Origin: Caldalkalibacillus uzonensis
Lineage (GTDB): Bacteria; Bacillota; Bacilli; Caldalkalibacillales; Caldalkalibacillaceae
Length of the DNA stretch: 64,000 nt
Reading direction: 5' to 3'
NCBI RefSeq assembly: GCF_030814135.1
Contig: NZ_JAUSUQ010000005.1
Coordinates: 1-64,000 of the forward strand
The translations under genes were made by a program, and so were the position numbers. The notes under the pieces are model-generated. The model saw only the letters and a program-made list of their open reading frames with translations. It was not told the origin of the DNA and did no database searches. Below, in pieces: positions 1 through 64,000 of the stretch (positions are counted from its first letter, which is position 1; every line of letters begins with the position of its first letter).

Positions 1-57
1 TGAATTTCTTACGGTTCATATTGGACACATCCTCTCCCAATTTTTATTGTAAGGGAC

Positions 58-207
58 TTAACTAAAATGTGTCCATGAAACTATACTAACACCAAAAAAG
101 TTTTCAAGCTCCTCTCTCATAATGAGCTCAAGTTTTTCTTTAACAAATGCTCTTAACAAGTTATCTAGTTGATTTTCTATCCCGGAATTTGTTACACTTG
201 ATACCAT
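58..207 (-). pseudogene. IS256-family (Mutator-type) transposase, N-terminal remnant
   Basis: A 49-codon minus-strand frame begins with ATG at 207, preceded by a good ribosome site (GAAAGGAG, about 219-226). Its first ~38 residues (MVSSVTNSGIENQLDNLLRA, then FVKEKLELIMREELENFF) read like the conserved start of IS256-family transposases, which open with a helix rich in KEKL.L.M.EE. The similarity stops abruptly after residue 38 and the frame ends at a TAA, so the catalytic DDE domain is absent. A second short minus-strand frame (MNRKKF...) begins at 19 and runs off the window. The 8-bp words GGACACAT (24-31) and ATGTGTCC (67-74) flank the break as an inverted repeat. This is probably the residue of an internally deleted element. 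Assignment is by pattern only. Confidence 0.55.
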
Positions 208-208
208 A

Positions 209-264
209 AGGTAGGGTACTCCTTTCTTTTATGGAATGTCGCCAATTCCGAGGATACCCTACCT
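209..264 (-). promoter_or_regulatory. Hairpin leader of the transposase remnant (possible IS end)
   Basis: Perfect 10-bp arms AGGTAGGGTA (209-218) and TACCCTACCT (255-264) enclose an inner GGAAT/ATTCC pair. On the minus strand the structure sits just 5' of the transposase start and would fold close to its ribosome site. Hairpins like this limit transposase translation from read-through transcripts in several IS families. On the plus strand it is followed by a T-rich run, so it could also act as a terminator. The IS boundary itself cannot be fixed from this sequence alone. Confidence 0.45.
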
Positions 265-1250
265 ATTTTTATTTTTTCAAGTGCTTACACAAAATATTGT
301 ACGTCATCGAAATGGATCAACACTTACATTTACAAAATAATCCTAGGGCAGTGAAAGACTTCTTAAAAAATGCTTTTCATTATTACACCGAACTGTATCA
401 CCGCATATTACAATATCGTCGAGAACCTCATGATGATTATATTCACGTTTATTATAATCGACTGACTGAAATGGATAGTCAGTTTACTCTTATCTTATCG
501 GCTTGTAAGCTCCATGATCCACAAGAAGATGAAAAGATAAAAGTGATATCGTATGAGGTTGATCGCCTCTTTACATTACTACAACTTCAAAGAAGTTATG
601 ACAGTAATGATTTTAATGAGTCCATTTATGATATTAGCAACAAAATTAGGGAACAAGATGTTAGCGTGATTAGAAAAGTGTTTGATCAAAAATTGATTGA
701 GCTATTATCGGAAAACCGCGGTGTTAAAATTGCTGATGTTTTCTCCTATAACTTATTCCGTGATACCGGCATTGAGTTAAATAAGCGATTTAAGCGATAC
801 TTTTTTGCTCGGATTGAACAATTTATTGCCGATAATACAAACATGCAAATGAAACATTCATTGTATGATTTAGTGGCTAATACGGGTCCCGTGAACGGAT
901 TTCATATCGAGCATATCTTGGCGGATAATCCTGAAAATCTGGCTGCATTTGGACATGATGAAGACCGATTTGAACGGGAGAGAAATCGTCTAGGTGGATT
1001 ATTGTTATTAAAAGGGAAGGATAATATATCCAGTAATAATGAATCTTATTCTGAAAAATTGAAATCCTATGCCAACACACTGTATTGGAATGAAACCTTA
1101 CGGCGGGACAGCTATAAATCAAAGTTAGATTTTAAAAAGATGATCAGAAAGTATAACCTTAACTTCCGGCCAATGGATAAGTTTGGTCCAGAGGAGTTAG
1201 AAGAAAGACACCAGCTTTTGTTTGACATGGCTAAGATTATATGGAAATAA
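231..1250 (+). pseudogene. DUF262/DUF1524 (GmrSD-like) protein, 5'-truncated
   Basis: The 339-codon frame ends with a DUF1524-type HNH-like nuclease region: FHIEHIL (about residue 224) followed by RLGGLLLLKG and an SEKL motif. This is the usual His-x-x-His and RLGNLTLL pattern of the C-terminal half of GmrSD-type type IV restriction proteins. The N-terminal DUF262 (ParB-like NTPase) half is missing. The first ~25 codons run through the transposase leader and are not homologous, and no ribosome site precedes the internal ATG at 312. The gene was most likely cut by the adjacent insertion element. It stands directly upstream of the helicase-nuclease gene in the same orientation. Whether the remaining half is expressed is unknown. 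Confidence 0.6.
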
Positions 1251-1277
1251 GATATAATACTGATTGGTGATTAAAAA

Positions 1278-1307
1278 GGGCACGGTTAACTTCATTTAAT
1301 CGTGCCC
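1278..1307 (-). terminator. Hairpin between truncated DUF1524 gene and helicase gene
   Basis: GGGCACG (1278-1284) pairs with CGTGCCC (1301-1307), extended inward by TTAA/TTAA. The T-run needed for an intrinsic terminator lies on the minus-strand side (AAAAA at 1273-1277), although both flanking genes are on the plus strand. A similar GGCACGAT hairpin follows the next gene. Confidence 0.4.
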
Positions 1308-1357
1308 CATTAATGGAAGAAAGAGAGTAGATCGAAAGAATGTGAGGTGGTTTTAGC

Positions 1358-4300
1358 ATGCTTGGTACCACTTCAAAAGTGGCTCAGATTTTTGAGTACT
1401 TACTTGCCGTTAGAAATTTGAACGAAAAAATTGATCGAAAGTTAATTGACTATGAACGAATATGGTGGCTTCATGAGCTGGTTGAAGATGAGGGATGTTA
1501 TATTGCGGGTCGGGGGTCTGATGAGGCGGCATGGTTAGAGGTACATAAACAAGAGATTCCACCCAAACTTGTATTACCCTTCATTCTAAAACAATGGGTT
1601 GAGTATTCTGATTCCCCGGATAAAAATCCGGAGGTGATCAAATCCCGTTTGATCGGTAATGAGGACCAGGGAGAACATAAAAAGATCCTGTTTGAGGACG
1701 ACCCCAAACGGGTGGCAGCCTACAATGAATGGTATCGCCATCAGTGGGAACCTTGGGCACAGGTGGCTTCTCGAAAAATGAAAATTCAACGTTTATACAA
1801 TGAACTCTTTACCTTATATCAAAGGTTCCAACGGGAAGGAGAACTCCTTGAGCTGGCGTGGGGACATGGGCTGTTAAATTGGAGTGTTGGATCTGAAAAA
1901 ATTGAACGGCCTTTTTTTGTTACCCCTTTGGAATTACAATTTGAGGCTAAAAAAGGGGTGTTTAAACTTTATCCTACTAGCAAAGGCACCACTTTAGAAT
2001 TGGATATGCTTAACAATCTAGATATTCCCAACATTAGGCGCTTACAACAAATGGAACGCCAAGTGGGAGAAATAGACCTTAATGTGTGGGATAGGGATAG
2101 TCTTACGCCCCTTTTGAGGGAAATTGTGCACACAATCCATCCCCAGGGCCGTTATGTGGAAGATGAAAAGCATCGTCCCCAGCAACCTCGTATACCGGTG
2201 GTGACATATACACCCGTCTTATTTTTAAGATATAAAAATAACAGGGTATGGCAACGGGAATTATTAGGTATTTTAGAGAAGCTGCGTAATGGTTTTCCTG
2301 TGTCTGATCCGGTTCAACTCCTCGCCACAACAGATACAGAGCAGATTATCTCCCGGCATCAACAGGACAAACAATGGGCTAAGTCAGGGGAACAATTATT
2401 ATTTCCCTTGCCAGCCAATGAAGAACAAAAATTAATTGCTCAGAAATTAGCGACTCAACCGGGGGTCGTTGTCCAAGGCCCTCCGGGAACAGGAAAGAGC
2501 CACACGATAGCTAATCTCATTTCACATTTGTTAGCTCATGGCAAACGCGTATTGGTGACCAGTGAAAAAGAACCGGCTTTACGGGTATTAAAAGAAAAAA
2601 TTCCGCCCGAAATTAGATCGTTGTGTGTCAGTCTGCTTGGTGGAGATTCAAAATCACTGAAAGAATTAGAAACGACAATTAAAAATATTGCCGAGGGAAT
2701 GGATTCTAGACAACCTGAAATCATTCAGAAGAATATTTCGCGGATGAAAAGAGAGTTGGATGAAACCAGGAGACAGATGGCCAAACTGCAGAAACAAATC
2801 AATGATTCGGCAGAGGGTGAAAATAAACGGATGACCATTGATGATTTGGTTATGACCCCGTTGGAGATGAGCAAATGGTTAGCGGCCAATAAAAGACATG
2901 ATTGGTTTCCTGATTCACCAAACGTCGATCAACCATTCCCTTTAACGTCAGACGAACTTAAACACTTCATCACCTTGCTAAATGATTTAGAGATTGAAGA
3001 TATTCAACAATTGCAACAATATCGGCCATCCACAGATAGTCTCCCTTCTCCATCACAGTTTGAAGAAAACGCTTTTCATGTCAAACAATTAGCGAATCAG
3101 GCCAAAGAACAACAAGTGTATTATGCGGACTGGACTTTAAGTGAAATCCCATCCAATTTAGACCAGTTAATTAAAAGTGTTGATCAAGCAATCACTATTC
3201 TTCCAGATCCGTCGACCCCTTGGCTACATATGATCATTGAGGACATAGTGAGTGGTGGGGAGAGGGGGCAAATGTGGACAACATTGGCTAATCAGTGCCA
3301 TGAACTTATTGCTGAATGGCGAACCTTACGACAAACGTTAATCCAGCACAGTGTGACTGTACCTGAGGAAAAAGAGCAATTTCAACTCATACAAGATCTT
3401 CAAAAGTTGAAAGATCACCTTGCCAGACAGAAGGGAACTGGATGGTTATTTAGAAACATCACTGGTAGAAAATTAGCCTATTTGTTAGATCAATGTCGAA
3501 TTGATGGACGCCCAATCCAATCAGAGCAGGACTGTGATATCATCTTAGACTATTTAAAGATTGAAGAATTAAGTCGGAAAATTGCCTTAGTCTGGAACAG
3601 ACATATGGCTGAAGTGAATGGACCAGAAATTAAGTCGTCCGATCCACGTTTTATTATCAAACTAGAAGAGTATCTATACGAAATTGTTTCTCTACTTACA
3701 TGGCCAGAAAAAATGGAACAATTAAGGTCACAAGTAGAAGTCCTAGGGCTTCCGGAGAACCCTCAGTGGACTAAAAGAGATTGGTTTAAAAAGCTTAAGA
3801 AAGGTCTCCTAGGGCTTAAGATCAAAAGGCAATATCAACAAGCCATGGTCTTCTTTCAAGATTTGAAGAATCAATTGATCAAAGGAAAAGAAGCACATCA
3901 TGCCCATGAATCGTGGGATCAATTGTTTCAAGCTTGTGAAGAGTTGAATGAGGATAAATGGAATCTGGTTTATCAAGAGCTGCTTCGTTTTGAAGGAATG
4001 GAAGCCGATTATGCTCAGTTTGTTAAGTATAGATCTAGGTTAAAAGAAACGTGTCCAAGATGGCAAACTCAATTAGAAACAACACGACAAGAAGGACAAT
4101 CTGTAGACTTGCCGGAAGATGTATTCTTGGCATGGAAATGGAAAAAAGTTGATGCATGGCTTAATGAACTCAGAAAACAGCCAAGTATTGAACAACTTGA
4201 GCAGGAACTGACTCTTTTACGTAAAACCGAGTCTAGATTGATTCGCCAATTAGTGGCTGAGTCAACCTGGTTAGCTCAAATTAAACGCACAACATCCGCT

Positions 4301-5680
4301 CAAAAACGAAGTTTACATGCGTGGTTAAATGCCATTAAAAGAATCGGAAAAGGGACAGGTAAATATGCCAACATGTATCGAAAAGAAGCACAAAAAGAGA
4401 TGACCACATGTAAGGATGCCATCCCTGTGTGGATTATGCCAATTCAAAAAGTAGTGGAAAATATTGAATTAAATACAAACTTTTTTGATGTGATTATCGT
4501 GGACGAAAGTAGTCAAAGCAACCTCATGTCCCTTTGTGTGTTGTTGCGTGGAAAGAAGGCTGTTATTGTAGGGGACGATAATCAAATTAGCCCTGAAAGT
4601 GTAGGGATTAACGTCGCCGAGGTCCATGAGCTGATTGAAAGACACCTAACGGATATCCCTCAAAAGAAACGGTTTGAAATGACGACCAGTTTGTATGACA
4701 TCGCCAATCAAATATTTGAAGGTAAAATTTTATTGCGAGAGCATTTCCGCTGTGTACCGGAAATCATTCAATTTAGCAACGATCTAATGTACGGAGGGAA
4801 GATGGATCCCTTGCGGATTCCCCATCCAGACGAAATGATCGAGCCCCCTGTCTTAGCCGTGCGAGTCGAAGAAGGTTATCGAGAAGAACATACGACCAAA
4901 CAAATTAACCGGCCTGAAGCAGAGGCTATTGTTGATTATATTGAAAAAATATGTTCCAATCCGAAGTTAAAAGATAAAACAATTGGTGTAATTTCCCTGC
5001 AACAATCAGATCAAGCCCGTCTGATCGAAAATATGCTTAGAGAGCGAATTGGTGAAGAAGAGATGTTAGAACGGAAATTGCTGTGTGGAGATGCTTATAC
5101 GTTCCAAGGTGATGAACGAGATATTATTCTTTTATCTATGGTCGTGGCAACAAATATGAGGATTGGAGCTTTAACCAAAGCTTCTGATATGAGACGTTTT
5201 AATGTAGCATCGAGTCGAGCGAGAGACCAAATGATCTTATTCCATTCTGTGGACCTAAACGATTTAAACCCTAACTGTGTCCGATATCAATTGTTAAATT
5301 ACTGCCTCAATCCTGCCCGTGTCCAAACGGACTTAGAACAATATGAGCATGAATTTGATTCTCAATTTGAAAAGGATGTCTTCCGTTTAATCTCGGCTAG
5401 AGGGTATCGTGTTGTTCCACAATTTAAAGTCGGAACAGCAGGTAAAAGAATAGATTTAGTGGTTGAGGGCATGCGCAACCGCTTGGCTGTAGAATGTGAT
5501 GGAGACAGATGGCATGGGCTTGAACAATGGGAAGCGGATATGGAACGCCAACGTGTATTAGAACGCGTAGGCTGGACGTTCTGGCGAGTAAGAGGCAGCG
5601 ATTTTTACCTTGATCCAGAAAAAGCAATGGAGCCTTTATGGAAAAAACTTGCCGAAATGGGCATTGAACCTGCAGTATAG
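1358..5680 (+). CDS. SF1 helicase with C-terminal Vsr-like nuclease domain (Hhe-like defence protein)
   Basis: A 1440-residue protein. A long N-terminal region precedes a Walker A motif (GPPGTGKSHT, about residue 374). There is then a ~650-residue helical insertion rich in Gln/Glu and likely coiled coil, Walker B (VDESSQS, ~1048), a GDDNQ motif, the HFRC motif, FQGDERD (~1252) and the motif VI region NVASSRARDQ (~1287). These are hallmarks of UPF1/DNA2-type SF1 helicases. Residues ~1330-1430 form a Vsr/MTES_1575-type PD-(D/E)XK nuclease (FEKDVF, RIDLVVEG, AVECDGD.WH). Helicase-Vsr proteins of this layout, described as Hhe, act against phage; that role is inferred here. The ATG at 1358 has a GTGAGGTGG site upstream. 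The gene has its own downstream terminator and lies between type IV restriction-like genes. Confidence 0.85.
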   Translation: MLGTTSKVAQIFEYLLAVRNLNEKIDRKLIDYERIWWLHELVEDEGCYIAGRGSDEAAWLEVHKQEIPPKLVLPFILKQWVEYSDSPDKNPEVIKSRLIGNEDQGEHKKILFEDDPKRVAAYNEWYRHQWEPWAQVASRKMKIQRLYNELFTLYQRFQREGELLELAWGHGLLNWSVGSEKIERPFFVTPLELQFEAKKGVFKLYPTSKGTTLELDMLNNLDIPNIRRLQQMERQVGEIDLNVWDRDSLTPLLREIVHTIHPQGRYVEDEKHRPQQPRIPVVTYTPVLFLRYKNNRVWQRELLGILEKLRNGFPVSDPVQLLATTDTEQIISRHQQDKQWAKSGEQLLFPLPANEEQKLIAQKLATQPGVVVQGPPGTGKSHTIANLISHLLAHGKRVLVTSEKEPALRVLKEKIPPEIRSLCVSLLGGDSKSLKELETTIKNIAEGMDSRQPEIIQKNISRMKRELDETRRQMAKLQKQINDSAEGENKRMTIDDLVMTPLEMSKWLAANKRHDWFPDSPNVDQPFPLTSDELKHFITLLNDLEIEDIQQLQQYRPSTDSLPSPSQFEENAFHVKQLANQAKEQQVYYADWTLSEIPSNLDQLIKSVDQAITILPDPSTPWLHMIIEDIVSGGERGQMWTTLANQCHELIAEWRTLRQTLIQHSVTVPEEKEQFQLIQDLQKLKDHLARQKGTGWLFRNITGRKLAYLLDQCRIDGRPIQSEQDCDIILDYLKIEELSRKIALVWNRHMAEVNGPEIKSSDPRFIIKLEEYLYEIVSLLTWPEKMEQLRSQVEVLGLPENPQWTKRDWFKKLKKGLLGLKIKRQYQQAMVFFQDLKNQLIKGKEAHHAHESWDQLFQACEELNEDKWNLVYQELLRFEGMEADYAQFVKYRSRLKETCPRWQTQLETTRQEGQSVDLPEDVFLAWKWKKVDAWLNELRKQPSIEQLEQELTLLRKTESRLIRQLVAESTWLAQIKRTTSAQKRSLHAWLNAIKRIGKGTGKYANMYRKEAQKEMTTCKDAIPVWIMPIQKVVENIELNTNFFDVIIVDESSQSNLMSLCVLLRGKKAVIVGDDNQISPESVGINVAEVHELIERHLTDIPQKKRFEMTTSLYDIANQIFEGKILLREHFRCVPEIIQFSNDLMYGGKMDPLRIPHPDEMIEPPVLAVRVEEGYREEHTTKQINRPEAEAIVDYIEKICSNPKLKDKTIGVISLQQSDQARLIENMLRERIGEEEMLERKLLCGDAYTFQGDERDIILLSMVVATNMRIGALTKASDMRRFNVASSRARDQMILFHSVDLNDLNPNCVRYQLLNYCLNPARVQTDLEQYEHEFDSQFEKDVFRLISARGYRVVPQFKVGTAGKRIDLVVEGMRNRLAVECDGDRWHGLEQWEADMERQRVLERVGWTFWRVRGSDFYLDPEKAMEPLWKKLAEMGIEPAV

Positions 5681-5697
5681 TTGTCACTTACGATGTT

Positions 5698-5738
5698 GAA
5701 AGGCACGATTTTACGTTTGATCGTGTCTTTCACTTTTT
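5698..5738 (+). terminator. Intrinsic terminator after helicase-nuclease gene
   Basis: GAAAGGCACGAT (5698-5709) pairs with ATCGTGTCTTTC (5720-5731), a 12-bp stem with one G-U pair and a 10-nt loop. A T-rich tail follows. Confidence 0.75.
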
Positions 5739-5815
5739 ATTAAATAATGCAGGATATCAATCGAAAAAGCAGAAATATATAAAAATAATATATATTTTAA
5801 AAGGGGTGTATCTTA

Positions 5816-6403
5816 ATGCCTCTGCTAAGTTTAACCGATTTTGTTGATATAGTATCAAAATCTGGGACACCTAAAATCACTAAGATTCGTCAAATTAAAG
5901 TTAGGCCTGACTATAATCCTGCTCTAGATTATTATAAATTACTTCGTAATAGATTAATTGAGACTCATGAAAAAAATTTAGGTAAAAGCTATTTAAAGAA
6001 CTTATTACAATATATTACGGATCAACGTAAACTACATAATTATGAACCTCTGATTGAGGAATATTGTAGATGGTGGGGCAGAACAAAATATGATTGGTTT
6101 AATCCTCCCTCAGGCAAATGGACTCACGGGTCTGTACAAGTGACTATTAATCCTGAACTCGGGCTGATAAAAGATGGTAAGAAATTGTTAATTAAACTTT
6201 ACTTTAAATCTGATAAATTATCAAAAAACAAAGTTAGCGTTATATTATATTTAATGAAGAATGTGCTCGTCCAAGAAAATTCATCAGATATGAATGTTGG
6301 TATACATGATATTCGACACGGAAAAATGTATACTTCTCCTATTAAGGAAGAGGGTTTAGATGCTATGTTAAAGGGTGAAGCTGCATATATTGAAACAGTA
6401 TAG
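5816..6403 (+). CDS. Hypothetical protein in defence island, unrecognised family
   Basis: A 195-aa protein with no motif I can assign. It is soluble-looking, with no signal peptide or membrane span. It begins MPLLSLTDFVDIVSKSGTPK and has a basic, helical N-terminal half. A Trp-rich segment (YCRWWGRTKYDWF, around residue 84) is followed by a predicted beta-rich half (VQVTINPELGLI, LLIKLYFK). An AAAAGGGGTG ribosome site lies about 10 nt upstream of the ATG. The gene and its flanks (5740-6510) are visibly more AT-rich than the neighbouring mcrC region, which suggests separate acquisition. It lies alone between a terminator and the mcrB promoter region, so it is not clearly part of either system. 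It could be an accessory or immunity factor, but no function is assigned. Confidence 0.7.
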   Translation: MPLLSLTDFVDIVSKSGTPKITKIRQIKVRPDYNPALDYYKLLRNRLIETHEKNLGKSYLKNLLQYITDQRKLHNYEPLIEEYCRWWGRTKYDWFNPPSGKWTHGSVQVTINPELGLIKDGKKLLIKLYFKSDKLSKNKVSVILYLMKNVLVQENSSDMNVGIHDIRHGKMYTSPIKEEGLDAMLKGEAAYIETV

Positions 6404-6511
6404 AATGCTATTTAACAAAATATAGAGCAGATTTATTATATATGATCTTTAAAAATATAATATATAATAGTATATTTCAATGAGCCTTTGAATCCATAGA
6501 GGAGTGACTCC

Positions 6512-8790
6512 ATGCAACTAACAAACCACCACTTCGATGTTTTCGACCGCGACTCGTACGAATACCGCGTCAATTCACCGAATGCTGAACAAGTGCGGCA
6601 AGAATACCAGACCGCTTGGCAAGATTGGAACCGATTAATGGATTTGACATTAACTAGGCTTGAAGGTGACGGTATCAAAAAAGAGAGAACGGAAAACTGG
6701 CAAAACAGTGGTCGGTTATCCCGTCGATTTTGGACCAGATTTAGCGTGAAGATAGATTAGATTCGGCATCCTGTATCGCTGTTATGATCAACCGTCTCAA
6801 CCTGCGGGTTTATTTGGAGTGGCATAATAAAGCAACGGATAAATCAGCGAATTCATTGCAGGATCATAACGATTATTTACAATTTGTTAAACAATGGGCA
6901 GATGAACAGCACGTCAACAGTAACCGTTATTTTGTATGGACATCCCAGGATGGTGACGAACAAGAGTATTTGTCTTTAACCGACTATTTAAGGGATTCAT
7001 CTTACCAACAACAATATCAAAATCACGTTAATCATAATCATGATTGGGTCCGGATCGGCGTTGTTGTACCGAAAGAAGAGGTTGTACAGTGGGACAATAT
7101 CGAAGAAAAACTTGCCCAGTGGTTAAAAGAGCTGCTGCCCCTTTATGATTACACCACGGGTGGCAAAAATCATATGCTGCTCCCCTCCTCTCTGAGAAAC
7201 CTGTTTTCACCCGGCCGCAGGCAAGCCTCATATAAAATGGTTCTCACTTTAGCTTTGCTAAACACCATGGATCAAAACGGAATTGCCAGGCTGTCCGATG
7301 TAGCCGAAGACGCGATTGCTTATTACAAACAAAGGGAAGACAAGGGTGAAATCATTGAAAATTCAAAAACGGAGCTTGTCAAAAGTGACTGGAAAGATCC
7401 CGGTTATATTCGACGGCTGTTACTGAAAAATCCCTATCGTCATATGCAGGACGTTCTGGAGAAAATTGAGCATGAGCAAGTTGAATATTTAAGGTTTAAA
7501 CCTGAAATGTGGAAAGAGATGAATCAGGATGTTATTGCAGCCTTAAGAGTGTATGCCACAGAAGCATTGCAAGACTATTATTCCTCTCTTTCGGACAATC
7601 TCGAAAAAAGTGAATCCGTGGTGTTGAATATACCTGCTAAGGAAGGTTTATCCCACATCCAATCCTACATCCGTTCCAAAGGATTCTACTATTCAGACCG
7701 GTTTATAGAAAACTTTTATCTTTCACTTAAAACAAAGCCGTTTGTTATTCTGGCCGGGACCTCCGGAACAGGTAAAACCAAACTGGTTGAGCTCTTTGCC
7801 GAGGCCATGGGTGCCACCGAGAAGAATGGACGGTTTAGACTGATCCCCGTCCGTCCCGACTGGAGCGACCCCTCGGATTTATTGGGTTATGCGGATTTGC
7901 AGGGAGAGTTTCGTCCCGGTCCGTTGACTGCGGTGCTTCAAGACGCTTTAAGACCGGAAAACAGGGACAAGCCCTATTTTGTCTGTCTGGATGAAATGAA
8001 TTTGGCCCGGGTGGAACACTATTTCAGTGACCTGTTAAGTGTGATGGAGACCCGTAAGTGGGATGAGCAAAAAAAGACCATTGTCACCCATCAACTTTTG
8101 GACTCGGCTCCAAATACAACTAACGGGAGTGCCCCCAATGATCTGTACATACCGGATAACGTCTATATCATTGGGACTGTCAACATGGATGAAACCACCC
8201 ATCCCTTTAGCAAAAAGGTCCTGGACCGGGCCAACACGATTGAGCTAAACGAGGTTAATCTGGAGGCATCCCTCGATTTTTACTTAGAGGAAACTAGAGA
8301 GCGGGAAACAGCTGAACAACAGGTATTTGGCAACTCGTTTTTAAAAGCGGATTATCTCATACTGAAAGATGCGTTTACCGGGGAAAACGAACCATTAATC
8401 AGGCGGACCGTGCAAAAATTAAGCGAGATTAATGGCATTCTGGCCGGGGCCCATCTGCAGGTCGGTTTCCGGGTACGGGATGAGATCCTCTTTTACATGC
8501 TGTACAACGACCGCTTTCAGCTCATGCCGGAACAGGAGGCGCTGGATTTTCAGATCATGCAAAAAATCCTGCCCCGCATTCAGGGGAGCAGCATGAATAT
8601 CAAGCGCATCCTGGTAGAACTGTTTAACACATTGGGGAACACCAACTTGTCTGAACAGGATCACGGACTATACGATGAAATGAAACTGCGTGTGGAAGCA
8701 AATTCCCCTTACCGCCGCTCATTGAGCAAGCTGGCAGAGATGGTCAGGAGGTTTGAAGAGGATGGTTTCACCTCATTCTGGATGGCCTGA
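6512..8790 (+). pseudogene. mcrB: McrB-type AAA+ GTPase, frameshifted near codon 78
   Basis: Two adjacent frames form one protein. The first (ATG 6512, good AGAGGAG site) runs MQLTNHHFDVFDRD... to FWTRF and stops at 6760. The second continues with REDRLDSASCIAVMINR and LNLRVYLEWH and ends at 8790. The shift lies between 6742 and 6757 and fits one missing base, so the ATG at 6784 is only an internal Met. The C-terminal half is an McrB AAA+ domain: Walker A GTSGTGKTKL (~7757), Walker B CLDEMN (~7984), and a TVNMDETTHPF stretch (~8180) matching the NxxD GTP-recognition signature. McrB translocates on methylated DNA and drives the McrC nuclease (family knowledge). The ~400-residue N-terminal region should be the DNA-reading part. 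The shift may be natural decay or a sequencing error. Confidence 0.85.
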
Positions 8791-11298
8791 TCAAGTTCAG
8801 GACCTTCTCCATATCGAAACGGAGCAACTGGTGCTGACAATTAAGGGCAGGCCCGTTCATCCCACGGTGCGGCAACTGCAGCTCCATGATGAAGAGAACA
8901 AAGCCCTGTTGGAAGTGTATCCGGCTGAGGCGGAGGTGTATCATTTTGATCCCCGGGCCGCAACGGAGGATCACCTGGTTCCCTATAGCGGCCCCGACGT
9001 CTATCCGGTCTTCTATGAGAACCAGGATTATGAGCTGGTCATTCAGGTGAAGGATCCGGATCTGACTATCACCTTTGAGCATGACAATCCTTCCCTTTCA
9101 AAAGCCGTTTCCAAGGTAAGAGGCATGGACCGGTTGTGGACCGGACACCTTAATTTTCGCAACGAGGTGGGCTATACCGAGTTTAGAATCAGGTCGGGAA
9201 AAGTTTTGTTGCTGAAGGTCACCCCTTCCAAAATGGATTACCGCCGGGATTATATGCAATTGTTGGACGAGGTGAACCGGACCGTCTACAACCTGGCCTA
9301 TGATTTTTTGCGCAAAACATTTCATACCATGGGGCTGTATGAGGGGCAAAAACCCACCAAAGCGGAGTTTTTTGCCATCCTGGAGACCATCATGGACCAG
9401 CTGGTCCAGGCGGTGGAACGGATTGAACTGTTTCCCCAAACCAAGCTGGAAAGAGAAGAGCGGATACGTCCGGCAGACAGGGTGCGCAAGGCCTCCCGGA
9501 GAAATCACCGCTGGCTGGCCAAAAAGCTCCATCTCCTCCAGCCCCATCAACTGGGGATGTTACAGATCGAAGGGCAGGCCTATCATCCTTTACGTTTACG
9601 GGAAGAGCGGAAACGGCCATCCTTTGACACACCGGAAAACCGCTTTTTAAAGTGGATGCTGCAACAACTGATCAGGCAGCTGAACAGCTTTGAACAAGCC
9701 TACAGGGAGGCCTTTGCCCAGCGGGATCAGAATGAGACATTTTTGGCCCGGGTCGAGCGGACAAAACAGACGTTGCGCCGCCTGGTTCACAAACCGTTTC
9801 TGGCTGAAGTGGGGGCTTTGCAGCATATTTCCATCACCCTGGTCATGCAGATGGGGACGGGTTACCGGGATGTGTACCGTTTTTACCTGATGTTGCGCAA
9901 AGGCTTATCCATCCAAAGCGATATTTTCCGTCTCTCTCCCAAAGACCTGGCCACGCTGTATGAGTACTGGTGTTTCCTCACCCTGCACCGTTTGCTCAGC
10001 AAAAAATACGAAGTGGTGAAAAATGATCTTATCAAAATCAATGACAGGGGCTTATACGTGACTCTGGAAAGGGCTGCAAGCGGCAAAGTAACCTACCGCA
10101 ATCCCCGGACCGGAGAAAGATATCAACTGGTTTACAATCCCCTGTATAAGGATGGCGTGGTCAATCAGCGTCCAGATCATGTCCTCTCTTTGCAGAAAGA
10201 AGATTCACAGATAACGTACAAGTTTGTCTTTGATGCCAAATACCGCCTCAATCCGGCCGTGCCGGGCAGCGATTATGCCCGTAAATACGGGCAGCCGGGT
10301 CCGGAAGAGGACGACATCAACACCATGCACCGTTACCGGGATGCCATCATTGTCCAGGACAGGACGGATGAAGCTCACGGAGGAGGTTACCAACGCCTGA
10401 TGTACGGGGCCTATGTGCTGTTTCCTTACCGGGATGAAGGAAGGTACCGTCAGCATCCCTTTTACCGCAGTATCGATACGGTCAATATCGGGGGGCTGCC
10501 TTTTCTGCCCGGGACGACATCGATGGTGGAAGAACTGCTGGACCAGCTGATCACCGAAACGGCGGAGGCTTCATTTGAACGGGCCACCCCGGTGCGGGGT
10601 ATGAGCGAGTTTTTTGCCCGGAAAAAGGCCAGTCTCAACGTCCTGGTGGGTTCCTTGCGCCGGCCCAGGCAAGGATATGACCAGCTTTCCCTTTGTTTGC
10701 AACACCGCTTTTACCATATTCCTCTGGAGCTTGTGCAATACCATTTGAGCCACATTGAATATGTGGCCTTGTATCAGCAAAAACATGATTATCCGCCGGG
10801 AGGCATCCTCTATTACGGCAAGGTGAAAGACTTTCAGATCGTGAGGCGCAGAGAAATAAAGGAGCTGCCCCGAAGACCGGAGCGGGAGGCGCGGCTGTAT
10901 GTCCGGTTCAATGTGCAGGATTGGGAAAGAGAAAAGAGCCCATTGAACCGAGGGGGTACGGGGTGTCATCCCATTTATTCACCTCTTGGGAATTATTCAA
11001 CCAGGCGGTGGAACTTCCTGAACTGACATTGAAAAATGAAGAACAATACCGTCTGTGGCGTGAGCTGCGCCGGGTAGATCAAAATGTGCGTCTCCATTTG
11101 CAGAACCGTTGGGCTGACCGGATTAAGGAAGATGAATTGGTTTATGAATTGATGGGCATCAGGTTGACTGTTCATCCCCGCCGGGGCAAGGTGTTGATCC
11201 AGATGGGGAAGGATCACCGGGAGGTATCTCTGGCCGATTTGCGTTTCAGGCCCAAGAAGCTGTTGAATATGATTGAAAGGTGGAGGAAGGGCCAGTAA
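8762..11298 (+). pseudogene. mcrC: McrC-type DUF2357 nuclease, frameshifted near its 3' end
   Basis: The partner of McrB, overlapping its end by 29 nt. The ATG at 8762 is preferred over a TTG at 8753 because AGGAGG (8746-8751) lies 10 nt upstream. Residues ~90-330 form a DUF2357 region. A PD-(D/E)XK nuclease follows, with RPDHVL (~470) and FDAKYR (~489) carrying the acidic and Lys catalytic residues. The main frame stops at 11026 with a non-homologous tail. From about 10,930 the conserved C-terminus (KRKEPIEPRGYGVSSHL, then WELFNQAVELPELTLK) continues in another frame to 11298, again as if one base were missing in GGGAAAGAGAAAAGAG. Together with McrB it would form a type IV modification-dependent restriction system. 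As written, the protein loses its last ~120 residues. Confidence 0.8.
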
Positions 11299-11560
11299 AT
11301 TTAATTGGAAGTGGTTACTATGGATAAAGAACGTGTGATATCAAGGGCTTGTGAATATATAAAATCAGGGCAAAAGGAAAGCGTATAAAGCTAATTGAAG
11401 ATGAATCCCTTTAAAAGGAGAATGATACCTAAAAGGAAACTAGGAAGAGAGCCCGTAATTAACGAAAAACTTAATCTCATAACAGAAGCATGGCAGCCGT
11501 GCGGCCGCCATGTTCGTTTCCTGCTTATACAACTATCTGTAAGCCTTTGCTGTGCAGTTC
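11299..11560. other. Intergenic gap between mcrC and 5'-nucleotidase gene
   Basis: Only a 22-codon plus-strand frame (ATG 11320 to TAA 11388, beginning MDKERVISRACEYIKSG) is visible, with no clear homology. It may be the stub of a deleted gene. A GC-rich inverted repeat (CATGGC...GCCATG, about 11489-11511) lies near the end of the opposing gene and could help terminate it, but it lacks a strong T-run. Confidence 0.35.
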
Positions 11561-13564
11561 TTAAGGAATAACGACGATGCGTCCTTCCACATCAGGAATG
11601 TCCGGTTCCTGATGCAAGTATTGCATGAGTGCGGTGCTCAACAATTCCCCAGTGTCTGCCACCAATTCCCCTTCTGCCAGCCATGTATAACCATCTCCCC
11701 CTGATCCCAGGAAGTCATTCGTCGCCACCGAGTATGTGCGGTCATACTGCAACGGTTCTCCGTTTATCCAAACGTCTTGTACGCGGCTGCCCGGTGGCTG
11801 ACTGGGATCAAACGTAAAGTTCAGGCCCGATACTTGCAGGAATCCGCCGTGTTGGTCTGGATAGCGGGACACACTGTGTTCCAGCACTTGCTCCAGTTGC
11901 CCTCCGGTGATGAGCAGTTTAACAACGGTGTTTTGGAAAGGGAGGACCTCCATCACATCTCCCAAGGTAATCTCTCCTGGCCCGAGACTGGCCCGGATGC
12001 CTCCTCCGTTTTGCAAAGCGATATCGGCACTGACCATGTCCCGCATGGCATCAGCGATTAAATTGCCCAGGTTGGTTTCCTTTGTGCGAACTGATTCTCT
12101 GGCCCCATCCAAATAGCGGTCCGTATACCCGATCACTTCCTGTAACGCTTCGTCTGCTTTCTGTTTATAGCGCTCCAGAATATCCTGCACGTGCGGATCT
12201 TGCGCGATATCAGCCGAATCTTGCCATAAATAACCGTTTATTCCGATCAATCGCCCGTTGTGAAAGAGCATGGTAGTGGAACCCAGATGTTTGCCATATT
12301 CATAGGCTTGGGTCACATAGGTGTCGCCGATGAACTGCGGTGTGTGCAGGGTGGAGTGGCTGTGACCGCCTACAATCAGATCGATGCCTTCCACTTCTTC
12401 TGCAATTCTTTGATCAACCGCCAGTCCGGCGTGGGTGATGAAAATGATGTGATCTACCTCGTCTTTAAGTTTGTCAACATAGTTTTGTGCTGTTTCCACT
12501 TCATCTTGGAATTCAATGCCCTTTACGTTGTCCGGGTGTGTGGTGATGGGTGTATCCGTGGAGGTTAAACCCACGATGGCGAATGTTTTGCCCATCGTTT
12601 CCAAGATGACATACGGTTCCAAAATGGGCTCACCGTTTTGGACGATGTTGGCGCTGATAAGGGGAAAATCAACCAGTTCAGCAAATGCTTTAAACCGGTC
12701 CAGCCCGTAGTTGAAATCATGATTGCCGGGCACCATGGCGTCAAAGCCGATTTCGTTCATCACCTCTACTGCTGCCATCCCTTGGTTGAAATTAACATAA
12801 TTGGTGCCGTGAAACGTATCTCCCATATCAAAGACAAACACATGCTCGTGCTGTTCCCGGGCACGGTTGATCAACGTGGCGATTTTACTTAATCCCATCT
12901 CCCCTTTTTCGGGATCGCCCAGTACTCTGCCATGCAAATCGTTCATATGTATAATGTTCACTTTATCGAGCTGCTCATAATGCCGGAGCATATGATCCAA
13001 GTCTTGTTTTGAAAGGGGAGCTTTGGGCTGTAAGGTGTGTCCTTTCTTGACAGTCAGCACCTCTAATTCATATGCAGCAGCCATGGATTGCTTTGCCCAT
13101 TCACTCACAGCGCGATGATCCCTGAATTGGGTCAAGGCCTGATCGTCATAAGCAGAGGCCAGATTCAAGGCCTGTACATAAATATGACAGGCTTCCTGAC
13201 GACTAATGTGTTGTCGCGGATGGAAATCTTTCACTTGCTCCTCGTCCAGCCATTGTAAACGAAGCGCTGCCTCCACATATGGGGCAAATTCATCATCAAT
13301 ATGCTCCCATTCCATATCCGCTGCGCTCACATCATACAACTGGACACCGATGGTTTCAACGAGTGCCTTCAGAAATGTGGCTTTTGATACCGGTTTGCTG
13401 CCGGACAGACTGTTGTGTTCCGCAGTTATTGTTCTTTCACTGTCAGTCTGTGCAGCGCCTGCCCCTTCGGCAACTCCAGCCCCGAAACCCAGGCCGGTGA
13501 TCATCACGGACAAGAGAACACATAAAACAACGGCACGCATGGTCAACCTTGTTTTGTTGAACAT
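11561..13564 (-). CDS. S-layer-anchored 5'-nucleotidase / metallophosphoesterase
   Basis: A 667-aa exported protein. It starts with a Lys/Arg-containing signal peptide (MFNKTRLTMRAVVLCVLL..., cleavage near residue 33). Residues ~50-195 resemble S-layer-homology repeats (PVSKATFLKALVE, ISRQEACHIYV, PLSKQDLDHML), which bind secondary cell-wall polymer. The calcineurin-like domain follows with the metal motifs HMNDLHGR, FDMGDTFHG, GNHDFNYG and GGHSHSTLH. The C-terminal half is the 5'-nucleotidase substrate domain (NGGGIRASL, TNDFLGSGGDGY). Enzymes of this family remove phosphate from extracellular nucleotides or UDP-sugars; the exact substrate is unknown. It is monocistronic and opposite to its neighbours. 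Confidence 0.9.
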   Translation of the reverse strand: MFNKTRLTMRAVVLCVLLSVMITGLGFGAGVAEGAGAAQTDSERTITAEHNSLSGSKPVSKATFLKALVETIGVQLYDVSAADMEWEHIDDEFAPYVEAALRLQWLDEEQVKDFHPRQHISRQEACHIYVQALNLASAYDDQALTQFRDHRAVSEWAKQSMAAAYELEVLTVKKGHTLQPKAPLSKQDLDHMLRHYEQLDKVNIIHMNDLHGRVLGDPEKGEMGLSKIATLINRAREQHEHVFVFDMGDTFHGTNYVNFNQGMAAVEVMNEIGFDAMVPGNHDFNYGLDRFKAFAELVDFPLISANIVQNGEPILEPYVILETMGKTFAIVGLTSTDTPITTHPDNVKGIEFQDEVETAQNYVDKLKDEVDHIIFITHAGLAVDQRIAEEVEGIDLIVGGHSHSTLHTPQFIGDTYVTQAYEYGKHLGSTTMLFHNGRLIGINGYLWQDSADIAQDPHVQDILERYKQKADEALQEVIGYTDRYLDGARESVRTKETNLGNLIADAMRDMVSADIALQNGGGIRASLGPGEITLGDVMEVLPFQNTVVKLLITGGQLEQVLEHSVSRYPDQHGGFLQVSGLNFTFDPSQPPGSRVQDVWINGEPLQYDRTYSVATNDFLGSGGDGYTWLAEGELVADTGELLSTALMQYLHQEPDIPDVEGRIVVIP

Positions 13565-13871
13565 GGACCCAGCCCCTTCCTATGGTTATTCATCCTCTTT
13601 CATATTACTGGAAAAAGTTTAACGTCATGTTACCTGAAGTTAAAGTTTACTTTAAGCTTAACATGCTATTCGACTGTATAAGACAAAATTAGAACTTGCT
13701 GACAGAACCCCTTGCCTTATAAAATTCAAATAGAGTCCAGCTCCCATTCTAAAAACCCTTGCCGTGAACGGATAGGAATGATTCACCTCACACTGAAATA
13801 AGATTTACCAAGGCATCCGCCCTGTACAAACATACGATTGTGAATAATGTTCCTGATATTCCTATGAGAAA

Positions 13872-13887
13872 TTGAAAGCGATTCCAT
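13872..13887 (+). promoter_or_regulatory. cre box (CcpA site) upstream of acyl-CoA synthetase gene
   Basis: TTGAAAGCGATTCCAT contains TGAAAGCGATTCCA, which fits the CcpA consensus TGNNANCGNNNNCA. It lies about 80 nt upstream of the start codon in an otherwise gene-free 403-bp gap (13565-13967). Position suggests repression on preferred sugars, as known for Bacillus acsA. I see no other clear feature in that gap. Confidence 0.7.
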
Positions 13888-13967
13888 TGTAGTAAGGTGT
13901 TTGGGTGCCTTTATGAATATTTTAAAAAGAGTGGAGATTAATCTTTCAGCGTGGGGGAGGGGATTGG

Positions 13968-15944
13968 ATGAGTACAGATGTAGGAGGCATTCACGAAGTC
14001 ATCAAAAATGTTCAGCTTGTTTATCCGGACGAAGCGAAACAACGCTCAACGGCTTTGGGAAGCAGTGAAGCTTTTCAGGATTTGTTAAAAAAATCACAGG
14101 AAGATCCCGCAGCTTTTTGGGATGAGGTCGCTCGGGAACTGCACTGGTTTGAACCGTGGCAAGAAACAATCAGGGGCTCGTTGCCCGACTTTGAATTTTT
14201 CAAAGGGGGCATCAGCAATCCTTGTTACAATCTCCTTGACCGCCATATCGCCAATGGTGCAGCCAATAAAACAGCCCTGATTTGGGAAGGTGAAGACGGA
14301 CAAACGCAATTTTATACGTACCAGATGCTGCTGGCCGAAGTGAACCGCTTTGCCAATGTGCTCAAATCTTTTGGGGTGAAAAAGGGCGATCCTGTGGCCA
14401 TTTACCTGCCCAATCTTGCTGAGTCCTTCATTGCTATCCTTGCCTGTTTCCGGCTGGGGGCGGTCTATAGCACGATTTTTTCCGGTTTTTCCGAACAAGC
14501 TTTGCTGGACCGGTTGTCTAGTTATGAGCCCAAAGTGATCATCACTGCAGATGCCACCCTCCGGCGCGGAAATGTGATTCCGCTGAAGGAAAAAGTCGAC
14601 CGTGTCATCGATCAAATTCCTGATGTGCAAGCAGTGATTGTCGTCGACCGCCTGGGAACAAATCCGGAGATGAAAACAGGAAGGGACTATTGGTGGCATG
14701 AACAACGGGCCAAGGCCGGTATTCACTGCGAGCCCGCCCGTATCGAAGCGAATGAACCCGGCATTGTTTTCTATACAAGCGGGACCACAGGAAAACCAAA
14801 AGGAGTGGTTCATGCCGGCATGGCCTTCGTCGTTCAAAACTACATTTATGCCAAATATCATATGGACTTTAGGCCGGACGATGTCTTTTGGTGTACGGCC
14901 GATGTTGGCTGGCTGACGATGCATATCTGGGGTGTTGCCGGTGCTTTGGCCAATGGGGTCACCACGCTGGTTTATGAAGGCGCTCCCAATTATCCGGATC
15001 AGGACCGGATTTATCAGATTATTGAGAAATACCGGGTGACCAAACTGTTCACGGCTCCTACTGTGTTGCGAATGCTTCGCAGTCTGGGTGATGATGCCGT
15101 TAAGCCTTATGATCTTGCATGTCTCGAAGTAGTTTCTCTGGTGGGAGAGCCGTTTGATCCGGAAACGTGGAATTGGACATATGAAGTGCTCGGACAAAAA
15201 AATATTTGCGTGAACAATACTTGGGGTCAGACGGAAACAGCAGGCACGCCCCTGGCGGGTGCAGCCTGGCTGACACCGATGAAACCCGGATCGGCCGGCA
15301 TTCAATTTTTGGGCGCTGATTTAGGCATTGTGGATGATGAAGGCAAACCTGTCCCTCCAGGCACATTGGGCAACCTGGTTATACGGAAGCCTTTTCCCAT
15401 GCTGTGCCGTACACTATGGAAAGAACCTGAGCGTTATTATGAGAAATATTTCAGCCAGGTGGAAGGCTGCTATTACGCCAGTGACATTGCTGTACAGGAT
15501 GAAGACGGGTATTTCTGGGTGGTGGGTCGTTCCGATGATGCCTTTAATGTTTCAGGGCATCGTCTGAGTACCATGGAAATGGAGAGCGCTGTCCTTGAGT
15601 GCGAATCAGTGGCTGAAGTGGCGGTTATCGGTGTACCGGACGAGATCAAAGGTGAAGTTCCGGTGGTTTTTGCCACTCTTAAAGGAGAAATACCTTCAAA
15701 GGAAGCATTAAAAGAACAAATTGAAGACAACATTGTCAAAGGGATTGGTCAAATTGCCCGGCCTAAAATGGTCTTTATTGTGGAAGCCATGCCGAAAACA
15801 ATCAGCGGCAAGATCGTGCGCCGCCTGTTAAAGGAAATCGTGGTAAAAGGTGAAGTGTCAGGGGATCTCACCGGGCTTGAAGATCCAAATGTGCTTGAGG
15901 ACATTAAACATGTGGTTTCAGCTGAGATGAATTCGAGTGTGTAA
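13968..15944 (+). CDS. Acetyl-/acyl-CoA synthetase (AMP-forming)
   Basis: A 658-aa cytoplasmic enzyme with an ACAS N-terminal domain (residues ~30-100, FWDEVARELHWFEPW), the ATP-binding loop YTSGTTGKPKGVVH (~268) and the C-terminal swivelling domain ending in PKTISGKIVRR. Lys615 there is the usual catalytic and acetylation-controlled lysine. It joins a carboxylic acid to CoA through an acyl-AMP. The acyl-pocket motif reads NTWGQTETAG: the second Trp of the WWQTE motif that limits true acetyl-CoA synthetases to acetate is Gly420 here. In this family that change opens the pocket to longer or branched acids, so propionate, isobutyrate or similar is as likely as acetate. The start has a GGGGGAGGGG site, and a cre box and a terminator bound the unit. 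Confidence 0.85.
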   Translation: MSTDVGGIHEVIKNVQLVYPDEAKQRSTALGSSEAFQDLLKKSQEDPAAFWDEVARELHWFEPWQETIRGSLPDFEFFKGGISNPCYNLLDRHIANGAANKTALIWEGEDGQTQFYTYQMLLAEVNRFANVLKSFGVKKGDPVAIYLPNLAESFIAILACFRLGAVYSTIFSGFSEQALLDRLSSYEPKVIITADATLRRGNVIPLKEKVDRVIDQIPDVQAVIVVDRLGTNPEMKTGRDYWWHEQRAKAGIHCEPARIEANEPGIVFYTSGTTGKPKGVVHAGMAFVVQNYIYAKYHMDFRPDDVFWCTADVGWLTMHIWGVAGALANGVTTLVYEGAPNYPDQDRIYQIIEKYRVTKLFTAPTVLRMLRSLGDDAVKPYDLACLEVVSLVGEPFDPETWNWTYEVLGQKNICVNNTWGQTETAGTPLAGAAWLTPMKPGSAGIQFLGADLGIVDDEGKPVPPGTLGNLVIRKPFPMLCRTLWKEPERYYEKYFSQVEGCYYASDIAVQDEDGYFWVVGRSDDAFNVSGHRLSTMEMESAVLECESVAEVAVIGVPDEIKGEVPVVFATLKGEIPSKEALKEQIEDNIVKGIGQIARPKMVFIVEAMPKTISGKIVRRLLKEIVVKGEVSGDLTGLEDPNVLEDIKHVVSAEMNSSV

Positions 15945-16020
15945 GTCCCTTTGATCTGAATTCTCACCGCCTGAAGTCCGCAATGTGTCTCTATGAAAAG
16001 GAATAAGCAACCCCAAACAG

Positions 16021-16050
16021 CCCTGCAGGGAATAAACCCTGCAGGGTTTT
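16021..16050 (+). terminator. Intrinsic terminator after acyl-CoA synthetase gene
   Basis: CCCTGCAGGG (16021-16030) and CCCTGCAGGG (16037-16046) are mutually complementary, with a 6-nt AATAAA loop and a TTTT tail. Confidence 0.8.
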
Positions 16051-16085
16051 AACCGGAGCATTTTACTTATCGCCAGGTATTACCC

Positions 16086-16403
16086 TTGGTCAGATTGGCT
16101 GAATCATTTGAAAGCAACATCTATTTTAAACGTCAATCCATTACATGTAATGCTAAAAGCTTGTTAGGGCTTGTTTCATTCTTTTGGTATTTAAACAGAG
16201 GAGACCGGTTTTTGATACAGGCCAAGGGCAAAGATGCCTATGAAGCTGTAGAGCGCTTGAGCCGTTTTTTAGTTGACAACAGGCATATTGATCTTGATTA
16301 CTGGGAAGAAGCTGGTATTGACGAGCTGAATAGACTGTGGAAAAAAGTTGGTGCAGAACCTTCGTCATTGCGCTTAGCCGCTAAGAATCTTTTGAATAAA
16401 TAG
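16086..16403 (+). CDS. HPr-like protein lacking the phosphorylatable histidine
   Basis: About 105 residues. The middle resembles the HPr fold of phosphotransferase systems: LAESFESNIYFKRQ, then CNAKSLLGLVSF, the counterpart of HPr VNLKSIMGVMSL with the Ser46 region, then GDRFLIQAKGKDAYEAVERL. An acidic helical tail of ~35 residues follows. The N-terminal GIHARPA segment carrying His15 is not present. Even if the frame is extended upstream to its stop (PEHFTYRQVLPLV), no His sits in that place. A TTG at 16086 is the first plausible start, but it has a poor ribosome site; a GGAG at 16055-16058 suggests a start slightly upstream at a non-standard codon. It may be regulatory rather than a phosphocarrier. 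Terminator at 16461. Confidence 0.6.
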   Translation: MVRLAESFESNIYFKRQSITCNAKSLLGLVSFFWYLNRGDRFLIQAKGKDAYEAVERLSRFLVDNRHIDLDYWEEAGIDELNRLWKKVGAEPSSLRLAAKNLLNK

Positions 16404-16460
16404 CTTTTGGAGCTGTTAACCCCTTCACAAAACCATCTCAAGGTGATTGATCATGAATCA

Positions 16461-16491
16461 AGACTGGTGAGCAGATCTCCAGTCTTTTTTT
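16461..16491 (+). terminator. Intrinsic terminator after HPr-like gene
   Basis: AGACTGG (16461-16467) pairs with CCAGTCT (16479-16485), followed by a run of seven T. Confidence 0.8.
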
Positions 16492-16647
16492 CTGCATATT
16501 GGAGGCGCATTCATTTTTCGGTTTTTTCCTCTTTATCATGATCATAAGATGATGAAAGAGTGAAGAGCGGTGCTGCTCTTTATCGAGGCATGAAAAAGCT
16601 TCTTGCCAACATCATATCCATTCCATTAAAAGGAGTTGGTCAACGCC

Positions 16648-17082
16648 ATGACAGATAAGAACCCATTTCGTCCCCTTATTGAAGTGAATGTAACGGCCGC
16701 TGACTGGAAAGAAGCGGTCCAATACGGCGGTGATTTGTTGGTGAAAGCCGGAAAAGCAGAGCCGCGCTATGTACGGGCCATGATTGACAACATCGAACAG
16801 CTGGGACCGTATATGATCATTGCCCCGGGCGTCGCTTTGCCTCATGCCCGCCCCGAAAACGGGGTTAAGCAGAAAGGGTTAAGCATTGTCCTGTTAAAAG
16901 AGCCTGTGCGTTTCGGTGAGGAAGAGGTGAGGCTGTTGATTAGTCTGGCTGCCACGGATAATCATTCCCACCTTGATCTTTTAAAGCAGGTGGCGGACGT
17001 GCTGCAGAATGAAGATAATCTAAATCAAATATTTCAAGCAAAAAGCGCTGCAGACATTGAAGCTTTGTTTGCTGCTTCTTAA
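16648..17082 (+). CDS. PTS EIIA component, ascorbate (Ula/Sga) family
   Basis: A ~144-aa cytoplasmic EIIA of the mannitol/fructose fold. The phosphorylated His66 lies in GVALPHARPENG, the wording typical of the L-ascorbate family (UlaC type). It takes phosphate from HPr and passes it to EIIB. The ATG at 16648 is 12 nt from AGGAG (16631-16635); a TTG at 16636 would touch that site. It is the first gene of an A-B-C operon, and a small inverted repeat (AAGAGC/GCTCTT, about 16562-16580) lies in the leader. The sugar is not known: the ulaDEF ascorbate catabolic genes are not nearby. Confidence 0.85.
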   Translation: MTDKNPFRPLIEVNVTAADWKEAVQYGGDLLVKAGKAEPRYVRAMIDNIEQLGPYMIIAPGVALPHARPENGVKQKGLSIVLLKEPVRFGEEEVRLLISLAATDNHSHLDLLKQVADVLQNEDNLNQIFQAKSAADIEALFAAS

Positions 17083-17137
17083 ATATCGAAATGGATCATA
17101 TGTATGCTTACAAATGAGCCTAGGGGAGGTGATGCAG

Positions 17138-17407
17138 GTGAAAATTGTAACCGTATGCGGCATGGGATTGGGCTCCAGTTTGATGCTCAAAATGACAGTG
17201 GAAAAAGTCTTAAAGGAAAAAGGAATCAAAGCCACGGTGGAAACTTGTGATTTCAGCGCGGTTTCCGGTGTGGAGGCCGATATTATTTTAACCAACGCCG
17301 AATTTGCTAAACAGATCAATCATGCTCAAGCCAAAGTGGCTGCGGTGCGTAATATCGCCAGTCAGGAAGAAGTGTCCACAGTTTTGGAGCAGTTGCTTGA
17401 AGACTAA
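17138..17407 (+). CDS. PTS EIIB component, ascorbate family
   Basis: An 89-aa EIIB with the phosphorylated Cys7 in MKIVTVCGMGLGSSL, which is diagnostic for the SgaB/UlaB group. The GTG at 17138 is chosen because AGGGGAGG (17122-17129) lies 8 nt upstream; the ATG at 17132 is too close. It receives phosphate from the EIIA encoded 55 bp upstream and transfers it to the substrate bound by EIIC. Confidence 0.85.
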   Translation: MKIVTVCGMGLGSSLMLKMTVEKVLKEKGIKATVETCDFSAVSGVEADIILTNAEFAKQINHAQAKVAAVRNIASQEEVSTVLEQLLED

Positions 17408-17432
17408 ATCTGTAACAGGAGGAGTGAGGGGC

Positions 17433-18698
17433 ATGGCTGTTTTTGAATTTCTGATGAATGAAATCTTAAGTTTGCCGGCTGTGCTGGTCGGCATTATGGT
17501 TTTGATCGGTCTGGCCGTCCAAAGAGCCGATCTGTCTAAGATTTTCTCAGGGACGCTGAAAAGTATTATCGGTTTTATTATCCTCGGATCCGGTGCCACG
17601 GTGATTATCGGTTCTCTTGATGCTTTGGGCGGCATTATCGAAGAAGGCTTTAGTATTCATGGTGTGGTCCCGAACAATGAGGCCATTGTTGCCTTGGCCC
17701 AGCAGACGTTAGGGAGGGAAACAGCTCTAATCATGGGCTTTGGCTTTATCGCCAATATATTATTTGCCAGGTTTACCCCGCTGAAATATATTTTCTTAAC
17801 CGGACATCATACATTTTTTATGGCAGCCTTGTTGTCGGCCGTGCTGGGTACCGCGGGATTAAGCGGTTTTGCTTTGGTGCTGACAGGTTCGATCATTTTA
17901 GGGTTTCTGATGGTATTGATGCCGGCCATTGGCCAACCATTTATGAGGCAAATTACGGGCAGCAACGATATTGCCATCGGACACTTCAGCACCATTGGGT
18001 ATGTGTCTGCCGGGTTGGTTGGAAAATGGGTGGGCAATAAAGAGCAGTCTACAGAGGAGATTCAGATTTCTGAAAAGTGGTCCTTTTTACGGGATTCATT
18101 GGTGGCCACTGCCCTGACCATGGTGATTATCTTTGTTATCATGGTGCTGTTTGCCGGTCCGTCCGTTGTCAGCCATTATGCTGGTGAGCAAAACTTCATC
18201 ATGTTCGGCATTATCCAGGGGGTTACATTTGCAGCAGGGTTGAGCATTATCCTCTTAGGGGTGCGCATGATCCTTAATGAAATTGTACCTGCTTTCCGGG
18301 GAATTGCTGAAAAAATTGTCCCGGGTGCCAAACCTGCCCTGGATATTCCCATTGTGTTTCCCTATGCCTCTACGGCAGTGATCATTGGCTTTTTATTCAG
18401 CTTTGCCGGCGGTCTGATCAGCATGTTTTTTTTGGGCTTGCTCTCACTGCCGTTAATCATCCCGGGCCTTGTTCCTCATTTTTTTACGGGGGGCGGAGCC
18501 GGTGTGTTCGGCAATGCTACAGGGGGAAGAGTGGGCGCTGCCGTTGGAGGATTTGTCAACGGTGTGTTGATCAGCTTTATTCCCGCCTTGTTGTTACCGG
18601 TGCTGGGCAACCTCGGCTTTGCCAATACAACATTTGGAGATACGGACTTCGGCATTGTGGGTATCATTATCGGCTTTATAGCTAATTTGTTTAGTTAG
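17433..18698 (+). CDS. PTS EIIC permease, ascorbate (UlaA/SgaT) family
   Basis: A 421-aa integral membrane permease with about ten hydrophobic segments. UlaA-family signatures include FARFTPLKYIFLTGHHTFFM and the conserved glycine-rich GGGAGVFGNATGGRVGA near the C-terminus. The ATG at 17433 is 10 nt after AGGAGG. It translocates and helps phosphorylate the substrate recognised by this PTS. The gene ends the A-B-C unit and is followed closely by a hydrolase pseudogene that may once have shared the pathway. Confidence 0.88.
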   Translation: MAVFEFLMNEILSLPAVLVGIMVLIGLAVQRADLSKIFSGTLKSIIGFIILGSGATVIIGSLDALGGIIEEGFSIHGVVPNNEAIVALAQQTLGRETALIMGFGFIANILFARFTPLKYIFLTGHHTFFMAALLSAVLGTAGLSGFALVLTGSIILGFLMVLMPAIGQPFMRQITGSNDIAIGHFSTIGYVSAGLVGKWVGNKEQSTEEIQISEKWSFLRDSLVATALTMVIIFVIMVLFAGPSVVSHYAGEQNFIMFGIIQGVTFAAGLSIILLGVRMILNEIVPAFRGIAEKIVPGAKPALDIPIVFPYASTAVIIGFLFSFAGGLISMFFLGLLSLPLIIPGLVPHFFTGGGAGVFGNATGGRVGAAVGGFVNGVLISFIPALLLPVLGNLGFANTTFGDTDFGIVGIIIGFIANLFS

Positions 18699-18784
18699 GA
18701 GGGGAGGATCGGCAATCCCTTTTTATTTTTGCGCCTATATCATCCAGCCTCATTACCCGTTATTTTAAAGAAAGGGGATTGCCA

Positions 18785-19133
18785 ATGTCTGCCAACACCT
18801 TTACTTTTATCACTCAAGATGGCGTGGAGATTGTTGCCAGGAGATGGGCGCCCGATCAGGTCCAGCCAAAAGCGGTTGTCCAAATTGCCCATGGTATGGC
18901 CGAACATATCCAGCGTTATGATAATTTTGCCAGGCACCTGGTTAAGCACCATTTTGCCGTTTATGGGAATGATCACCGGGGACATGGTTTAACAGGCCAA
19001 AAAATGGGCATTGCCGGTTATTTTGCAGATGAGGACGGCTTTGACAGAGTGGTTGGCGATATTGAACAGAAAAGAAGTTTATGCAGATATTGTCAGCTGG
19101 CTGGAAGAACAGCTTGTGCGGAACAACAGTTAA
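18785..19133 (+). pseudogene. Alpha/beta hydrolase (monoglyceride-lipase type) with internal deletion
   Basis: A good start (AAAGGGGA, ATG 18785) opens a typical lysophospholipase-like N-terminus: DGVEIVARRW, VVQIAHGMAEHIQRYD (oxyanion HG), YGNDHRGHGLTG. At about 19,065 it jumps, in a different frame, to what looks like the extreme C-terminus of such an enzyme (KEVYADIVSWLEEQL, stop at 19131-19133). The nucleophile GHSMG motif, the catalytic Asp and the His are all gone, so roughly half the protein has been deleted. The encoded product cannot be active. Confidence 0.75.
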
Positions 19134-19333
19134 GGCAACGTGTTTTTTGTTTTTACGATATTATTTTAGAACACTAAAAGCCTCTGCGACTTTACGCGCA
19201 TTTGAATAAATAGTTTTTTGATGTTATGTCATTGTTTTCTTGACTAAAATAATGGTAAAATCTTTTTAATTATATTGGAAGATAAAAGATAAAGAGACAT
19301 AATATTGATCCTTCCTAGAGCGGTAATTGACGA

Positions 19334-19692
19334 TTGACGCTGATGATTAACTTGATATTAAAACGGCTCCAACGGGAAAGGATCGATTTGTACCAGATTC
19401 ATTGCCTGCCTTTACATATTCTGAAAGATGGAAGCGTGTTTGAAGTGCTGGACAAACTGCAGGAAGAAGGAAAGATTTGTTATTACGGGGTCAGTGTGGA
19501 AACGGTTGAGGAAGGATTGTTTTGCTTAACCGATCCAAACGTTAAAGCCCTGCAACGGTGAGGCGTTCAATGTGGGGGAAACATTTGCTGGGCTGCCGTT
19601 TGAAAAAGGGGTTGAGCTCAGCCGTCAGTTGAGCTGGATTGCACCAGTTTTATGAAAACGAGGTTCATCCCCATATCCGCGGGGCTTATTAA
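19334..19692 (+). pseudogene. Aldo/keto reductase remnant (two fragments)
   Basis: The first fragment (to about 19558) reads LKRLQRERIDLYQIHCLP and DKLQEEGKICYYGVSVE, the middle of an NADP-dependent aldo/keto reductase barrel. The second (19560-19660) reads VGETFAGLPFEKGVELS and the third (to the stop at 19690-19692) FYENEVHPHIRGAY, both typical of the C-terminal third of this family. The N-terminal third with the catalytic Asp/Tyr/Lys and about 60 residues near the C-terminus are missing, and the fragments lie in different frames. No start site is recognisable. Confidence 0.7.
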
Positions 19693-19722
19693 CAAAACCA
19701 TGATCATAGAAAGGGAAAAACA

Positions 19723-21048
19723 TTGATACAAACCAAAACAACACCTGAACAACAAGGTTTCGTCAGACGGGATTATGGATTGTCTTCACACAAGCTGCCC
19801 TTTAAAAGCCCGTTTTTTTATGGCTGGGTTATTGTCGTCATGGGCGCTTTGGGGCTCTTTTTTTCCGGGCCCGGACAAACCTATTCCGTCAGTGTATTTA
19901 TCGATGCTTATATTGAAGCCTTTGGCTGGGACCGTACTTTGGTGTCCAGCATCTATTCCGGAGCAACCTTGCTTGCCGGTCTTTTGCTGTTTGTGGTGGG
20001 CAAATTGGTAGACCGATTCGGCCAGCGGCCCATGACGGTGGCCGTTGCTTTGCTTTTGGGCCTGGCCTGTTTATGGAACAGTTTTGTCATGGGGCCTGTC
20101 ATGCTGTTTATCGGCTTTTTCCTGATTCGCCTGCTGGGTCAAGGGTCCATGACCTTATTGCCCAATACGTTGGTGCCTCAATGGTTTGTCCGCTATAGAG
20201 GGCGGGCGATAAGCTTTATGAGCGTCGGTGTTTTGTTAAGTGCCGCTGCCTTTCCGCCGCTGAACAACTGGCTGATCCAAAACTGGGGCTGGCCTGTGGC
20301 CTGGAGGGTTTGGTTCGTTGTTCTGGTCTTTTTCTTTGCTCCTTTGGCGTTGTATCTGATTCGCAATAAACCGGAGGATGTGGGGCTTCTTCCGGATAAT
20401 GACCGTCGGAGAAAGTCAACTGGGAGCGTGGGCACGACCATGTCCACATCCTCCATACAAGAAGAATCATGGACATTAAAAGAGGCGATGCGCACCAGGG
20501 CCTTTTGGCTGATCTTGTTTTGTGTCGGTGTGCCGTCCATGGTCAATACAGGCATAACCTTTCATTTGTTTTCAATCCTGGCCGAAAGCGGCATTGGCCG
20601 GGGCACAACAGCCTTTCTCTTAAGCCTGGTGCCGTTAATCGGTTTTGTCTGTTCGTTAGCTGCCGGTTTTATTATGGAGAAAGTAAAAGTCCATTATGTC
20701 CTGTGTGTCACCTTCCTGATAGAACTGGGGTCTATCATGATTCTGCTATTGGGTTCATCCGTGTACACGATTTTGTTCTTTGTCCTGTTGTGGGGCATTT
20801 TTGAAGGCTTTTTAAGAGTGTGTGTAGGCGTGGTGTGGCCCAATTATTTTGGGCGAGAACATTTGGGCACCATCCGCAGTGTGGTCACGACGGTCACGGT
20901 AATAGGTTCAGCGTTGGGTCCGTTGCCCTTTGGTATCGCCTATGATTTGTATGGCAGATATTCCGAAGTGTTGTTGCTGATCATGCTGTTTCCGTTGTTG
21001 GCCGTGTTTGCTGCCATTTTGTCGCCGCCGCCGGTTAAAAAAGCATAA
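19723..21048 (+). CDS. MFS transporter, OFA (oxalate/formate antiporter)-like
   Basis: A 441-aa membrane carrier with twelve predicted spans in two halves and a soluble loop around residues 225-245. FYGWVIVVMGALGLFFSGPGQTYSVSVF near the N-terminus and the LVDRFGQRPM loop between spans 2 and 3 are typical of the OFA/monocarboxylate branch of the major facilitator superfamily. The substrate is unknown but is likely a small organic acid. TTG at 19723 is the only workable start downstream of GAAAGGG. A terminator follows at 21106. Confidence 0.8.
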   Translation: MIQTKTTPEQQGFVRRDYGLSSHKLPFKSPFFYGWVIVVMGALGLFFSGPGQTYSVSVFIDAYIEAFGWDRTLVSSIYSGATLLAGLLLFVVGKLVDRFGQRPMTVAVALLLGLACLWNSFVMGPVMLFIGFFLIRLLGQGSMTLLPNTLVPQWFVRYRGRAISFMSVGVLLSAAAFPPLNNWLIQNWGWPVAWRVWFVVLVFFFAPLALYLIRNKPEDVGLLPDNDRRRKSTGSVGTTMSTSSIQEESWTLKEAMRTRAFWLILFCVGVPSMVNTGITFHLFSILAESGIGRGTTAFLLSLVPLIGFVCSLAAGFIMEKVKVHYVLCVTFLIELGSIMILLLGSSVYTILFFVLLWGIFEGFLRVCVGVVWPNYFGREHLGTIRSVVTTVTVIGSALGPLPFGIAYDLYGRYSEVLLLIMLFPLLAVFAAILSPPPVKKA

Positions 21049-21105
21049 GCACGATTGGGTTGCACAGAACCCAGTACGTTATTGATGACAGGTCTGAACA
21101 AGATG

Positions 21106-21136
21106 AGGACAGCTCATAATGGGGTTGTCCTTTTTT
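21106..21136 (+). terminator. Intrinsic terminator after MFS gene
   Basis: AGGACA (21106-21111) pairs with TGTCCT (21126-21131), followed by T6. Confidence 0.65.
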
Positions 21137-21210
21137 ATGTTGTGCCATTTTGATTTAACTTCAAAACCCTTAACGATGGCACAAACAAAATATTATCTTG
21201 AATTAGTAAG

Positions 21211-21247
21211 TGAGAATGATTATACTTATCTATGATAATGATTATCA
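21211..21247 (+). promoter_or_regulatory. Tandem Fur boxes of siderophore uptake operon
   Basis: TGATAATGATTATCA (21233-21247) is a perfect 7-1-7 Fur site. TGAGAATGATTATAC (21211-21225), 22 bp upstream, matches 12 of 15 positions. They precede the first permease start by 53 nt, so the operon should be repressed by Fur when iron is plentiful. Confidence 0.85.
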
Positions 21248-21299
21248 ATTTCTGTTTTGGAAGAACATATCTTTGATCAAAACAAAGGATTGGATACAT

Positions 21300-22361
21300 A
21301 TGGCCATGAGAGAAATTGAGCTTGTACAGCGGCAACCGCCACAAGAGGAACACAAAAAGGTTACCTCACGTCCTCTTGTGGCCTCAATTATTCTTGGTGG
21401 CGGGATTGTTGCCCTTGTGTTGGGGCTTGGGGCTTCCATTTCCCTGGGGGCGGCTGACATAGGCTTGAGAACGGTATGGACGGCAGTATTCCAATATGAT
21501 CCTGAACTGACATCCCATCAGATTATCCAAGCATTGAGAATCCCAAGGGCATTGGCAGCAGCTTTAGTGGGTGCCTTTCTGGCTGTTTCCGGAGCCATCA
21601 TGCAAGGGATGACCCGCAATCCCCTTGCTTCGCCTTCAATTATGGGTATCACGGAAGGATCAGCCTTTATGATTGCCATTGCCTTTGCCTTCTTTCCGGG
21701 AACTTCCTATCTCGGCCTGATGTTGTGGTCCTTTGCAGGGGCCGGGATTGGCGCTGCTCTCGTCTTCACCATTGGTTCCCTTTCCAAAGGGGGATTGACG
21801 CCTGTTAAGTTGGCCTTGGCCGGAGCCGCGGTAGGGGCCCTTCTGAGCGCATTGTCTTCGGCCATTGCCATTCACTACCGGGTGGCCCAGGACATCAGCT
21901 TCTGGTATGCGGGAGGAGTGGCCGGAACCCAATGGGTCAGCGTGAAGCTGATCATTCCGGTGGCCGTTATCGGTTTATGTCTGGCCATGATGCTGGCTCG
22001 CTCAATTACAGTACTCAGTTTGGGGGAAGAAGTGGCCAAAGGGTTGGGACAACACACGGTCCTGGTTAAAGTGTTGGGGACGGTCGTGGTGTTATTGTTG
22101 ACGGGTGCCGCGGTTTCTGTGGCCGGCAACATCGGTTTTATCGGCTTGGTGATCCCGCATATCACCCGCTTTTTGGTCGGGATGGATTACCGCTGGATTA
22201 TGCCTTGTGCCGCTGTATTAGGCGGGCTTCTCCTGGTCTTGGCTGACATTGGGGCCCGGATGGTCAATGCCCCCTATGAAACCCCGGTTGGGGCCATCAC
22301 CGCTTTGATCGGTGTGCCGTTTTTCCTCTGCCTGGCCCGCCGCGAAGGGAGAGGATTGTAG
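21300..22361 (+). CDS. Iron-siderophore ABC transporter permease (FecCD family), subunit 1
   Basis: A ~353-aa membrane protein with about nine or ten spans. It carries the FecCD signatures LRIPRALAAALVGAFLAVSGAIMQGMTRNPLASP and GNIGFIGLVIPHITR (the coupling helix region). The ATG at 21300 follows AAAGGA by 10 nt; a more upstream reading would run through the Fur boxes and is rejected. It forms a heterodimeric channel with the next gene product, and the stop overlaps the next start (TAGTG). Confidence 0.9.
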   Translation: MAMREIELVQRQPPQEEHKKVTSRPLVASIILGGGIVALVLGLGASISLGAADIGLRTVWTAVFQYDPELTSHQIIQALRIPRALAAALVGAFLAVSGAIMQGMTRNPLASPSIMGITEGSAFMIAIAFAFFPGTSYLGLMLWSFAGAGIGAALVFTIGSLSKGGLTPVKLALAGAAVGALLSALSSAIAIHYRVAQDISFWYAGGVAGTQWVSVKLIIPVAVIGLCLAMMLARSITVLSLGEEVAKGLGQHTVLVKVLGTVVVLLLTGAAVSVAGNIGFIGLVIPHITRFLVGMDYRWIMPCAAVLGGLLLVLADIGARMVNAPYETPVGAITALIGVPFFLCLARREGRGL

Positions 22362-23380
22362 TGGACATGGTTAAACAGGCAAACAAAAAGCCGTTGCTGG
22401 TGATGGGCATTTTATCGGGTCTGATTCTTCTTTCGCTATTTATCAGCTTAAACACGGGTGTGAGCCGTATTGCTCCGCTTGATGTGATCAAAACCCTGGC
22501 CGGGTCGGGCACTGAAAAAGAGCAGCTTGTCCTGTTGGATTTCCGCCTCCCAAGGTTGGTCATTGCCTTATTGATAGGGGCTGGATTAGCCGTTTCCGGT
22601 GCGATTTTACAAGGGGTATCCCAAAACGGTTTGGCTGATCCGGGCATTTTGGGCATTAATGCCGGAGCAGGATTGGCGGTGGTGTTATATATTTTCTTTT
22701 TTCAGGGCTCTGCCTCTTCCTTAAGTCTGTTATCTATATTTGTGATGCCTTTTTTCGCTTTGCTCGGTGCGTTGTTGGCCGCCTTGTTGATTTATGTTCT
22801 GGCTTGGAAAAAAGGGATGGCCCCTGTGCGGCTCATTCTTGTCGGGATCGGGGTGAATGCCGCTTTCAGCGCCGCGCTGATTATTTTCCAATTAAGAATG
22901 AACCCCCATGATTTTATGCAGGCGGCCGTTTGGTTAGCGGGAAGTATATGGGGAGCCAGTTGGAAATTTGTTGTCGCTGTTCTGCCTTGGATTTTGTTGC
23001 TTATACCTTTGAGCCTATACAAAGCAAGATATTTAAATGTGTTAAATCTGGGCGATCAAGTGGCAACAGGCTTGGGAGCGGCTGTTGAAAAGGAGCGGGG
23101 AATGTTGCTTTTCCTTGCGGTGGCCCTGGCGGGTTCCTGTGTTGCCGTTGGGGGAGGCATTGCCTTTTTAGGTCTGGTCGCTCCCCATTTGGCCAGACGC
23201 CTTGTGGGGCCCAAGCATCAGGTCCTTATTCCGGCTTCTGCCTTGATGGGAGCTTTGTTGCTGCTGACCGCCGATACCATCGGCCGATACCTGCTGGCTC
23301 CATCGGAACTTCCGGTTGGCCTTGTTGTTTCCGCCTTGGGAGCACCTTATTTTATTTATCTGTTGATGAAAACGAACTGA
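22361..23380 (+). CDS. Iron-siderophore ABC transporter permease (FecCD family), subunit 2
   Basis: A 339-aa multi-span permease with the family pattern DFRLPRLVIALLIGAGLAVSGAILQG and GGGIAFLGLVAPHLARRLVG. It pairs with the upstream permease. The GTG at 22361 overlaps the previous stop by one base, and an ATG at 22367 is an equally possible start. This coupling indicates equal dosage of the two subunits. Confidence 0.9.
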   Translation: MDMVKQANKKPLLVMGILSGLILLSLFISLNTGVSRIAPLDVIKTLAGSGTEKEQLVLLDFRLPRLVIALLIGAGLAVSGAILQGVSQNGLADPGILGINAGAGLAVVLYIFFFQGSASSLSLLSIFVMPFFALLGALLAALLIYVLAWKKGMAPVRLILVGIGVNAAFSAALIIFQLRMNPHDFMQAAVWLAGSIWGASWKFVVAVLPWILLLIPLSLYKARYLNVLNLGDQVATGLGAAVEKERGMLLFLAVALAGSCVAVGGGIAFLGLVAPHLARRLVGPKHQVLIPASALMGALLLLTADTIGRYLLAPSELPVGLVVSALGAPYFIYLLMKTN

Positions 23381-23396
23381 TGCGGGAGGGATTGAA

Positions 23397-24227
23397 GTGG
23401 TCACGTTGGCGGCTGAAAAGCTGGGCATTGCTTATGGGAAGCTGGACATTGTCAAAGGGCTTAACTTAACCATTCCGGAGGGGAAAGTGACAACCATTAT
23501 CGGGCCCAACGGGTGCGGCAAATCAACGATTTTAAAAACATTGGCCCGCATTCTTCAGCCCAAAACCGGGGTTGTTTATCTGGACGGGAAAGCCATCCAT
23601 CAACAATCGACCAGGGAGATTGCCAAAAAAATGGCGATTCTGCCCCAAACACCTGAAGCGCCAAGCGGCTTAACCGTATCCGAGCTTGTTTCCTATGGAC
23701 GCTTTCCCCATCAGCGCGGTTTTGGACGTCTGACGGACGAGGACCGCCGCATTGTCCACTGGGCATTGGAAGTGACGGGCGTGATCCAGTTTCGTGAGCG
23801 GCCTATTGAGGCGCTGTCAGGCGGACAGCGGCAGAGGGTGTGGATTGCCATGGCCCTCGCCCAGGAAACCGATCTTCTTTTGCTCGATGAACCGACCACC
23901 TATCTCGATTTGGCCCATCAGCTGGAAGTGTTACAACTGCTGGATAAACTGAACCTGGAACAGCAACGGACCATTGTCATGGTGATTCATGATCTCAACC
24001 ATGCCGCCCGTTTTGCCCATCACATGGTGGCCATCAACAACGGGACAATTATCAAAGAAGGGACCCCGGAAGAAGTGATGAGACCAGATGTTTTAAAGGA
24101 GGTGTTTAACATTGATGCTGAGATTGTAAAGGACCCGCGGACGGGCAAACCTGTTTGTCTGACCTATGATCTTCTATCCGGAACAGAGCATGCTGAAGAT
24201 CAACAGCTGGTCCATGCACCGGCTTAA
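23397..24227 (+). CDS. Iron-siderophore ABC transporter ATP-binding protein (FecE/FhuC type)
   Basis: A 276-aa ATPase with Walker A GPNGCGKST (~residue 39), signature LSGGQRQRVWIAMALAQ (~140), Walker B LLLLDEPTTYLD (~162) and a switch His in VIHDLNHAARFA. It drives uptake through the two permeases. The GTG at 23397 is preceded by CGGGAGGG. The C-terminal ~20 residues are a short extension past the usual end. Confidence 0.92.
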   Translation: MVTLAAEKLGIAYGKLDIVKGLNLTIPEGKVTTIIGPNGCGKSTILKTLARILQPKTGVVYLDGKAIHQQSTREIAKKMAILPQTPEAPSGLTVSELVSYGRFPHQRGFGRLTDEDRRIVHWALEVTGVIQFRERPIEALSGGQRQRVWIAMALAQETDLLLLDEPTTYLDLAHQLEVLQLLDKLNLEQQRTIVMVIHDLNHAARFAHHMVAINNGTIIKEGTPEEVMRPDVLKEVFNIDAEIVKDPRTGKPVCLTYDLLSGTEHAEDQQLVHAPA

Positions 24228-24279
24228 TCATCCACCCTGGTTTTAACAGATGAGAACATAGAACAAAGGAGAGAGAAAC

Positions 24280-25254
24280 ATGTGGCTTAATCGTGATGCT
24301 AAAAGTTTAATTATCATATGTGCCATTTTATTGTTAGGCACTTTGCTGACGGCCTGCGGCCAAACCATCGACAGCACCGCATCTGAAGCAGAGCAGGCCC
24401 AGGCAGACACAACGGAAAGTGAAACGATCAGATTTATGGCTGCAAACGGGGAAATTGAGCTTCCTCAACAGCCTGAACGCATTGTGGTGATTGCCGACAG
24501 CTATGTTGGCTATTTTATGGCTCTTGGCATCACACCGGTGGGTATTTCTGAAAATGCATTGAAAAATCCGTACTTTGAAGGGAAAGTTGACGGTATTGAA
24601 AGTATAGGGGACTCAGCCAACCCGTCGCTAGAAAAAATATTGGAACTAAAGCCGGATCTGATTGTTACTTTCAGCGGCACCGAAAACATCGACCAACTTG
24701 AAAAAATTGCACCCACAGCAGCCATCGAATACGGGCAGAAAGATTTGAGAGAGCAGTTGAGAGACTTCGGTAATTTGACCGGCAGGGAAGAAGAAGCAGA
24801 AGCCTGGATTGCCGGTTGGGAGGAAAAAATAGCCGAATACAAGCCACAGGTGCAGGAAGCTGTAGGCGATCAAACTGTTTCCATCCTCCAACCGTATGCC
24901 AAAGGAATCTATGCTTTTGGACATAACTATGCCCGAGGCGGGGAAATCATTTACGGAGAGTTTGAATTGAAAGCACCGGAAATGGTGCAAAAAGAGGCGA
25001 TTGACAGCGGTCAAGGATGGGCAGACTTGTCGCTTGAAATGTTGCCCGACTATGCCGGGGATTACATATTTACCAGCGCATGGGCAGGAGATGATGCCGA
25101 TCCGGACGTGGTTTATAACAGCACCATCTGGAAATCGTTACCTGCTGTAAAAAATAACCGTGTGTTTAAAATTGATCCCGTGGGTTCGTTCTATAATGAT
25201 CCTGTATCCTTGGAGGAACAGCTTGACTTCATTGTCCAAAGTCTTACGCAGTAA
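24280..25254 (+). CDS. Iron-siderophore substrate-binding lipoprotein
   Basis: A 324-aa exported lipoprotein. The signal peptide ends in the lipobox LLTACG (Cys ~27), followed by an acidic, Thr/Ser-rich linker and a periplasmic-binding fold of the FepB/FhuD type (PERIVVIADSYVGYFMALGI, LELKPDLIVTF, GREEEAEAWIAGWEEKI). It captures ferric siderophore outside the membrane for the upstream permease/ATPase. The order permease-permease-ATPase-binding protein places it last. The siderophore type is unknown; the sequence feel is hydroxamate-binding (YxeB/FhuD). Confidence 0.88.
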   Translation: MWLNRDAKSLIIICAILLLGTLLTACGQTIDSTASEAEQAQADTTESETIRFMAANGEIELPQQPERIVVIADSYVGYFMALGITPVGISENALKNPYFEGKVDGIESIGDSANPSLEKILELKPDLIVTFSGTENIDQLEKIAPTAAIEYGQKDLREQLRDFGNLTGREEEAEAWIAGWEEKIAEYKPQVQEAVGDQTVSILQPYAKGIYAFGHNYARGGEIIYGEFELKAPEMVQKEAIDSGQGWADLSLEMLPDYAGDYIFTSAWAGDDADPDVVYNSTIWKSLPAVKNNRVFKIDPVGSFYNDPVSLEEQLDFIVQSLTQ

Positions 25255-25367
25255 AAATAAACAGATATAAACCAGTTTCAAAAGAATTGATGATTGAACT
25301 TTTAAATGATGCTGGGAGGAGGATTTTGCTGCAACAGCGGCCTTAAATCAAAACTTGAAACATAAAA

Positions 25368-25382
25368 TGATAATGATTATCA
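25368..25382 (+). promoter_or_regulatory. Orphan perfect Fur box
   Basis: TGATAATGATTATCA, identical over 15 bases to the site at 21233-21247. It lies 14 nt upstream of a gene fragment that has no obvious iron role, so the gene it once controlled has probably been deleted. Confidence 0.8.
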
Positions 25383-25395
25383 ATATTAATTAAGG

Positions 25396-26140
25396 GTGCA
25401 GCATGTAATCAACCGTGTTGTCAAGGATTTTTATTCCTTGCCACAGGAAAAAAGAAGTTCTTCGCAGGTGCTGGCACTCATCGAAAAATATTGGAAATCA
25501 TTCATCCGTTTAGATATGTTTCCAAGGCGTTCCCAAGGATATATCACTTTGGTCAAAATAACCGATCATCTTTTACAATGTATTCGTGCCCTTGATCCGC
25601 ACCCACCTCTCTTTTTGTATGAAAAATTTTCAACTTATTCAGATGAGTCCACCTCTTCTGTATGCTTACTACTAACTCGCCTAAAGGTATTCCCTTGGGG
25701 TGGTCGGGAACCTTACTTTGGAACCAATCCCATCGCTTTTGGGTTTCCAACTGACGGTCCTCCTATTATTGTTGACATGTCCTCCAGTATTGTCGCCAGA
25801 GGTAAAATTATCCTGGCTAATAAAAACAAAGAGACCATCCCCGAAGGATGGGCGATTGATCAACAAGGGCGAGAGACGGCCAACCCGGCTGAAGCGCTAA
25901 AAGGGGCTGTTCTTCCCTTCGGAGGAATGGATTCCCTTATCACCAGAGGTATATGCGGAGTTGAACCAAATGGCAGACACCTTGGGAATCAGGATGATTT
26001 GAGAGGGAAATTATTATTCGGTATTAATTCTGAAAATGCCGTTTCCGCTTTTGGCCATGGTCGATGCCATTTTGTCACCACCGCAGCCAAAGCGTGAACA
26101 TTACTCAGTATGTGAGGACATTAAACATCCAGATGATTAA
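25396..26140 (+). pseudogene. Chimeric pseudogene: unknown N-terminal fragment joined to Ldh2-type dehydrogenase fragment
   Basis: The first ~75 codons (VINRVVKDFYSLPQEKRSSS, ITDHLLQCIRALDPHPPLFL) belong to a protein I cannot name and lack a proper start. From ~25,685 the sequence becomes the central part of a malate/L-lactate/ureidoglycolate dehydrogenase of the Ldh2 family: GTNPIAFGFPTDGPPIIVDM, then VARGKIILANK, IPEGWAIDQQG, ALKGAVLPFGG. The conserved C-terminal region after LLPFGG is largely missing. The last part, LAMVDAILSPPQPKREHY, continues in another frame to TAA at 26138-26140. At least one deletion and one frameshift are needed, so no enzyme is expected. Confidence 0.7.
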
Positions 26141-26151
26141 GTCACGAGATT

Positions 26152-26181
26152 GGGGCAGCCACAAGAGAGCTGCCCCTTTTT
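26152..26181 (+). terminator. Intrinsic terminator after Ldh2 pseudogene
   Basis: GGGGCAGC (26152-26159) pairs with GCTGCCCC (26169-26176), followed by T5. It separates this unit from the convergent arsenite exporter gene. Confidence 0.85.
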
Positions 26182-26188
26182 AACAATC

Positions 26189-27250
26189 TTATGCTTTCAC
26201 TACGTGACCATACCACTTCCTCTGCAACCAAAAGGCAACATGAACCAGACCGATTAAGACAGGGACTTCCACCAGGGGACCAATCACGGCGGCAAAGGCA
26301 ACGCCGGAGTAAATACCAAACACACCGATGGCTACAGCCAAAGCCAGTTCAAAATTATTGCTGGCAGCCGTAAAGGAGATGGCCACGGTACGGGAATAAT
26401 CGGCCCCAAGCATTTTCCCCATCCAAAAAGAGATTAAAAACATAACCACAAAGTAGATCAGCAAGGGTACAGCAATGCGCAGCACATCAAAGGGAAGTTG
26501 GACCACCTGGTCCCCTTTCATGGCAAACATGATCACAATGGTAAATAGCAGCGCGACAAGCGTGAGCGGGCTGATGGCAGGGATAAATTGTTGTTGATAC
26601 CAGGCTTCTCCCTTTTGGCGAACCAGAATAAAGCGGGAGAGGAAGCCTGCCAAAAACGGCAAACCCAAATAGATCAGGACACTGGACGCAATATCCCCCA
26701 TGGTAATGTCCACCAAGGCGCCTTCCAAGCCAAAGACAGGGGGTAAAACGGTAATAAACAGATAAGCATAAACGGCAAAAAAGCAGACTTGAAAGAGGGA
26801 GTTAAAAGCCACCAATGCGGCAGCATATTCATTATTGCCTTTGGCCAAGTCGTTCCAAACTAGCACCATAGCGATGCAACGGGCCAAGCCAATCAGAATG
26901 ACTCCCACCATGTACTCTGGATAATCTCGCAAAAAGGTGATCGCCAGCAGAAACATCAACACGGGTCCCACCAGGTAGTTTTGCAAAAAAGAAAGACCTA
27001 AAATGCGCCAATCTTTAAAGACGAGAGGGAGCGTTTCATAGCGGACTTTAGCTAAAGGAGGATACATCATTAAAATCAGTCCGATGGCAATGGGAATAGA
27101 GGTGGTACCGATGGAAAGACGGTCCAGCCACTCGCTCAGGGCCGGAAACAAAGTCCCCATAATAAGCCCTCCGGCCATAGCGGCAAAAATCCACAAAGTC
27201 AGGTAACGATCTAAAAATGAAAGCCGTCTGCTAATCGTTGTCATGAACAT
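26189..27250 (-). CDS. Arsenite efflux transporter, ACR3 family
   Basis: A 353-aa membrane protein with ten predicted spans. The conserved ACR3 cysteine lies in [19 protein letters not shown], the metalloid-binding site of this family, and the second signature [15 protein letters not shown] is near the C-terminus. It exports arsenite or antimonite using the proton gradient. It is monocistronic and opposite to its neighbours. No arsR or arsC lies beside it, so it must be controlled by a regulator encoded elsewhere, probably through the palindrome 27 nt upstream. Confidence 0.92.
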
Positions 27251-27276
27251 AACCCTCCATACAGATTTGATAAATG

Positions 27277-27294
27277 TATAAGCATATACTTATA
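27277..27294 (-). promoter_or_regulatory. Candidate ArsR-type operator
   Basis: TATAAG-CATATA-CTTATA is a perfect 18-bp palindrome in the promoter region of the ACR3 gene. It is AT-rich, as ArsR/SmtB operators are. Assignment to ArsR is inference from position. Confidence 0.5.
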
Positions 27295-27584
27295 TAATCT
27301 TCCTGTATGAGTATAGCACGGTATGTTTGGCCAGTAAAGTATAAGTGTTTTAAAGATATCTTCTCAGTTAATATGTGCTCACCTGGCCTCATTGTTTATG
27401 GGCAGATAGGATTTTTAACTTTTTTCAAACATATTCTTACAAAAGAAAATGCAAGTCGTCTGGAAAGATGTCGGTACACACATTATTCTCACCGAGAGGG
27501 TGTCTCTTTGTCGTCTGTACAATAATAATCACGGTTATAAAAACATATAGTTGTTAATATGAGTATCGTTACAGGAGGAACAAC
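27295..27584. other. Gene-free stretch upstream of LD-carboxypeptidase gene
   Basis: This lies between the divergent ACR3 and LD-carboxypeptidase genes. The short open frames here have no ribosome sites and read as noise. Apart from the AGGAGG ribosome site of the next gene I see nothing identifiable. Confidence 0.5.
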
Positions 27585-28508
27585 ATGGCCATCAGACCAC
27601 CGTTACTTCAGAGGGGAGATACCATTGGATTAGTGACACCTGGCAGCCCTCTTGAGGCAGACATTATCAATGCCAGAGTACAAACGTTACTAGCGTTGGG
27701 CTTTAATGTCGTTTTTGGCAGGTATGTTTATTCATTTGAGGGTATTGTTGCGGCACCAGATGAACAGAGGGCTGAGGACGTCATGATGATGTTCACGGAC
27801 CCAAACGTGAAAATGATACTGCCAACACGGGGTGGGACAGGGGTTCAAACCATGCTTCCTTACCTGGATTATGAGGTGATAAGAGACAACCCTAAAATCG
27901 TAACAGGTTACAGTGACATTACCGTCTTGCTCAATACATTGTACCAACGGAGTGACTTAATCACCTTTCACAGTTTGATGCTGATTGATTTCCGGCCGGA
28001 CACACCTGCCTATAATTTCGATCAATTCTTCACAGCAACCTCCACATTGACTGCTCCCAGAATGATCCTCAATCCCCCGGGTATCCCCCTGATCAGTTTG
28101 GTTCCAGGCAATGTCACCGGCCCTATCGTGGGTGGCAATCTGACCTCAATCGTCAATACCCTCGGGACGCCATTTGAAATTGACACGGATGGGAAAATAC
28201 TTTTTTTAGAAGAAACCCATGCACCCACAACGCTGATTTACCGGTATTTAATACAGCTGTTAATGGCAGGAAAATTTGACAATTGTCTGGGTATTATCAT
28301 GGGGGAATGCACCAATTGTCCTGTCTCTTACGGTACGACGTATCAAGACTTGATTAATGCCTTATTGGTGCCGTTAGGAAAACCGCTTATGGTCAACCTG
28401 GCCACTGCCCATGGTTTCTATAAGGCGGCTATTCCAATCGGGGCGACGGTTAATCTTGATACCGTGAATAATATGTTGACAGTACTTGAACCGACCGTTT
28501 CAGTGTGA
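27585..28508 (+). CDS. LD-carboxypeptidase-family protein (peptidase S66)
   Basis: A 307-aa protein with the S66 layout: N-terminal TIGLVTPGSP, TRGGTGVQ, and the nucleophile Ser110 in GYSDIT. The catalytic Glu is around 209-210 (FLEET) and the His is 276 (TAHG). Family members trim the terminal D-Ala from murein tetrapeptides or inactivate microcin-like acyl nucleotides (MccF). No signal peptide is seen, so the cytoplasmic recycling role fits. Some conserved positions differ (TRGG for ARGG, TAHG for GHG). AGGAGG lies just upstream of the ATG. Confidence 0.85.
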   Translation: MAIRPPLLQRGDTIGLVTPGSPLEADIINARVQTLLALGFNVVFGRYVYSFEGIVAAPDEQRAEDVMMMFTDPNVKMILPTRGGTGVQTMLPYLDYEVIRDNPKIVTGYSDITVLLNTLYQRSDLITFHSLMLIDFRPDTPAYNFDQFFTATSTLTAPRMILNPPGIPLISLVPGNVTGPIVGGNLTSIVNTLGTPFEIDTDGKILFLEETHAPTTLIYRYLIQLLMAGKFDNCLGIIMGECTNCPVSYGTTYQDLINALLVPLGKPLMVNLATAHGFYKAAIPIGATVNLDTVNNMLTVLEPTVSV

Positions 28509-28525
28509 GGTTGAATTATGATACA

Positions 28526-28550
28526 AGAGGCCTAGACACGGGCCTCTTTC
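28526..28550 (+). terminator. Intrinsic terminator after LD-carboxypeptidase gene
   Basis: AGAGGCC and GGGCCTCT form a 7-8 bp stem around TAGACAC, followed by a T-rich tail. Confidence 0.7.
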
Positions 28551-28627
28551 TTGCTATTAAGACGCCTTTTTTTAGTCAAGACACAATCAATACCGGCTCC
28601 GATAATACTTTTGAAGTCTAACTGTAA

Positions 28628-28641
28628 AGAAAGCGTTGACA
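28628..28641 (+). promoter_or_regulatory. cre box overlapping the fru operon -35
   Basis: AGAAAGCGTTGACA matches the CcpA consensus except at its first base. Its right half contains the -35 hexamer TTGACA, so bound CcpA would exclude RNA polymerase. Confidence 0.65.
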
Positions 28642-28664
28642 TCTCATAAATGATCATATACAAT
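28636..28664 (+). promoter_or_regulatory. Sigma-A promoter of fru operon
   Basis: TTGACA (28636-28641) and TACAAT (28659-28664) are separated by exactly 17 bp. This is the best housekeeping promoter in the window and drives fruR-fruK-fruBC-EIIA. Confidence 0.85.
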
Positions 28665-28716
28665 CATTAATGATCATAAACAACCACAAATGATCAGTAG
28701 TGATCAAAAACGGTCG
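28651..28716 (+). promoter_or_regulatory. Phased FruR (DeoR-family) operator repeats
   Basis: Direct repeats start at 28651 (TGATCATATACAATCA), 28671 (TGATCATAAACAACCA) and 28691 (TGATCAGTAG), and another TGATCA stands at 28701. The three main copies are spaced exactly 20 bp. The first covers the -10 hexamer. They are likely sites for the DeoR-type regulator encoded next. Confidence 0.7.
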
Positions 28717-28812
28717 TGTTAACGGTCATATTGTAAGCGTTATAATCACATCCAGATCTTATGATAATCATAAGTGCTGATCAATCACTCTAAAAACTTA
28801 AGGGTGTGCGCG

Positions 28813-29586
28813 ATGTTTGAGGAAGAAAGAAGGAAAGAACTCGTCGAGTACATTAACAGACATCAACGTGCTTCTGTTCAGGAGTTAAGTGAGCATTTTC
28901 AGGTTTCGGAATCTACCATACGCAGGGACTTAAGGTTTTTAGAAGAGGAAAAGCTCTTGAAAAGAACCCATGGTGGGGCCATTGCTTTGGAACATGTTGC
29001 TTTTGAACCAACATTTATGGAAAAAGAAACTAAATTTCTGCCTGAAAAACAGGCGATAGCCCAAAAAGCATGTGAACTGATCCGTGAAGGAGACACGATC
29101 TTACTTGATTCCGGAACAACCACGCTCCAATTGGCCAAAAAATTAAAAGCGTTTTCGAGGTTAACCATAGTGACTAATTCCCTCGTCATTGCTAAGGAGT
29201 TTCAAGAACATCCCACCATAGACGTTCATCTGTTGGGAGGAACGTTAAGAAAAGAAACCTTGGCTCTCGTTGGCCCTTTTGCTGAACAAATATTGGGAAT
29301 GATTAATGTGGACAAAGTATTTATCGCCACGAACGGTTTGGACATTCACGAAGGGCTCACAACCCCCAATGTGTTGGAAGCAAAAACAAAGCGCAACATG
29401 ATCAAGGCAGGAAAAGAGGTCATCTTATTGACTGACCATAGCAAAGCCGGCAAAGTATCCTTTGCTAAATTCGCTGATTTGGAAGAGATCGATCAGTGTA
29501 TTATCGATCACGGGGCCAGTGATGAACTGGTCAGACAGATGCAGAAGATGGGTATTAATGTTCATATCGTAGGAGGCAGCTTATGA
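28813..29586 (+). CDS. fruR: DeoR-family fructose operon repressor
   Basis: A 257-aa regulator. The N-terminal winged helix (RRKELVEYINRHQRASVQEL, VSESTIRRDLRFLEEEKLL) carries the DeoR signature. The C-terminal DeoR sensor domain (LDSGTTTLQLAKKL, IVTNSLVIAKEF, VFIATNGLD) binds sugar phosphate, by family knowledge fructose-1-phosphate. The ATG at 28813 follows AAGGGTG; an upstream in-frame start at 28774 lies in the operator region and is not favoured. The stop overlaps fruK by 4 nt (ATGA), giving translational coupling. It probably controls its own operon through the 20-bp-spaced repeats. Confidence 0.92.
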   Translation: MFEEERRKELVEYINRHQRASVQELSEHFQVSESTIRRDLRFLEEEKLLKRTHGGAIALEHVAFEPTFMEKETKFLPEKQAIAQKACELIREGDTILLDSGTTTLQLAKKLKAFSRLTIVTNSLVIAKEFQEHPTIDVHLLGGTLRKETLALVGPFAEQILGMINVDKVFIATNGLDIHEGLTTPNVLEAKTKRNMIKAGKEVILLTDHSKAGKVSFAKFADLEEIDQCIIDHGASDELVRQMQKMGINVHIVGGSL

Positions 29587-30542
29587 GTTCAACTGTTCTC
29601 ACTGTGACCTTAAATCCAGCTGTGGACAAAACTATACATGTGTCCGGTTTAAATATTGGAGGGCTGAACCGTGTAAGAAAGACAAGGACAGACCCTGGCG
29701 GAAAAGGGGTTAACGTTGCCAAAGTGTTAAACAATTTCAATGTGCCGGTCATTTTAACCGGGTTTATAGGTGGCAGGCTAGGACAGGTTTTTCTGGAAGA
29801 ACTGCGAAAAGAACAATTGAATTTAGATTTTGTTGAAGTAGACGGGGAATTACGCACCAACATCAAGATTGTGGATGAAGCTCATCATATCACCACTGAA
29901 CTGAACGAGACAGGATTTCAGGTTGGTGAGCAGGATCTCTTTCGGCTCCGGGAAAAAGTAGACGAGCTTTTACATCACTGTTCCTGTCTTGTTTTAGGAG
30001 GGAGTTTACCTTCGGGGGTTCCCTCATCCATTTATTATGACTTTATTCAGCTGGCCAAAAAGAAAGCCATACCCACTGTATTAGATGCAGATGGAACAGC
30101 GCTAAAGGAAGGCATTAAGGCAAAGCCGTTCGCCATTAAGCCCAATCGTTTTGAATTGGAGCAGTTGTTGGGACGCTCACTGGAGACAGATGAAGCCCTT
30201 GTCCGTGCAGGCAAGGAGCTTATCGCAGAAGGCATCAACATTGTCTTAATTTCAATGGGCAGTGAAGGAGCGCTGCTCATCAGCCAACATGAAGCCTACA
30301 AGGTGAGACCATTTACCATTAGGCCGCAAAGCACAGTAGGCGCCGGCGATTCAATGGTCGCAGCTCTGGTATACGGATTGAAAAAGCAAAAATCTCTGCA
30401 GGAGATCGCTGCCTTTGCTACAGCAGCCGGCACTATGACGGCAGCCAAACCAGGTACTGAAGTTTGTACCCTTCAGGAAGTGGAAAAGGCACTTCAGCGG
30501 GTACAAGTTTCACGTATATCCGCTCACTTTTCAACATGCTAA
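29583..30542 (+). CDS. fruK: 1-phosphofructokinase
   Basis: A 319-aa PfkB/ribokinase-fold enzyme. Substrate loop TLNPAVDKTI is at the N-terminus, the GGKGVNVAKVLN motif at ~39, and GAGDSMVAALVYG near residue 253 carries the catalytic Asp and anion hole. It phosphorylates fructose-1-phosphate, the product of the PTS encoded next, to fructose-1,6-bisphosphate. It is translationally coupled to fruR. Confidence 0.93.
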   Translation: MSSTVLTVTLNPAVDKTIHVSGLNIGGLNRVRKTRTDPGGKGVNVAKVLNNFNVPVILTGFIGGRLGQVFLEELRKEQLNLDFVEVDGELRTNIKIVDEAHHITTELNETGFQVGEQDLFRLREKVDELLHHCSCLVLGGSLPSGVPSSIYYDFIQLAKKKAIPTVLDADGTALKEGIKAKPFAIKPNRFELEQLLGRSLETDEALVRAGKELIAEGINIVLISMGSEGALLISQHEAYKVRPFTIRPQSTVGAGDSMVAALVYGLKKQKSLQEIAAFATAAGTMTAAKPGTEVCTLQEVEKALQRVQVSRISAHFSTC

Positions 30543-30554
30543 GGAGGGAGAAAA

Positions 30555-31976
30555 ATGAAAAAACTCTTAGCCGTGACGGCTTGTCCAACCGGCATCGCCC
30601 ATACCTACATGGCGGCTGAAGCCCTGCAAAAGGCAGCGCAAGCTAAAAATGTGGATTTAAAGGTTGAAACCCGTGGAAGCGTCGGTGTGGAAAACGAATT
30701 GACGGATACGGAGATTGCTGAAGCACATGCTATCATCATTGCAGCCGATACTGATGTAGACGAAGAACGATTTGCCGGAAAACCCGTCGTTCAGGTTTCG
30801 GTAGCTGAAGCCATAAAAAATGCGGAAAAACTCATTGACGAAGCGCTACGTCTCGACACTCCCCGGCCGACAAGCGCGGATGTGGTCGCGCAAGTTGAGC
30901 GGGAGAAGGCGAAACGCAGTCAGGAACGCAAAGGTTTTTACAAACACTTGATGAATGGGGTCTCTTTCATGATCCCCTTGGTTGTGGCTGGAGGAATTAT
31001 CATTGCGCTATCGTTTATTTTTGGCATTGAAGCGTTTAAGGAAGAAGGCACACTTGCTGCTGCTTTGATGGACATTGGGGGAGGCGCTGCTTTTGCCCTG
31101 ATGGTGCCGGTTTTGGCCGGGTTTATCAGTTACTCTATTGCAGACAAACCAGGATTGGCTCCTGGACTTGTGGGCGGTATGTTAGCCAGCCAATTAGGAG
31201 CAGGATTCTTAGGCGGAATTGTAGCCGGGTTTTTAGCCGGGTATATTGCCAAATGGTTAAAAGATACAATCAAACTGCCCAAGAACTTTGAAGGTTTAAA
31301 GCCGGTGCTGATCATTCCGGTATTATCCACCTTGGCCGTTGGCCTGCTCATGATTTACGTGATTGGCACACCGGTTGTGGCCATCATGGATGGACTGACC
31401 AACTGGCTTCAGGGGTTAACGGCGGCGAATGCCGTATTATTAGGAGTGATTATGGGAGCCATGATGGCCTTTGATATGGGCGGCCCCGTCAATAAAGCGG
31501 CCTATACGGTAGCTGTCGGTTTATTAGGAAGTGAAATCTATGAGCCTATGGCAGCAGTGATGGCTGCCGGCATGACACCGCCGCTGGGATTATGGTTAGC
31601 TACTTTATTGGCTCCGAAGAAATACACATTAGAAGAGAGGGAAGCTGGAAAAGCTGCCGGAGTACTTGGCATTTCCTTTATTACCGAAGGGGCGATTCCT
31701 TTTGCCGCCGCTGATCCTTTCCGCGTTATCCCCTCGATTATGGTGGGTTCTGCCGTAGCCGGTGGGTTATCTATGCTGTTTGGGGCCAAACTGCTGGCTC
31801 CCCATGGAGGCATCTTTGTCTTACCGATTCCGAATGCGGTTGAAAATCTGTTACTGTATGCCTTGGCGATTGCCATCGGTACGGTCGTTACCGCCTTAAT
31901 GGTAAACGCTTTGAAAAAGACGAAAGAAGTTCCATTCACAACTAAAAAGAACACCGTCAACGTTTCTGGACAATAA
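30555..31976 (+). CDS. fruA: PTS fructose transporter EIIBC
   Basis: A 473-aa protein with an N-terminal EIIB domain (Cys9 or so in [18 protein letters not shown]), a charged linker (~residues 100-130) and a C-terminal EIIC membrane domain ([39 protein letters not shown]). It imports fructose as fructose-1-phosphate. In B. subtilis FruA the EIIA domain is fused in the same chain; here it is a separate downstream gene. AAGGAGGGAG precedes the ATG. Confidence 0.93.
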
Positions 31977-32043
31977 GTTTTATAACGATACGCGAATGAC
32001 CATCTGCAACGAGTAAACTTGAAAGTCTAAAGGAGAGGCACTT

Positions 32044-32493
32044 ATGAACCTGAAAGAATTGCTTAAAGAGGAAGCCATACAACTTTCTTTATCTGCGGAA
32101 ACAAAAGAAGAATGCATACGCAAACTGTCTTCTGTCTTGCACGAGACAGGAGCAGTCAGTGATAAAGAACAATATGTTCAAAAGGTATTGGAAAGGGAAC
32201 AAATGAGTTCAACCGGTGTTGGGTTTGGCGTGGCCATTCCCCATGGCAAGTCAAGAGGGGTACAATCACCCGGACTAGCGTTTGCCCGCTTGACTGCCCC
32301 CATTGATTGGGATGCTTTAGACGGCCAGCCGGTGAAAAATGTCTTTCTCATCGCTGTTTCAGAAGAACAGGCAGGGGATGCCCACTTGAAAATTTTAGCC
32401 TCCTTGTCCCGGAAACTGATGCATGAAGATTTTCGCCAACAATTAAATCAAGCTGAAACAGCGGAAGATATTTTCTCAGCATTAGAGAGCTGA
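32044..32493 (+). CDS. PTS fructose EIIA component
   Basis: A 149-aa EIIA of the fructose/mannitol family. The active His67 lies in GFGVAIPHGKS. It relays phosphate from HPr to the EIIBC encoded 67 bp upstream. It is the last gene of the fru operon, ending at a strong terminator. Similar stand-alone EIIA domains occur where FruA is split. Confidence 0.9.
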   Translation: MNLKELLKEEAIQLSLSAETKEECIRKLSSVLHETGAVSDKEQYVQKVLEREQMSSTGVGFGVAIPHGKSRGVQSPGLAFARLTAPIDWDALDGQPVKNVFLIAVSEEQAGDAHLKILASLSRKLMHEDFRQQLNQAETAEDIFSALES

Positions 32494-32507
32494 AGATAAA
32501 CAAGAAA

Positions 32508-32537
32508 AACAGGCGGGAATACCCTGCCTGTTTTTTT
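32508..32537 (+). terminator. Intrinsic terminator of fru operon
   Basis: AACAGGC (32508-32514) pairs with GCCTGTT (32526-32532) around an inner GGG/CCC, followed by T6-T7. Confidence 0.85.
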
Positions 32538-32673
32538 AGCTTACTTTTTTCACTCATCTTTGGCTGGGGGATAGTCTCCTCTATGCAACCTGTGGCTGTT
32601 AAGCATGACAACAGGTATTCCGACGATGGTGAGCACCACACTGGCTGTTTTTAACACAATCTTAAAAAAATTT

Positions 32674-32711
32674 AAATCATATTTGATTTAGACCTTGAAA
32701 TCATATATGAT
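32674..32711 (+). promoter_or_regulatory. Paired palindromic operators of the GntR regulator
   Basis: AAATCATATTTGATTT (32674-32689) and AAATCATATATGATTT (32698-32713) share 15 of 16 bases and are 24 bp apart centre to centre. A further TATATATGAT half-site follows at ~32714. All lie just upstream of the GntR-family gene, which suggests autoregulation. Confidence 0.65.
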
Positions 32712-32729
32712 TTTATATATGATATAAAT

Positions 32730-33413
32730 ATGAAACGGGAAGCTAAACTCAACAAGCAACAATATGCCTATGAAGTGATTCGCTCCAGAATACTTGATGG
32801 CACCTATGGACCAGGGCAACGTATCGTGATTGATCAAATTGCTAAGGAGGTTGGATCTAGTTCGATTCCTGTCCGGGAAGCGATCAGGCAATTGGAAGCG
32901 GATGGTCTGATCGAATACAAACCCAATTCAGGGGCTGTTGTGAGTACCATAAACGAACAGGAATACTTGGATACATTGTCCGTGCTGGCAGTGATGGAAG
33001 GCTATGCAACGAGAATCAGTGCTGAACGCATCGGTGATCACATCTTAAATGAACTGGAAGAGCTCAACGAGCAGATGCAAAAAGCCCTTGAGGAGTTTGA
33101 CTTTGAACAATTCGGACGGTTGAACAGGGCCTTCCATGAAGTGATCTATCAGCAGTGTCCCAATCAGTTTTTGCTGGACACAATTAGGCGCGCCTGGCAG
33201 CGCTTGGACAGTGTGCGCCGGTCTGGATTTACCCTGGTTCCTCATCGTGCCAAACACTCCATTGAGGAACATGCCCAGCTCATAAGCCTGATCAGGACCA
33301 AAGCACCTTTGGAACAGATTGAGGCTTATGCCAGAGAACATAAACTGAATACAGTCAGGGCTTTTGTCAACCGCAAACCAAACCCCTCATTTTCTTATTT
33401 GTCTTCTATTTAG
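32730..33413 (+). CDS. GntR-family (FCD) transcriptional regulator of aromatic cluster
   Basis: A 227-aa FadR-subfamily regulator. The N-terminal winged helix (YEVIRSRILDGTYGPGQRIV, VREAIRQLEADGLIEY) is followed by an alpha-helical FCD ligand domain containing metal-ligand-type residues (NRAFHEVIYQ, SIEEHAQLISLI). It precedes and is co-oriented with the 4-hydroxyphenylacetate genes, so it probably senses a pathway acid. A terminator separates it from the structural genes. Confidence 0.88.
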   Translation: MKREAKLNKQQYAYEVIRSRILDGTYGPGQRIVIDQIAKEVGSSSIPVREAIRQLEADGLIEYKPNSGAVVSTINEQEYLDTLSVLAVMEGYATRISAERIGDHILNELEELNEQMQKALEEFDFEQFGRLNRAFHEVIYQQCPNQFLLDTIRRAWQRLDSVRRSGFTLVPHRAKHSIEEHAQLISLIRTKAPLEQIEAYAREHKLNTVRAFVNRKPNPSFSYLSSI

Positions 33414-33447
33414 TTTGCGCGTGACGGAAGCTTAAGTGTATCACCAT

Positions 33448-33476
33448 GAAAGGGGGGCGGACAGCCTTTCTTTTTT
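33448..33476 (+). terminator. Intrinsic terminator after GntR gene
   Basis: GAAAGG (33448-33453) pairs with CCTTTC (33465-33470), followed by T6. Just downstream, ATTAATAT occurs twice (33481-33488 and 33496-33503) in the promoter region of the hpa genes and may be a control site. Confidence 0.65.
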
Positions 33477-33577
33477 GAAAATTAATATCAGAATAATTAA
33501 TATTAACTGAACATTATTAAACAAAAGGTGTTTCTGTTTATTGTTAACAAAGTATAGCCAAAGGGTTGGAGGGATAA

Positions 33578-34507
33578 ATGATGGCCAAAAATTTTGAAGA
33601 AACGGTTCAACGTTTGCGGGGGTCGATTGCCCCGATCGTGACCCCGTTTGACGAACAGGGGAATATTGATGAACAGGCTTTGGTCGATTTAATTGAGTGG
33701 CATATTGCCAGCGGCAGTCATGGGATTTCTGTGACAGGAACCACTGGGGAGCCCAGCTCGCTAACTCTGCAGGAGCGGGAACGGGTCATGGAGATTGCCA
33801 TTCAAACAGTGCGGGGACGGGTACCGGTTGTGCCGGGAACAGGCTCTACCAACCACGATGAGACAATGCACCTCACTAAACTAGCCCAGGAAATGGGTGC
33901 CGATGCAGCGATGGTCATTGTTCCTTATTACAATAAACCCTCTCAGCATGCATTATATAAGCATTTTAAAACGGTGGCAGATGCCGTTGACATTCCGATT
34001 ATTATTTACAACATCCCCGGAAGGACAGCGGTTAACATGGAAGTGAAGACGCTGGCCCGCTTGAACGAAGATTGCAAGAACATTGTTGGGGTTAAAGAAT
34101 CTAACAAGGACTTTGAGCATGTCAACCGAGTCTTGCTGTACTGCGGCCGGGATTTCCGTCTTTTCTCAGGCATTGAACTGCTGTGCTACCCGATGCTGGC
34201 CATTGGTGGATCGGGTTCTGTGTGTGCCACTGCAAACGTGACCCCGGATAAAGTAGCTGAAATGCACAATGCCTGGTTTGAAGGGGATGTGGAAAGAGCA
34301 CAGCAACTTCATTATGAACTGATGCCATTAAACGATGTATTGTTTAAAGATACTAATCCAGCTCCTTTAAAGGCGGCCTTGGGTATGATGGGTAAAATTA
34401 CCCCTAAACTGAGGTTGCCCATGGACCTGCCTTCTGAAGAGCTGCAGCAAGAGATCCGCTCTGTACTTGAAACTTATGTCACACTGCCTGAACAAGTGAA
34501 CAAATAG
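33578..34507 (+). CDS. DapA-family aldolase, probable 2,4-dihydroxyhept-2-ene-1,7-dioate aldolase
   Basis: A 309-aa class I aldolase barrel. Schiff-base Lys173 lies in GVKESN and Tyr144 in YNIPGRT; GTTGEPSSLT and GTGSTNHDET complete the DHDPS-like active site. Its place at the head of a homoprotocatechuate cluster points to the last pathway step, cleavage to pyruvate and succinic semialdehyde, done in some Gram-positives by a DapA-like enzyme rather than class II HpaI. Dihydrodipicolinate synthase activity cannot be excluded from sequence. Two consecutive ATGs follow GTTGGAGGG. Confidence 0.8.
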   Translation: MMAKNFEETVQRLRGSIAPIVTPFDEQGNIDEQALVDLIEWHIASGSHGISVTGTTGEPSSLTLQERERVMEIAIQTVRGRVPVVPGTGSTNHDETMHLTKLAQEMGADAAMVIVPYYNKPSQHALYKHFKTVADAVDIPIIIYNIPGRTAVNMEVKTLARLNEDCKNIVGVKESNKDFEHVNRVLLYCGRDFRLFSGIELLCYPMLAIGGSGSVCATANVTPDKVAEMHNAWFEGDVERAQQLHYELMPLNDVLFKDTNPAPLKAALGMMGKITPKLRLPMDLPSEELQQEIRSVLETYVTLPEQVNK

Positions 34508-34520
34508 GGGGAAATGCCTG

Positions 34521-35276
34521 ATGAAACATGTCCGCTTTATTGCCGAAGGTCGTCTTCAGAGAGGGACGTATGATGCCGGGGTAATCACGACTCCCGCCGG
34601 AAAACAGTATCAAGAAGTAGCTATTGATGTTTGGTTGCCTCCTGTGGAGCCTAATAAAATCATTGGTTTAGCTTTAAATTATGCCGATCATGCCGTAGAG
34701 TTGGGACTGGAAAAGCCTGCTGAGCCAGTGCTGTTTATTAAGCCCAACAGTTCCGTTGTAGGTCATAAAGCGCCTGTTTATTACCCTGACGGGGCTACGT
34801 ATATGCATTACGAGAATGAATTGGCTGTGGTCATTGGCCGGGAAGGCCGCTTCATTAGACGTGAGAATGCGTTCGACTATGTACGCGGATACACTATTGC
34901 CAATGATGTAACCGTTAGAGATTTCGTGAATAACTTTTACCGTCCGCCTGTCCGGGCCAAAGGACACGACACATTTGGGCCCATTGGACCTGTGCTTGTT
35001 GACAAGGAGGATATTCCGGACATCACTAACATTGAACTGAGAACCTATGTCAACAATGAGCTAAGGCAACAGGGTAACACCAAGGACTTGATGTATACCA
35101 TTCCCGAACTGATTGAATTTATCAGCTCCTTTATGACCTTGGAACCGGGGGACATGATTCTCACCGGAACCCCAAAAGGGATCTCCCATGTGTATCCCGG
35201 TGATGTCATGCGTTTGGAGATCGACGGCATCGGTGCCTTGGAAAATCCCATACTGGATGGACGGACTGAAAAATAG
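34521..35276 (+). CDS. hpaG: Fumarylacetoacetate-hydrolase-family enzyme, HpaG-like
   Basis: A 251-aa single-domain FAH-family protein. Metal ligands are seen in YENELAVVIG and TIANDVTVRDF, and the C-terminal MILTGTPKGISHVYPGD is characteristic. In this pathway such enzymes decarboxylate 5-oxopent-3-ene-1,2,5-tricarboxylate and/or isomerise the product. Enterobacterial HpaG is a fused two-domain protein; only one domain gene is present here. It is 13 bp after the aldolase gene and 11 bp before hpaE. Confidence 0.82.
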   Translation: MKHVRFIAEGRLQRGTYDAGVITTPAGKQYQEVAIDVWLPPVEPNKIIGLALNYADHAVELGLEKPAEPVLFIKPNSSVVGHKAPVYYPDGATYMHYENELAVVIGREGRFIRRENAFDYVRGYTIANDVTVRDFVNNFYRPPVRAKGHDTFGPIGPVLVDKEDIPDITNIELRTYVNNELRQQGNTKDLMYTIPELIEFISSFMTLEPGDMILTGTPKGISHVYPGDVMRLEIDGIGALENPILDGRTEK

Positions 35277-35287
35277 GAGGCGTTGAT

Positions 35288-36781
35288 ATGAGTTCCTTTG
35301 CACACCCTGAACATGTACAACACTATATCAATGGGCAATTTGTAGAGAGTGCTTCTGGCAAACGCTTTGAAAACGTTAATCCCTTTACCAATAAGGTGAT
35401 CAATACGGTGGCAGAGGGAGATAAAGAAGAGATTGACCGGGCTGTGAAGGCAGCCCGGGAGGCCTTTGATCATGGTCCTTGGCGGACGATGAGTGTCAAT
35501 GAACGACTGAGCTATTTATATAAAATCGCCGATTTAATTGATCAGGCAGCAGACGAGATTGCTTATCTGGAATCCTTGGATACAGGACTGCCTATTAAAC
35601 AGACACAAAAGCAAGCGGCTCGGGCTGCTGAAAATTTTAGGTTTTACGCCGAAATGGTTAAGAGTCGTTTGCACGGCGAGGCTTATCAAAAAGACAATGA
35701 TTTTATCAATTATACAATCTATAAACCCGTTGGTGTGGCCGGACTGATAACACCCTGGAATGCTCCGTTTATGCTGGAAACGTGGAAAGTGGCACCGGCG
35801 CTGGCCACCGGGAACACCTGCATCTTGAAACCAGCAGAATGGTCACCCCTAACAGCCCATAAGTTAGCCGAAATCGTGAATGAAGCGGGTCTCCCCTCTG
35901 GGGTGTTTAATGTGGTGCATGGTTTTGGGGAAACAGCAGGAGCTTCTCTCGTGGCTCACCCTGACGTGCAGCTAATCTCTTTCACCGGAGAGACCGTGAC
36001 CGGATCTGAAATCATTAAAAATGGCGCTGACACGTTGAAGCGTTATTCCATGGAGCTGGGCGGCAAGTCTCCAATTATCGTTTTTGAGGATGCCGATTTT
36101 GAACGGGCAGTCGATGCGTGTATCTTTGGTATTTTCTCCTTCAATGGTGAAAGATGTACAGCCAACTCCCGTTTGTTTGTGCAATCATCCATCAAAGAAC
36201 AGTTTATAGACGCCTTGTTGGAGCGTTTGCCGCACATCGTGGTTGGGGACCCGATGGATTCCAACACTGAGGTCGGTCCACTCATCCACCGCGTGCACCA
36301 GCAAAGAGTGCTGGAGTATCTCAAGATTGCCGAGTCTGAAGGGGCAGAAGTGGTCAGCGGCCATGTTCCTATAGCATATCGGGACGGAAATTTCGTTCCT
36401 CCCACTGTGTTACTAAATGTGACCAATGAGATGCGTGTAGCTCAGGAAGAAATCTTTGGTCCGGTGCTGGCCGTCATGTTATTTGACACTGAAGAGGAAG
36501 CGATCCGACTGGCTAATGATGTTAAGTATGGATTGGCCAGCTATATCTGGACCAACGACATCAAGCGTGCCCATCGGGTGGCTCAATCCATTGAAGCAGG
36601 AATGACATGGATTAATTCCCAAAATGTGCGTGACTTGCGTATTCCCTTTGGTGGAGCCAAGTACAGCGGTATTGGCCGTGAAGGCGGACATTATGCCTTT
36701 GAATTCTATACGGAAACCCAAGTGATTCATGTGGCCATCGGAGATACACCAATTCCCAAATTCGGGAAGCTAAAGGTATAA
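35288..36781 (+). CDS. hpaE: 5-carboxymethyl-2-hydroxymuconate semialdehyde dehydrogenase
   Basis: A 497-aa NAD-dependent aldehyde dehydrogenase. TPWNAPFMLETWKVAPALATG (cofactor loop), MELGGKSPIIVFEDAD (catalytic Glu) and nucleophile Cys290 in FNGERCTANSRLF are all present. It oxidises the ring-cleavage semialdehyde made by HpaD. AGGAGGCG precedes the ATG. Full length for the family. Confidence 0.9.
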   Translation: MSSFAHPEHVQHYINGQFVESASGKRFENVNPFTNKVINTVAEGDKEEIDRAVKAAREAFDHGPWRTMSVNERLSYLYKIADLIDQAADEIAYLESLDTGLPIKQTQKQAARAAENFRFYAEMVKSRLHGEAYQKDNDFINYTIYKPVGVAGLITPWNAPFMLETWKVAPALATGNTCILKPAEWSPLTAHKLAEIVNEAGLPSGVFNVVHGFGETAGASLVAHPDVQLISFTGETVTGSEIIKNGADTLKRYSMELGGKSPIIVFEDADFERAVDACIFGIFSFNGERCTANSRLFVQSSIKEQFIDALLERLPHIVVGDPMDSNTEVGPLIHRVHQQRVLEYLKIAESEGAEVVSGHVPIAYRDGNFVPPTVLLNVTNEMRVAQEEIFGPVLAVMLFDTEEEAIRLANDVKYGLASYIWTNDIKRAHRVAQSIEAGMTWINSQNVRDLRIPFGGAKYSGIGREGGHYAFEFYTETQVIHVAIGDTPIPKFGKLKV

Positions 36782-36805
36782 ATTTTACAAGATGGAGGGG
36801 ATAAC

Positions 36806-38275
36806 ATGCCAGCCAGAACAGGAAAAGATTATATCGAGGGACTGAAAAAAGCGAAGAATAACGTCTGGATTCACGGGGAAAAAGTGGAAGATGTGACCGA
36901 ACATCCGGCTTTTAAAAACGTGGTGAACAGTCTGGCCGGGCTCTATGATATGCAATATGAAAAGCCTGAGAAAATGCTGTACACCTCCCCCACCACCGGA
37001 GACAAGGTTGGACTGTCATTTATCCAGCCCAAGACCAAGGAGGACCTGATCCGGAGAAGAGAGATGATCATGGAATGGGCCCGGTATACGGGGGGCATGA
37101 TGGGGCGTTCACCGGACTACTTAAACACAAGTATCATGGCTTTTGGTTCGGCAGAATCTTTCTTTGCCCAGGCTGATCCCATGTATGGCAAGAATGTCAG
37201 AAACTATTATGAATTCGTGCGGGAAAATGATATCAGTTTAACCCACACCTTGATTCACCCGCAGGTTAACCGTTCCAAAATTCAAGCGGAACAAAAGGAT
37301 CCATACTTATCAGCCCGTATCGTAGAAAAGAATGCAGATGGCATTGTCATTCGAGGCTGCCGTTTGTTAGCCACATTGGGCGGAATCACGGATGAAATTG
37401 TGGTTTTTCCATCCACAATCAATAAAATGCAGTCGGAAGACGATCCGTATGCTATTGCATTTGCCATCCCCAACAATACACCAGGATTAAAATTCCTGTG
37501 CCGGGAGTCGTTCGACTATGGCCGCAGTCAGTGGGAGCATCCTCTTGGTGCTCGTTTCGATGAAAGCGATGCCATTGTCGTTTTTGATGATGTGTTAGTG
37601 CCTTGGGAGCGGGTCTTCATTTGTGAAAATAGTAATATTTGCAACAGGGCTTACCGGGAAACCAATGCCGTTGTTCATATGGCTCACCAAGTTGTGGCCA
37701 AAAATGTGGCCAAAACTGAATTTACTTTAGGTGTGATTCTGAGCATTATTGATGCGATCGGTATTGAGCGTTTCCAGCACGTTAAGGAAAAAGCGTATGA
37801 AGTGATGAGCATTTTGGAAACGATGCGTTCCCATTTGTACCGGGCAGAGGAAAATGCTCAACAGGATCAGTATGGCAATATGACCCCGGACTTCATGCCT
37901 CTAGATACAGCCCGTAACTGGTATCCGCGCATGTACCCGCGTATTGTGGAAATTATTCGTACCTTGGGGGCATCTGGATTAATGGCCATTCCAACTAAGG
38001 CTGATTTTAGTAACGAAGAAATCGGTGAGTTGGTTCACCGCTATACTCAAGGGGCCAATATTGATGGTTATGAGCGTGTGCAACTGTTCCGCCTTGCCTG
38101 GGATATATGCATTAGTGCTTTTGGTAACCGCCAGGTTTTGTATGAATACTACTTCTTCGGTGATCCGGTGCGCATGTCCAATGCTTTCTACGATCATTAC
38201 CATAAAGAGCCTTACAAGGAAATGGTTAACGAGTTTTTGAAACGCGCTAAATCGTCTGCTCCCAGATATGTCTGA
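36806..38275 (+). CDS. hpaB: 4-hydroxyphenylacetate 3-monooxygenase, oxygenase component
   Basis: A 489-aa FADH2-dependent hydroxylase of the HpaB/PheA family: GRSPDYLNTSIMAFGS, HPLGARFDESDAIVVFDDVLVPWERVF and NRAYRETNAVVHM are conserved. It adds the ortho hydroxyl to give 3,4-dihydroxyphenylacetate. It needs a flavin reductase (HpaC); none is obvious in this window. It lies in tight order with hpaE and hpaD. GGAGGGG precedes the ATG. Confidence 0.92.
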   Translation: MPARTGKDYIEGLKKAKNNVWIHGEKVEDVTEHPAFKNVVNSLAGLYDMQYEKPEKMLYTSPTTGDKVGLSFIQPKTKEDLIRRREMIMEWARYTGGMMGRSPDYLNTSIMAFGSAESFFAQADPMYGKNVRNYYEFVRENDISLTHTLIHPQVNRSKIQAEQKDPYLSARIVEKNADGIVIRGCRLLATLGGITDEIVVFPSTINKMQSEDDPYAIAFAIPNNTPGLKFLCRESFDYGRSQWEHPLGARFDESDAIVVFDDVLVPWERVFICENSNICNRAYRETNAVVHMAHQVVAKNVAKTEFTLGVILSIIDAIGIERFQHVKEKAYEVMSILETMRSHLYRAEENAQQDQYGNMTPDFMPLDTARNWYPRMYPRIVEIIRTLGASGLMAIPTKADFSNEEIGELVHRYTQGANIDGYERVQLFRLAWDICISAFGNRQVLYEYYFFGDPVRMSNAFYDHYHKEPYKEMVNEFLKRAKSSAPRYV

Positions 38276-38311
38276 CCTTGCAAATCTTGATATCTTCTGG
38301 AGGTGTTTCCC

Positions 38312-39295
38312 TTGAGTTTCAATATCGTTCGTGTGGCCCGTGTGATGATGAATGTGACGGACCTGGACAAAGCCCGCGATTTTTATGTCAACGCACTAGG
38401 GATGGTTGAAACAGAGTCCGATGATTCCCACCTGTATTTACGGGGATTGGAAGAGCATGTACACCACAGTCTTGTGTTAAAAAAGGCTGAACAGCCAGGT
38501 GTCCACGCCCTAGGTTACAAAGTGTACAACGAAGGAGATTTGGAAGCTTTGGCTGCTTTATTTGAAGAGAAGGGATTCCCTATAAAATGGATAGAGGGTG
38601 GAAGCCAGAGAGCTATGGGCAAAATCCTGCGCGTTCACGATATTTCAGGCATTCCCTTGGAATTTTTCTATAAGATGGAAACAGTGGATCGGTACCTGCA
38701 GCGTTATGATCTTTACCGTGGCGCAAGGATCCAACGCATTGACCATGTGAATTGTTTTGTCCCTGATGTACAAAAAGCATACGACTTTTATATCAACGAA
38801 CTGGGCTTTAAATGTTCGGAATATACAGCCACAGATGATGATCAGATCTGGGCTGCCTGGCTGCACCGTAAGCCCAACGTGCATGACCAGGCGTTTATGA
38901 ACGGACCTGGTCCGCGCTTGCATCATATTGGATTATGGGTAAGTGATCCCATGAGCATTATTCATGGTTGTGATGTTTTGGCTTCAATGGGCTATACACA
39001 AGCCATTGAGCGAGGGCCGGGACGCCATGGATTATCCAACGCATTTTTCCTCTATCTCCGTGATCCGGATGGCAATCGAATCGAAATTTATACAGGTGAT
39101 TACCTCACCAGTGACCCGGATTTCAAACCGATTCGCTGGAGTTTAAACGATCCTCGTCGGCAGACATTCTGGGGACATCAGGCACCGGACAGCTGGTTTA
39201 ATGAGGCCACCCCATTCTTGAACATCCAAACGGGTGAACCCGTTCGTCTGTCAGAGGCTGTTTTGGAAAAACATAAACCAGATATGTTGGTTTAA
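38312..39295 (+). CDS. hpaD: 3,4-dihydroxyphenylacetate 2,3-dioxygenase (VOC extradiol type)
   Basis: A 327-aa two-domain vicinal-oxygen-chelate dioxygenase. Metal-ligand regions are IDHVNCFVPD, GPRLHHIGLWV and DPDGNRIEIYTGDY, giving the His-His-Glu facial triad. It opens the ring of homoprotocatechuate next to a hydroxyl. The TTG at 38312 is preferred: TGGAGG ends 8-9 nt upstream, whereas the GTG at 38303 lies inside that site. Confidence 0.9.
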   Translation: MSFNIVRVARVMMNVTDLDKARDFYVNALGMVETESDDSHLYLRGLEEHVHHSLVLKKAEQPGVHALGYKVYNEGDLEALAALFEEKGFPIKWIEGGSQRAMGKILRVHDISGIPLEFFYKMETVDRYLQRYDLYRGARIQRIDHVNCFVPDVQKAYDFYINELGFKCSEYTATDDDQIWAAWLHRKPNVHDQAFMNGPGPRLHHIGLWVSDPMSIIHGCDVLASMGYTQAIERGPGRHGLSNAFFLYLRDPDGNRIEIYTGDYLTSDPDFKPIRWSLNDPRRQTFWGHQAPDSWFNEATPFLNIQTGEPVRLSEAVLEKHKPDMLV

Positions 39296-39313
39296 GGTGA
39301 AGGAGGGAGTGGT

Positions 39314-39763
39314 ATGCCAGCCGTATTGGAAGGATTGTCTCCTGAATTGATGGCCCATTTGGACGGGGAAAAACTGGTTCTGTTGTCTACAATTGAGAAG
39401 GAAACGGCATCTCCTAATGTGACGGCCATATCCTGGGTCAAAACAAAGGATGACAAACATATCCGATTTGCTGTCACCCGTGATTCGCGGATCATACACA
39501 ATATTAAAAACAATCCCCAAGTGGTATTGTGTGTGATCGCCTTGGAAAGCGTGTACTCAATTGCTGGGACCTGTTCCATCTTAACTGAGGAGATGAATGG
39601 CGTGCCCTTGAAATTAGTAAAGTTTGAAGTACATGTAGATAAAGTTTTTGAAAGTATGTTCTGGGGAGCAAAGATCATACAGGAGCCCTTATTTGAGAAA
39701 ACATACAACCCTAAAAAGGCCAAAGAACTGGATGAGAAAGTGTATCAGGCTTTAATGAGCTAG
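39314..39763 (+). CDS. PNPOx-fold flavin-binding-like protein
   Basis: A 149-aa protein of the pyridoxamine-phosphate-oxidase-like split-barrel group: LVLLSTIEKETASPNVTAIS, IRFAVTRDSRIIHNIKNNPQVVL and a C-terminal extension. Members bind FMN, heme or F420. It sits 18 bp after hpaD and 9 bp before a FAD-synthetase-like gene, so a flavin-related support role for HpaB is reasonable. It could even serve as a non-standard flavin reductase, but the sequence does not prove it. Confidence 0.75.
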   Translation: MPAVLEGLSPELMAHLDGEKLVLLSTIEKETASPNVTAISWVKTKDDKHIRFAVTRDSRIIHNIKNNPQVVLCVIALESVYSIAGTCSILTEEMNGVPLKLVKFEVHVDKVFESMFWGAKIIQEPLFEKTYNPKKAKELDEKVYQALMS

Positions 39764-39772
39764 GGAACCAAG

Positions 39773-40299
39773 GTGAATCAGATGCAAGTGTTCCATCTTC
39801 ACTATCCGCTGAACAAAGAACAGGTTTATCTGCCAAGTAGTATAACCATTGGAACATTTGATGGGCTGCACGCAGGGCATCAAGCATTGATTAAGAATGC
39901 TATGCAAGTGGCCAGAATGAGAAATTTGGCCTGCGGGGTGATAACTTTTGATCCCCATCCGCGGGAAGCATTGGGGATCACCTATTATGGTGCCTATCTC
40001 ACTCCGCTGACTGAAAAACTGTTGCTTTTGGAAAAGATGGGGGTCGACGTTGTCTATATTGTCCGCTTTGATCATTCCTTTGCTAGTCTTGAGCCGGAAG
40101 ATTTTATCCATCATTTCCTGGCCCCTTTAAATTGCCGCTATATCACTGTCGGCTATGACTTCACTTTTGGTAGGTATGGGGCCGGGCAGCTCAAGATTTA
40201 CAACGAATTGGTCAGGGATATTTTTCGGTCGACATCGTTTCACCCGTTACGGAGAAACAGACAAAAGTGTCAAGCACCTTAATACGCCAGCTTTATTGA
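39773..40299 (+). pseudogene. Stand-alone FAD synthetase (RibF N-domain) with frameshift
   Basis: About 175 codons. GTFDGLHAGHQALI (~residue 26) and the ITFDPHPREAL motif are the nucleotidyltransferase signatures of the FMN adenylyltransferase half of RibF. YDFTFGRYGAG is the substrate motif. After ELVRDIF the frame is lost; with one more T in the T5 run at 40221-40225 it continues SVDIVSPVTEKQTKVSSTLIRQLY to TGA at 40297-40299, which is the expected VSST.IR end of the domain. The riboflavin kinase half is absent by design, so this looks like a dedicated FAD synthetase for the FAD-dependent hpa hydroxylase. The missing T may be an error or a real lesion. Confidence 0.72.
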
Positions 40300-40360
40300 A
40301 AACGTTAGTGTACAACTCATGTCTATTTCCTGATTGTTGCAGTTGACTGAGAATCATTTT

Positions 40361-40374
40361 TGTGAACGCTACCA
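40361..40374 (+). promoter_or_regulatory. Candidate cre box upstream of TRAP transporter operon
   Basis: TGTGAACGCTACCA fits TGNNANCGNNNNCA. It lies 85 nt before dctP in the gap after the FAD-synthetase gene and suggests catabolite control of uptake. Confidence 0.5.
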
Positions 40375-40458
40375 TAGTCAGAGCTATCTTCAAGAAAATA
40401 AAGAGAATAAGCAAAGAGGCGTACTGAAAAAGAATGGAAAATTAGAGGGGGATTGACA

Positions 40459-41529
40459 ATGAACACGAGATTAAGGAGAAGGTTGGGCTTATGGCTTTTT
40501 ATGGCACTCATCCTGCTCATGACCGCTTGTCAGACAGAGCAAGCAGGGTCATCAGAGGGTGGAAAAACAGAGGCAGCTACAGGTGAACAGATCACACTCA
40601 AGTTCTCTCACTTCTGGCCTCCCCAACATTTTGTTCAAACCGGGGTTTTTGAACCCTTTGTTGAAAAGATGAGCAATCTTTCTGGAGGACGTGTTTCCGT
40701 AGATATTTATCCTGCCAGTGCCCTCGGTGAACCGGGAGCCCAGTATGATATGGCAATGACAGGTGTTGCAGACATTGCAGTCAGTGTACACAGCTATACG
40801 CCGGGGCAATTTCCACTGGTGTCAGTCATGGAACTTCCTTTTATCAGTGACTCAGGGGAGAAGGGTTCTGAAATTTTGTGGAAATTATATGAAGAATTCC
40901 CCGAATTGCAGGATGAGCATGCTCAAACAAAGCCTTTGTGGTTATTTACCTCTTCCCCTGGCCAACTCCTGACAGTGGGCAAGCCAGTACAATCTATTGA
41001 TGATTTGCGTGGTATGCGCATTCGTTCGCCATCCCCTATTATGAACAAGGTGATTGAGTTAGCTGGAGCTACACCAGTGTCTATGCCGATGAGTGATGTA
41101 TATGATGCCATGCAAAGGGGTGTCGTGGATGGCACCTTTGCACCCATGCCTGAGTTATTGGCCTTTAATCTGATGGATGTGACCGACTATGTTACGATAG
41201 GCAATTTCTACATGACAACCTTTTTTGCTGTAATGAATGAGCAAGTTTGGGAAGGTTTAACAGAGGAAGAACAGCAAAAACTTGAAGAGCTCGGGCTGTC
41301 CATGGCTCGGAAAGGTGGGCAAGCATTTGATGATGCGGCCAGAGAGGCCAGAGAAGCACTAGCAGATTCTGATGTTGAAGTTTATGAATTGTCTGAAGGA
41401 GAAATTGCTGAGTGGATGAGTCAATTAGAGTCAGTAATCGAAGGCTGGATCGAGGAGATGAATAGCAAAAGCTTACCTGGCCACGAGATTTATGACAGAG
41501 CGGTACGGTTAAACTCAGAATTGAACTAG
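40459..41529 (+). CDS. TRAP transporter substrate-binding lipoprotein (DctP family)
   Basis: A ~356-aa exported protein with signal peptide and lipobox LLMTACQ (Cys ~26). The DctP fold follows: LKFSHFWPPQHF, ASALGEPGAQYDMAMTG, then MRIRSPSP, which supplies the Arg that salt-bridges a carboxylate ligand. The ATG at 40459 is 7 nt after AGAGGGGG. Its neighbours suggest an aromatic acid such as hydroxyphenylacetate as ligand; this is inference. Confidence 0.88.
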   Translation: MNTRLRRRLGLWLFMALILLMTACQTEQAGSSEGGKTEAATGEQITLKFSHFWPPQHFVQTGVFEPFVEKMSNLSGGRVSVDIYPASALGEPGAQYDMAMTGVADIAVSVHSYTPGQFPLVSVMELPFISDSGEKGSEILWKLYEEFPELQDEHAQTKPLWLFTSSPGQLLTVGKPVQSIDDLRGMRIRSPSPIMNKVIELAGATPVSMPMSDVYDAMQRGVVDGTFAPMPELLAFNLMDVTDYVTIGNFYMTTFFAVMNEQVWEGLTEEEQQKLEELGLSMARKGGQAFDDAAREAREALADSDVEVYELSEGEIAEWMSQLESVIEGWIEEMNSKSLPGHEIYDRAVRLNSELN

Positions 41530-41539
41530 GTGGACGATT

Positions 41540-42046
41540 ATGATGAAATTGTTGCGACGGACCAATGACGTCTTGCAAGGTATGAGTCGTCTCCTTCATA
41601 CTTGCTCAATGTTTATATTGCTGTTTATGATGTTTCTAGTGTGTACTGATGTGCTGGGCCGATTTTTCTTAAATCGGCCCATCAGGGGCACCTTTGAATT
41701 AGCGGAGATCGGGCTTGGACTGTTAATATTTTTTTCTCTCAGTTACACACATCTGTGTCGTGAACATATTTCGATTGATTTTATCGTTAAAAAATTCCCT
41801 AAAAGAATTCAATTAGTGATCGACGTTGTCGTTGGGCTAATCATTTTTATCTTGCAGCTGCTCATCGCTTGGAAGATGATACAATACGGGTCAAGGGTAA
41901 TGGCTTCTAATCAAGTGACAGCCGATTTGGGTTTACCACTGTACCCGTTTGTCTATTTGGCCGCAGTGGGCACCTTGTTATTTGCACTTGTAGCCTTATT
42001 TAGGTCGAGTGTAAAAGATGAAGGGGGCACAAGAAATGAGTCCTGA
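41540..42046 (+). CDS. TRAP transporter small permease (DctQ family)
   Basis: A 168-aa protein with four membrane spans. The DctQ pattern VCTDVLGRFFLNRPIRGTFELAEIGL lies around spans 1-2. It pairs with the large permease that begins 11 nt before its own end. It starts at one of two ATGs after AGGTGG. Confidence 0.87.
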   Translation: MMKLLRRTNDVLQGMSRLLHTCSMFILLFMMFLVCTDVLGRFFLNRPIRGTFELAEIGLGLLIFFSLSYTHLCREHISIDFIVKKFPKRIQLVIDVVVGLIIFILQLLIAWKMIQYGSRVMASNQVTADLGLPLYPFVYLAAVGTLLFALVALFRSSVKDEGGTRNES

Positions 42047-43341
42047 ATGGATCGGCGTGCTTGGTGTTTTAGCTTTGCTTTTGTTCATCTTGCTGCGGTT
42101 CCCAGTGGGAATGGCTTTGATTCTGGTCGGTTTTGTGGGCTATGCTACGATTACAGACCTTGCCGTGGCGCTGGTCCAATTGGGTACAAGCCCGTTTGGA
42201 ACGGCCAGTTCATATAATCTCAGTGTTATCCCCCTGTTTATATTCATGGGTATGATTCTCTCCAACTGTGGCCTGGGCAATGACTTATATCAAGCGATCG
42301 ACCGCTGGATGGGCCATTTAAAAGGCGGCATGGCTATGGCAACCATCGGTACAAGCGCCATCTTCTCAGCCATTTCTGGATCCGTTAACGCCACAACAGC
42401 GACAATTGCCAAAGTGACATTGCCTGAGATGAAGAAATACAATTATAAACCAAGCCTTTCGACTTCTTGTCGCTGCAGGGGGGACTTTAGGCGTATTGAT
42501 TCCCCCCAGCGTTATTCTTATATTATACGGGGTTTTAACCATGGAGCCGATTGGTGCATTATTAATTGCCGGCATTATTCCTGGAATCTTGCAAGTGGCC
42601 CTGTTTATGTTGACCATCTATATCTTGATTAAAAGAGACCCCACCCTGGCACCGGTGAGAGGGAAAGCACCTCTTCAGAAAAAAATTCAGTCATTGGGGC
42701 AGGTATGGCCCTTCCTGGTGTTGTTTGTTATGAGTATTGGGGGGATTTATTTCGGTGTGTTTACACCGACAGAAGGCGCTGCTGCTGGGGCAATGGGGGC
42801 ACTGATTTTTGCACTGATCACCCGTCGCCTGAACTGGCATAAATTAATGCTTTCCCTCGATGAATCTGTGCGTTTGACAGCCATGATCTTTCTGATTTTA
42901 ATCGGCGCCAACCTGTTCAGCCAGTTTTTGTCTGTCAGCCGTTTACCTGTACAAATCACCAGCTTTGTCACTCAGCTTGATCTGTCTCCCTTTGTCATAT
43001 TGTTGCTCATTCTGGTGATTTACTTTATTCTGGGCCTGTTTATTGAGGGGATCGCCATTTTCGTACTGACACTTCCGATTGTTCATCCCTTAATCATCCA
43101 ATTGGGCTATGACGGGATTTGGTTTGGAGTTATTATGGTGATGGTACTTAACATTGGGTTAATCACTCCGCCACTCGGAATCAGTGTGTATATCATCAGT
43201 GGTGTGGCCAAAGATGTCCCCATTGAAACCATCTTTAGGGGTGCCATTCCCATGCTGCTCGCCATGATCGTCTGTACGCTAATTTTGGCCATTTTTCCAG
43301 ACATCGTAACCTTTTTGCCAGATTTAATGCGGAAAAATTAA
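42036..43341 (+). pseudogene. TRAP transporter large permease (DctM family), frameshifted
   Basis: Two frames together give a ~430-aa DctM protein with about 12 spans. The first (ATG 42036, AAGGGGG 8 nt upstream) runs through GTSAIFSAISGSVNATTATIA to LPEMKKYNYKPSLST. The second picks up at AAGGTLGVLIPPSVILILYG and runs to 43341. The break is at about 42,465-42,480 and fits two missing (or one extra) base in place of the usual ATG/AAGGTLG segment. As written, the transporter would be cut after about 150 residues. It may be a sequencing error since the rest is well preserved. Confidence 0.85.
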
Positions 43342-43631
43342 CGAAGTATGTATATAACTTTGAACATGTGTCCATGATATAAGTAACGGGTACGTAACGG
43401 TTGAGCCCAGATCCATATATGCTCTGTTAAGGGGTGTATATGGGTCGGTCGAAGATTGTATATGGGTCATCCTGGCTCATATACGGTCGGAGAGAAGATT
43501 CTATACGGCGGGGAAAAGCTTTATGGCAGTCGGTACAAATAAGTATTTGATTGTCATAAGGTTCCAACCTGTCGTATAGGGTCGAGCTAAGATCGTACAG
43601 GGTGCCGCAGGCTCTCTTAAGGGTTAACGGT

Positions 43632-43680
43632 TATATATGGTCGAGAGATCATATATAGCTGTACAGGTATCCTGTACGGT
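43632..43680 (+). repeat. Two back-to-back hairpins in the array
   Basis: 43632-43657: an 11-bp stem (TATATATGGTC with GATCATATATA, one G-U pair) closed by a GAGA tetraloop of the GNRA type. 43658-43680: a 9-10 bp stem (CTGTACAGG with CCTGTACGG) with a TAT loop. The two stems abut without spacer. Confidence 0.7.
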
Positions 43681-43710
43681 CGAACGAACCATCATGATGG
43701 GTTGTGACCT

Positions 43711-43742
43711 GCTTGTTCATGGTCGAAAGATCATGGGCAGGT
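43711..43742 (+). repeat. GAAA-capped long hairpin in the array
   Basis: 43712-43724 pairs with 43729-43741 over 13 bp, including four G-U pairs, closed by a GAAA tetraloop at 43725-43728. The inner GGTC-GAAA-GATC is the array core. The use of wobble pairs suggests selection on RNA rather than DNA. Confidence 0.7.
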
Positions 43743-43827
43743 AATAAGCGATTCATCATGGTGCAAGGTAGATCGTTACGTGCTCGTCTTGGAACTTATC
43801 TGTGATTGCTCACTTAAGGACACAGCT

Positions 43828-43859
43828 GCCCTGGCAAACCTAAGGATGCCAGGGCTTTT
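43828..43859 (+). terminator. Intrinsic terminator downstream of hairpin array
   Basis: GCCCTGGCA (43828-43836) pairs with TGCCAGGGC (43847-43855), then TTTT. Confidence 0.8.
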
Positions 43860-43887
43860 CACATTAATGGGGATGAGAGTGGGTAAT

Positions 43888-43920
43888 AAAAAAAGCGGCA
43901 CTTGGAGATGCCGCTTTTTT
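43888..43920. terminator. Bidirectional terminator before bactofilin gene
   Basis: A7 then GCGGCA (43895-43900) pairs with TGCCGC (43909-43914) then T6. It serves both the plus-strand region and the minus-strand bactofilin gene. Confidence 0.85.
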
Positions 43921-43933
43921 AACAGTGGCCGGA

Positions 43934-44314
43934 CTAACTGGATTCAGTCTTTTTCATCATATCTGTGACCTCTTCTTTTCCCATCGTACTTTTCCCGTTG
44001 AATGTTGCCCCTTTTTCCATCTCTAGTGACTCTGCTGTAATATCTCCAAGCACTTGAGCGCTAGAAGAAAGATAGATATGTTTTTTAGCACACAGGTTGC
44101 CTTCAATTCGGCCCTCAATGGTTATGTTCTTGGCATACAGGTTGCCGTGTACGTTTCCTTCTTTACCTAGGGTGATATTGCCCTCTGTTTGGATTTCACC
44201 TACCAGTTCACCATCTAAACGCAAAGAAGAAGAAGAAACAATTTTTCCTTCCAACCGGGTGCCTTTTCCAATTAGCGTATTCACTTTTTCTTCCTGTGCA
44301 TTCTTGCCTAGCAT
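43934..44314 (-). CDS. Bactofilin (polymer-forming cytoskeletal protein)
   Basis: A 126-aa protein made mainly of one bactofilin beta-helix (residues ~12-100): TLIGKGTRLEGKI, LRLDGELVGEIQTEGNITLG, GNVHGNLYAKNITIEGRIEGNL. Short charged tails flank it. Bactofilins polymerise on the membrane without nucleotide and locate cell-wall enzymes. It starts 5 bp after the end of the M23 peptidase gene, a pairing known from other bacteria. Confidence 0.9.
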   Translation of the reverse strand: MLGKNAQEEKVNTLIGKGTRLEGKIVSSSSLRLDGELVGEIQTEGNITLGKEGNVHGNLYAKNITIEGRIEGNLCAKKHIYLSSSAQVLGDITAESLEMEKGATFNGKSTMGKEEVTDMMKKTESS

Positions 44315-44319
44315 GTTCT

Positions 44320-45384
44320 TTACTCTCCTCCTTTGATATAAGGGAAAGGGTTAATCGGTTGACCATTCAGGTGTATTTCATAGTGAAGATGAACGCCAGT
44401 ACTGCGACCTGTGCTGCCCATTTCCCCAATGATATCTCCCTTTTTCACCTGCTCCTTTTGGCTGACCTTTATGCTATGTAGATGGGAGTAGCTGGTCATG
44501 TAGCCATTGCCGTGGTTGATGCGTACTTGTTTCCCGTAACCGCCGTTTCTCCCGGCAAAAGTGACAGTACCGTCTGCTGTGGCATAGATGGGAGTTCCTA
44601 GCTTGTTGGCAAAATCAATCCCATTATGCATTCTTCTTTGTCCTGTAAAAGGGTCATTCCGCCAACCGAATGGTGATGTGATACGTCCGTTAGTCGGCAT
44701 GATGGAGGGGATATAACGTGCTTTGTCCAGCTCTTGGTGTAAGTCATCTTTCAGTACGGAAAGATTGGATTCATGTTCATCAGCTATGTTTTTTAAATAT
44801 TCAGTATGTAATTTCAACCGTTCAATAATGACTGATATTGAGTCCGGATGGTACAATTTATTCTCTTCAAGTTCCGAATTCAGACTGGCAATATTGACTT
44901 GCGACTTCTCCTCCGGTTTAGGCTGGAACGACAACTGGTTATCTGCTGTAATAAGCGTCTGTTGAACGGTATCGTGTATAGAGGCTGTTTCTGATTTGGC
45001 AGGTGGAAGTATATTTTGCAATTCGTCATCAAGTGCTTTGATTGTTTCTTCCATACCGGTAATATCTGCCAAAGTATGACTGAGAGTCTCTATTTGCTGG
45101 TTAAACACAGTTAAATCATCATACACCTGGTTTAAGTAGTCTTTTAACTGTTCATTTTCAACGGCGTAGTGCTGAAATTTTTTTAGTGTGGTTTCTGTTT
45201 TTTGCTGCTTGTCCCACAAGTATAAGCTGGTTGATAAGGCAGTGGCAAAGACAAAAAGAGCTCCAATTAATAACCAGAGTGTAGTATACAAGCGTAAACG
45301 AAAAGCGTGAGTTGTTCCTTTGCCATCAGGGACAATGTGGATGGTGACATGTTTTGGCCGCTGTTTCACTTTTCTCCGCTTCAT
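44320..45384 (-). CDS. Membrane-anchored M23 (LytM-type) peptidase with coiled coil
   Basis: A 354-aa protein. It has a basic cytoplasmic N-terminus, one transmembrane span (LYTTLWLLIGALFVFATALS), and a long coiled coil (residues ~60-220). The C-terminal M23 domain has GWRNDPFTGQRRMHNGIDFAN and VHLHYEIHLNG, i.e. the zinc ligands H..., D and HLH. It cuts peptidoglycan peptide bridges or regulates such cutting. The ATG at 45384 is preferred because TGGAGG lies 5 nt upstream; the TTG at 45402 overlaps it. Likely co-transcribed with bactofilin. Confidence 0.9.
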   Translation of the reverse strand: MKRRKVKQRPKHVTIHIVPDGKGTTHAFRLRLYTTLWLLIGALFVFATALSTSLYLWDKQQKTETTLKKFQHYAVENEQLKDYLNQVYDDLTVFNQQIETLSHTLADITGMEETIKALDDELQNILPPAKSETASIHDTVQQTLITADNQLSFQPKPEEKSQVNIASLNSELEENKLYHPDSISVIIERLKLHTEYLKNIADEHESNLSVLKDDLHQELDKARYIPSIMPTNGRITSPFGWRNDPFTGQRRMHNGIDFANKLGTPIYATADGTVTFAGRNGGYGKQVRINHGNGYMTSYSHLHSIKVSQKEQVKKGDIIGEMGSTGRSTGVHLHYEIHLNGQPINPFPYIKGGE

Positions 45385-45527
45385 CGTAACCTCCATCCGC
45401 AAGTAGTGCTAGCAACTATTACCATTACTATTCTACCATTTAGAGTGTGTTTTACAAGTTGCAATTCTATTAATATTAAGCTCCTTCAGAACAACGGTAA
45501 GCAGTCAAGGGATAACTTGAGCTTTAA

Positions 45528-45546
45528 AACATAACAATGTTATGTT
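45528..45546. promoter_or_regulatory. 19-bp perfect palindrome, possible operator
   Basis: AACATAACA-A-TGTTATGTT lies in the 354-bp gap (45403-45756) between the divergent M23 and bactofilin-like genes. The regulator is unknown; nothing else is evident in the gap. Confidence 0.45.
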
Positions 45547-45756
45547 ACTTTACAAACAACAGATAGTGGACTATTACTCTGTCAAGGAGCATCTTGATTG
45601 CCGGCTGATTTTGATCAGAAAGATGGGAGTTGCTGTCGTTTTTTAACCAGTCCGACTGATATATAGGGGTAAACAAGCCAAAATTGTACGCCAGTTAAAT
45701 GTCGTACATTGCTCGAGAAATTGAAAAATAAAATCCTGAGTGGAGGTTTTTCTTAA

Positions 45757-46428
45757 ATGAACGAGCAAAAACAACATATAAAAATATATGGTGACGGAAG
45801 CATGCCTGGAGGAAAATTTGACAAGGTCAGCATCATGGGACATGGCTGTGTCGAGGGAGACCTGACAGGCAAACAATGCAAGATTTTCGGGAAAGGTGAA
45901 CTGGAAGGGAAAGCGGTCCTCGAGCGGTTGTGTGTCTTTGGCACAGCTTCAATCCATGGCTTACTCATAGCCAATGTATTAGAAGTGTTTGGCAATCTGG
46001 ATGTGATGGAAAAAATGACGGGTGACAGAGGAAGGATCACCGGTTGGTTGACAGTGAAGGGCAATGTTGAAATGGAGGAGCTGAGCGTCAAAGGCGGCTT
46101 AAAGGTGGAGGGATTGTTAAACGCCGGAATTTTTAATCTCCGCTTGCAGCATAACACCAGCCGGATCCGGGAAATTGGAGCGGAGAAGATTACAGTGCAA
46201 CGCAAAAGACTTAAACTTTTCAAGCCGCATGACCATCTTGAAGCTGAGGTGATAGAAGGGGACCGCATTTTCCTGGAGTATACCACTGCCAAAATTGTGA
46301 GGGGAAATAAGATTACACTTGGTCCTCATTGTGAGATTGAGTTAGTGGAATACAATCATACTTTTGAAAAAGTTGGTAGAGGACCGTGCCGGGTTGCAGA
46401 TGTACGTAAAATATCAATCAATGATTGA
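45757..46428 (+). CDS. Bactofilin-like polymer-forming protein
   Basis: A 223-aa protein with repeated short beta-helix turns (IKIYGDGSMPGGKFDKVSIM, GCVEGDLTGKQCKIFGKGEL, GTASIHGLLIANVLEVFGNL) and a C-terminal segment with the same rhythm. It resembles the longer bactofilin-like proteins of Bacillus (BacE/BacF, YhbE/YhbF type), which assist flagellar assembly in B. subtilis. That role is transferred from the family and not shown here. It lies opposite to and next to a canonical bactofilin gene, which may be functional clustering. Confidence 0.8.
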   Translation: MNEQKQHIKIYGDGSMPGGKFDKVSIMGHGCVEGDLTGKQCKIFGKGELEGKAVLERLCVFGTASIHGLLIANVLEVFGNLDVMEKMTGDRGRITGWLTVKGNVEMEELSVKGGLKVEGLLNAGIFNLRLQHNTSRIREIGAEKITVQRKRLKLFKPHDHLEAEVIEGDRIFLEYTTAKIVRGNKITLGPHCEIELVEYNHTFEKVGRGPCRVADVRKISIND

Positions 46429-46474
46429 ATTTTATAGCCAAACTAAGTGATTTTTTGTTTCTGTTCATCGTATA

Positions 46475-46798
46475 CTAACCCTTATTGTCAATCTCTATCC
46501 ATTGGTCCGCCCACAACTGTATTTCCTTTATAACAGGTTCTAACGCTTTCCCTTTATCAGTTAATGAATACTCTACGCGTACAGGGACGTCAGGATAAAC
46601 CCGGCGGTTGACTAAACCTTCCTGTTCTAAATCTTTAAGTCGTTCAGAAAGAAGCCTCCCACTAATTGGAAGAGCCGATTCAATTTCTGAAAAACGTTGT
46701 GGACCTGAAAGGAGCTGGTAGAGTATTAAGCCTGTCCAACGCTTGCCAAGCAACTGCATGGCTTTTTCAAATTTGGGACAGAGAGAGGAGTTTTTCAT
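46475..46798 (-). CDS. HxlR/DUF24 regulator, CatR (YodB)-like quinone sensor
   Basis: A ~107-aa winged-helix repressor. The N-terminal Cys7 in MKNSSLCPKFEKAMQLLGKR is placed like redox-sensing Cys6 of B. subtilis YodB. The ISGRLLSERLKDLEQEGLV recognition-helix region and the VRVEYSLTDKGKALEPVI wing are typical of HxlR. YodB-type proteins lose DNA binding when this Cys reacts with quinones or diamide. It is divergent from a dioxygenase and DoxX gene, as catDE are among YodB targets. The ATG at 46798 follows AGGTGA. Confidence 0.85.
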   Translation of the reverse strand: MKNSSLCPKFEKAMQLLGKRWTGLILYQLLSGPQRFSEIESALPISGRLLSERLKDLEQEGLVNRRVYPDVPVRVEYSLTDKGKALEPVIKEIQLWADQWIEIDNKG

Positions 46799-46911
46799 AA
46801 TGCTCACCTCACTTTCACTATTCAGATTATACTATTCTCTCGTGTGTAATTCAAAACTAATATACGTTTAATTATTTAACTACTTGACACCAGTTTATTA
46901 CTAATTTAAAC

Positions 46912-46928
46912 TTACTTACGTAAAGTAA
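46912..46928 (+). promoter_or_regulatory. Operator-like inverted repeat in divergent promoter region
   Basis: TTACTT-ACGTA-AAGTAA lies 34 nt before the dioxygenase gene and downstream of a TTGACA (46884-46889). It is the probable site of the HxlR repressor encoded on the other strand. Confidence 0.6.
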
Positions 46929-46962
46929 TTATAAATAAACGCTTTGCAAGGGAGGTTAAAGC

Positions 46963-47730
46963 ATGGTCCCCTCATTATTTGTTTGTCACGGCTCACCTAC
47001 GTTGGCTATTGAAGAAAATGAATATACCCGTTTTCTTCAGGGTTTGGGTCAACAAATTAAGCCTGAGGCAGTTGTGATCTTTACAGCCCATTGGGAAAGC
47101 CCAACACTGACCATTTCTTCTACTGATCAAGCGTACGAAACCATTTACGACTTTGGCGGCTTTTCAGAGGAGTTGTTTAAACTGACGTATCCCGCAAAAG
47201 GTTCAACAACTATTGCTGCATTGCTTGAACAACAGTTTAGCAATTATGGAATTAAGACAAAAAGGGACGAGAGAAGAGGATTGGATCACGGCTCGTGGGT
47301 TGTTTTGCGCCGTTTGTATCCTCAAGCTGATGTTCCTGTGGTTCAATTATCAGTAAATCCATACTTGCCTCCTCAAGAACAGTATAAAATCGGCCAGGCA
47401 ATTAAGAGATTGGGGAAAGAGGATATACTGGTCATTGGCAGCGGCGGAACAGTTCACAATTTGGGGATGATACGCTGGGGAGAAACCACACCGGAAAAAT
47501 GGGCAGTTGAGTTTGATGACTGGCTCATTGAGAAGGTCCAGCAAAAAAATTTAGATTCACTTTTTAAATATGAAGAGTTGGCTCCCCACGCCCGCCTTGC
47601 CGTGCCATCGGCCGAGCACCTGGTTCCGCTTTTTATTGCACTGGGCAGCGGGTCTGATCATGAGGTTCCAACATTACTATACCGGAGTTATGACCATGGG
47701 ACATTGAGCCATATCTGCTTTCGGTTTTAA
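46963..47730 (+). CDS. LigB/DODA-type extradiol ring-cleavage dioxygenase
   Basis: A 255-aa enzyme of the class III extradiol/YgiD group. Metal-binding histidines are recognisable in VCHGSPTLAI, VIFTAHWES, GLDHGSWVVL and the C-terminal PSAEHLVPLFIALGSG. It would open catechol-like rings. Its place next to a quinone-sensing regulator suggests removal of catechols or hydroquinones. AAGGGAGG precedes the ATG. Confidence 0.87.
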   Translation: MVPSLFVCHGSPTLAIEENEYTRFLQGLGQQIKPEAVVIFTAHWESPTLTISSTDQAYETIYDFGGFSEELFKLTYPAKGSTTIAALLEQQFSNYGIKTKRDERRGLDHGSWVVLRRLYPQADVPVVQLSVNPYLPPQEQYKIGQAIKRLGKEDILVIGSGGTVHNLGMIRWGETTPEKWAVEFDDWLIEKVQQKNLDSLFKYEELAPHARLAVPSAEHLVPLFIALGSGSDHEVPTLLYRSYDHGTLSHICFRF

Positions 47731-47816
47731 ACTCTTGGTTCTGTAGCAGCATATTATTTTTAGTTCATAAGTTACAAATAATAATTAAATAATAAAAAGG
47801 AAGTGAAATTAACAGC

Positions 47817-48224
47817 ATGTCCAAGAGATATGAGTGGAGTTTATTAATCTTGCGGGTCGTCCTCGGATTAAGCTTTTTTGTCCATGGCCTAGTTAAATTT
47901 CAAAGTGGTATCAATAACATAGCCGGATGGTTTAGCAGCATTGGGCTGCCAGGATTCCTGGCCTATGTTGTCGCCATTATTGAGCTTGCAGGCGGCATCG
48001 CCATGATTTTAGGGATTGGAACACGCCTTGTTGCTTTCTTATTCACCTTCATTATGATAGGGGCTATATTTACAGTGAAAATGTCGGCTGGTTTTTTGGG
48101 TAATGAGCAAATGGCCGGGTATGAATTAGATTTGACATTTTTGGCGATGTCCATTGCGCTTTTAATCAGTGGAAGTCGTTTGTATTCATTAGACCAAGTA
48201 CTATTCAGGTCTAGAAACGCTTGA
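47817..48224 (+). CDS. DoxX-family membrane protein (CatD/MhqP-like)
   Basis: A 135-aa protein with four hydrophobic segments and the DoxX signatures RVVLGLSFFVHGLVKFQSG and ELAGGIAMILGIGTRLVA. In B. subtilis the DoxX-like CatD is encoded with a dioxygenase and controlled by YodB and CatR; the same pairing is seen here. Biochemical role unclear. A terminator follows. Confidence 0.85.
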   Translation: MSKRYEWSLLILRVVLGLSFFVHGLVKFQSGINNIAGWFSSIGLPGFLAYVVAIIELAGGIAMILGIGTRLVAFLFTFIMIGAIFTVKMSAGFLGNEQMAGYELDLTFLAMSIALLISGSRLYSLDQVLFRSRNA

Positions 48225-48272
48225 ATCTTGACCATGAATCATGAGATTCCTTGTTGACCTAGGGATGACAAT

Positions 48273-48307
48273 AAAAAGCGGCGCCAAGGAAAAAGGTGTC
48301 GCTTTTT
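48273..48307. terminator. Intrinsic terminator after DoxX gene
   Basis: AAAAAGCGGCGCC pairs with GGTGTCGCTTTTT across a 9-nt loop. A-rich and T-rich flanks allow either direction. Confidence 0.8.
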
Positions 48308-48346
48308 GCTGATAAAAAAGCGGTAAAAATAAAACAGTGCATCTTA

Positions 48347-48360
48347 TGTAAACGTTTATC
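48347..48360 (+). promoter_or_regulatory. LacI-type operator O1
   Basis: TGTAAACGTTTATC with perfect TAAACGTTTA core. It is about 220 bp upstream of the LacI-family gene and is one of five matching sites in the cluster. The rest of the 48308-48576 gap holds AT-rich promoter-like sequence only. Confidence 0.6.
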
Positions 48361-48540
48361 AATAAATGGAAGGTTCAGAAATTTTATTAAAGTGCTCTTG
48401 ACAATAATAATTGTATTACTTTATCCTATAAATATGTAATAAATATGTAACGATATAAAAGTGGAAAATTAAATAAAGCAACCAATTTAGAGTGGTTCTG
48501 TTAGCTTTAAGGACCTTTATAACCCTTATAATATGAACTT

Positions 48541-48558
48541 TATGTAAACCTTTACATA
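48541..48558 (+). promoter_or_regulatory. LacI-type operator O2 (autoregulation)
   Basis: TATGTAAA-CC-TTTACATA, perfect 8-bp arms, directly downstream of a TATAAT -10 hexamer (48527-48532) and 18 nt before the regulator's start codon. Confidence 0.7.
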
Positions 48559-48576
48559 TGGACAGGATGATTAGAG

Positions 48577-49587
48577 ATGGCAACCATACACGATGTCGCT
48601 AAATTAGCCAAAGTATCAATTGCTACCGTATCTAGGGTTTTATCCCATCCCGAAAAGGTCAGCCCTAAGACCAGACAATTGGTTGTGGAGGCCATGAATC
48701 AGCTGGATTATCGGCCAAACAGCATGGCTCAAAATTTACGGCGCCTGCAGTCCAATATTATCATTGCTTTAATGCCTGACATCAAAAACCCTTTCTTTTC
48801 CGAGGTTTTCAGGGGGATTGAAGACCGGGCCAGAGAAGCAGGTTTTAAGATCCTGGTGGGGAGTACAGACCGCAATAAAGAGAAAGAAAAAGAGTACATC
48901 AATCTGCTGAAAGAGAGCTGGGCTGATGGTGTTATTTTAACCACGGCTGAAATTGACCGCCGCTTTATTGATGAGTTAGCCCAGCGGCGGCCGTTGGTTC
49001 TGGCCTGTGAATATATTCCCGGCAGCCCATATCCTTCAGTGTCCATTGATAACGAGAGTGCGGCCAGGAAAATCACGAAACACCTTATTTTACAAGGGCA
49101 CAAACGGGTTGCCCATATTGCCGGGCCAAGCAGCATAATTTTAAGTGTGGCCCGTTTAACAGGTTATTTGCAAGCGCTTCACCAAAGCGGCCTGATAGAA
49201 GATGAAGCCCTGATTCAGGAAGGAGATTTTACTTTGCAATCAGGTTATGATCTGGCCAATAAGCTGTTAAGTTTAAAGAACCCTCCCACTGCTATCTTTG
49301 CTGCCAATGATGAGATGGCCATTGGTGCCATGAAGGCGATACAAGACAAAGGCATACGTGTGCCAGAAGACGTGGCGGTAGCCGGATTTGATGATATTAA
49401 TGTTGCTTCTTTTGTCACACCCAGTCTGACCACCATTCGGCAGCCAAGGTATAAAATCGGTCAAACATCTGTTGATCTGCTGCTAAAAGTCATTAATCAT
49501 GAACCGCTTGACCAGCCTCAAATCGTCTTGGAAGATGAGCTGATTGTTCGTCACTCTACAACTTTGAATCCTGAACTGGTTATGTAA
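48577..49587 (+). CDS. LacI-family regulator of sugar cluster
   Basis: A 336-aa repressor. The N-terminal helix-turn-helix ([22 protein letters not shown]) and hinge helix ([12 protein letters not shown]) precede a periplasmic-binding-like sensor core ([59 protein letters not shown]). It probably binds the TGTAAACG-type palindromes found before itself, the isomerase, the binding protein and the second dehydrogenase block. The inducer is unknown and is likely a sugar or glycoside imported by the downstream ABC system. Confidence 0.9.
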
Positions 49588-49628
49588 TTGACTCAACAAT
49601 ATATAAGTAACTAACGACCCAGTTTAAA

Positions 49629-49644
49629 ATGTAAACGTTTTTAT
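49629..49644 (+). promoter_or_regulatory. LacI-type operator O3
   Basis: ATGTAAACGTTTTTAT lies 93 bp upstream of the TIM-barrel gene at 49737. The left arm is intact; the right arm is less so. Confidence 0.55.
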
Positions 49645-49736
49645 TAACAGTAAATTTTAATCAAGCAGGAGGTGGTTCTTTTCAAGTGTTTGATTTTCTA
49701 ACTCAAAGGAAATTTAAAGGGGAGGGAATTTAAAAA

Positions 49737-50492
49737 GTGGCAAACATACCGGTTGCTGTACAATTGTATACGGTGCGAGAGGAAGTGAAAAAAGACTTTG
49801 CTGGAACACTTGAAAAAATTGCAGCTATGGGTTATGACGGTGTTGAATTTGCGGGTTATTGGGAAGATTACAGGCCAACAGAACTAAAAAAAATATTAGA
49901 TAACCTGGGACTTCGAATTGCCGGAAGCCATATTCCGCTGGATATGTTGAAATCAGATTTATTACAAGTCATTGAGTATCAACAAGAGCTGGGAAACAAA
50001 AAAATCATCTGCCCGTACTTACTGCCTGAAGAGAGAAAGACTAAAGAGGATTATCTACGGTTAGCCGGGCTTTTTAATGAAATTGGTAAAAAGTGCAAAG
50101 AACATGGCATAACTTTTATCTACCATAATCACGACTTTGAACTGCACAGGTTTGGAGACGAGACTGGACTAGAAATACTCTTAAACGAAACTAATCCTGA
50201 GTGGATGCAATTTGAGTTAGATATTTATTGGTTAAAAAAAGCTGGTGAAGAACCTCTGACGTGGTTAGCAAAGTATCAAGATCGCATCCCCTTGATTCAT
50301 CTAAAGGACATGACAGATGATAAAGAAGAATTTTTTGCAGAGTTAGGTACAGGGAAGATTGACTTTAAACCTATCATTAACTTTGGTCGGCAGCACTCAG
50401 TTGAGTGGTGGGTTGTTGAACAGGATAAGTGTAAGAGGGATCCTTTAGAAAGTATAAAAATAAGCATTTCTTATTTAAAGTCAATTTTATAA
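49737..50492 (+). CDS. TIM-barrel sugar isomerase/epimerase-like protein
   Basis: A 251-aa AP-endonuclease-2-like barrel of the sugar phosphate isomerase/epimerase family: GYDGVEFAGYW, AGSHIPLDML, FIYHNHDFELH, FELDIYWLKKAG and IHLKDMTDD give the metal-binding Glu/Asp/His pattern. Members act on keto-sugars, inosose or 3-keto-glycosides. GTG start after GGGGAGGG. It lies between the regulator and the ABC genes. A second such gene lies at 54997. Confidence 0.85.
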   Translation: MANIPVAVQLYTVREEVKKDFAGTLEKIAAMGYDGVEFAGYWEDYRPTELKKILDNLGLRIAGSHIPLDMLKSDLLQVIEYQQELGNKKIICPYLLPEERKTKEDYLRLAGLFNEIGKKCKEHGITFIYHNHDFELHRFGDETGLEILLNETNPEWMQFELDIYWLKKAGEEPLTWLAKYQDRIPLIHLKDMTDDKEEFFAELGTGKIDFKPIINFGRQHSVEWWVVEQDKCKRDPLESIKISISYLKSIL

Positions 50493-50526
50493 ACAAAATA
50501 TAACATTTAGATTATTAAAACTTGAT

Positions 50527-50542
50527 ATGTAAACGATTACAT
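50527..50542 (+). promoter_or_regulatory. LacI-type operator O4
   Basis: ATGTAA-ACGA-TTACAT, perfect 6-bp arms, 22 nt before the start of the sugar-binding protein gene. Confidence 0.7.
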
Positions 50543-50564
50543 TTTCTGGGGAGGTTTTAAAAGC

Positions 50565-51866
50565 ATGAATCGAAACGTTTTAATGTTAATCATGACTCTG
50601 TTAACATTAAGTTTGCTTTTATTAGGCTGCAATTCTAGCTCAGATTCTTCGACATCCACTACTGATCCTGCTCCAACTGCTTCTAATGAGGAGACAACAA
50701 TTGAATTCTGGTATATTCAAACAGGTGAACAAGAGAAAGTATTACTAGAGGCGATAGAAAGGTTTGAAGAAGCACATCCTAATGTAACAGTAAATGCCCG
50801 TTATATTGCCAATGATGACTACAAGCAACGGATGTTAGTGGCTATGTCCGGAGGAAATCCACCTGATATCTTTGTCAGCTGGGGAGGAGGTTGGCTTAAA
50901 GAGTTTGTTGACTCAGGTCAGGTGTTAGACATTACAGATCATATTGATAAAAATCATTTTAAAGAACTTGCCTTAAATAATTCTACTTATGAAGATCGTG
51001 TCTATGGAGTTCCATTAGCTGTTACACTTCATCTATTCTTTTATAATACAGAGATTTTTAATGAATATGAACTCCAGCCACCCGAAACATATGAGGAGTT
51101 AATTCAAATCATAGATGTTCTTAATAATAAGAACATTTATCCTATTGCCTTGACAAATCAGACCGCATGGCCCGGTGCATTTTACCTTATGGACTTTGCA
51201 GATAGATTGGGTGGACATGAACTGTTCCAAGAAGCATTTAATAGAACAGGTAGAGGATTTGATGATCAAGCATATGTCAAAGCTGGAGAATATATCCAGG
51301 ACTTGGTAAATCGCAACGCATTTAACCCCGGTTTCAATGGTATACCTTATGATGCAGGGCAAGGTAGACAGTTAATGTACTCTGGTCAAGCAGCGATGAT
51401 GTTGATGACAACAGCATTTTTAAATAACGTAAGAAATGAGTCACCAGAATTTGAGAATATCATGGATGTATTTCCGACACCGATTTTACCCGATGGGGAA
51501 GGAGACCCTACTAACTTAAGCGGAGCGGTTTCACCAGTATTTTCAGTGTATCAGCACACAGAACATCCAGAGTTAGCCATTGAGCTGGTTAGGGAGTTAA
51601 CAAGTTTAGAAACTGCACAATCTTATGCAAATCGGACTGGTACGCTTTCTGCTGTAGAAAATGTAGTTATTGAAGATGAATTTGTTAAAAAGTTTGAGTA
51701 TTATTTACATCGAGCAAATCATCTCCAAATGCCTTATGACCAAACACTTCCTCCTGCATTAGCAGAATTACACAAAGATACCACCCAAGAGTTATTTGGT
51801 TTAACCATGACACCGGAAGAGGCAGCTCGAAAAATGGAAGAGAAGGCTAGAGAGGTACTGGAATAA
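50565..51866 (+). CDS. ABC sugar-binding lipoprotein (family 1)
   Basis: A 433-aa exported protein with signal peptide and lipobox LLLLGCN (Cys ~22) and a Ser/Thr-rich linker. The family-1 solute-binding fold follows (IEFWYIQTGEQEKVLLEAIE, GNPPDIFVSWGGGWLKEFVD, AAMMLMTTAFLNNV). It captures a mono- or oligosaccharide for the permeases that follow. A terminator after it probably limits permease expression relative to the binding protein. Confidence 0.9.
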   Translation: MNRNVLMLIMTLLTLSLLLLGCNSSSDSSTSTTDPAPTASNEETTIEFWYIQTGEQEKVLLEAIERFEEAHPNVTVNARYIANDDYKQRMLVAMSGGNPPDIFVSWGGGWLKEFVDSGQVLDITDHIDKNHFKELALNNSTYEDRVYGVPLAVTLHLFFYNTEIFNEYELQPPETYEELIQIIDVLNNKNIYPIALTNQTAWPGAFYLMDFADRLGGHELFQEAFNRTGRGFDDQAYVKAGEYIQDLVNRNAFNPGFNGIPYDAGQGRQLMYSGQAAMMLMTTAFLNNVRNESPEFENIMDVFPTPILPDGEGDPTNLSGAVSPVFSVYQHTEHPELAIELVRELTSLETAQSYANRTGTLSAVENVVIEDEFVKKFEYYLHRANHLQMPYDQTLPPALAELHKDTTQELFGLTMTPEEAARKMEEKAREVLE

Positions 51867-51889
51867 AAGATAATTAAGTGATAATAAGT

Positions 51890-51929
51890 AAGGGTTAGTT
51901 ATGTATTGGCTCGGAAACTAGCCCTTTTT
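51890..51929 (+). terminator. Attenuating terminator between binding protein and permease genes
   Basis: AAGGGTTAGTT (51890-51900) pairs with AACTAGCCCTT (51916-51926) with one mismatch or wobble, followed by T. It probably lets only part of the transcripts continue. Confidence 0.65.
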
Positions 51930-51966
51930 ATCCAATTATTTTATGTGTGGGGAGGAGGGATTGGCT

Positions 51967-52920
51967 ATGAACATTGATCAGATTGTCTCTAAAAAAGAAC
52001 AAACTAAAGTAATATCTTCTGCTCCAAAAAGAAATAGTCAATTTAAAAAGCGACTCACAATTTTGCTGTTTATTCTGCCGGCGCTTATCGTATATATGAT
52101 TTACGTTGTTTATCCCATCATTACAACCTTCAACTATAGTTTGTTTAGTTGGAGTGGGACACAGCGGGAAAAAATATTTGTGGGATTAACAAATTATATT
52201 CAACTATTTGCAGATAGTACATTTTGGATGGCTTTAAAAAATAATATTAAAATTGTACTCGTTTCAGTTTTTGTACAGATTCCACTAGGGTTAGTGATGG
52301 CATTAATCCTGTTCAGTTCAATTAAAGGTCGTAAAGTATTCAATGTGCTTTACTTTTTGCCTTACTTAATGTCTACAGTTGCCATTGGTCTCTTATGGAT
52401 CTATATGTATGACCCAGTCAACGGCCCGGTTAACCGCGTTCTGGACATATTCGGATTTTCACCCGTGGCTTGGCTTGCTGATCCTATTCTTGCTATGACA
52501 TCAGTATTGATAGTCATCGTTTGGCAGTTTGCACCATTCTATATGATATTATTCAAGGCGGCAATGGTTGGGATACCTGATGAATTATATGAGGCCGCTG
52601 ATATGGATGGTGCTAATTCATTTCATAAATTTGTGTATATCACTTTGCCTTCACTTATGCCAACTATTGTAACTTCTTCGGTTCTCGCCGTTGTAGGTTC
52701 TCTTAAGGCTTTTGATATCTTTTATATCATGACCAGGGGAGGTCCGGGCCATGCCACTGAAATTTTGGGCACCTATATGTATAAGCAAGGATTTGTCAAT
52801 CTTAATATGGGCTATGCCAGCGCAATTGCTTTTATGATGTTTCTTATCGCCTTTGTGATAGTGGTTCTAATTCAAGTAATTGAGTATCAGCGCAGAAAGA
52901 GGGGGCTCTTAACACCATGA
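51967..52920 (+). CDS. ABC sugar permease (MalF/UgpA type)
   Basis: A 317-aa permease with six spans; the EAA loop reads ELYEAADMDGANSFHKFVYITLP, which contacts the ATPase. The ATG at 51967 follows GGAGGAGG by 8 nt; an ATG at 51943 precedes that site and is rejected. Its stop overlaps the next permease by 4 nt. No ATPase gene is present in this cluster, so a shared MsmX-type ATPase encoded elsewhere must serve it (inference). Confidence 0.9.
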   Translation: MNIDQIVSKKEQTKVISSAPKRNSQFKKRLTILLFILPALIVYMIYVVYPIITTFNYSLFSWSGTQREKIFVGLTNYIQLFADSTFWMALKNNIKIVLVSVFVQIPLGLVMALILFSSIKGRKVFNVLYFLPYLMSTVAIGLLWIYMYDPVNGPVNRVLDIFGFSPVAWLADPILAMTSVLIVIVWQFAPFYMILFKAAMVGIPDELYEAADMDGANSFHKFVYITLPSLMPTIVTSSVLAVVGSLKAFDIFYIMTRGGPGHATEILGTYMYKQGFVNLNMGYASAIAFMMFLIAFVIVVLIQVIEYQRRKRGLLTP

Positions 52921-53747
52921 ACCTGATGGACATTGTTAAAAAGGTAATTTTGTATACATTGGCCATCGTATTGTTGTTCTTTACTGGTTATCCATTTTTG
53001 TATATGATCGGAACATCATTTAAGAGCCTCAACTCGTTTTTTGAGAGTCCGTTATCAATTATTCCTTCTCAGCCTACGTTTGAACAATATGTTTCTGTAT
53101 TTGAAATGGGCTTAACACGTTATTTTGTTAATAGTATTTTGATTACCGTTGTTTCAGTTATAGGCATCGTGTTTATCTCTGCGCTAGCCAGTTATCCACT
53201 AAGCCGGATGAGCTTTAAACTAAACAGGCCACTACTCCTATTTTTCGTGGCCGGCATGATGTTACCTATTCATGCAACATTAATTCCCATTTTCATACTC
53301 ACGCAAGACATGGGAATATATGATACTTTATGGGCCTTGCTTGGTCCATATATAGCATTTAGTCTACCAGTTTCTATCTTCATACTTACTCAATTCATGC
53401 AAGAAGTGCCCAAAGAGTTAGAGGAAGCCGCCTATATTGATGGTTGCGGTCATTTTAGTATATTCTGGAGAATTATGTTACCGTTAGTTGTTCCCGCTAT
53501 TTCAACTATTGTTATTTATAATTTTGTGTTTTTGTGGACAGAATTTATCTTTGCCTTGGTGCTTTTATCCAGTCCGGAGAATATGACACTGCCTCTTGGT
53601 CTACAGAACTTCTATAGTGAATTTAGCATAAATATACCCGGGTTAATGGCAGCATTAACTTTAGCGAGTTTGCCAATATTACTCTTATTTGTCATCGCAC
53701 AAAATAAAGTAGTTAAAGGATTGACAGGAGGGGCAGTAAAAGGGTAA
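52917..53747 (+). CDS. ABC sugar permease (MalG/UgpE type)
   Basis: A 276-aa six-span permease. EAA loop ELEEAAYIDGCGHFSIFWRIMLP, typical of the second permease of sugar importers. It is translationally coupled to the first permease (ATGA overlap). Confidence 0.9.
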   Translation: MNLMDIVKKVILYTLAIVLLFFTGYPFLYMIGTSFKSLNSFFESPLSIIPSQPTFEQYVSVFEMGLTRYFVNSILITVVSVIGIVFISALASYPLSRMSFKLNRPLLLFFVAGMMLPIHATLIPIFILTQDMGIYDTLWALLGPYIAFSLPVSIFILTQFMQEVPKELEEAAYIDGCGHFSIFWRIMLPLVVPAISTIVIYNFVFLWTEFIFALVLLSSPENMTLPLGLQNFYSEFSINIPGLMAALTLASLPILLLFVIAQNKVVKGLTGGAVKG

Positions 53748-53834
53748 TAACGGCTTTCCTTTGTTTTGTTATTAACGTTTAAAAATAATAAATATTCTTA
53801 GGGTACATTATCCGAATACATGGGAGGTAATTGA

Positions 53835-54911
53835 ATGGAAAAGTTTAGAATTGGAATTATAGGTGCAGGAACAATCACGAAATTAGCCCATTACACTTCG
53901 TTATCAGCTTTGAAAGACCAGGCAGAAGTAGTTGCTATTGCGGATATTAATGAACATCAGGCTGTGCAATTGGCTGAGAAGTATGATACTAAACATATCT
54001 TTTCTGGTTATCGTGAGCTGCTTCGTCTTGCAGATGTTGATGCTGTGTTAATCTCTTTACCAAACTTTCTGCACGCTAAGGTCGCCATTGAAGCGATGGA
54101 GGCGGGTAAGCATGTCTTATGTGAGAAGCCGATGGCGATTAATGGCCTTGAAGCCCAGCAAATGGTAGAGGTTCAGAAGAAGACGGGTAAAGTACTAATG
54201 GTTGGGCTTAATAATCGCTTCCGAAGTGACGTTCAATTTATAAAAGAACAAGTTAATAAAGGAGAACTGGGAGAAATCTATTACGCTAAGTGCGGCTGGA
54301 TGCGCCGGGCTGGAATTCCAGGATGGGGAACGTGGTTTACCACCAAATCCAAATCGGGTGGAGGACCTCTGATTGACATCGGTGTTCATATGCTGGATGT
54401 CACGTTGTACTTAATGGGTAACCCCAAACCGGTTTCGGTGGTTGGTGCAACGTATATAAAATTTGGCCATACAAAAGAGGGCCTCAACAGGGTATCTTGG
54501 GGGGATGTGAATGAAAACGGCATGTTTGACGTGGAAGATTTAGCCACTGCCTTCATTCGTTTGGATAATGGAGCTACATTGGCTTTGGAAGTCAGCTGGG
54601 CTGCCAATATTGCCAAAGATGACGTTTATGTTCAGTTATTAGGTAACAAGAGTGGTATACGCTTAACCAATGATACTGGTCTGACCATTTATACCGAGCG
54701 GGAGGGCTTCCAGCACGATATTACGCCCCATATTACCTATGATGATCAACAGGCCCGCATCAATATGTGGAAACATTTCCTCCATTGTTTAGAAACAGGT
54801 GAAACCCCTCTCTGCTCACCAGAGCAAGGTTTATTGGTGAATCAAATCCTGGATGCTATCTATCAGTCCAGTGAAACGGGAAGGCAGGTCTTTATCAATC
54901 AGGAAGTGTAG
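53835..54911 (+). CDS. Gfo/Idh/MocA-family oxidoreductase, copy 1
   Basis: A 358-aa NAD(P)-dependent dehydrogenase. N-terminal Rossmann motif GIIGAGTITKLAHY, then the CEKPMAI motif with the catalytic Lys (~residue 97) and GGGPLIDIGVHMLDVTLYLMG, which supplies Asp and His. Family members oxidise sugars or glycosides, often at C3. It lies right after the importer genes and before a TIM-barrel gene and a second dehydrogenase. Confidence 0.9.
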   Translation: MEKFRIGIIGAGTITKLAHYTSLSALKDQAEVVAIADINEHQAVQLAEKYDTKHIFSGYRELLRLADVDAVLISLPNFLHAKVAIEAMEAGKHVLCEKPMAINGLEAQQMVEVQKKTGKVLMVGLNNRFRSDVQFIKEQVNKGELGEIYYAKCGWMRRAGIPGWGTWFTTKSKSGGGPLIDIGVHMLDVTLYLMGNPKPVSVVGATYIKFGHTKEGLNRVSWGDVNENGMFDVEDLATAFIRLDNGATLALEVSWAANIAKDDVYVQLLGNKSGIRLTNDTGLTIYTEREGFQHDITPHITYDDQQARINMWKHFLHCLETGETPLCSPEQGLLVNQILDAIYQSSETGRQVFINQEV

Positions 54912-54921
54912 AAAGTTGATA

Positions 54922-54937
54922 ATGTAAAAGTTTACAT
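54922..54937 (+). promoter_or_regulatory. LacI-type operator O5
   Basis: ATGTAAA-AG-TTTACAT, perfect 7-bp arms, 60 nt before the second TIM-barrel gene. It indicates an internal promoter under the same regulator. Confidence 0.7.
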
Positions 54938-54996
54938 CACTTTCGGTTTTAAGATTGACATTCAGATTAATACAACCATGACTGTAGAGGAGAGAT

Positions 54997-55968
54997 ATGA
55001 TGAAACTAGGCATTTTTACCGTTTTATTCGGTGAAAAAAAACTGGAAGAGGCTTTGGATCTGATCGAAAAGCAAGGTTTAGATACGGTTGAAATTGGTGT
55101 GGGAGGTTATCCAGGTAAGAAACATGCTGATGCTGCCGCTCTATTGGCTGATGAACAAAAATTGAAAGCCTTCCAACAGGCCATTGAGAACCGGGGTTTG
55201 GAGATTAGTGCCATCTCTTGTCACGGCAACCCATTACATCCTAAGCGAGAAGTGGCCCAATCTTTCCATCAAGACTTTACCAACGCTGTGTTACTGGCCG
55301 AAAAACTTGGTGTGGAAACGGTGATCGGTTTTTCAGGTTGTCCCGGTGAATCTGAAACTTCTCAAAATCCGGTGTGGGTGACGTGCGCCTGGCCGCCAGA
55401 GCATATGGAAGTGTTAGAATGGCAATGGAAAGAAAAAGTGATTCCCTATTGGCAAGAGATGTCCGCCTTTATGAAGGAGCACGGGGTTCGGGTGGCCATT
55501 GAGCCTCATCCCGGGTTTGTCGTCTATAACAATGAAACGGCATTGCGTTTGCGGCGGGAAGCTGGTGATAATATCGGCGTTAACTTCGATCCGAGCCACC
55601 TTTTCTGGCAACAAATGGACCCTTCAGAATGTATCAAAGAATTAGCCAAAGAAGGGGCTCTGTATCATGTTCATGCTAAAGATACGTATATCGACCAACG
55701 TAACACTGCCCTCAATGGCGTCCTGGATACCAAATCGTACCGTGATGAACTTCACCGTTCTTGGATCTTCCGTACCGTCGGCTATGGGCAGGGACATGAT
55801 GAATGGCGGAAGATTATCAGTACCTTGCAAATGGTGGGCTATGAAGGGGCCATCTCTATTGAGCATGAAGACAGCTTAATGTCTATTGATGAAGGGTTTA
55901 AAAAGGCAGTCGCGTTCTTGAAGGATATCCTGATTCGGGAAAGGGTGAAGGAACTGTGGTGGGCGTAA
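54997..55968 (+). CDS. TIM-barrel sugar isomerase/epimerase-like protein, longer copy
   Basis: A 323-aa AP-endonuclease-2-like barrel with metal-ligand motifs DTVEIGVGGYPG, VAIEPHPGFVVYN, VNFDPSHLFWQQMDP, YHVHAKDTYID and ISIEHEDSLMS. It is similar in type to YcjR-like 3-keto-glycoside epimerases or hydrolases. Two ATGs follow AGGAGAG. It overlaps the next gene by 13 nt. Confidence 0.87.
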   Translation: MMKLGIFTVLFGEKKLEEALDLIEKQGLDTVEIGVGGYPGKKHADAAALLADEQKLKAFQQAIENRGLEISAISCHGNPLHPKREVAQSFHQDFTNAVLLAEKLGVETVIGFSGCPGESETSQNPVWVTCAWPPEHMEVLEWQWKEKVIPYWQEMSAFMKEHGVRVAIEPHPGFVVYNNETALRLRREAGDNIGVNFDPSHLFWQQMDPSECIKELAKEGALYHVHAKDTYIDQRNTALNGVLDTKSYRDELHRSWIFRTVGYGQGHDEWRKIISTLQMVGYEGAISIEHEDSLMSIDEGFKKAVAFLKDILIRERVKELWWA

Positions 55969-57128
55969 ACCAAACACTTAATGTGGGCATGATTGGATAC
56001 AAGTTCATGGGCAAAGCCCATAGTCATGCTTATCGGGATGTCTCTTTTTACTTTAACCCCTCTCTGAAACCAGTGCTTAAAACGATTGTCGGCCGGAACG
56101 AAGTGGGAGTTAAGCAGGCAGCTGCCCAATTTGGCTTTGAAGCAGCCCATACAGACTGGCGGGAGCTAATAAAGAGTGACGAAATTGATCTGATTGACAT
56201 TGTCACCCCCAACAATACCCATGCCGAAATGGTCATCGAAGCAGCACAGGCGGGGAAGCACATCTTATGTGAAAAACCACTGGCCATGAATGTGCAAGAA
56301 GGCAAAGAGATGCTAAAAGCCGTCCAGGAAGCTGGTGTCGTGCACATGATTTCCCATAATTACCGTTTTGCTCCCGCTGTGCAGCTGGCTAAGAAGCTGA
56401 TTGAAGAAGGTAAATTAGGACGAATCTATCATATCCGGGCACAGTACCTTCAAGACTGGATCATGGACCCTGACTTTCCTCTTGTCTGGAGGCTGCGCAA
56501 GGATGTAACAGGTTCTGGCGCCTTGGGGGATATTGGCTCCCATATCATTGATCTGGCCCGGTTCTTAGTAGGGGAGATTGAACAGGTGACAGGGATGACC
56601 GAAATCTTCATTAAAGAGCGTCCCATGGGTGAAATGACGGAAGGATTGCATGCTGCCCAATCTTCCGTTCAAAAAGGAAAAGTGGATGTTGATGATGCTG
56701 TGGCTTTCCTTGCCCGTTTCAATAATGGGGCACTGGGTGTCTTCGAGGCAACCCGCTTTGCTGCCGGCAACCGCAATAAAAATAAATTTGAAATTAACGG
56801 TTCCAAAGGTTCTATTCGCTGGGATCTGGAAAATATGAACCTGCTTGAGGTTTATTTCACTGATGATGACAAAAGCCTGCAAGGTTTCCGCACCATCAAT
56901 GTGACAGAATCAGTGCATCCCTACGTCAATCAGTACTGGCCAGCTGGTCATATCATTGGCTATGAACATACCTTCATTAATTTAGTTTATGAACTGATTC
57001 AAGGGATTGCCGAAGGGAAGCAGGTCTCTCCTTCTTTTGAGGATGGGGTACGAAACCAGGCAGTTCTGGAGGCGATTGCACGCTCAGCTCGGGAAGGAGC
57101 GTGGATCAATGTTTCTGAGCTGCTATAA
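55956..57128 (+). CDS. Gfo/Idh/MocA-family oxidoreductase, copy 2
   Basis: A 390-aa dehydrogenase. Rossmann start GMIGYKFMGKAHSHAYRD, CEKPLAMN with the catalytic Lys (~105), and GSGALGDIGSHIIDLARFLVG. The insertion and length resemble sugar 3-dehydrogenases such as YcjS/ThuB. GTG start inside the end of the preceding gene, giving tight coupling with the TIM-barrel protein. Confidence 0.88.
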   Translation: MVGVNQTLNVGMIGYKFMGKAHSHAYRDVSFYFNPSLKPVLKTIVGRNEVGVKQAAAQFGFEAAHTDWRELIKSDEIDLIDIVTPNNTHAEMVIEAAQAGKHILCEKPLAMNVQEGKEMLKAVQEAGVVHMISHNYRFAPAVQLAKKLIEEGKLGRIYHIRAQYLQDWIMDPDFPLVWRLRKDVTGSGALGDIGSHIIDLARFLVGEIEQVTGMTEIFIKERPMGEMTEGLHAAQSSVQKGKVDVDDAVAFLARFNNGALGVFEATRFAAGNRNKNKFEINGSKGSIRWDLENMNLLEVYFTDDDKSLQGFRTINVTESVHPYVNQYWPAGHIIGYEHTFINLVYELIQGIAEGKQVSPSFEDGVRNQAVLEAIARSAREGAWINVSELL

Positions 57129-57202
57129 TCTCAGGAGACTGTGGTGAGAGGACTGCCTGCTATTGATGGTTAAAATTTTATTTGACTAAAGGGGTGTTCG
57201 TT

Positions 57203-57934
57203 ATGTCCACAATCGTGCGTGTCACGGTCTGGAATGAATTTCGTCATGAGCAAGAAAATGACAAAGTACGCAATCTATATCCCCAGGGTATTCATCATGC
57301 CCTGGCTTCCTATCTTGAAAAGGTTGGCTTTAACATGAAAACAGCCACATTAGATCAACCTGAACATGGGTTGACCACAGAGGTTCTAGACCAAACGGAT
57401 GTACTCATATGGTGGGGACATAAAGCCCACCACGAGGTTCAAGATGAGATTGTGGCCCGTGTGCAACAGAAAGTGTTGGATGGCATGGGATTGATTGTAC
57501 TACACTCTGCTCATTTTTCTAAAATTTTTAAAACCCTGATGGGAACCACATGTGATCTCAAGTGGCGTGAAGCTGGCGAGAAAGAGCGGTTGTGGGTGGT
57601 TCGGCCAGGCCATCCCATTGTAGAAGGAATTGGGGAATATATTGAAATTGTGAAAGAAGAAATGTACGGCGAGTTTTTTGATATTCCCCAACCGGACGAA
57701 TTGATCTTTGTCAGCTGGTTTGAGGGTGGGGAAGTGTTTCGCAGTGGCTGTACATATTATCGTGGTAATGGCAGAATATTCTACTTCAGACCAGGGCATG
57801 AAACATATCCCACCTACTATCACCCGCAGGTGCTTAAGGTGATTGAAAATGCTTGCCGTTGGGCTGCACCTGTTTCAACAACGAAACCAACATTTGGAAA
57901 CTATAAGCCTTTGGAACCACTTCATCGCTTATAA
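57203..57934 (+). CDS. ThuA-like protein
   Basis: A ~243-aa class I glutamine-amidotransferase-like fold of the ThuA family: [62 protein letters not shown]. In rhizobia ThuA works with the dehydrogenase ThuB in trehalose/maltitol use through 3-keto sugars. Here it closes the Gfo/Idh-TIM cluster. The ATG at 57203 is 8 nt after AAAGGGG; a TTG at 57182 precedes that site. Confidence 0.88.
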
Positions 57935-58021
57935 GGGGTTCAGAAACATTTTGAAAGAGATCCTATGGAAAGCGCTCAAATCAATTGCACAAAGTTCGTG
58001 GCTTATTATGCTGATGTCAGT

Positions 58022-58052
58022 AAGGCAATCCTCTACAAGGGATTGCCTTTTG
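58022..58052 (+). terminator. Intrinsic terminator of sugar cluster
   Basis: AAGGCAATCC (58022-58031) pairs with GGATTGCCTT across a TCTACAAG-type loop, then TTTT. Confidence 0.8.
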
Positions 58053-58124
58053 CACTTTAATATCCTTTGCTTTAATCAGTTAGCTTGCATGATCTGTTAT
58101 CTTTGCTACCTCTGGTCCTGGCAA

Positions 58125-59456
58125 TCAAATCTGGGTGGTCATATCTTTCAACTGATCGGAGGAGAGGGCCACCTTTTCTGATGCTTGCGCAATTTCAGAC
58201 ATCACTTGTTCAAAGTTTTCTAACTCACCTTGTATATGCACGATTTGTGCTTTGTTCTCTTCAACCGCTAGCAAAATATCTTTAAAGGCCAGACCGGTCT
58301 CTTTCATGCCGGTATTACTTTGTTTTATTAATTTCTCGATAGTGGTGTTAAGCTCTACCACTTTAGTGATTTGTTGATTGGTTTGCTGAATGGCTGCGGC
58401 TACACTGGCTACAGATTGCTTGGTCTGTTCAGCCAACTTCCGGACTTCATCAGCAACAACTGCAAAGCCTCGTCCATGTTCCCCTGCTCTGGCTGCTTCA
58501 ATGGCTGCGTTCAGCGCTAGTAGGTTAGTCTGATCAGCAATGTCTGTCACAATATTAATTACTTGCTGAATATCATTTGATGTCTCCTCTAAGCGGTCCA
58601 TTTCTGTGGTAATGGCCTCCACACTCCGCTCAATCTGGGTAAACAATTCCTGTTGCTCAGACAATTGTTTGTGACCGCCTTGCGCTTTTTCTTCAACATG
58701 ACTGCTGTGAACACTTCCTTGGTTGGCCATTTTAACAATCTCTTCCGACTGAGCGGCTAATTCTTCTAAAGAGGCTGTCAAATTCTGTGAGATGGTGGCC
58801 AGTTCTTCTGCCGCTTTGTGAACCGAATCTTTCATGTTTTGTTTGTCTTGTTCAGTTTGGACGCGGAGTTGTTCAAGTTGTTGTTCATATGAAGTTAGCA
58901 CAACCTGTTGCTCTAAATTAAATAACTTGCTAACGACCAGGATAGCTTTGGTATAATCCTCACGGCTGGATAGTGTTTCCTCAAGAGTATTCGTAATCGA
59001 GGTAAACAGGCGTTGGAATGAAGCGATATACCATTTTGGCTCCAGTCCAATCTGTACATGGGTCGTGGCGACTCGCATCCTTTTTTGCATAAAGGCTTCA
59101 TCAATATGCCCTGCAAAAAGTTCAGTTAAATGAACGCGCAATGTTTCTTTTAGCCGCTCAACAGAACTGTGCTGTTCAATGAGGTTCAACAATTCCGGTA
59201 TTTCAGTCAAGCCGCCATAAAAAGCATCGGTGATCTTGTGACTATGTTGGACAATCACTGGTTGCAATGCTTTGGCGATGACCAGATCCTCTTTGTTTAA
59301 ATTAATCAGTTTCAGTTGCTTTGTGAACTCAGGGTTATGACCCAGATCTAGTTTAACCTGGTCGAGTAAACCTTCGCTGGCACGTGCCAAAGAAAACTCT
59401 GTTTGTGCTGCATCTTCTTTATTGCGTTTGGTAATAGAGAATAACTTAGAGCTCAT
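58125..59456 (-). CDS. hemAT: Heme-based aerotactic transducer
   Basis: A ~443-aa soluble chemoreceptor. Residues ~15-190 are a sensor globin; proximal His133 ([14 protein letters not shown]) and distal Tyr80 ([10 protein letters not shown]) match B. subtilis HemAT His123 and Tyr70. Residues ~215-443 are a methyl-accepting signalling domain, with the tip [20 protein letters not shown] and [16 protein letters not shown] contacting CheA/CheW. It senses oxygen and steers swimming. The ATG at 59456 leaves 12 nt after GAAAGGA; an ATG at 59468 abuts that site. It is monocistronic and opposite to its neighbours. Confidence 0.92.
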
Positions 59457-59643
59457 AATATATTCCATTCCTTTCGATGATTCATTTCATACTCAATTGT
59501 GATTTTGTACACCTTTTATATATTATATCGGTCAAACCGGTAAGGTTTTTAAGCAACAAAAGTAAGACTGGTGAGTCGACTACCAGATGATTTTTATATA
59601 GCAAAAAATATGTTAGGAAAGTTTACAAGATTGTAGAAACAAA

Positions 59644-60546
59644 AACACAGATCCTACCATTTTTTCTGAAAAAGTGCGCAAACTTTTGCAGCAAGATGAA
59701 GTGGCAGTCATTTTCGGAGGTTGGACTTCGGCCAGCAGAAAAGCTATGCTTCCTGTTGTTGAAGAGTTAAACGGACTTTTGTTTTATCCTGTGCAGTATG
59801 AAGGGATGGAGGCCTCTCCGAATATCTTCTACACTGGAGCTGCTCCCAATCAGCAGATTGTTCCTGCGGTGGAGTGGTTGTTGGAAAACAAAGGTACACG
59901 CTTTTTCTTACTGGGATCTGACTATGTTTTTCCCCGTACATCCAATCAGATTATTAAGGCTCAGCTTGAAGACTTAGGAGGAGAAGTTTTAGGCGAAGAA
60001 TACACACCGCTTGGTCACACCGATTATAACACCGTCATATCCCGGATCAGGGAAACTCAACCTGACGTGATCTTTAATACGTTAAACGGGGATAGTAATG
60101 TTGCCTTTTTCAAACAGTTAAGTGATGCTGGCTTTACACCCGATGATGTGACCGTTTTGTCCGTCAGTGTGGCGGAAGAAGAGATTCGTGGGATTGGCGC
60201 AGGTGTCTTGGCCGGGCATCTGGTCAGCTGGAACTACTACCAGACGACAGACTCAGAAGCAAATGAAGCTTTTGTGGCTAATTATAAAGCCGCTTATGGG
60301 GATAAAAGGGTGACTAGTGATCCCATTGAAGCCGGTTATTTTGGCGTCTATCTGTGGGCACAAGCCGTGGAAAAGGCCGGGACTACAGACATTGATGCTG
60401 TCAGAGAGGCGGCTGCAGGCTTAGAATTTGAGGCCCCGGGAGGTTTGGTACGCATCGATGGTGACAGCCAGCATACATGGAAAACAGTGCGTATTGGGGA
60501 AATTCAGGCGGATGGCATGATCAAAGAGTTGGCCGGTGTTCCCTAA
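59644..60546 (+). pseudogene. urtA: Urea ABC transporter binding protein, 5'-truncated
   Basis: The frame carries the UrtA core ([60 protein letters not shown], ...[20 protein letters not shown]) and a natural end. The signal peptide and first ~70-100 residues are missing: homology begins at about 59,644 with no start or ribosome site, and the sequence upstream is non-coding. The protein cannot be exported. The next gene is urtC, so urtB has been lost. Confidence 0.8.
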
Positions 60547-60601
60547 TATTTGGTTGGAAAAATTTTCGTGATGAAAATTAATGAAGAAGCGAGGTGAAAG
60601 G

Positions 60602-61687
60602 ATGCTCACTATGGTCTCTTCCCCTTCTGCCCGACAAAAGTGGATCATGACACTGGTGTTTGTCATTCTGGCCATGGCCCCTCTTTATTTGTCAGACTTT
60701 CGGCTGAGTTTGCTAGGTAAATTTTTAGCTTTTGTCATCTTGGCATTGGGGCTGGATCTGCTGTGGGGATACGGGGGTATTTTGAGCCTCGGACAGGGTG
60801 TTTTCTTTGGCTTAGGGGCTTATGGAATGGCCATGTATCTCAAATTGGAGGCCTCAGGTGGAAAACTTCCGGACTTTATGAGTTGGAGCGGCTTGACAGA
60901 GCTCCCTTGGTTCTGGCTTCCTTTTCAGAACTTTCTGTTGGCAGTCGTGCTGGCCGTGTTGGGGCCTGCTGTCATAGCTGCTTTATTGGGCTATTTGACT
61001 TTCAGAAACCGCATTAGAGGCGTTTATTTCACGATCCTGACCCAGGCCATGGTAATTGTTTGTGTTACTCTGTTTATCGGTCAGCAGGCTTATACAGGCG
61101 GAACCAATGGCATGACCGGATTCAGTACCATTTTGGGTTTTCCGTTGGCGAGCCCCCGGACTCAAGTAATGATCTATTATATTGTCCTGATTTGTTTTGT
61201 ATTATCATTTCTGCTCTGTTATCGCCTGGTCCACAGCAGGTATGGCAAAGTGTTGATCGCCATTCGGGACAGTGAAAACCGGCTGCGTTATTCCGGGTAT
61301 AATCCAGCCGTATTGAAAACATTTGTTTTTGCTCTCTCCGCCGCTTTGGCAGGGCTGGCAGGCATGTTGTTTGTCCTTCAAGAACGCTATATCTCTCCAA
61401 CCAGCATGGGGATTATTCCCTCCATCGAAATGGCGCTGTGGGTGGCGCTGGGAGGGAGAGGCACGTTGTATGGAGCGGTGCTGGGTACGTTGTTCACCAA
61501 TTCGGCCAAAACCTTTTTCAGCGAACGGTTCCCTGATTTATGGCTGTTCTTTTTAGGCGGGTTGTTTATTGTGGTGGTGCTGTACCTTCCTGGCGGGTTG
61601 ATGAGCCTTTATCAAAAAGTAAGCGAAAGGTGGGGAAAAAAGCATGTCACTCAACACAGTCCTTCAGTGTCAGAAAGTCACCGTTGA
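60602..61687 (+). CDS. urtC: Urea ABC transporter permease
   Basis: A ~361-aa branched-chain-amino-acid/urea-type permease of the LivM family with about ten spans: [44 protein letters not shown] and [21 protein letters not shown]. It looks intact (ATG 60602 after GAGGTG), but its partner permease UrtB, the intact binding protein and both intact ATPases are absent from the window. It overlaps urtD' by 44 nt. Confidence 0.9.
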
Positions 61688-62171
61688 TTTTGATGGGTTT
61701 AAAGCGATTGATGCGTTGGATTTTGAAGTGAAAGACAAAGAACTTCATGTTTTGATCGGGCCCAATGGGGCTGGAAAAAGTACATTGCTGGATGTGATCT
61801 GCGGTAAAGTAAAGCCGGTTGGTGGACAGGTGATATTTAAAGGTCAGTATCACTTGAATCGCCTGGCGGAATTTGAAATTGCCCGTCTAGGGGTGGGAAG
61901 GAAGTTTCAGGCCCCTTCTATTTATCCTTCCTTAAGGGTCATCGAGCACCTTGAAATTGCCATGAAGCAGCCTAAAAGCTTATGGCATGTGCTTCGTACC
62001 AAGCTCTCCCGGGATGAACAAATGGAAAACCCAACATCCCCAGAGGGAGGTCATAGAATTAACCTGGGAGGAATTAAACAAAAGAATATTGCGCAAGAAA
62101 ACCAATCGGGGCAGGGAGGTCCGTTTAGCTTTAGAAGAGGGCACTCTGAGGCGCGGTGCCGTTTTATATGA
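61644..62171 (+). pseudogene. urtD: Urea ABC transporter ATPase, 3'-truncated by deletion
   Basis: The first ~125 residues are a good UrtD: Walker A GPNGAGKSTLLDVICGKV and the Q-loop region GVGRKFQAPSIYPSLRVIEHL. After LRTKLSRDEQ (about 62,020) the sequence turns into ureE coding sequence in another frame, and the urtD frame runs on as noise to 62171. The signature, Walker B and switch motifs are missing. Confidence 0.85.
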
Positions 62172-62466
62172 GGAGACAGACTTGCAAATAGTGGTTGAAA
62201 CCCAAAAAGAAGAGGCCTATATCATCTATCCGGCCAATATGCAGGCGATGGGCAAGGTGGCTTTTGAATTGGGCAACCGTCACACGCCCGCCCTCATTGA
62301 AGAGAATCGTATTGTGGTCCGCTATGATTACACGTTAGAGCTACTTTTTCAAGAGGCAGGCGTTCATTATGAGCACACGTTTTACCGTTTTCCAGAACCG
62401 TTCAGATACAGAGGGCACCATCACGCTTACCACACACACTCTACTGCATCTTCTGCACATTCATGA
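62014..62466 (+). pseudogene. ureE: Urease accessory protein UreE, 5'-truncated
   Basis: From about 62,026 the frame reads QHPQREVIELTWEELNKRIL, GREVRLALEEGTLRRGAVLY, MQAMGKVAFELGNRHTPALI and VRYDYTLELLFQEAGVHYEH, ending in a His-rich tail: a UreE nickel chaperone lacking only its first ~20 residues. The fusion to urtD' marks a deletion that removed urtE, ureA, ureB and ureC if the usual gene order applied. An ATG at 62014 could fortuitously allow translation. Confidence 0.82.
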
Positions 62467-62995
62467 CTCTGCCTTTCCCATAGGGGGGTACACCCATACA
62501 TTTGGAATGGAAACTTATATTCAGAATGGGGACATTCGTGACCGCCAATCCTTGTTGACTTATTTAAGGCATTATTTGCTTTGGGCAGAGATTTTGGCCC
62601 CTGGCCGTCTCCGGCACCAGGAACGTTTTGCTTACCATTTTGTTAAAATAGTCTTTGATGTCTGGAAAAGAGAGGGGACTTCCGCAGAGGAATGGATCAG
62701 CCACGATAGCTTTTCATGGGACCGGAATACTGGGGATATACAAGGCATTGGTGTGCTAGACGGATGTCTTTATTTGGGTACGATGTGGTTTTTTTCTCCA
62801 GTTGCAAAGCAAATGGATGAGCGGTTGTGGCATGAAAAGCTCCAAAGACCTGACATGAAAGCAGGAGTCACCAGAACAGAGGCAGATGGACTGCACTTCC
62901 GCTGGCTGGCAGCGGATGGATTGGTCTTGAAACAACAGATGGAGCGGGTTTGGCATCAATTGAAAGAGATGGTTTCCGCAACTCATCAGTTCTAG
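62369..62995 (+). pseudogene. UreF'-'UreD fusion left by deletion
   Basis: From about 62,435 the frame reads LLHLLHIHDSAFPIGGYTHT and QSLLTYLRHYL, the start of UreF. At ~62,580 it passes directly into WAEILAPGRLRHQERFAYHF, AGVTRTEADGLHFRWLAADG and a Leu-rich end, the C-terminal half of UreD. The rest of ureF, all of ureG and the first half of ureD have been removed in frame. The true ureF start is uncertain (it overlaps ureE). No functional urease maturation complex is expected. Confidence 0.75.
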
Positions 62996-63120
62996 ATGGA
63001 AAGAAGAGGTGAAGATAAAAGAGGTGGAAATAATCAAACGAATTGTTCGGTATGAACCGTAATTTGGAGACATTGAAAATAGCTTTGGGTGTAAAGGAAT
63101 AAAGACAGGAAAAGCATGAG

Positions 63121-63149
63121 GAGCCACTCCGTTGAGGGAGTGGCTCTTT
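63121..63149 (+). terminator. Intrinsic terminator after urease remnant
   Basis: GAGCCACTCC (63121-63130) pairs with GGAGTGGCTC (63137-63146), then TTT. The rest of the 62996-63344 gap shows only AT-rich promoter-like sequence. Confidence 0.85.
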
Positions 63150-63344
63150 ATACTTAGCTTGCCTAAACCTGTTTTAAACACTTTTTGTAAGATTATATAA
63201 CATAACTTGATGTTAGGATGGTGTCATTTAAACATGATGTAAACTTTTATTACGAGATTTGAGACTTTTTAGCAAAATTCTTTTATGCTAAAGATAACCG
63301 AAACATTACATTTACTCATTCGTTCATGGTTATTAAAGGAGATG

Positions 63345-63704
63345 ATGGTGATCCTCCGGGTGATTTATCAGTTTGTGCTGATTGTTGGCGTGTACGTGTT
63401 GGGCAGTTTGGTGGTCATATTTTTAAACTCCGCCTGCCAGGAAGTATGGTGGGAATGCTGCTTCTTTTTCTGGCACTTTGGTCAGGAATGATGAAACTGG
63501 AGTGGGTGGAACAAGCAGCTGATCTGCACCTGAAACATATGACCTTGTTCTTTATACCACCCATTGTGGGGATCGTGTACTTTGCAGATGTATTTCTAAG
63601 GCAGGGGATTACGGTGTTGTTGGTGATCATGATTAGCAGTGTGTGTGTTGCTAGGAACGGCGTACACGGTTGAATTAGCTGATAAGTGGAAGAGGAGGAG
63701 ATAA
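63345..63704 (+). pseudogene. cidA: CidA/LrgA holin-like protein with two frameshifts
   Basis: Start ATG 63345 (or GTG 63348) after AAAGGAG. The first part VIYQFVLIVGVYVLGSLVVIF is span 1. One more T in the T5 run at ~63420 is needed to continue with KLRLPGSMVGMLLLFLALWS, WVEQAADLHLKHMTLFFIPP and VGIVYFADVFLRQGI, the classic CidA core. A second shift in the GTGTGTGT run at 63639-63647 restores the first frame for LLGTAYTVELADKW and the stop at 63702-63704. The two shifts cancel. The next gene is the matching CidB/LrgB partner. Confidence 0.75.
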
Positions 63705-63705
63705 A

Positions 63706-64000
63706 TTGGGAACCCTTGCTTTCCAAACATTAACGATCACATTGGTGACGAGTGTAAGTTATGTTCTGGGACTTAGGTTGTTTCGCCAGCTGAATAGAAC
63801 ATTTCTCAATCCCCTATTCACGGCCACATTGTTTATGGTAGTGCTACTATCTGTGTTGAAGATCGACTACCACATGTTTGCTGAAGGGACACGCGTTTTT
63901 ACTTTCCTTTTAAATACCGCTACTGTTGCCCTGGCCATTCCCCTCTATAAGCAATGGCAACTGCTTCGAAAGAATCTTAACCAGATTGTATTGAGTATTT
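63706..64000 (+). CDS. CidB/LrgB-family protein, partial at window edge
   Basis: A TTG at 63706, 7 nt after AGGAGGAG and directly after the cidA stop, opens a frame that runs off the window (98 codons seen). It is strongly hydrophobic, with spans LAFQTLTITLVTSVSYVLGL and PLFTATLFMVVLLSVL, and the motif FLLNTATVALAIPLYKQWQL is characteristic of LrgB/CidB. With CidA it modulates murein hydrolase activity or metabolite export at the membrane. Confidence 0.85.
   Translation, partial: MGTLAFQTLTITLVTSVSYVLGLRLFRQLNRTFLNPLFTATLFMVVLLSVLKIDYHMFAEGTRVFTFLLNTATVALAIPLYKQWQLLRKNLNQIVLSI

Follow-up and report, generated by a model that had tools for sequence, protein, structure and literature searches.

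The window analysed here covers the opening 64 kb of contig C5 in the draft genome of Caldalkalibacillus uzonensis (3.88 Mb in 53 contigs). Behind the remains of an insertion sequence, five genes follow each other on the forward strand (Table 1), and a check of the open reading frames returned the same ORFs, gene order and strand as the initial annotation. The domain content proposed there was recovered with Pfam as well: GmrSD_C in ORF 231-1250, an SF1 helicase with MTES_1575 in ORF 1358-5680, AAA_5 in McrB, and DUF2357 together with PDDEXK_7 in McrC. Four of the five genes stem from defence families, and three (the GmrSD-type gene, mcrB and mcrC) are damaged. The term defence island is therefore appropriate, for an island that is partly decayed.

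Table 1. Genes and sequence features at the start of the window (positions are those of the window)
Feature	Position	Strand	Evidence
IS remains	1..308	-	repeats in own genome; reverse-strand reading
GmrSD-type gene, 5'-truncated, GmrSD_C only	309..1250	+	PF07510 5.8e-13
helicase-Vsr, UPF1-like SF1, 1440 aa, intact	1358..5680	+	PF13086, PF13087, PF18741; PADLOC PDC-S37 8.4e-67
Walker A, QGPPGTGK	2474..2497	+	alignment of 20
helical stretch between Walker A and B, residues 420-1041	2615..4480	+	AF2 model; length in 20
Walker B, DESS	4502..4513	+	alignment of 20
MTES_1575 Vsr-type nuclease domain	5366..5650	+	PF18741 1.2e-32
195-aa orphan gene	5816..6403	+	relatives in 6/397 other class genomes; no family
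mcrB first frame, first part of HI_0552	6512..6760	+	PF10786 7.4e-8, profile 1-80
mcrB second frame: rest of HI_0552 (to ~7149), Paenibacillus-shared region, NxD GTPase	6784..8790	+	PF10786 8e-9, profile 93-200; AAA_5 1.9e-12; GTVNMDE
mcrC main frame, DUF2357 + PD-(D/E)xK (RPDH...DAK by reading)	8753..11026	+	PF09823 4.1e-62, PF04411 9.8e-45
mcrC C-terminal piece, different frame	10921..11298	+	93% identity over 123 residues to end of single-frame G001 mcrC

The first gene was initially described as a truncated GmrSD-like nuclease. The truncation is confirmed by the presence of GmrSD_C only, but the ATG at 231 belongs to the apparent end of an IS256/Mutator-type element: it is located in a repeat (95-308) recurring elsewhere in the genome, and the gene is therefore considered to be cut on its 5' side. 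About the first 95 positions are part of another repeat, which is found at or near the ends of other contigs. On reading, the reverse strand of 95-230 resembles the beginning of a transposase of the IS256 type; the same genome encodes a full-length one, identified as Transposase_mut (L017:974-2143). The gene shares the C-terminal domain with complete GmrSD proteins (GmrSD_N/DUF262 plus GmrSD_C), whereas the N-terminal half is gone, cut by the insertion sequence. No GmrSD_N above the cut-off was found in the genome by a profile search whose control matched 8 of 14 genomes; a single match of 31 positions elsewhere in the genome stayed below the cut-off. The GmrSD-type gene is a remnant.

The second gene encodes, as annotated, an SF1 helicase with a C-terminal Vsr-type nuclease. 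AAA_11, AAA_12 and MTES_1575 were identified by Pfam, the nearest solved chains are those of NAM7/UPF1, and the protein can be classified as an intact member of the UPF1-like helicase-nuclease family. Among the PADLOC profiles, PDC-S37 ranked best (8.4e-67, profile positions 292-1340 of 1550; no cut-off is shown), followed by MkoC, Hhe and MkoA. The helicase core is shared with Hhe, ProA, Mokosh (MkoA/MkoC) and PDC-S37, and the profiles of Hhe, ProA and PDC-S37 also reach over the nuclease end. However, the NCBIfam scores were far under the cut-offs for both Hhe (NF042953, 160 of 2000 bits) and ProA (NF058533, 263.5 of 1500 bits), the first 350 residues did not match any family, and PDC-S37, the best profile, is itself an unnamed candidate. 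No report of this helicase family was found among the listed papers on Mokosh, Hhe and ProA or on DUF4011 helicases with Vsr. The origin of MTES_1575 has been described (PMC3710099, available text). Matches to the helicase at E <= 1e-60 were obtained in 24 of 398 genomes of the class, its own included. In plasmids, 39 records matched at E <= 1e-50, one of which covers at least 80% of the query, while none was found in viral contigs. PHROGs returned matches to the helicase core and one weak unknown family.

An end-to-end alignment was prepared from the window protein and 19 relatives (n = 20), leaving out 9 of 28 rows which were not full length. The helicase gene is in pieces in L137, L145 and L163, L164 contains a fragment, and L161 and L162 could be aligned only partially. 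Walker A and the DES(S) Walker B are conserved in all 20 proteins. The second-motif residue of the nuclease, E1379, a position which we take to be catalytic, is glutamate in 17 of the 20 and replaced in L136 by D, in L138 by H and in L141 by Q. A loss of conserved nuclease residues, considered initially as an argument against the assignment, was hence not observed in the window protein; three of the 20 relatives lack the acidic residue in the second motif. The stretch between Walker A and Walker B, noted before as a very long helical insertion, was indeed modelled mostly as helical (AF2, pLDDT 87.6, pTM 0.54). It is about 620 aa long in the window protein and 600-624 aa in all 20 aligned helicases, and is therefore a feature of the family rather than a peculiarity of this protein. 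No Pfam family was assigned to it, and no PDB fold matched at E <= 0.001; the best Z of 9.6 over 74 residues was obtained with generic coiled coils and is below the level that is meaningful for helical models. The proposed function as a sensor is still conceivable. A role as an arm or coupling element would be equally likely, since the stretch is family-wide, helical and similar to that of CnuH, the helicase of CoCoNuT systems.

The mcrB and mcrC genes were initially annotated as an McrB-McrC(DUF2357) pair. The domains were found, but each gene is split by a frameshift. In mcrB, the HI_0552 domain is distributed over two frames with the break between 6760 and 6784; mcrC is split near 10.92 kb and forms a single 852-aa ORF in a sister species of the same genus (G001). 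The gene products comprise two of the features which characterize McrBC, namely an McrB-like AAA+ GTPase with an Nx(x)D motif and, from the frameshifted gene, an McrC with DUF2357 and PD-(D/E)xK. The GTPase motifs are GTSGTGK, CLDEMN and GTVNMDE (NxD type), and the nearest solved chains of McrB are those of E. coli McrB. For McrC, only one chance-level match to PDB sequences was obtained. It has a C-terminal extension without a Pfam family, which is common to its relatives. The McrBC of E. coli K-12 likewise combines an AAA_5 GTPase with an McrC containing DUF2357 and PD-(D/E)xK, encoded by overlapping genes; it has NxxD and MrcB_N, in contrast to NxD, HI_0552 and frameshifted genes in the window. 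The view that the DUF2357 form of McrC is a less studied one was a misreading, since DUF2357 is what McrC proteins usually have at the N-terminus, also in E. coli (PMC11090510, available text). According to the same text, NxD GTPases, in which the motif is usually followed by E or D, are a branch without a characterised member as of 2024. What is unusual in the McrB of the window is thus the NxD motif together with the N-terminal HI_0552 domain. Neither MrcB_N nor EVE was matched in it by Pfam, and the GmrSD-type gene is a remnant; the statement that two systems of the island target modified DNA was not upheld.

The two frameshifts might be assembly errors, in which case mcrBC would be intact and working in the strain. 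The dN/dS of mcrC versus G001 is 0.10 after the split and 0.12 before it, from which it follows that the gene was constrained until very recently or that the split is an error of assembly; the draft state of the genome and the single frame of mcrC in G001 point in the same direction. Two separate splits next to a gene truncated by an insertion sequence, however, fit decay, and second mcrBC copies, located beside other defence genes on contig C15 here and on C36 of G001, are broken too and more decayed. An assembly artefact is considered somewhat unlikely. A programmed frameshift in mcrC was rejected, because G001 has one ORF. Unbroken ORFs are available elsewhere (mcrC of G001, and a HI_0552-containing mcrB with mcrC in Paenibacillus phytorum, L111), so that experiments can be done without the broken copy.

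In G001, mcrBC is located at the same locus, beside the same 5'-nucleotidase gene and the next ORF. A PUA-like domain (PF24405, 2.6e-8) is encoded ahead of the GTPase in its mcrB, the 5' end of which is missing, cut near the contig start. Neither PF10786 nor, at E <= 1e-30, the helicase was matched in the G001 genome. The dS between both species is 0.004 for the ORF 13968-15944, 0.056 for the nucleotidase, 0.33 for mcrC and 1.55 for mcrB as aligned. Identity per 100 bases is 0.85-0.98 between 8.5 and 11.3 kb, 0.61-0.81 between 7.7 and 8.5 kb and 0.43-0.58 upstream, and in both species the G+C content rises at the border that precedes the GTPase (0.43 to 0.48; 0.38 to 0.52). Such a pattern of dS, identity and G+C would result if the N-terminal part had been replaced and McrC retained; a donor was not seen. 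The different reader on the same pair in the sister species points to an exchange of readers in which motor and cutter are retained, even though a one-for-one swap is not visible because of the missing 5' end of mcrB in G001.

The McrB of the window consists of HI_0552, a region common to the McrBs of Paenibacillus, and the GTPase. Both pieces of HI_0552 (PF10786) are above the cut-off of 25 bits (32.7 and 35.8 bits). For a survey of the N-terminal slot, 71 related McrBs were obtained from the best 80 of 122 McrC loci, of which two under 480 aa were left out and 10 representatives were analysed by Pfam. MrcB_N was found in 45 of the remaining 69 proteins, in one of these together with EVE. Of the others from these best 80 of 122 loci, one each contained HI_0552 (L111), Mrr_N and a PUA-like domain, four had the shared region only, and 17 were unassigned. 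MrcB_N is a methylcytosine-binding domain. In the protein of P. phytorum, HI_0552 is the sole recognised domain ahead of the GTPase. HI_0552 is rare, being encoded in 5 of 398 genomes of the class, in 10 of 151 from one family, of which two were already known, and in 1 of 398 sampled across a phylum, counts which are without a positive control, as the PF10786 control matched 0 of 14 control genomes. In these three genome searches, an HI_0552 ORF of fusion length was represented by the open frame of the window only; L111 comes from another collection. Most HI_0552 proteins are free-standing and have unrelated neighbours at the two loci read, and fusions were found in two McrBs only, those of the window and L111. 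Furthermore, free-standing HI_0552 matched three unannotated phage records, and the L111 domain matched two records, titled Neisseria, in the plasmid set. No report of an HI_0552-McrB fusion was found in the literature searched, and HI_0552 is absent from the main text of PMC11090510 as available. HI_0552 and DUF1054 are named in few full-text papers, and neither Pfam nor the titles of the structures give a function.

A model of the HI_0552 domain was calculated with AF2 from the L111 domain and 11 relatives (pLDDT 86.4, pTM 0.87). The sole Foldseek match at E <= 0.001 was 2a8e (E 6.1e-7), a protein of B. subtilis which we take to be YktB/DUF1054, and viral folds did not match at this threshold. 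With VIA-align, the model gave a Z of 16.8 to 2a8e (196 aligned, rmsd 3.1), 12.8 to 3mqz, a DUF1054 protein (190 aligned, rmsd 3.8), and 8.1 to 1yb3. The domain of the window thus shares the HI_0552 sequence family and, according to the model, probably the DUF1054 fold. Much lower values were obtained with a restriction endonuclease DNA-binding domain, presumably the N-terminal domain of E. coli McrB (3sse, Z 6.3, 137 aligned, rmsd 4.2; 3ssc, Z 6.2). These are no higher than those of type III secretion chaperones (6.1 and 5.8), and the weak likeness of the modelled domain to a restriction-enzyme DNA-binding domain is suggestive only. A relationship of HI_0552 to MrcB_N at the sequence level received no support, the profiles being unmatched (hhalign 0.8%).

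HI_0552 might instead be a protein-binding, regulatory or structural domain, with recognition taking place elsewhere, for example in the C-terminal extension of McrC. This would agree with the unrelated neighbours of the free-standing proteins, with the Z values not exceeding those of the chaperones and with the extension common to McrC relatives, which lacks a Pfam family. It is at odds with the protein of P. phytorum, where HI_0552 alone is recognised at the place at which relatives have MrcB_N, EVE, Mrr_N or a PUA-like domain, and is regarded as somewhat unlikely. Its position in the reader slot of McrB, a restriction motor, gives HI_0552, and DUF1054 with it, a function that can be tested. 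Tentatively, HI_0552 and DUF1054 may constitute one fold class of nucleic-acid readers, remotely akin to the methylcytosine-binding domain of McrB, and NxD McrBCs may swap HI_0552, PUA-like, MrcB_N, EVE and Mrr_N domains as cassettes while motor and nuclease are kept. If this is true, each reader would report a different mark of the invader, and those HI_0552 and DUF1054 proteins that stand alone would likewise act as readers.

Comparison of neighbourhoods largely contradicted the idea that the genes of the island are a linked set. Among 25 helicase loci, mcrC was present in one (L161), as was mcrB, for which L139 gave a further, weak AAA match; neither the 195-aa gene nor the GmrSD remnant was found in any of them. 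In L161, mcrC shows 46% identity, and mcrBC lies upstream of a distant helicase relative of 1702 aa on the same strand, with two small ORFs in between. PADLOC, applied to 72 neighbour proteins from 19 helicase loci, gave one-off cases among the matches listed (25 of 69 families), including single BrxL, PglZ, pAgo, type III restriction enzyme, PDC-S18 and GajB neighbours, which supports the term defence island. The nearest relatives of McrC are found in Bacillota. Among the best 80 of 122 McrC loci (58 of them titled Paenibacillus), 73 had an McrB match and eight a helicase match at E <= 1e-3, while the 195-aa gene and the GmrSD remnant were matched in none. In three of these loci (L050, L075 and L091), the helicase match extends to the Vsr region; proteins of 1981 and 2000 aa are encoded there, one is in two pieces, and all are within 10 kb of mcrC. 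On contig C15 of the same genome (L009), remnants of helicase and mcrBC are arranged in the same order as in the window. Among the matches listed, the window mcrC is closest to the mcrC remnant (70% identity, compared to 41-46% for the next seven). A joint duplication of helicase and mcrC is nevertheless unsupported, because the helicase remnant (56%) is no nearer than L163 (56%). The genes of the island cluster but form no fixed operon, since mcrBC occurs in only one of 25 helicase neighbourhoods, and a helicase-mcrBC unit travelling together was rejected as a rule.

The arrangement shares several features with type III-B CoCoNuT systems, namely an NxD GTPase in the vicinity of a UPF1-like helicase, CnuH, whose Walker A is followed by a large helical insertion, common to CnuH helicases, and which has a fused Vsr domain (PMC11090510, available text). 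In the same source, the association of helicase and McrBC is near-constant, in contrast to one of 25 helicase loci here, and McrB has a long coiled coil; the part preceding the GTPase in the window consists, by sequence comparison, of HI_0552 and a region found in other McrBs as well. No Pfam match to the N-terminal wHTH of type III-B CnuH was obtained in the window helicase, and no CnuA-, CnuD-like or other Cnu ORF was recognised in the island. A composite CoCoNuT-like system, in which the helicase-Vsr protein works with the NxD McrBC, is suggested by these three shared features, by the helicase relative downstream of mcrBC in L161, by the large helicases near mcrC in L050, L075 and L091 and by the paired remnants on C15, but is very improbable in view of the rarity of both associations, the different gene order in L161, the small N-terminal domain of the window McrB, the lack of recognised CnuA- or CnuD-like ORFs, the nuclease match retained by McrC and the presence of mcrBC without the helicase in G001.

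The reading we prefer, with a probability of roughly 0.55, is that the island is not one system but two separate machines, built by turnover and partly decayed, and that the reader slot of McrB is exchangeable and holds in HI_0552 a presumed nucleic-acid reader with the DUF1054 fold. The domains and motifs, the breakage, the diversity of the slot and the difference between the sister species were observed; the ligand and all biochemical steps are inferred, as follows. In the first machine, an intact single gene, the helicase ATPase would move along the nucleic acid of an invader, the helical stretch separating Walker A from Walker B would act as a sensor or coupling element, and cutting would be done by the fused Vsr-type nuclease. 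In the second, a type IV-like McrBC, the reader would bind a feature of the invading nucleic acid, translocation would be driven by the NxD GTPase, and McrC, composed of DUF2357 and PD-(D/E)xK, would stimulate the GTPase and cut; the N-terminal reader slot of McrB, here holding HI_0552, would be exchangeable. The defence island is real yet ordinary, and part of it is dead. Most of its features are already known in kind, and the novelty is the occupation of the McrB reader slot by HI_0552.

The 195-aa gene is a sporadic orphan. Its product was not assigned to any family (Pfam, PADLOC, PHROGs, NCBIfam; two relatives were also scanned), its relatives in other genomes of the class show 24-37% identity, and none was found in plasmids, phages or viral contigs. 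None of the other island queries matched at the six loci of these relatives. On reading of the ORFs, the relatives in L154 and L159 are surrounded by phage-like genes, and that in L157 is next to a recombinase. As a further observation on the helicase loci, a tmRNA gene is located 0.2-1.6 kb from the helicase in four of 25 (L132, L133, L135 and L141), and smpB was present in all three of these four that were scanned.

The C-terminal extension of McrC beyond the nuclease domain is also present in relatives and is without a Pfam family; it could contain an additional domain. In 4 of the 25 loci compared, a tmRNA gene is located 0.2–1.6 kb from the relative of the helicase-Vsr protein, perhaps as an integration site.

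A distant helicase-Vsr relative of 1702 aa (L161, another genome) shares its strand with mcrBC. Very long helicases, of 1981 and 2000 aa, are encoded near McrBC in Paenibacillus. Phage-like genes surround the relatives of the 195-aa orphan in L154 and L159. The second, broken mcrBC of the sister species (G001:C36) adjoins a DUF6079, N6/N4 DNA methylase, PglZ and SNF2 protein block, presumably BREX-like. The corresponding locus in the window's genome, C15, looks decayed.

Coordinates of the features discussed
Feature	Position
McrC C-terminal extension	window 10430-11298
tmRNA gene near helicase-Vsr relative	L132:6700-7062
tmRNA gene near helicase-Vsr relative	L133:6889-7250
tmRNA gene near helicase-Vsr relative	L135:6603-6964
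tmRNA gene near helicase-Vsr relative	L141:12279-12638
Distant helicase-Vsr relative with mcrBC	L161:1742-12658
Very large helicase protein, Paenibacillus	L075:14515-20460
Very large helicase protein, Paenibacillus	L091:15577-21579
Relative of 195-aa orphan	L154:7863-8558
Relative of 195-aa orphan	L159:8041-8745
DUF6079/methylase/PglZ/SNF2 block (G001:C36)	L198:5715-14171 and L199:555-3308
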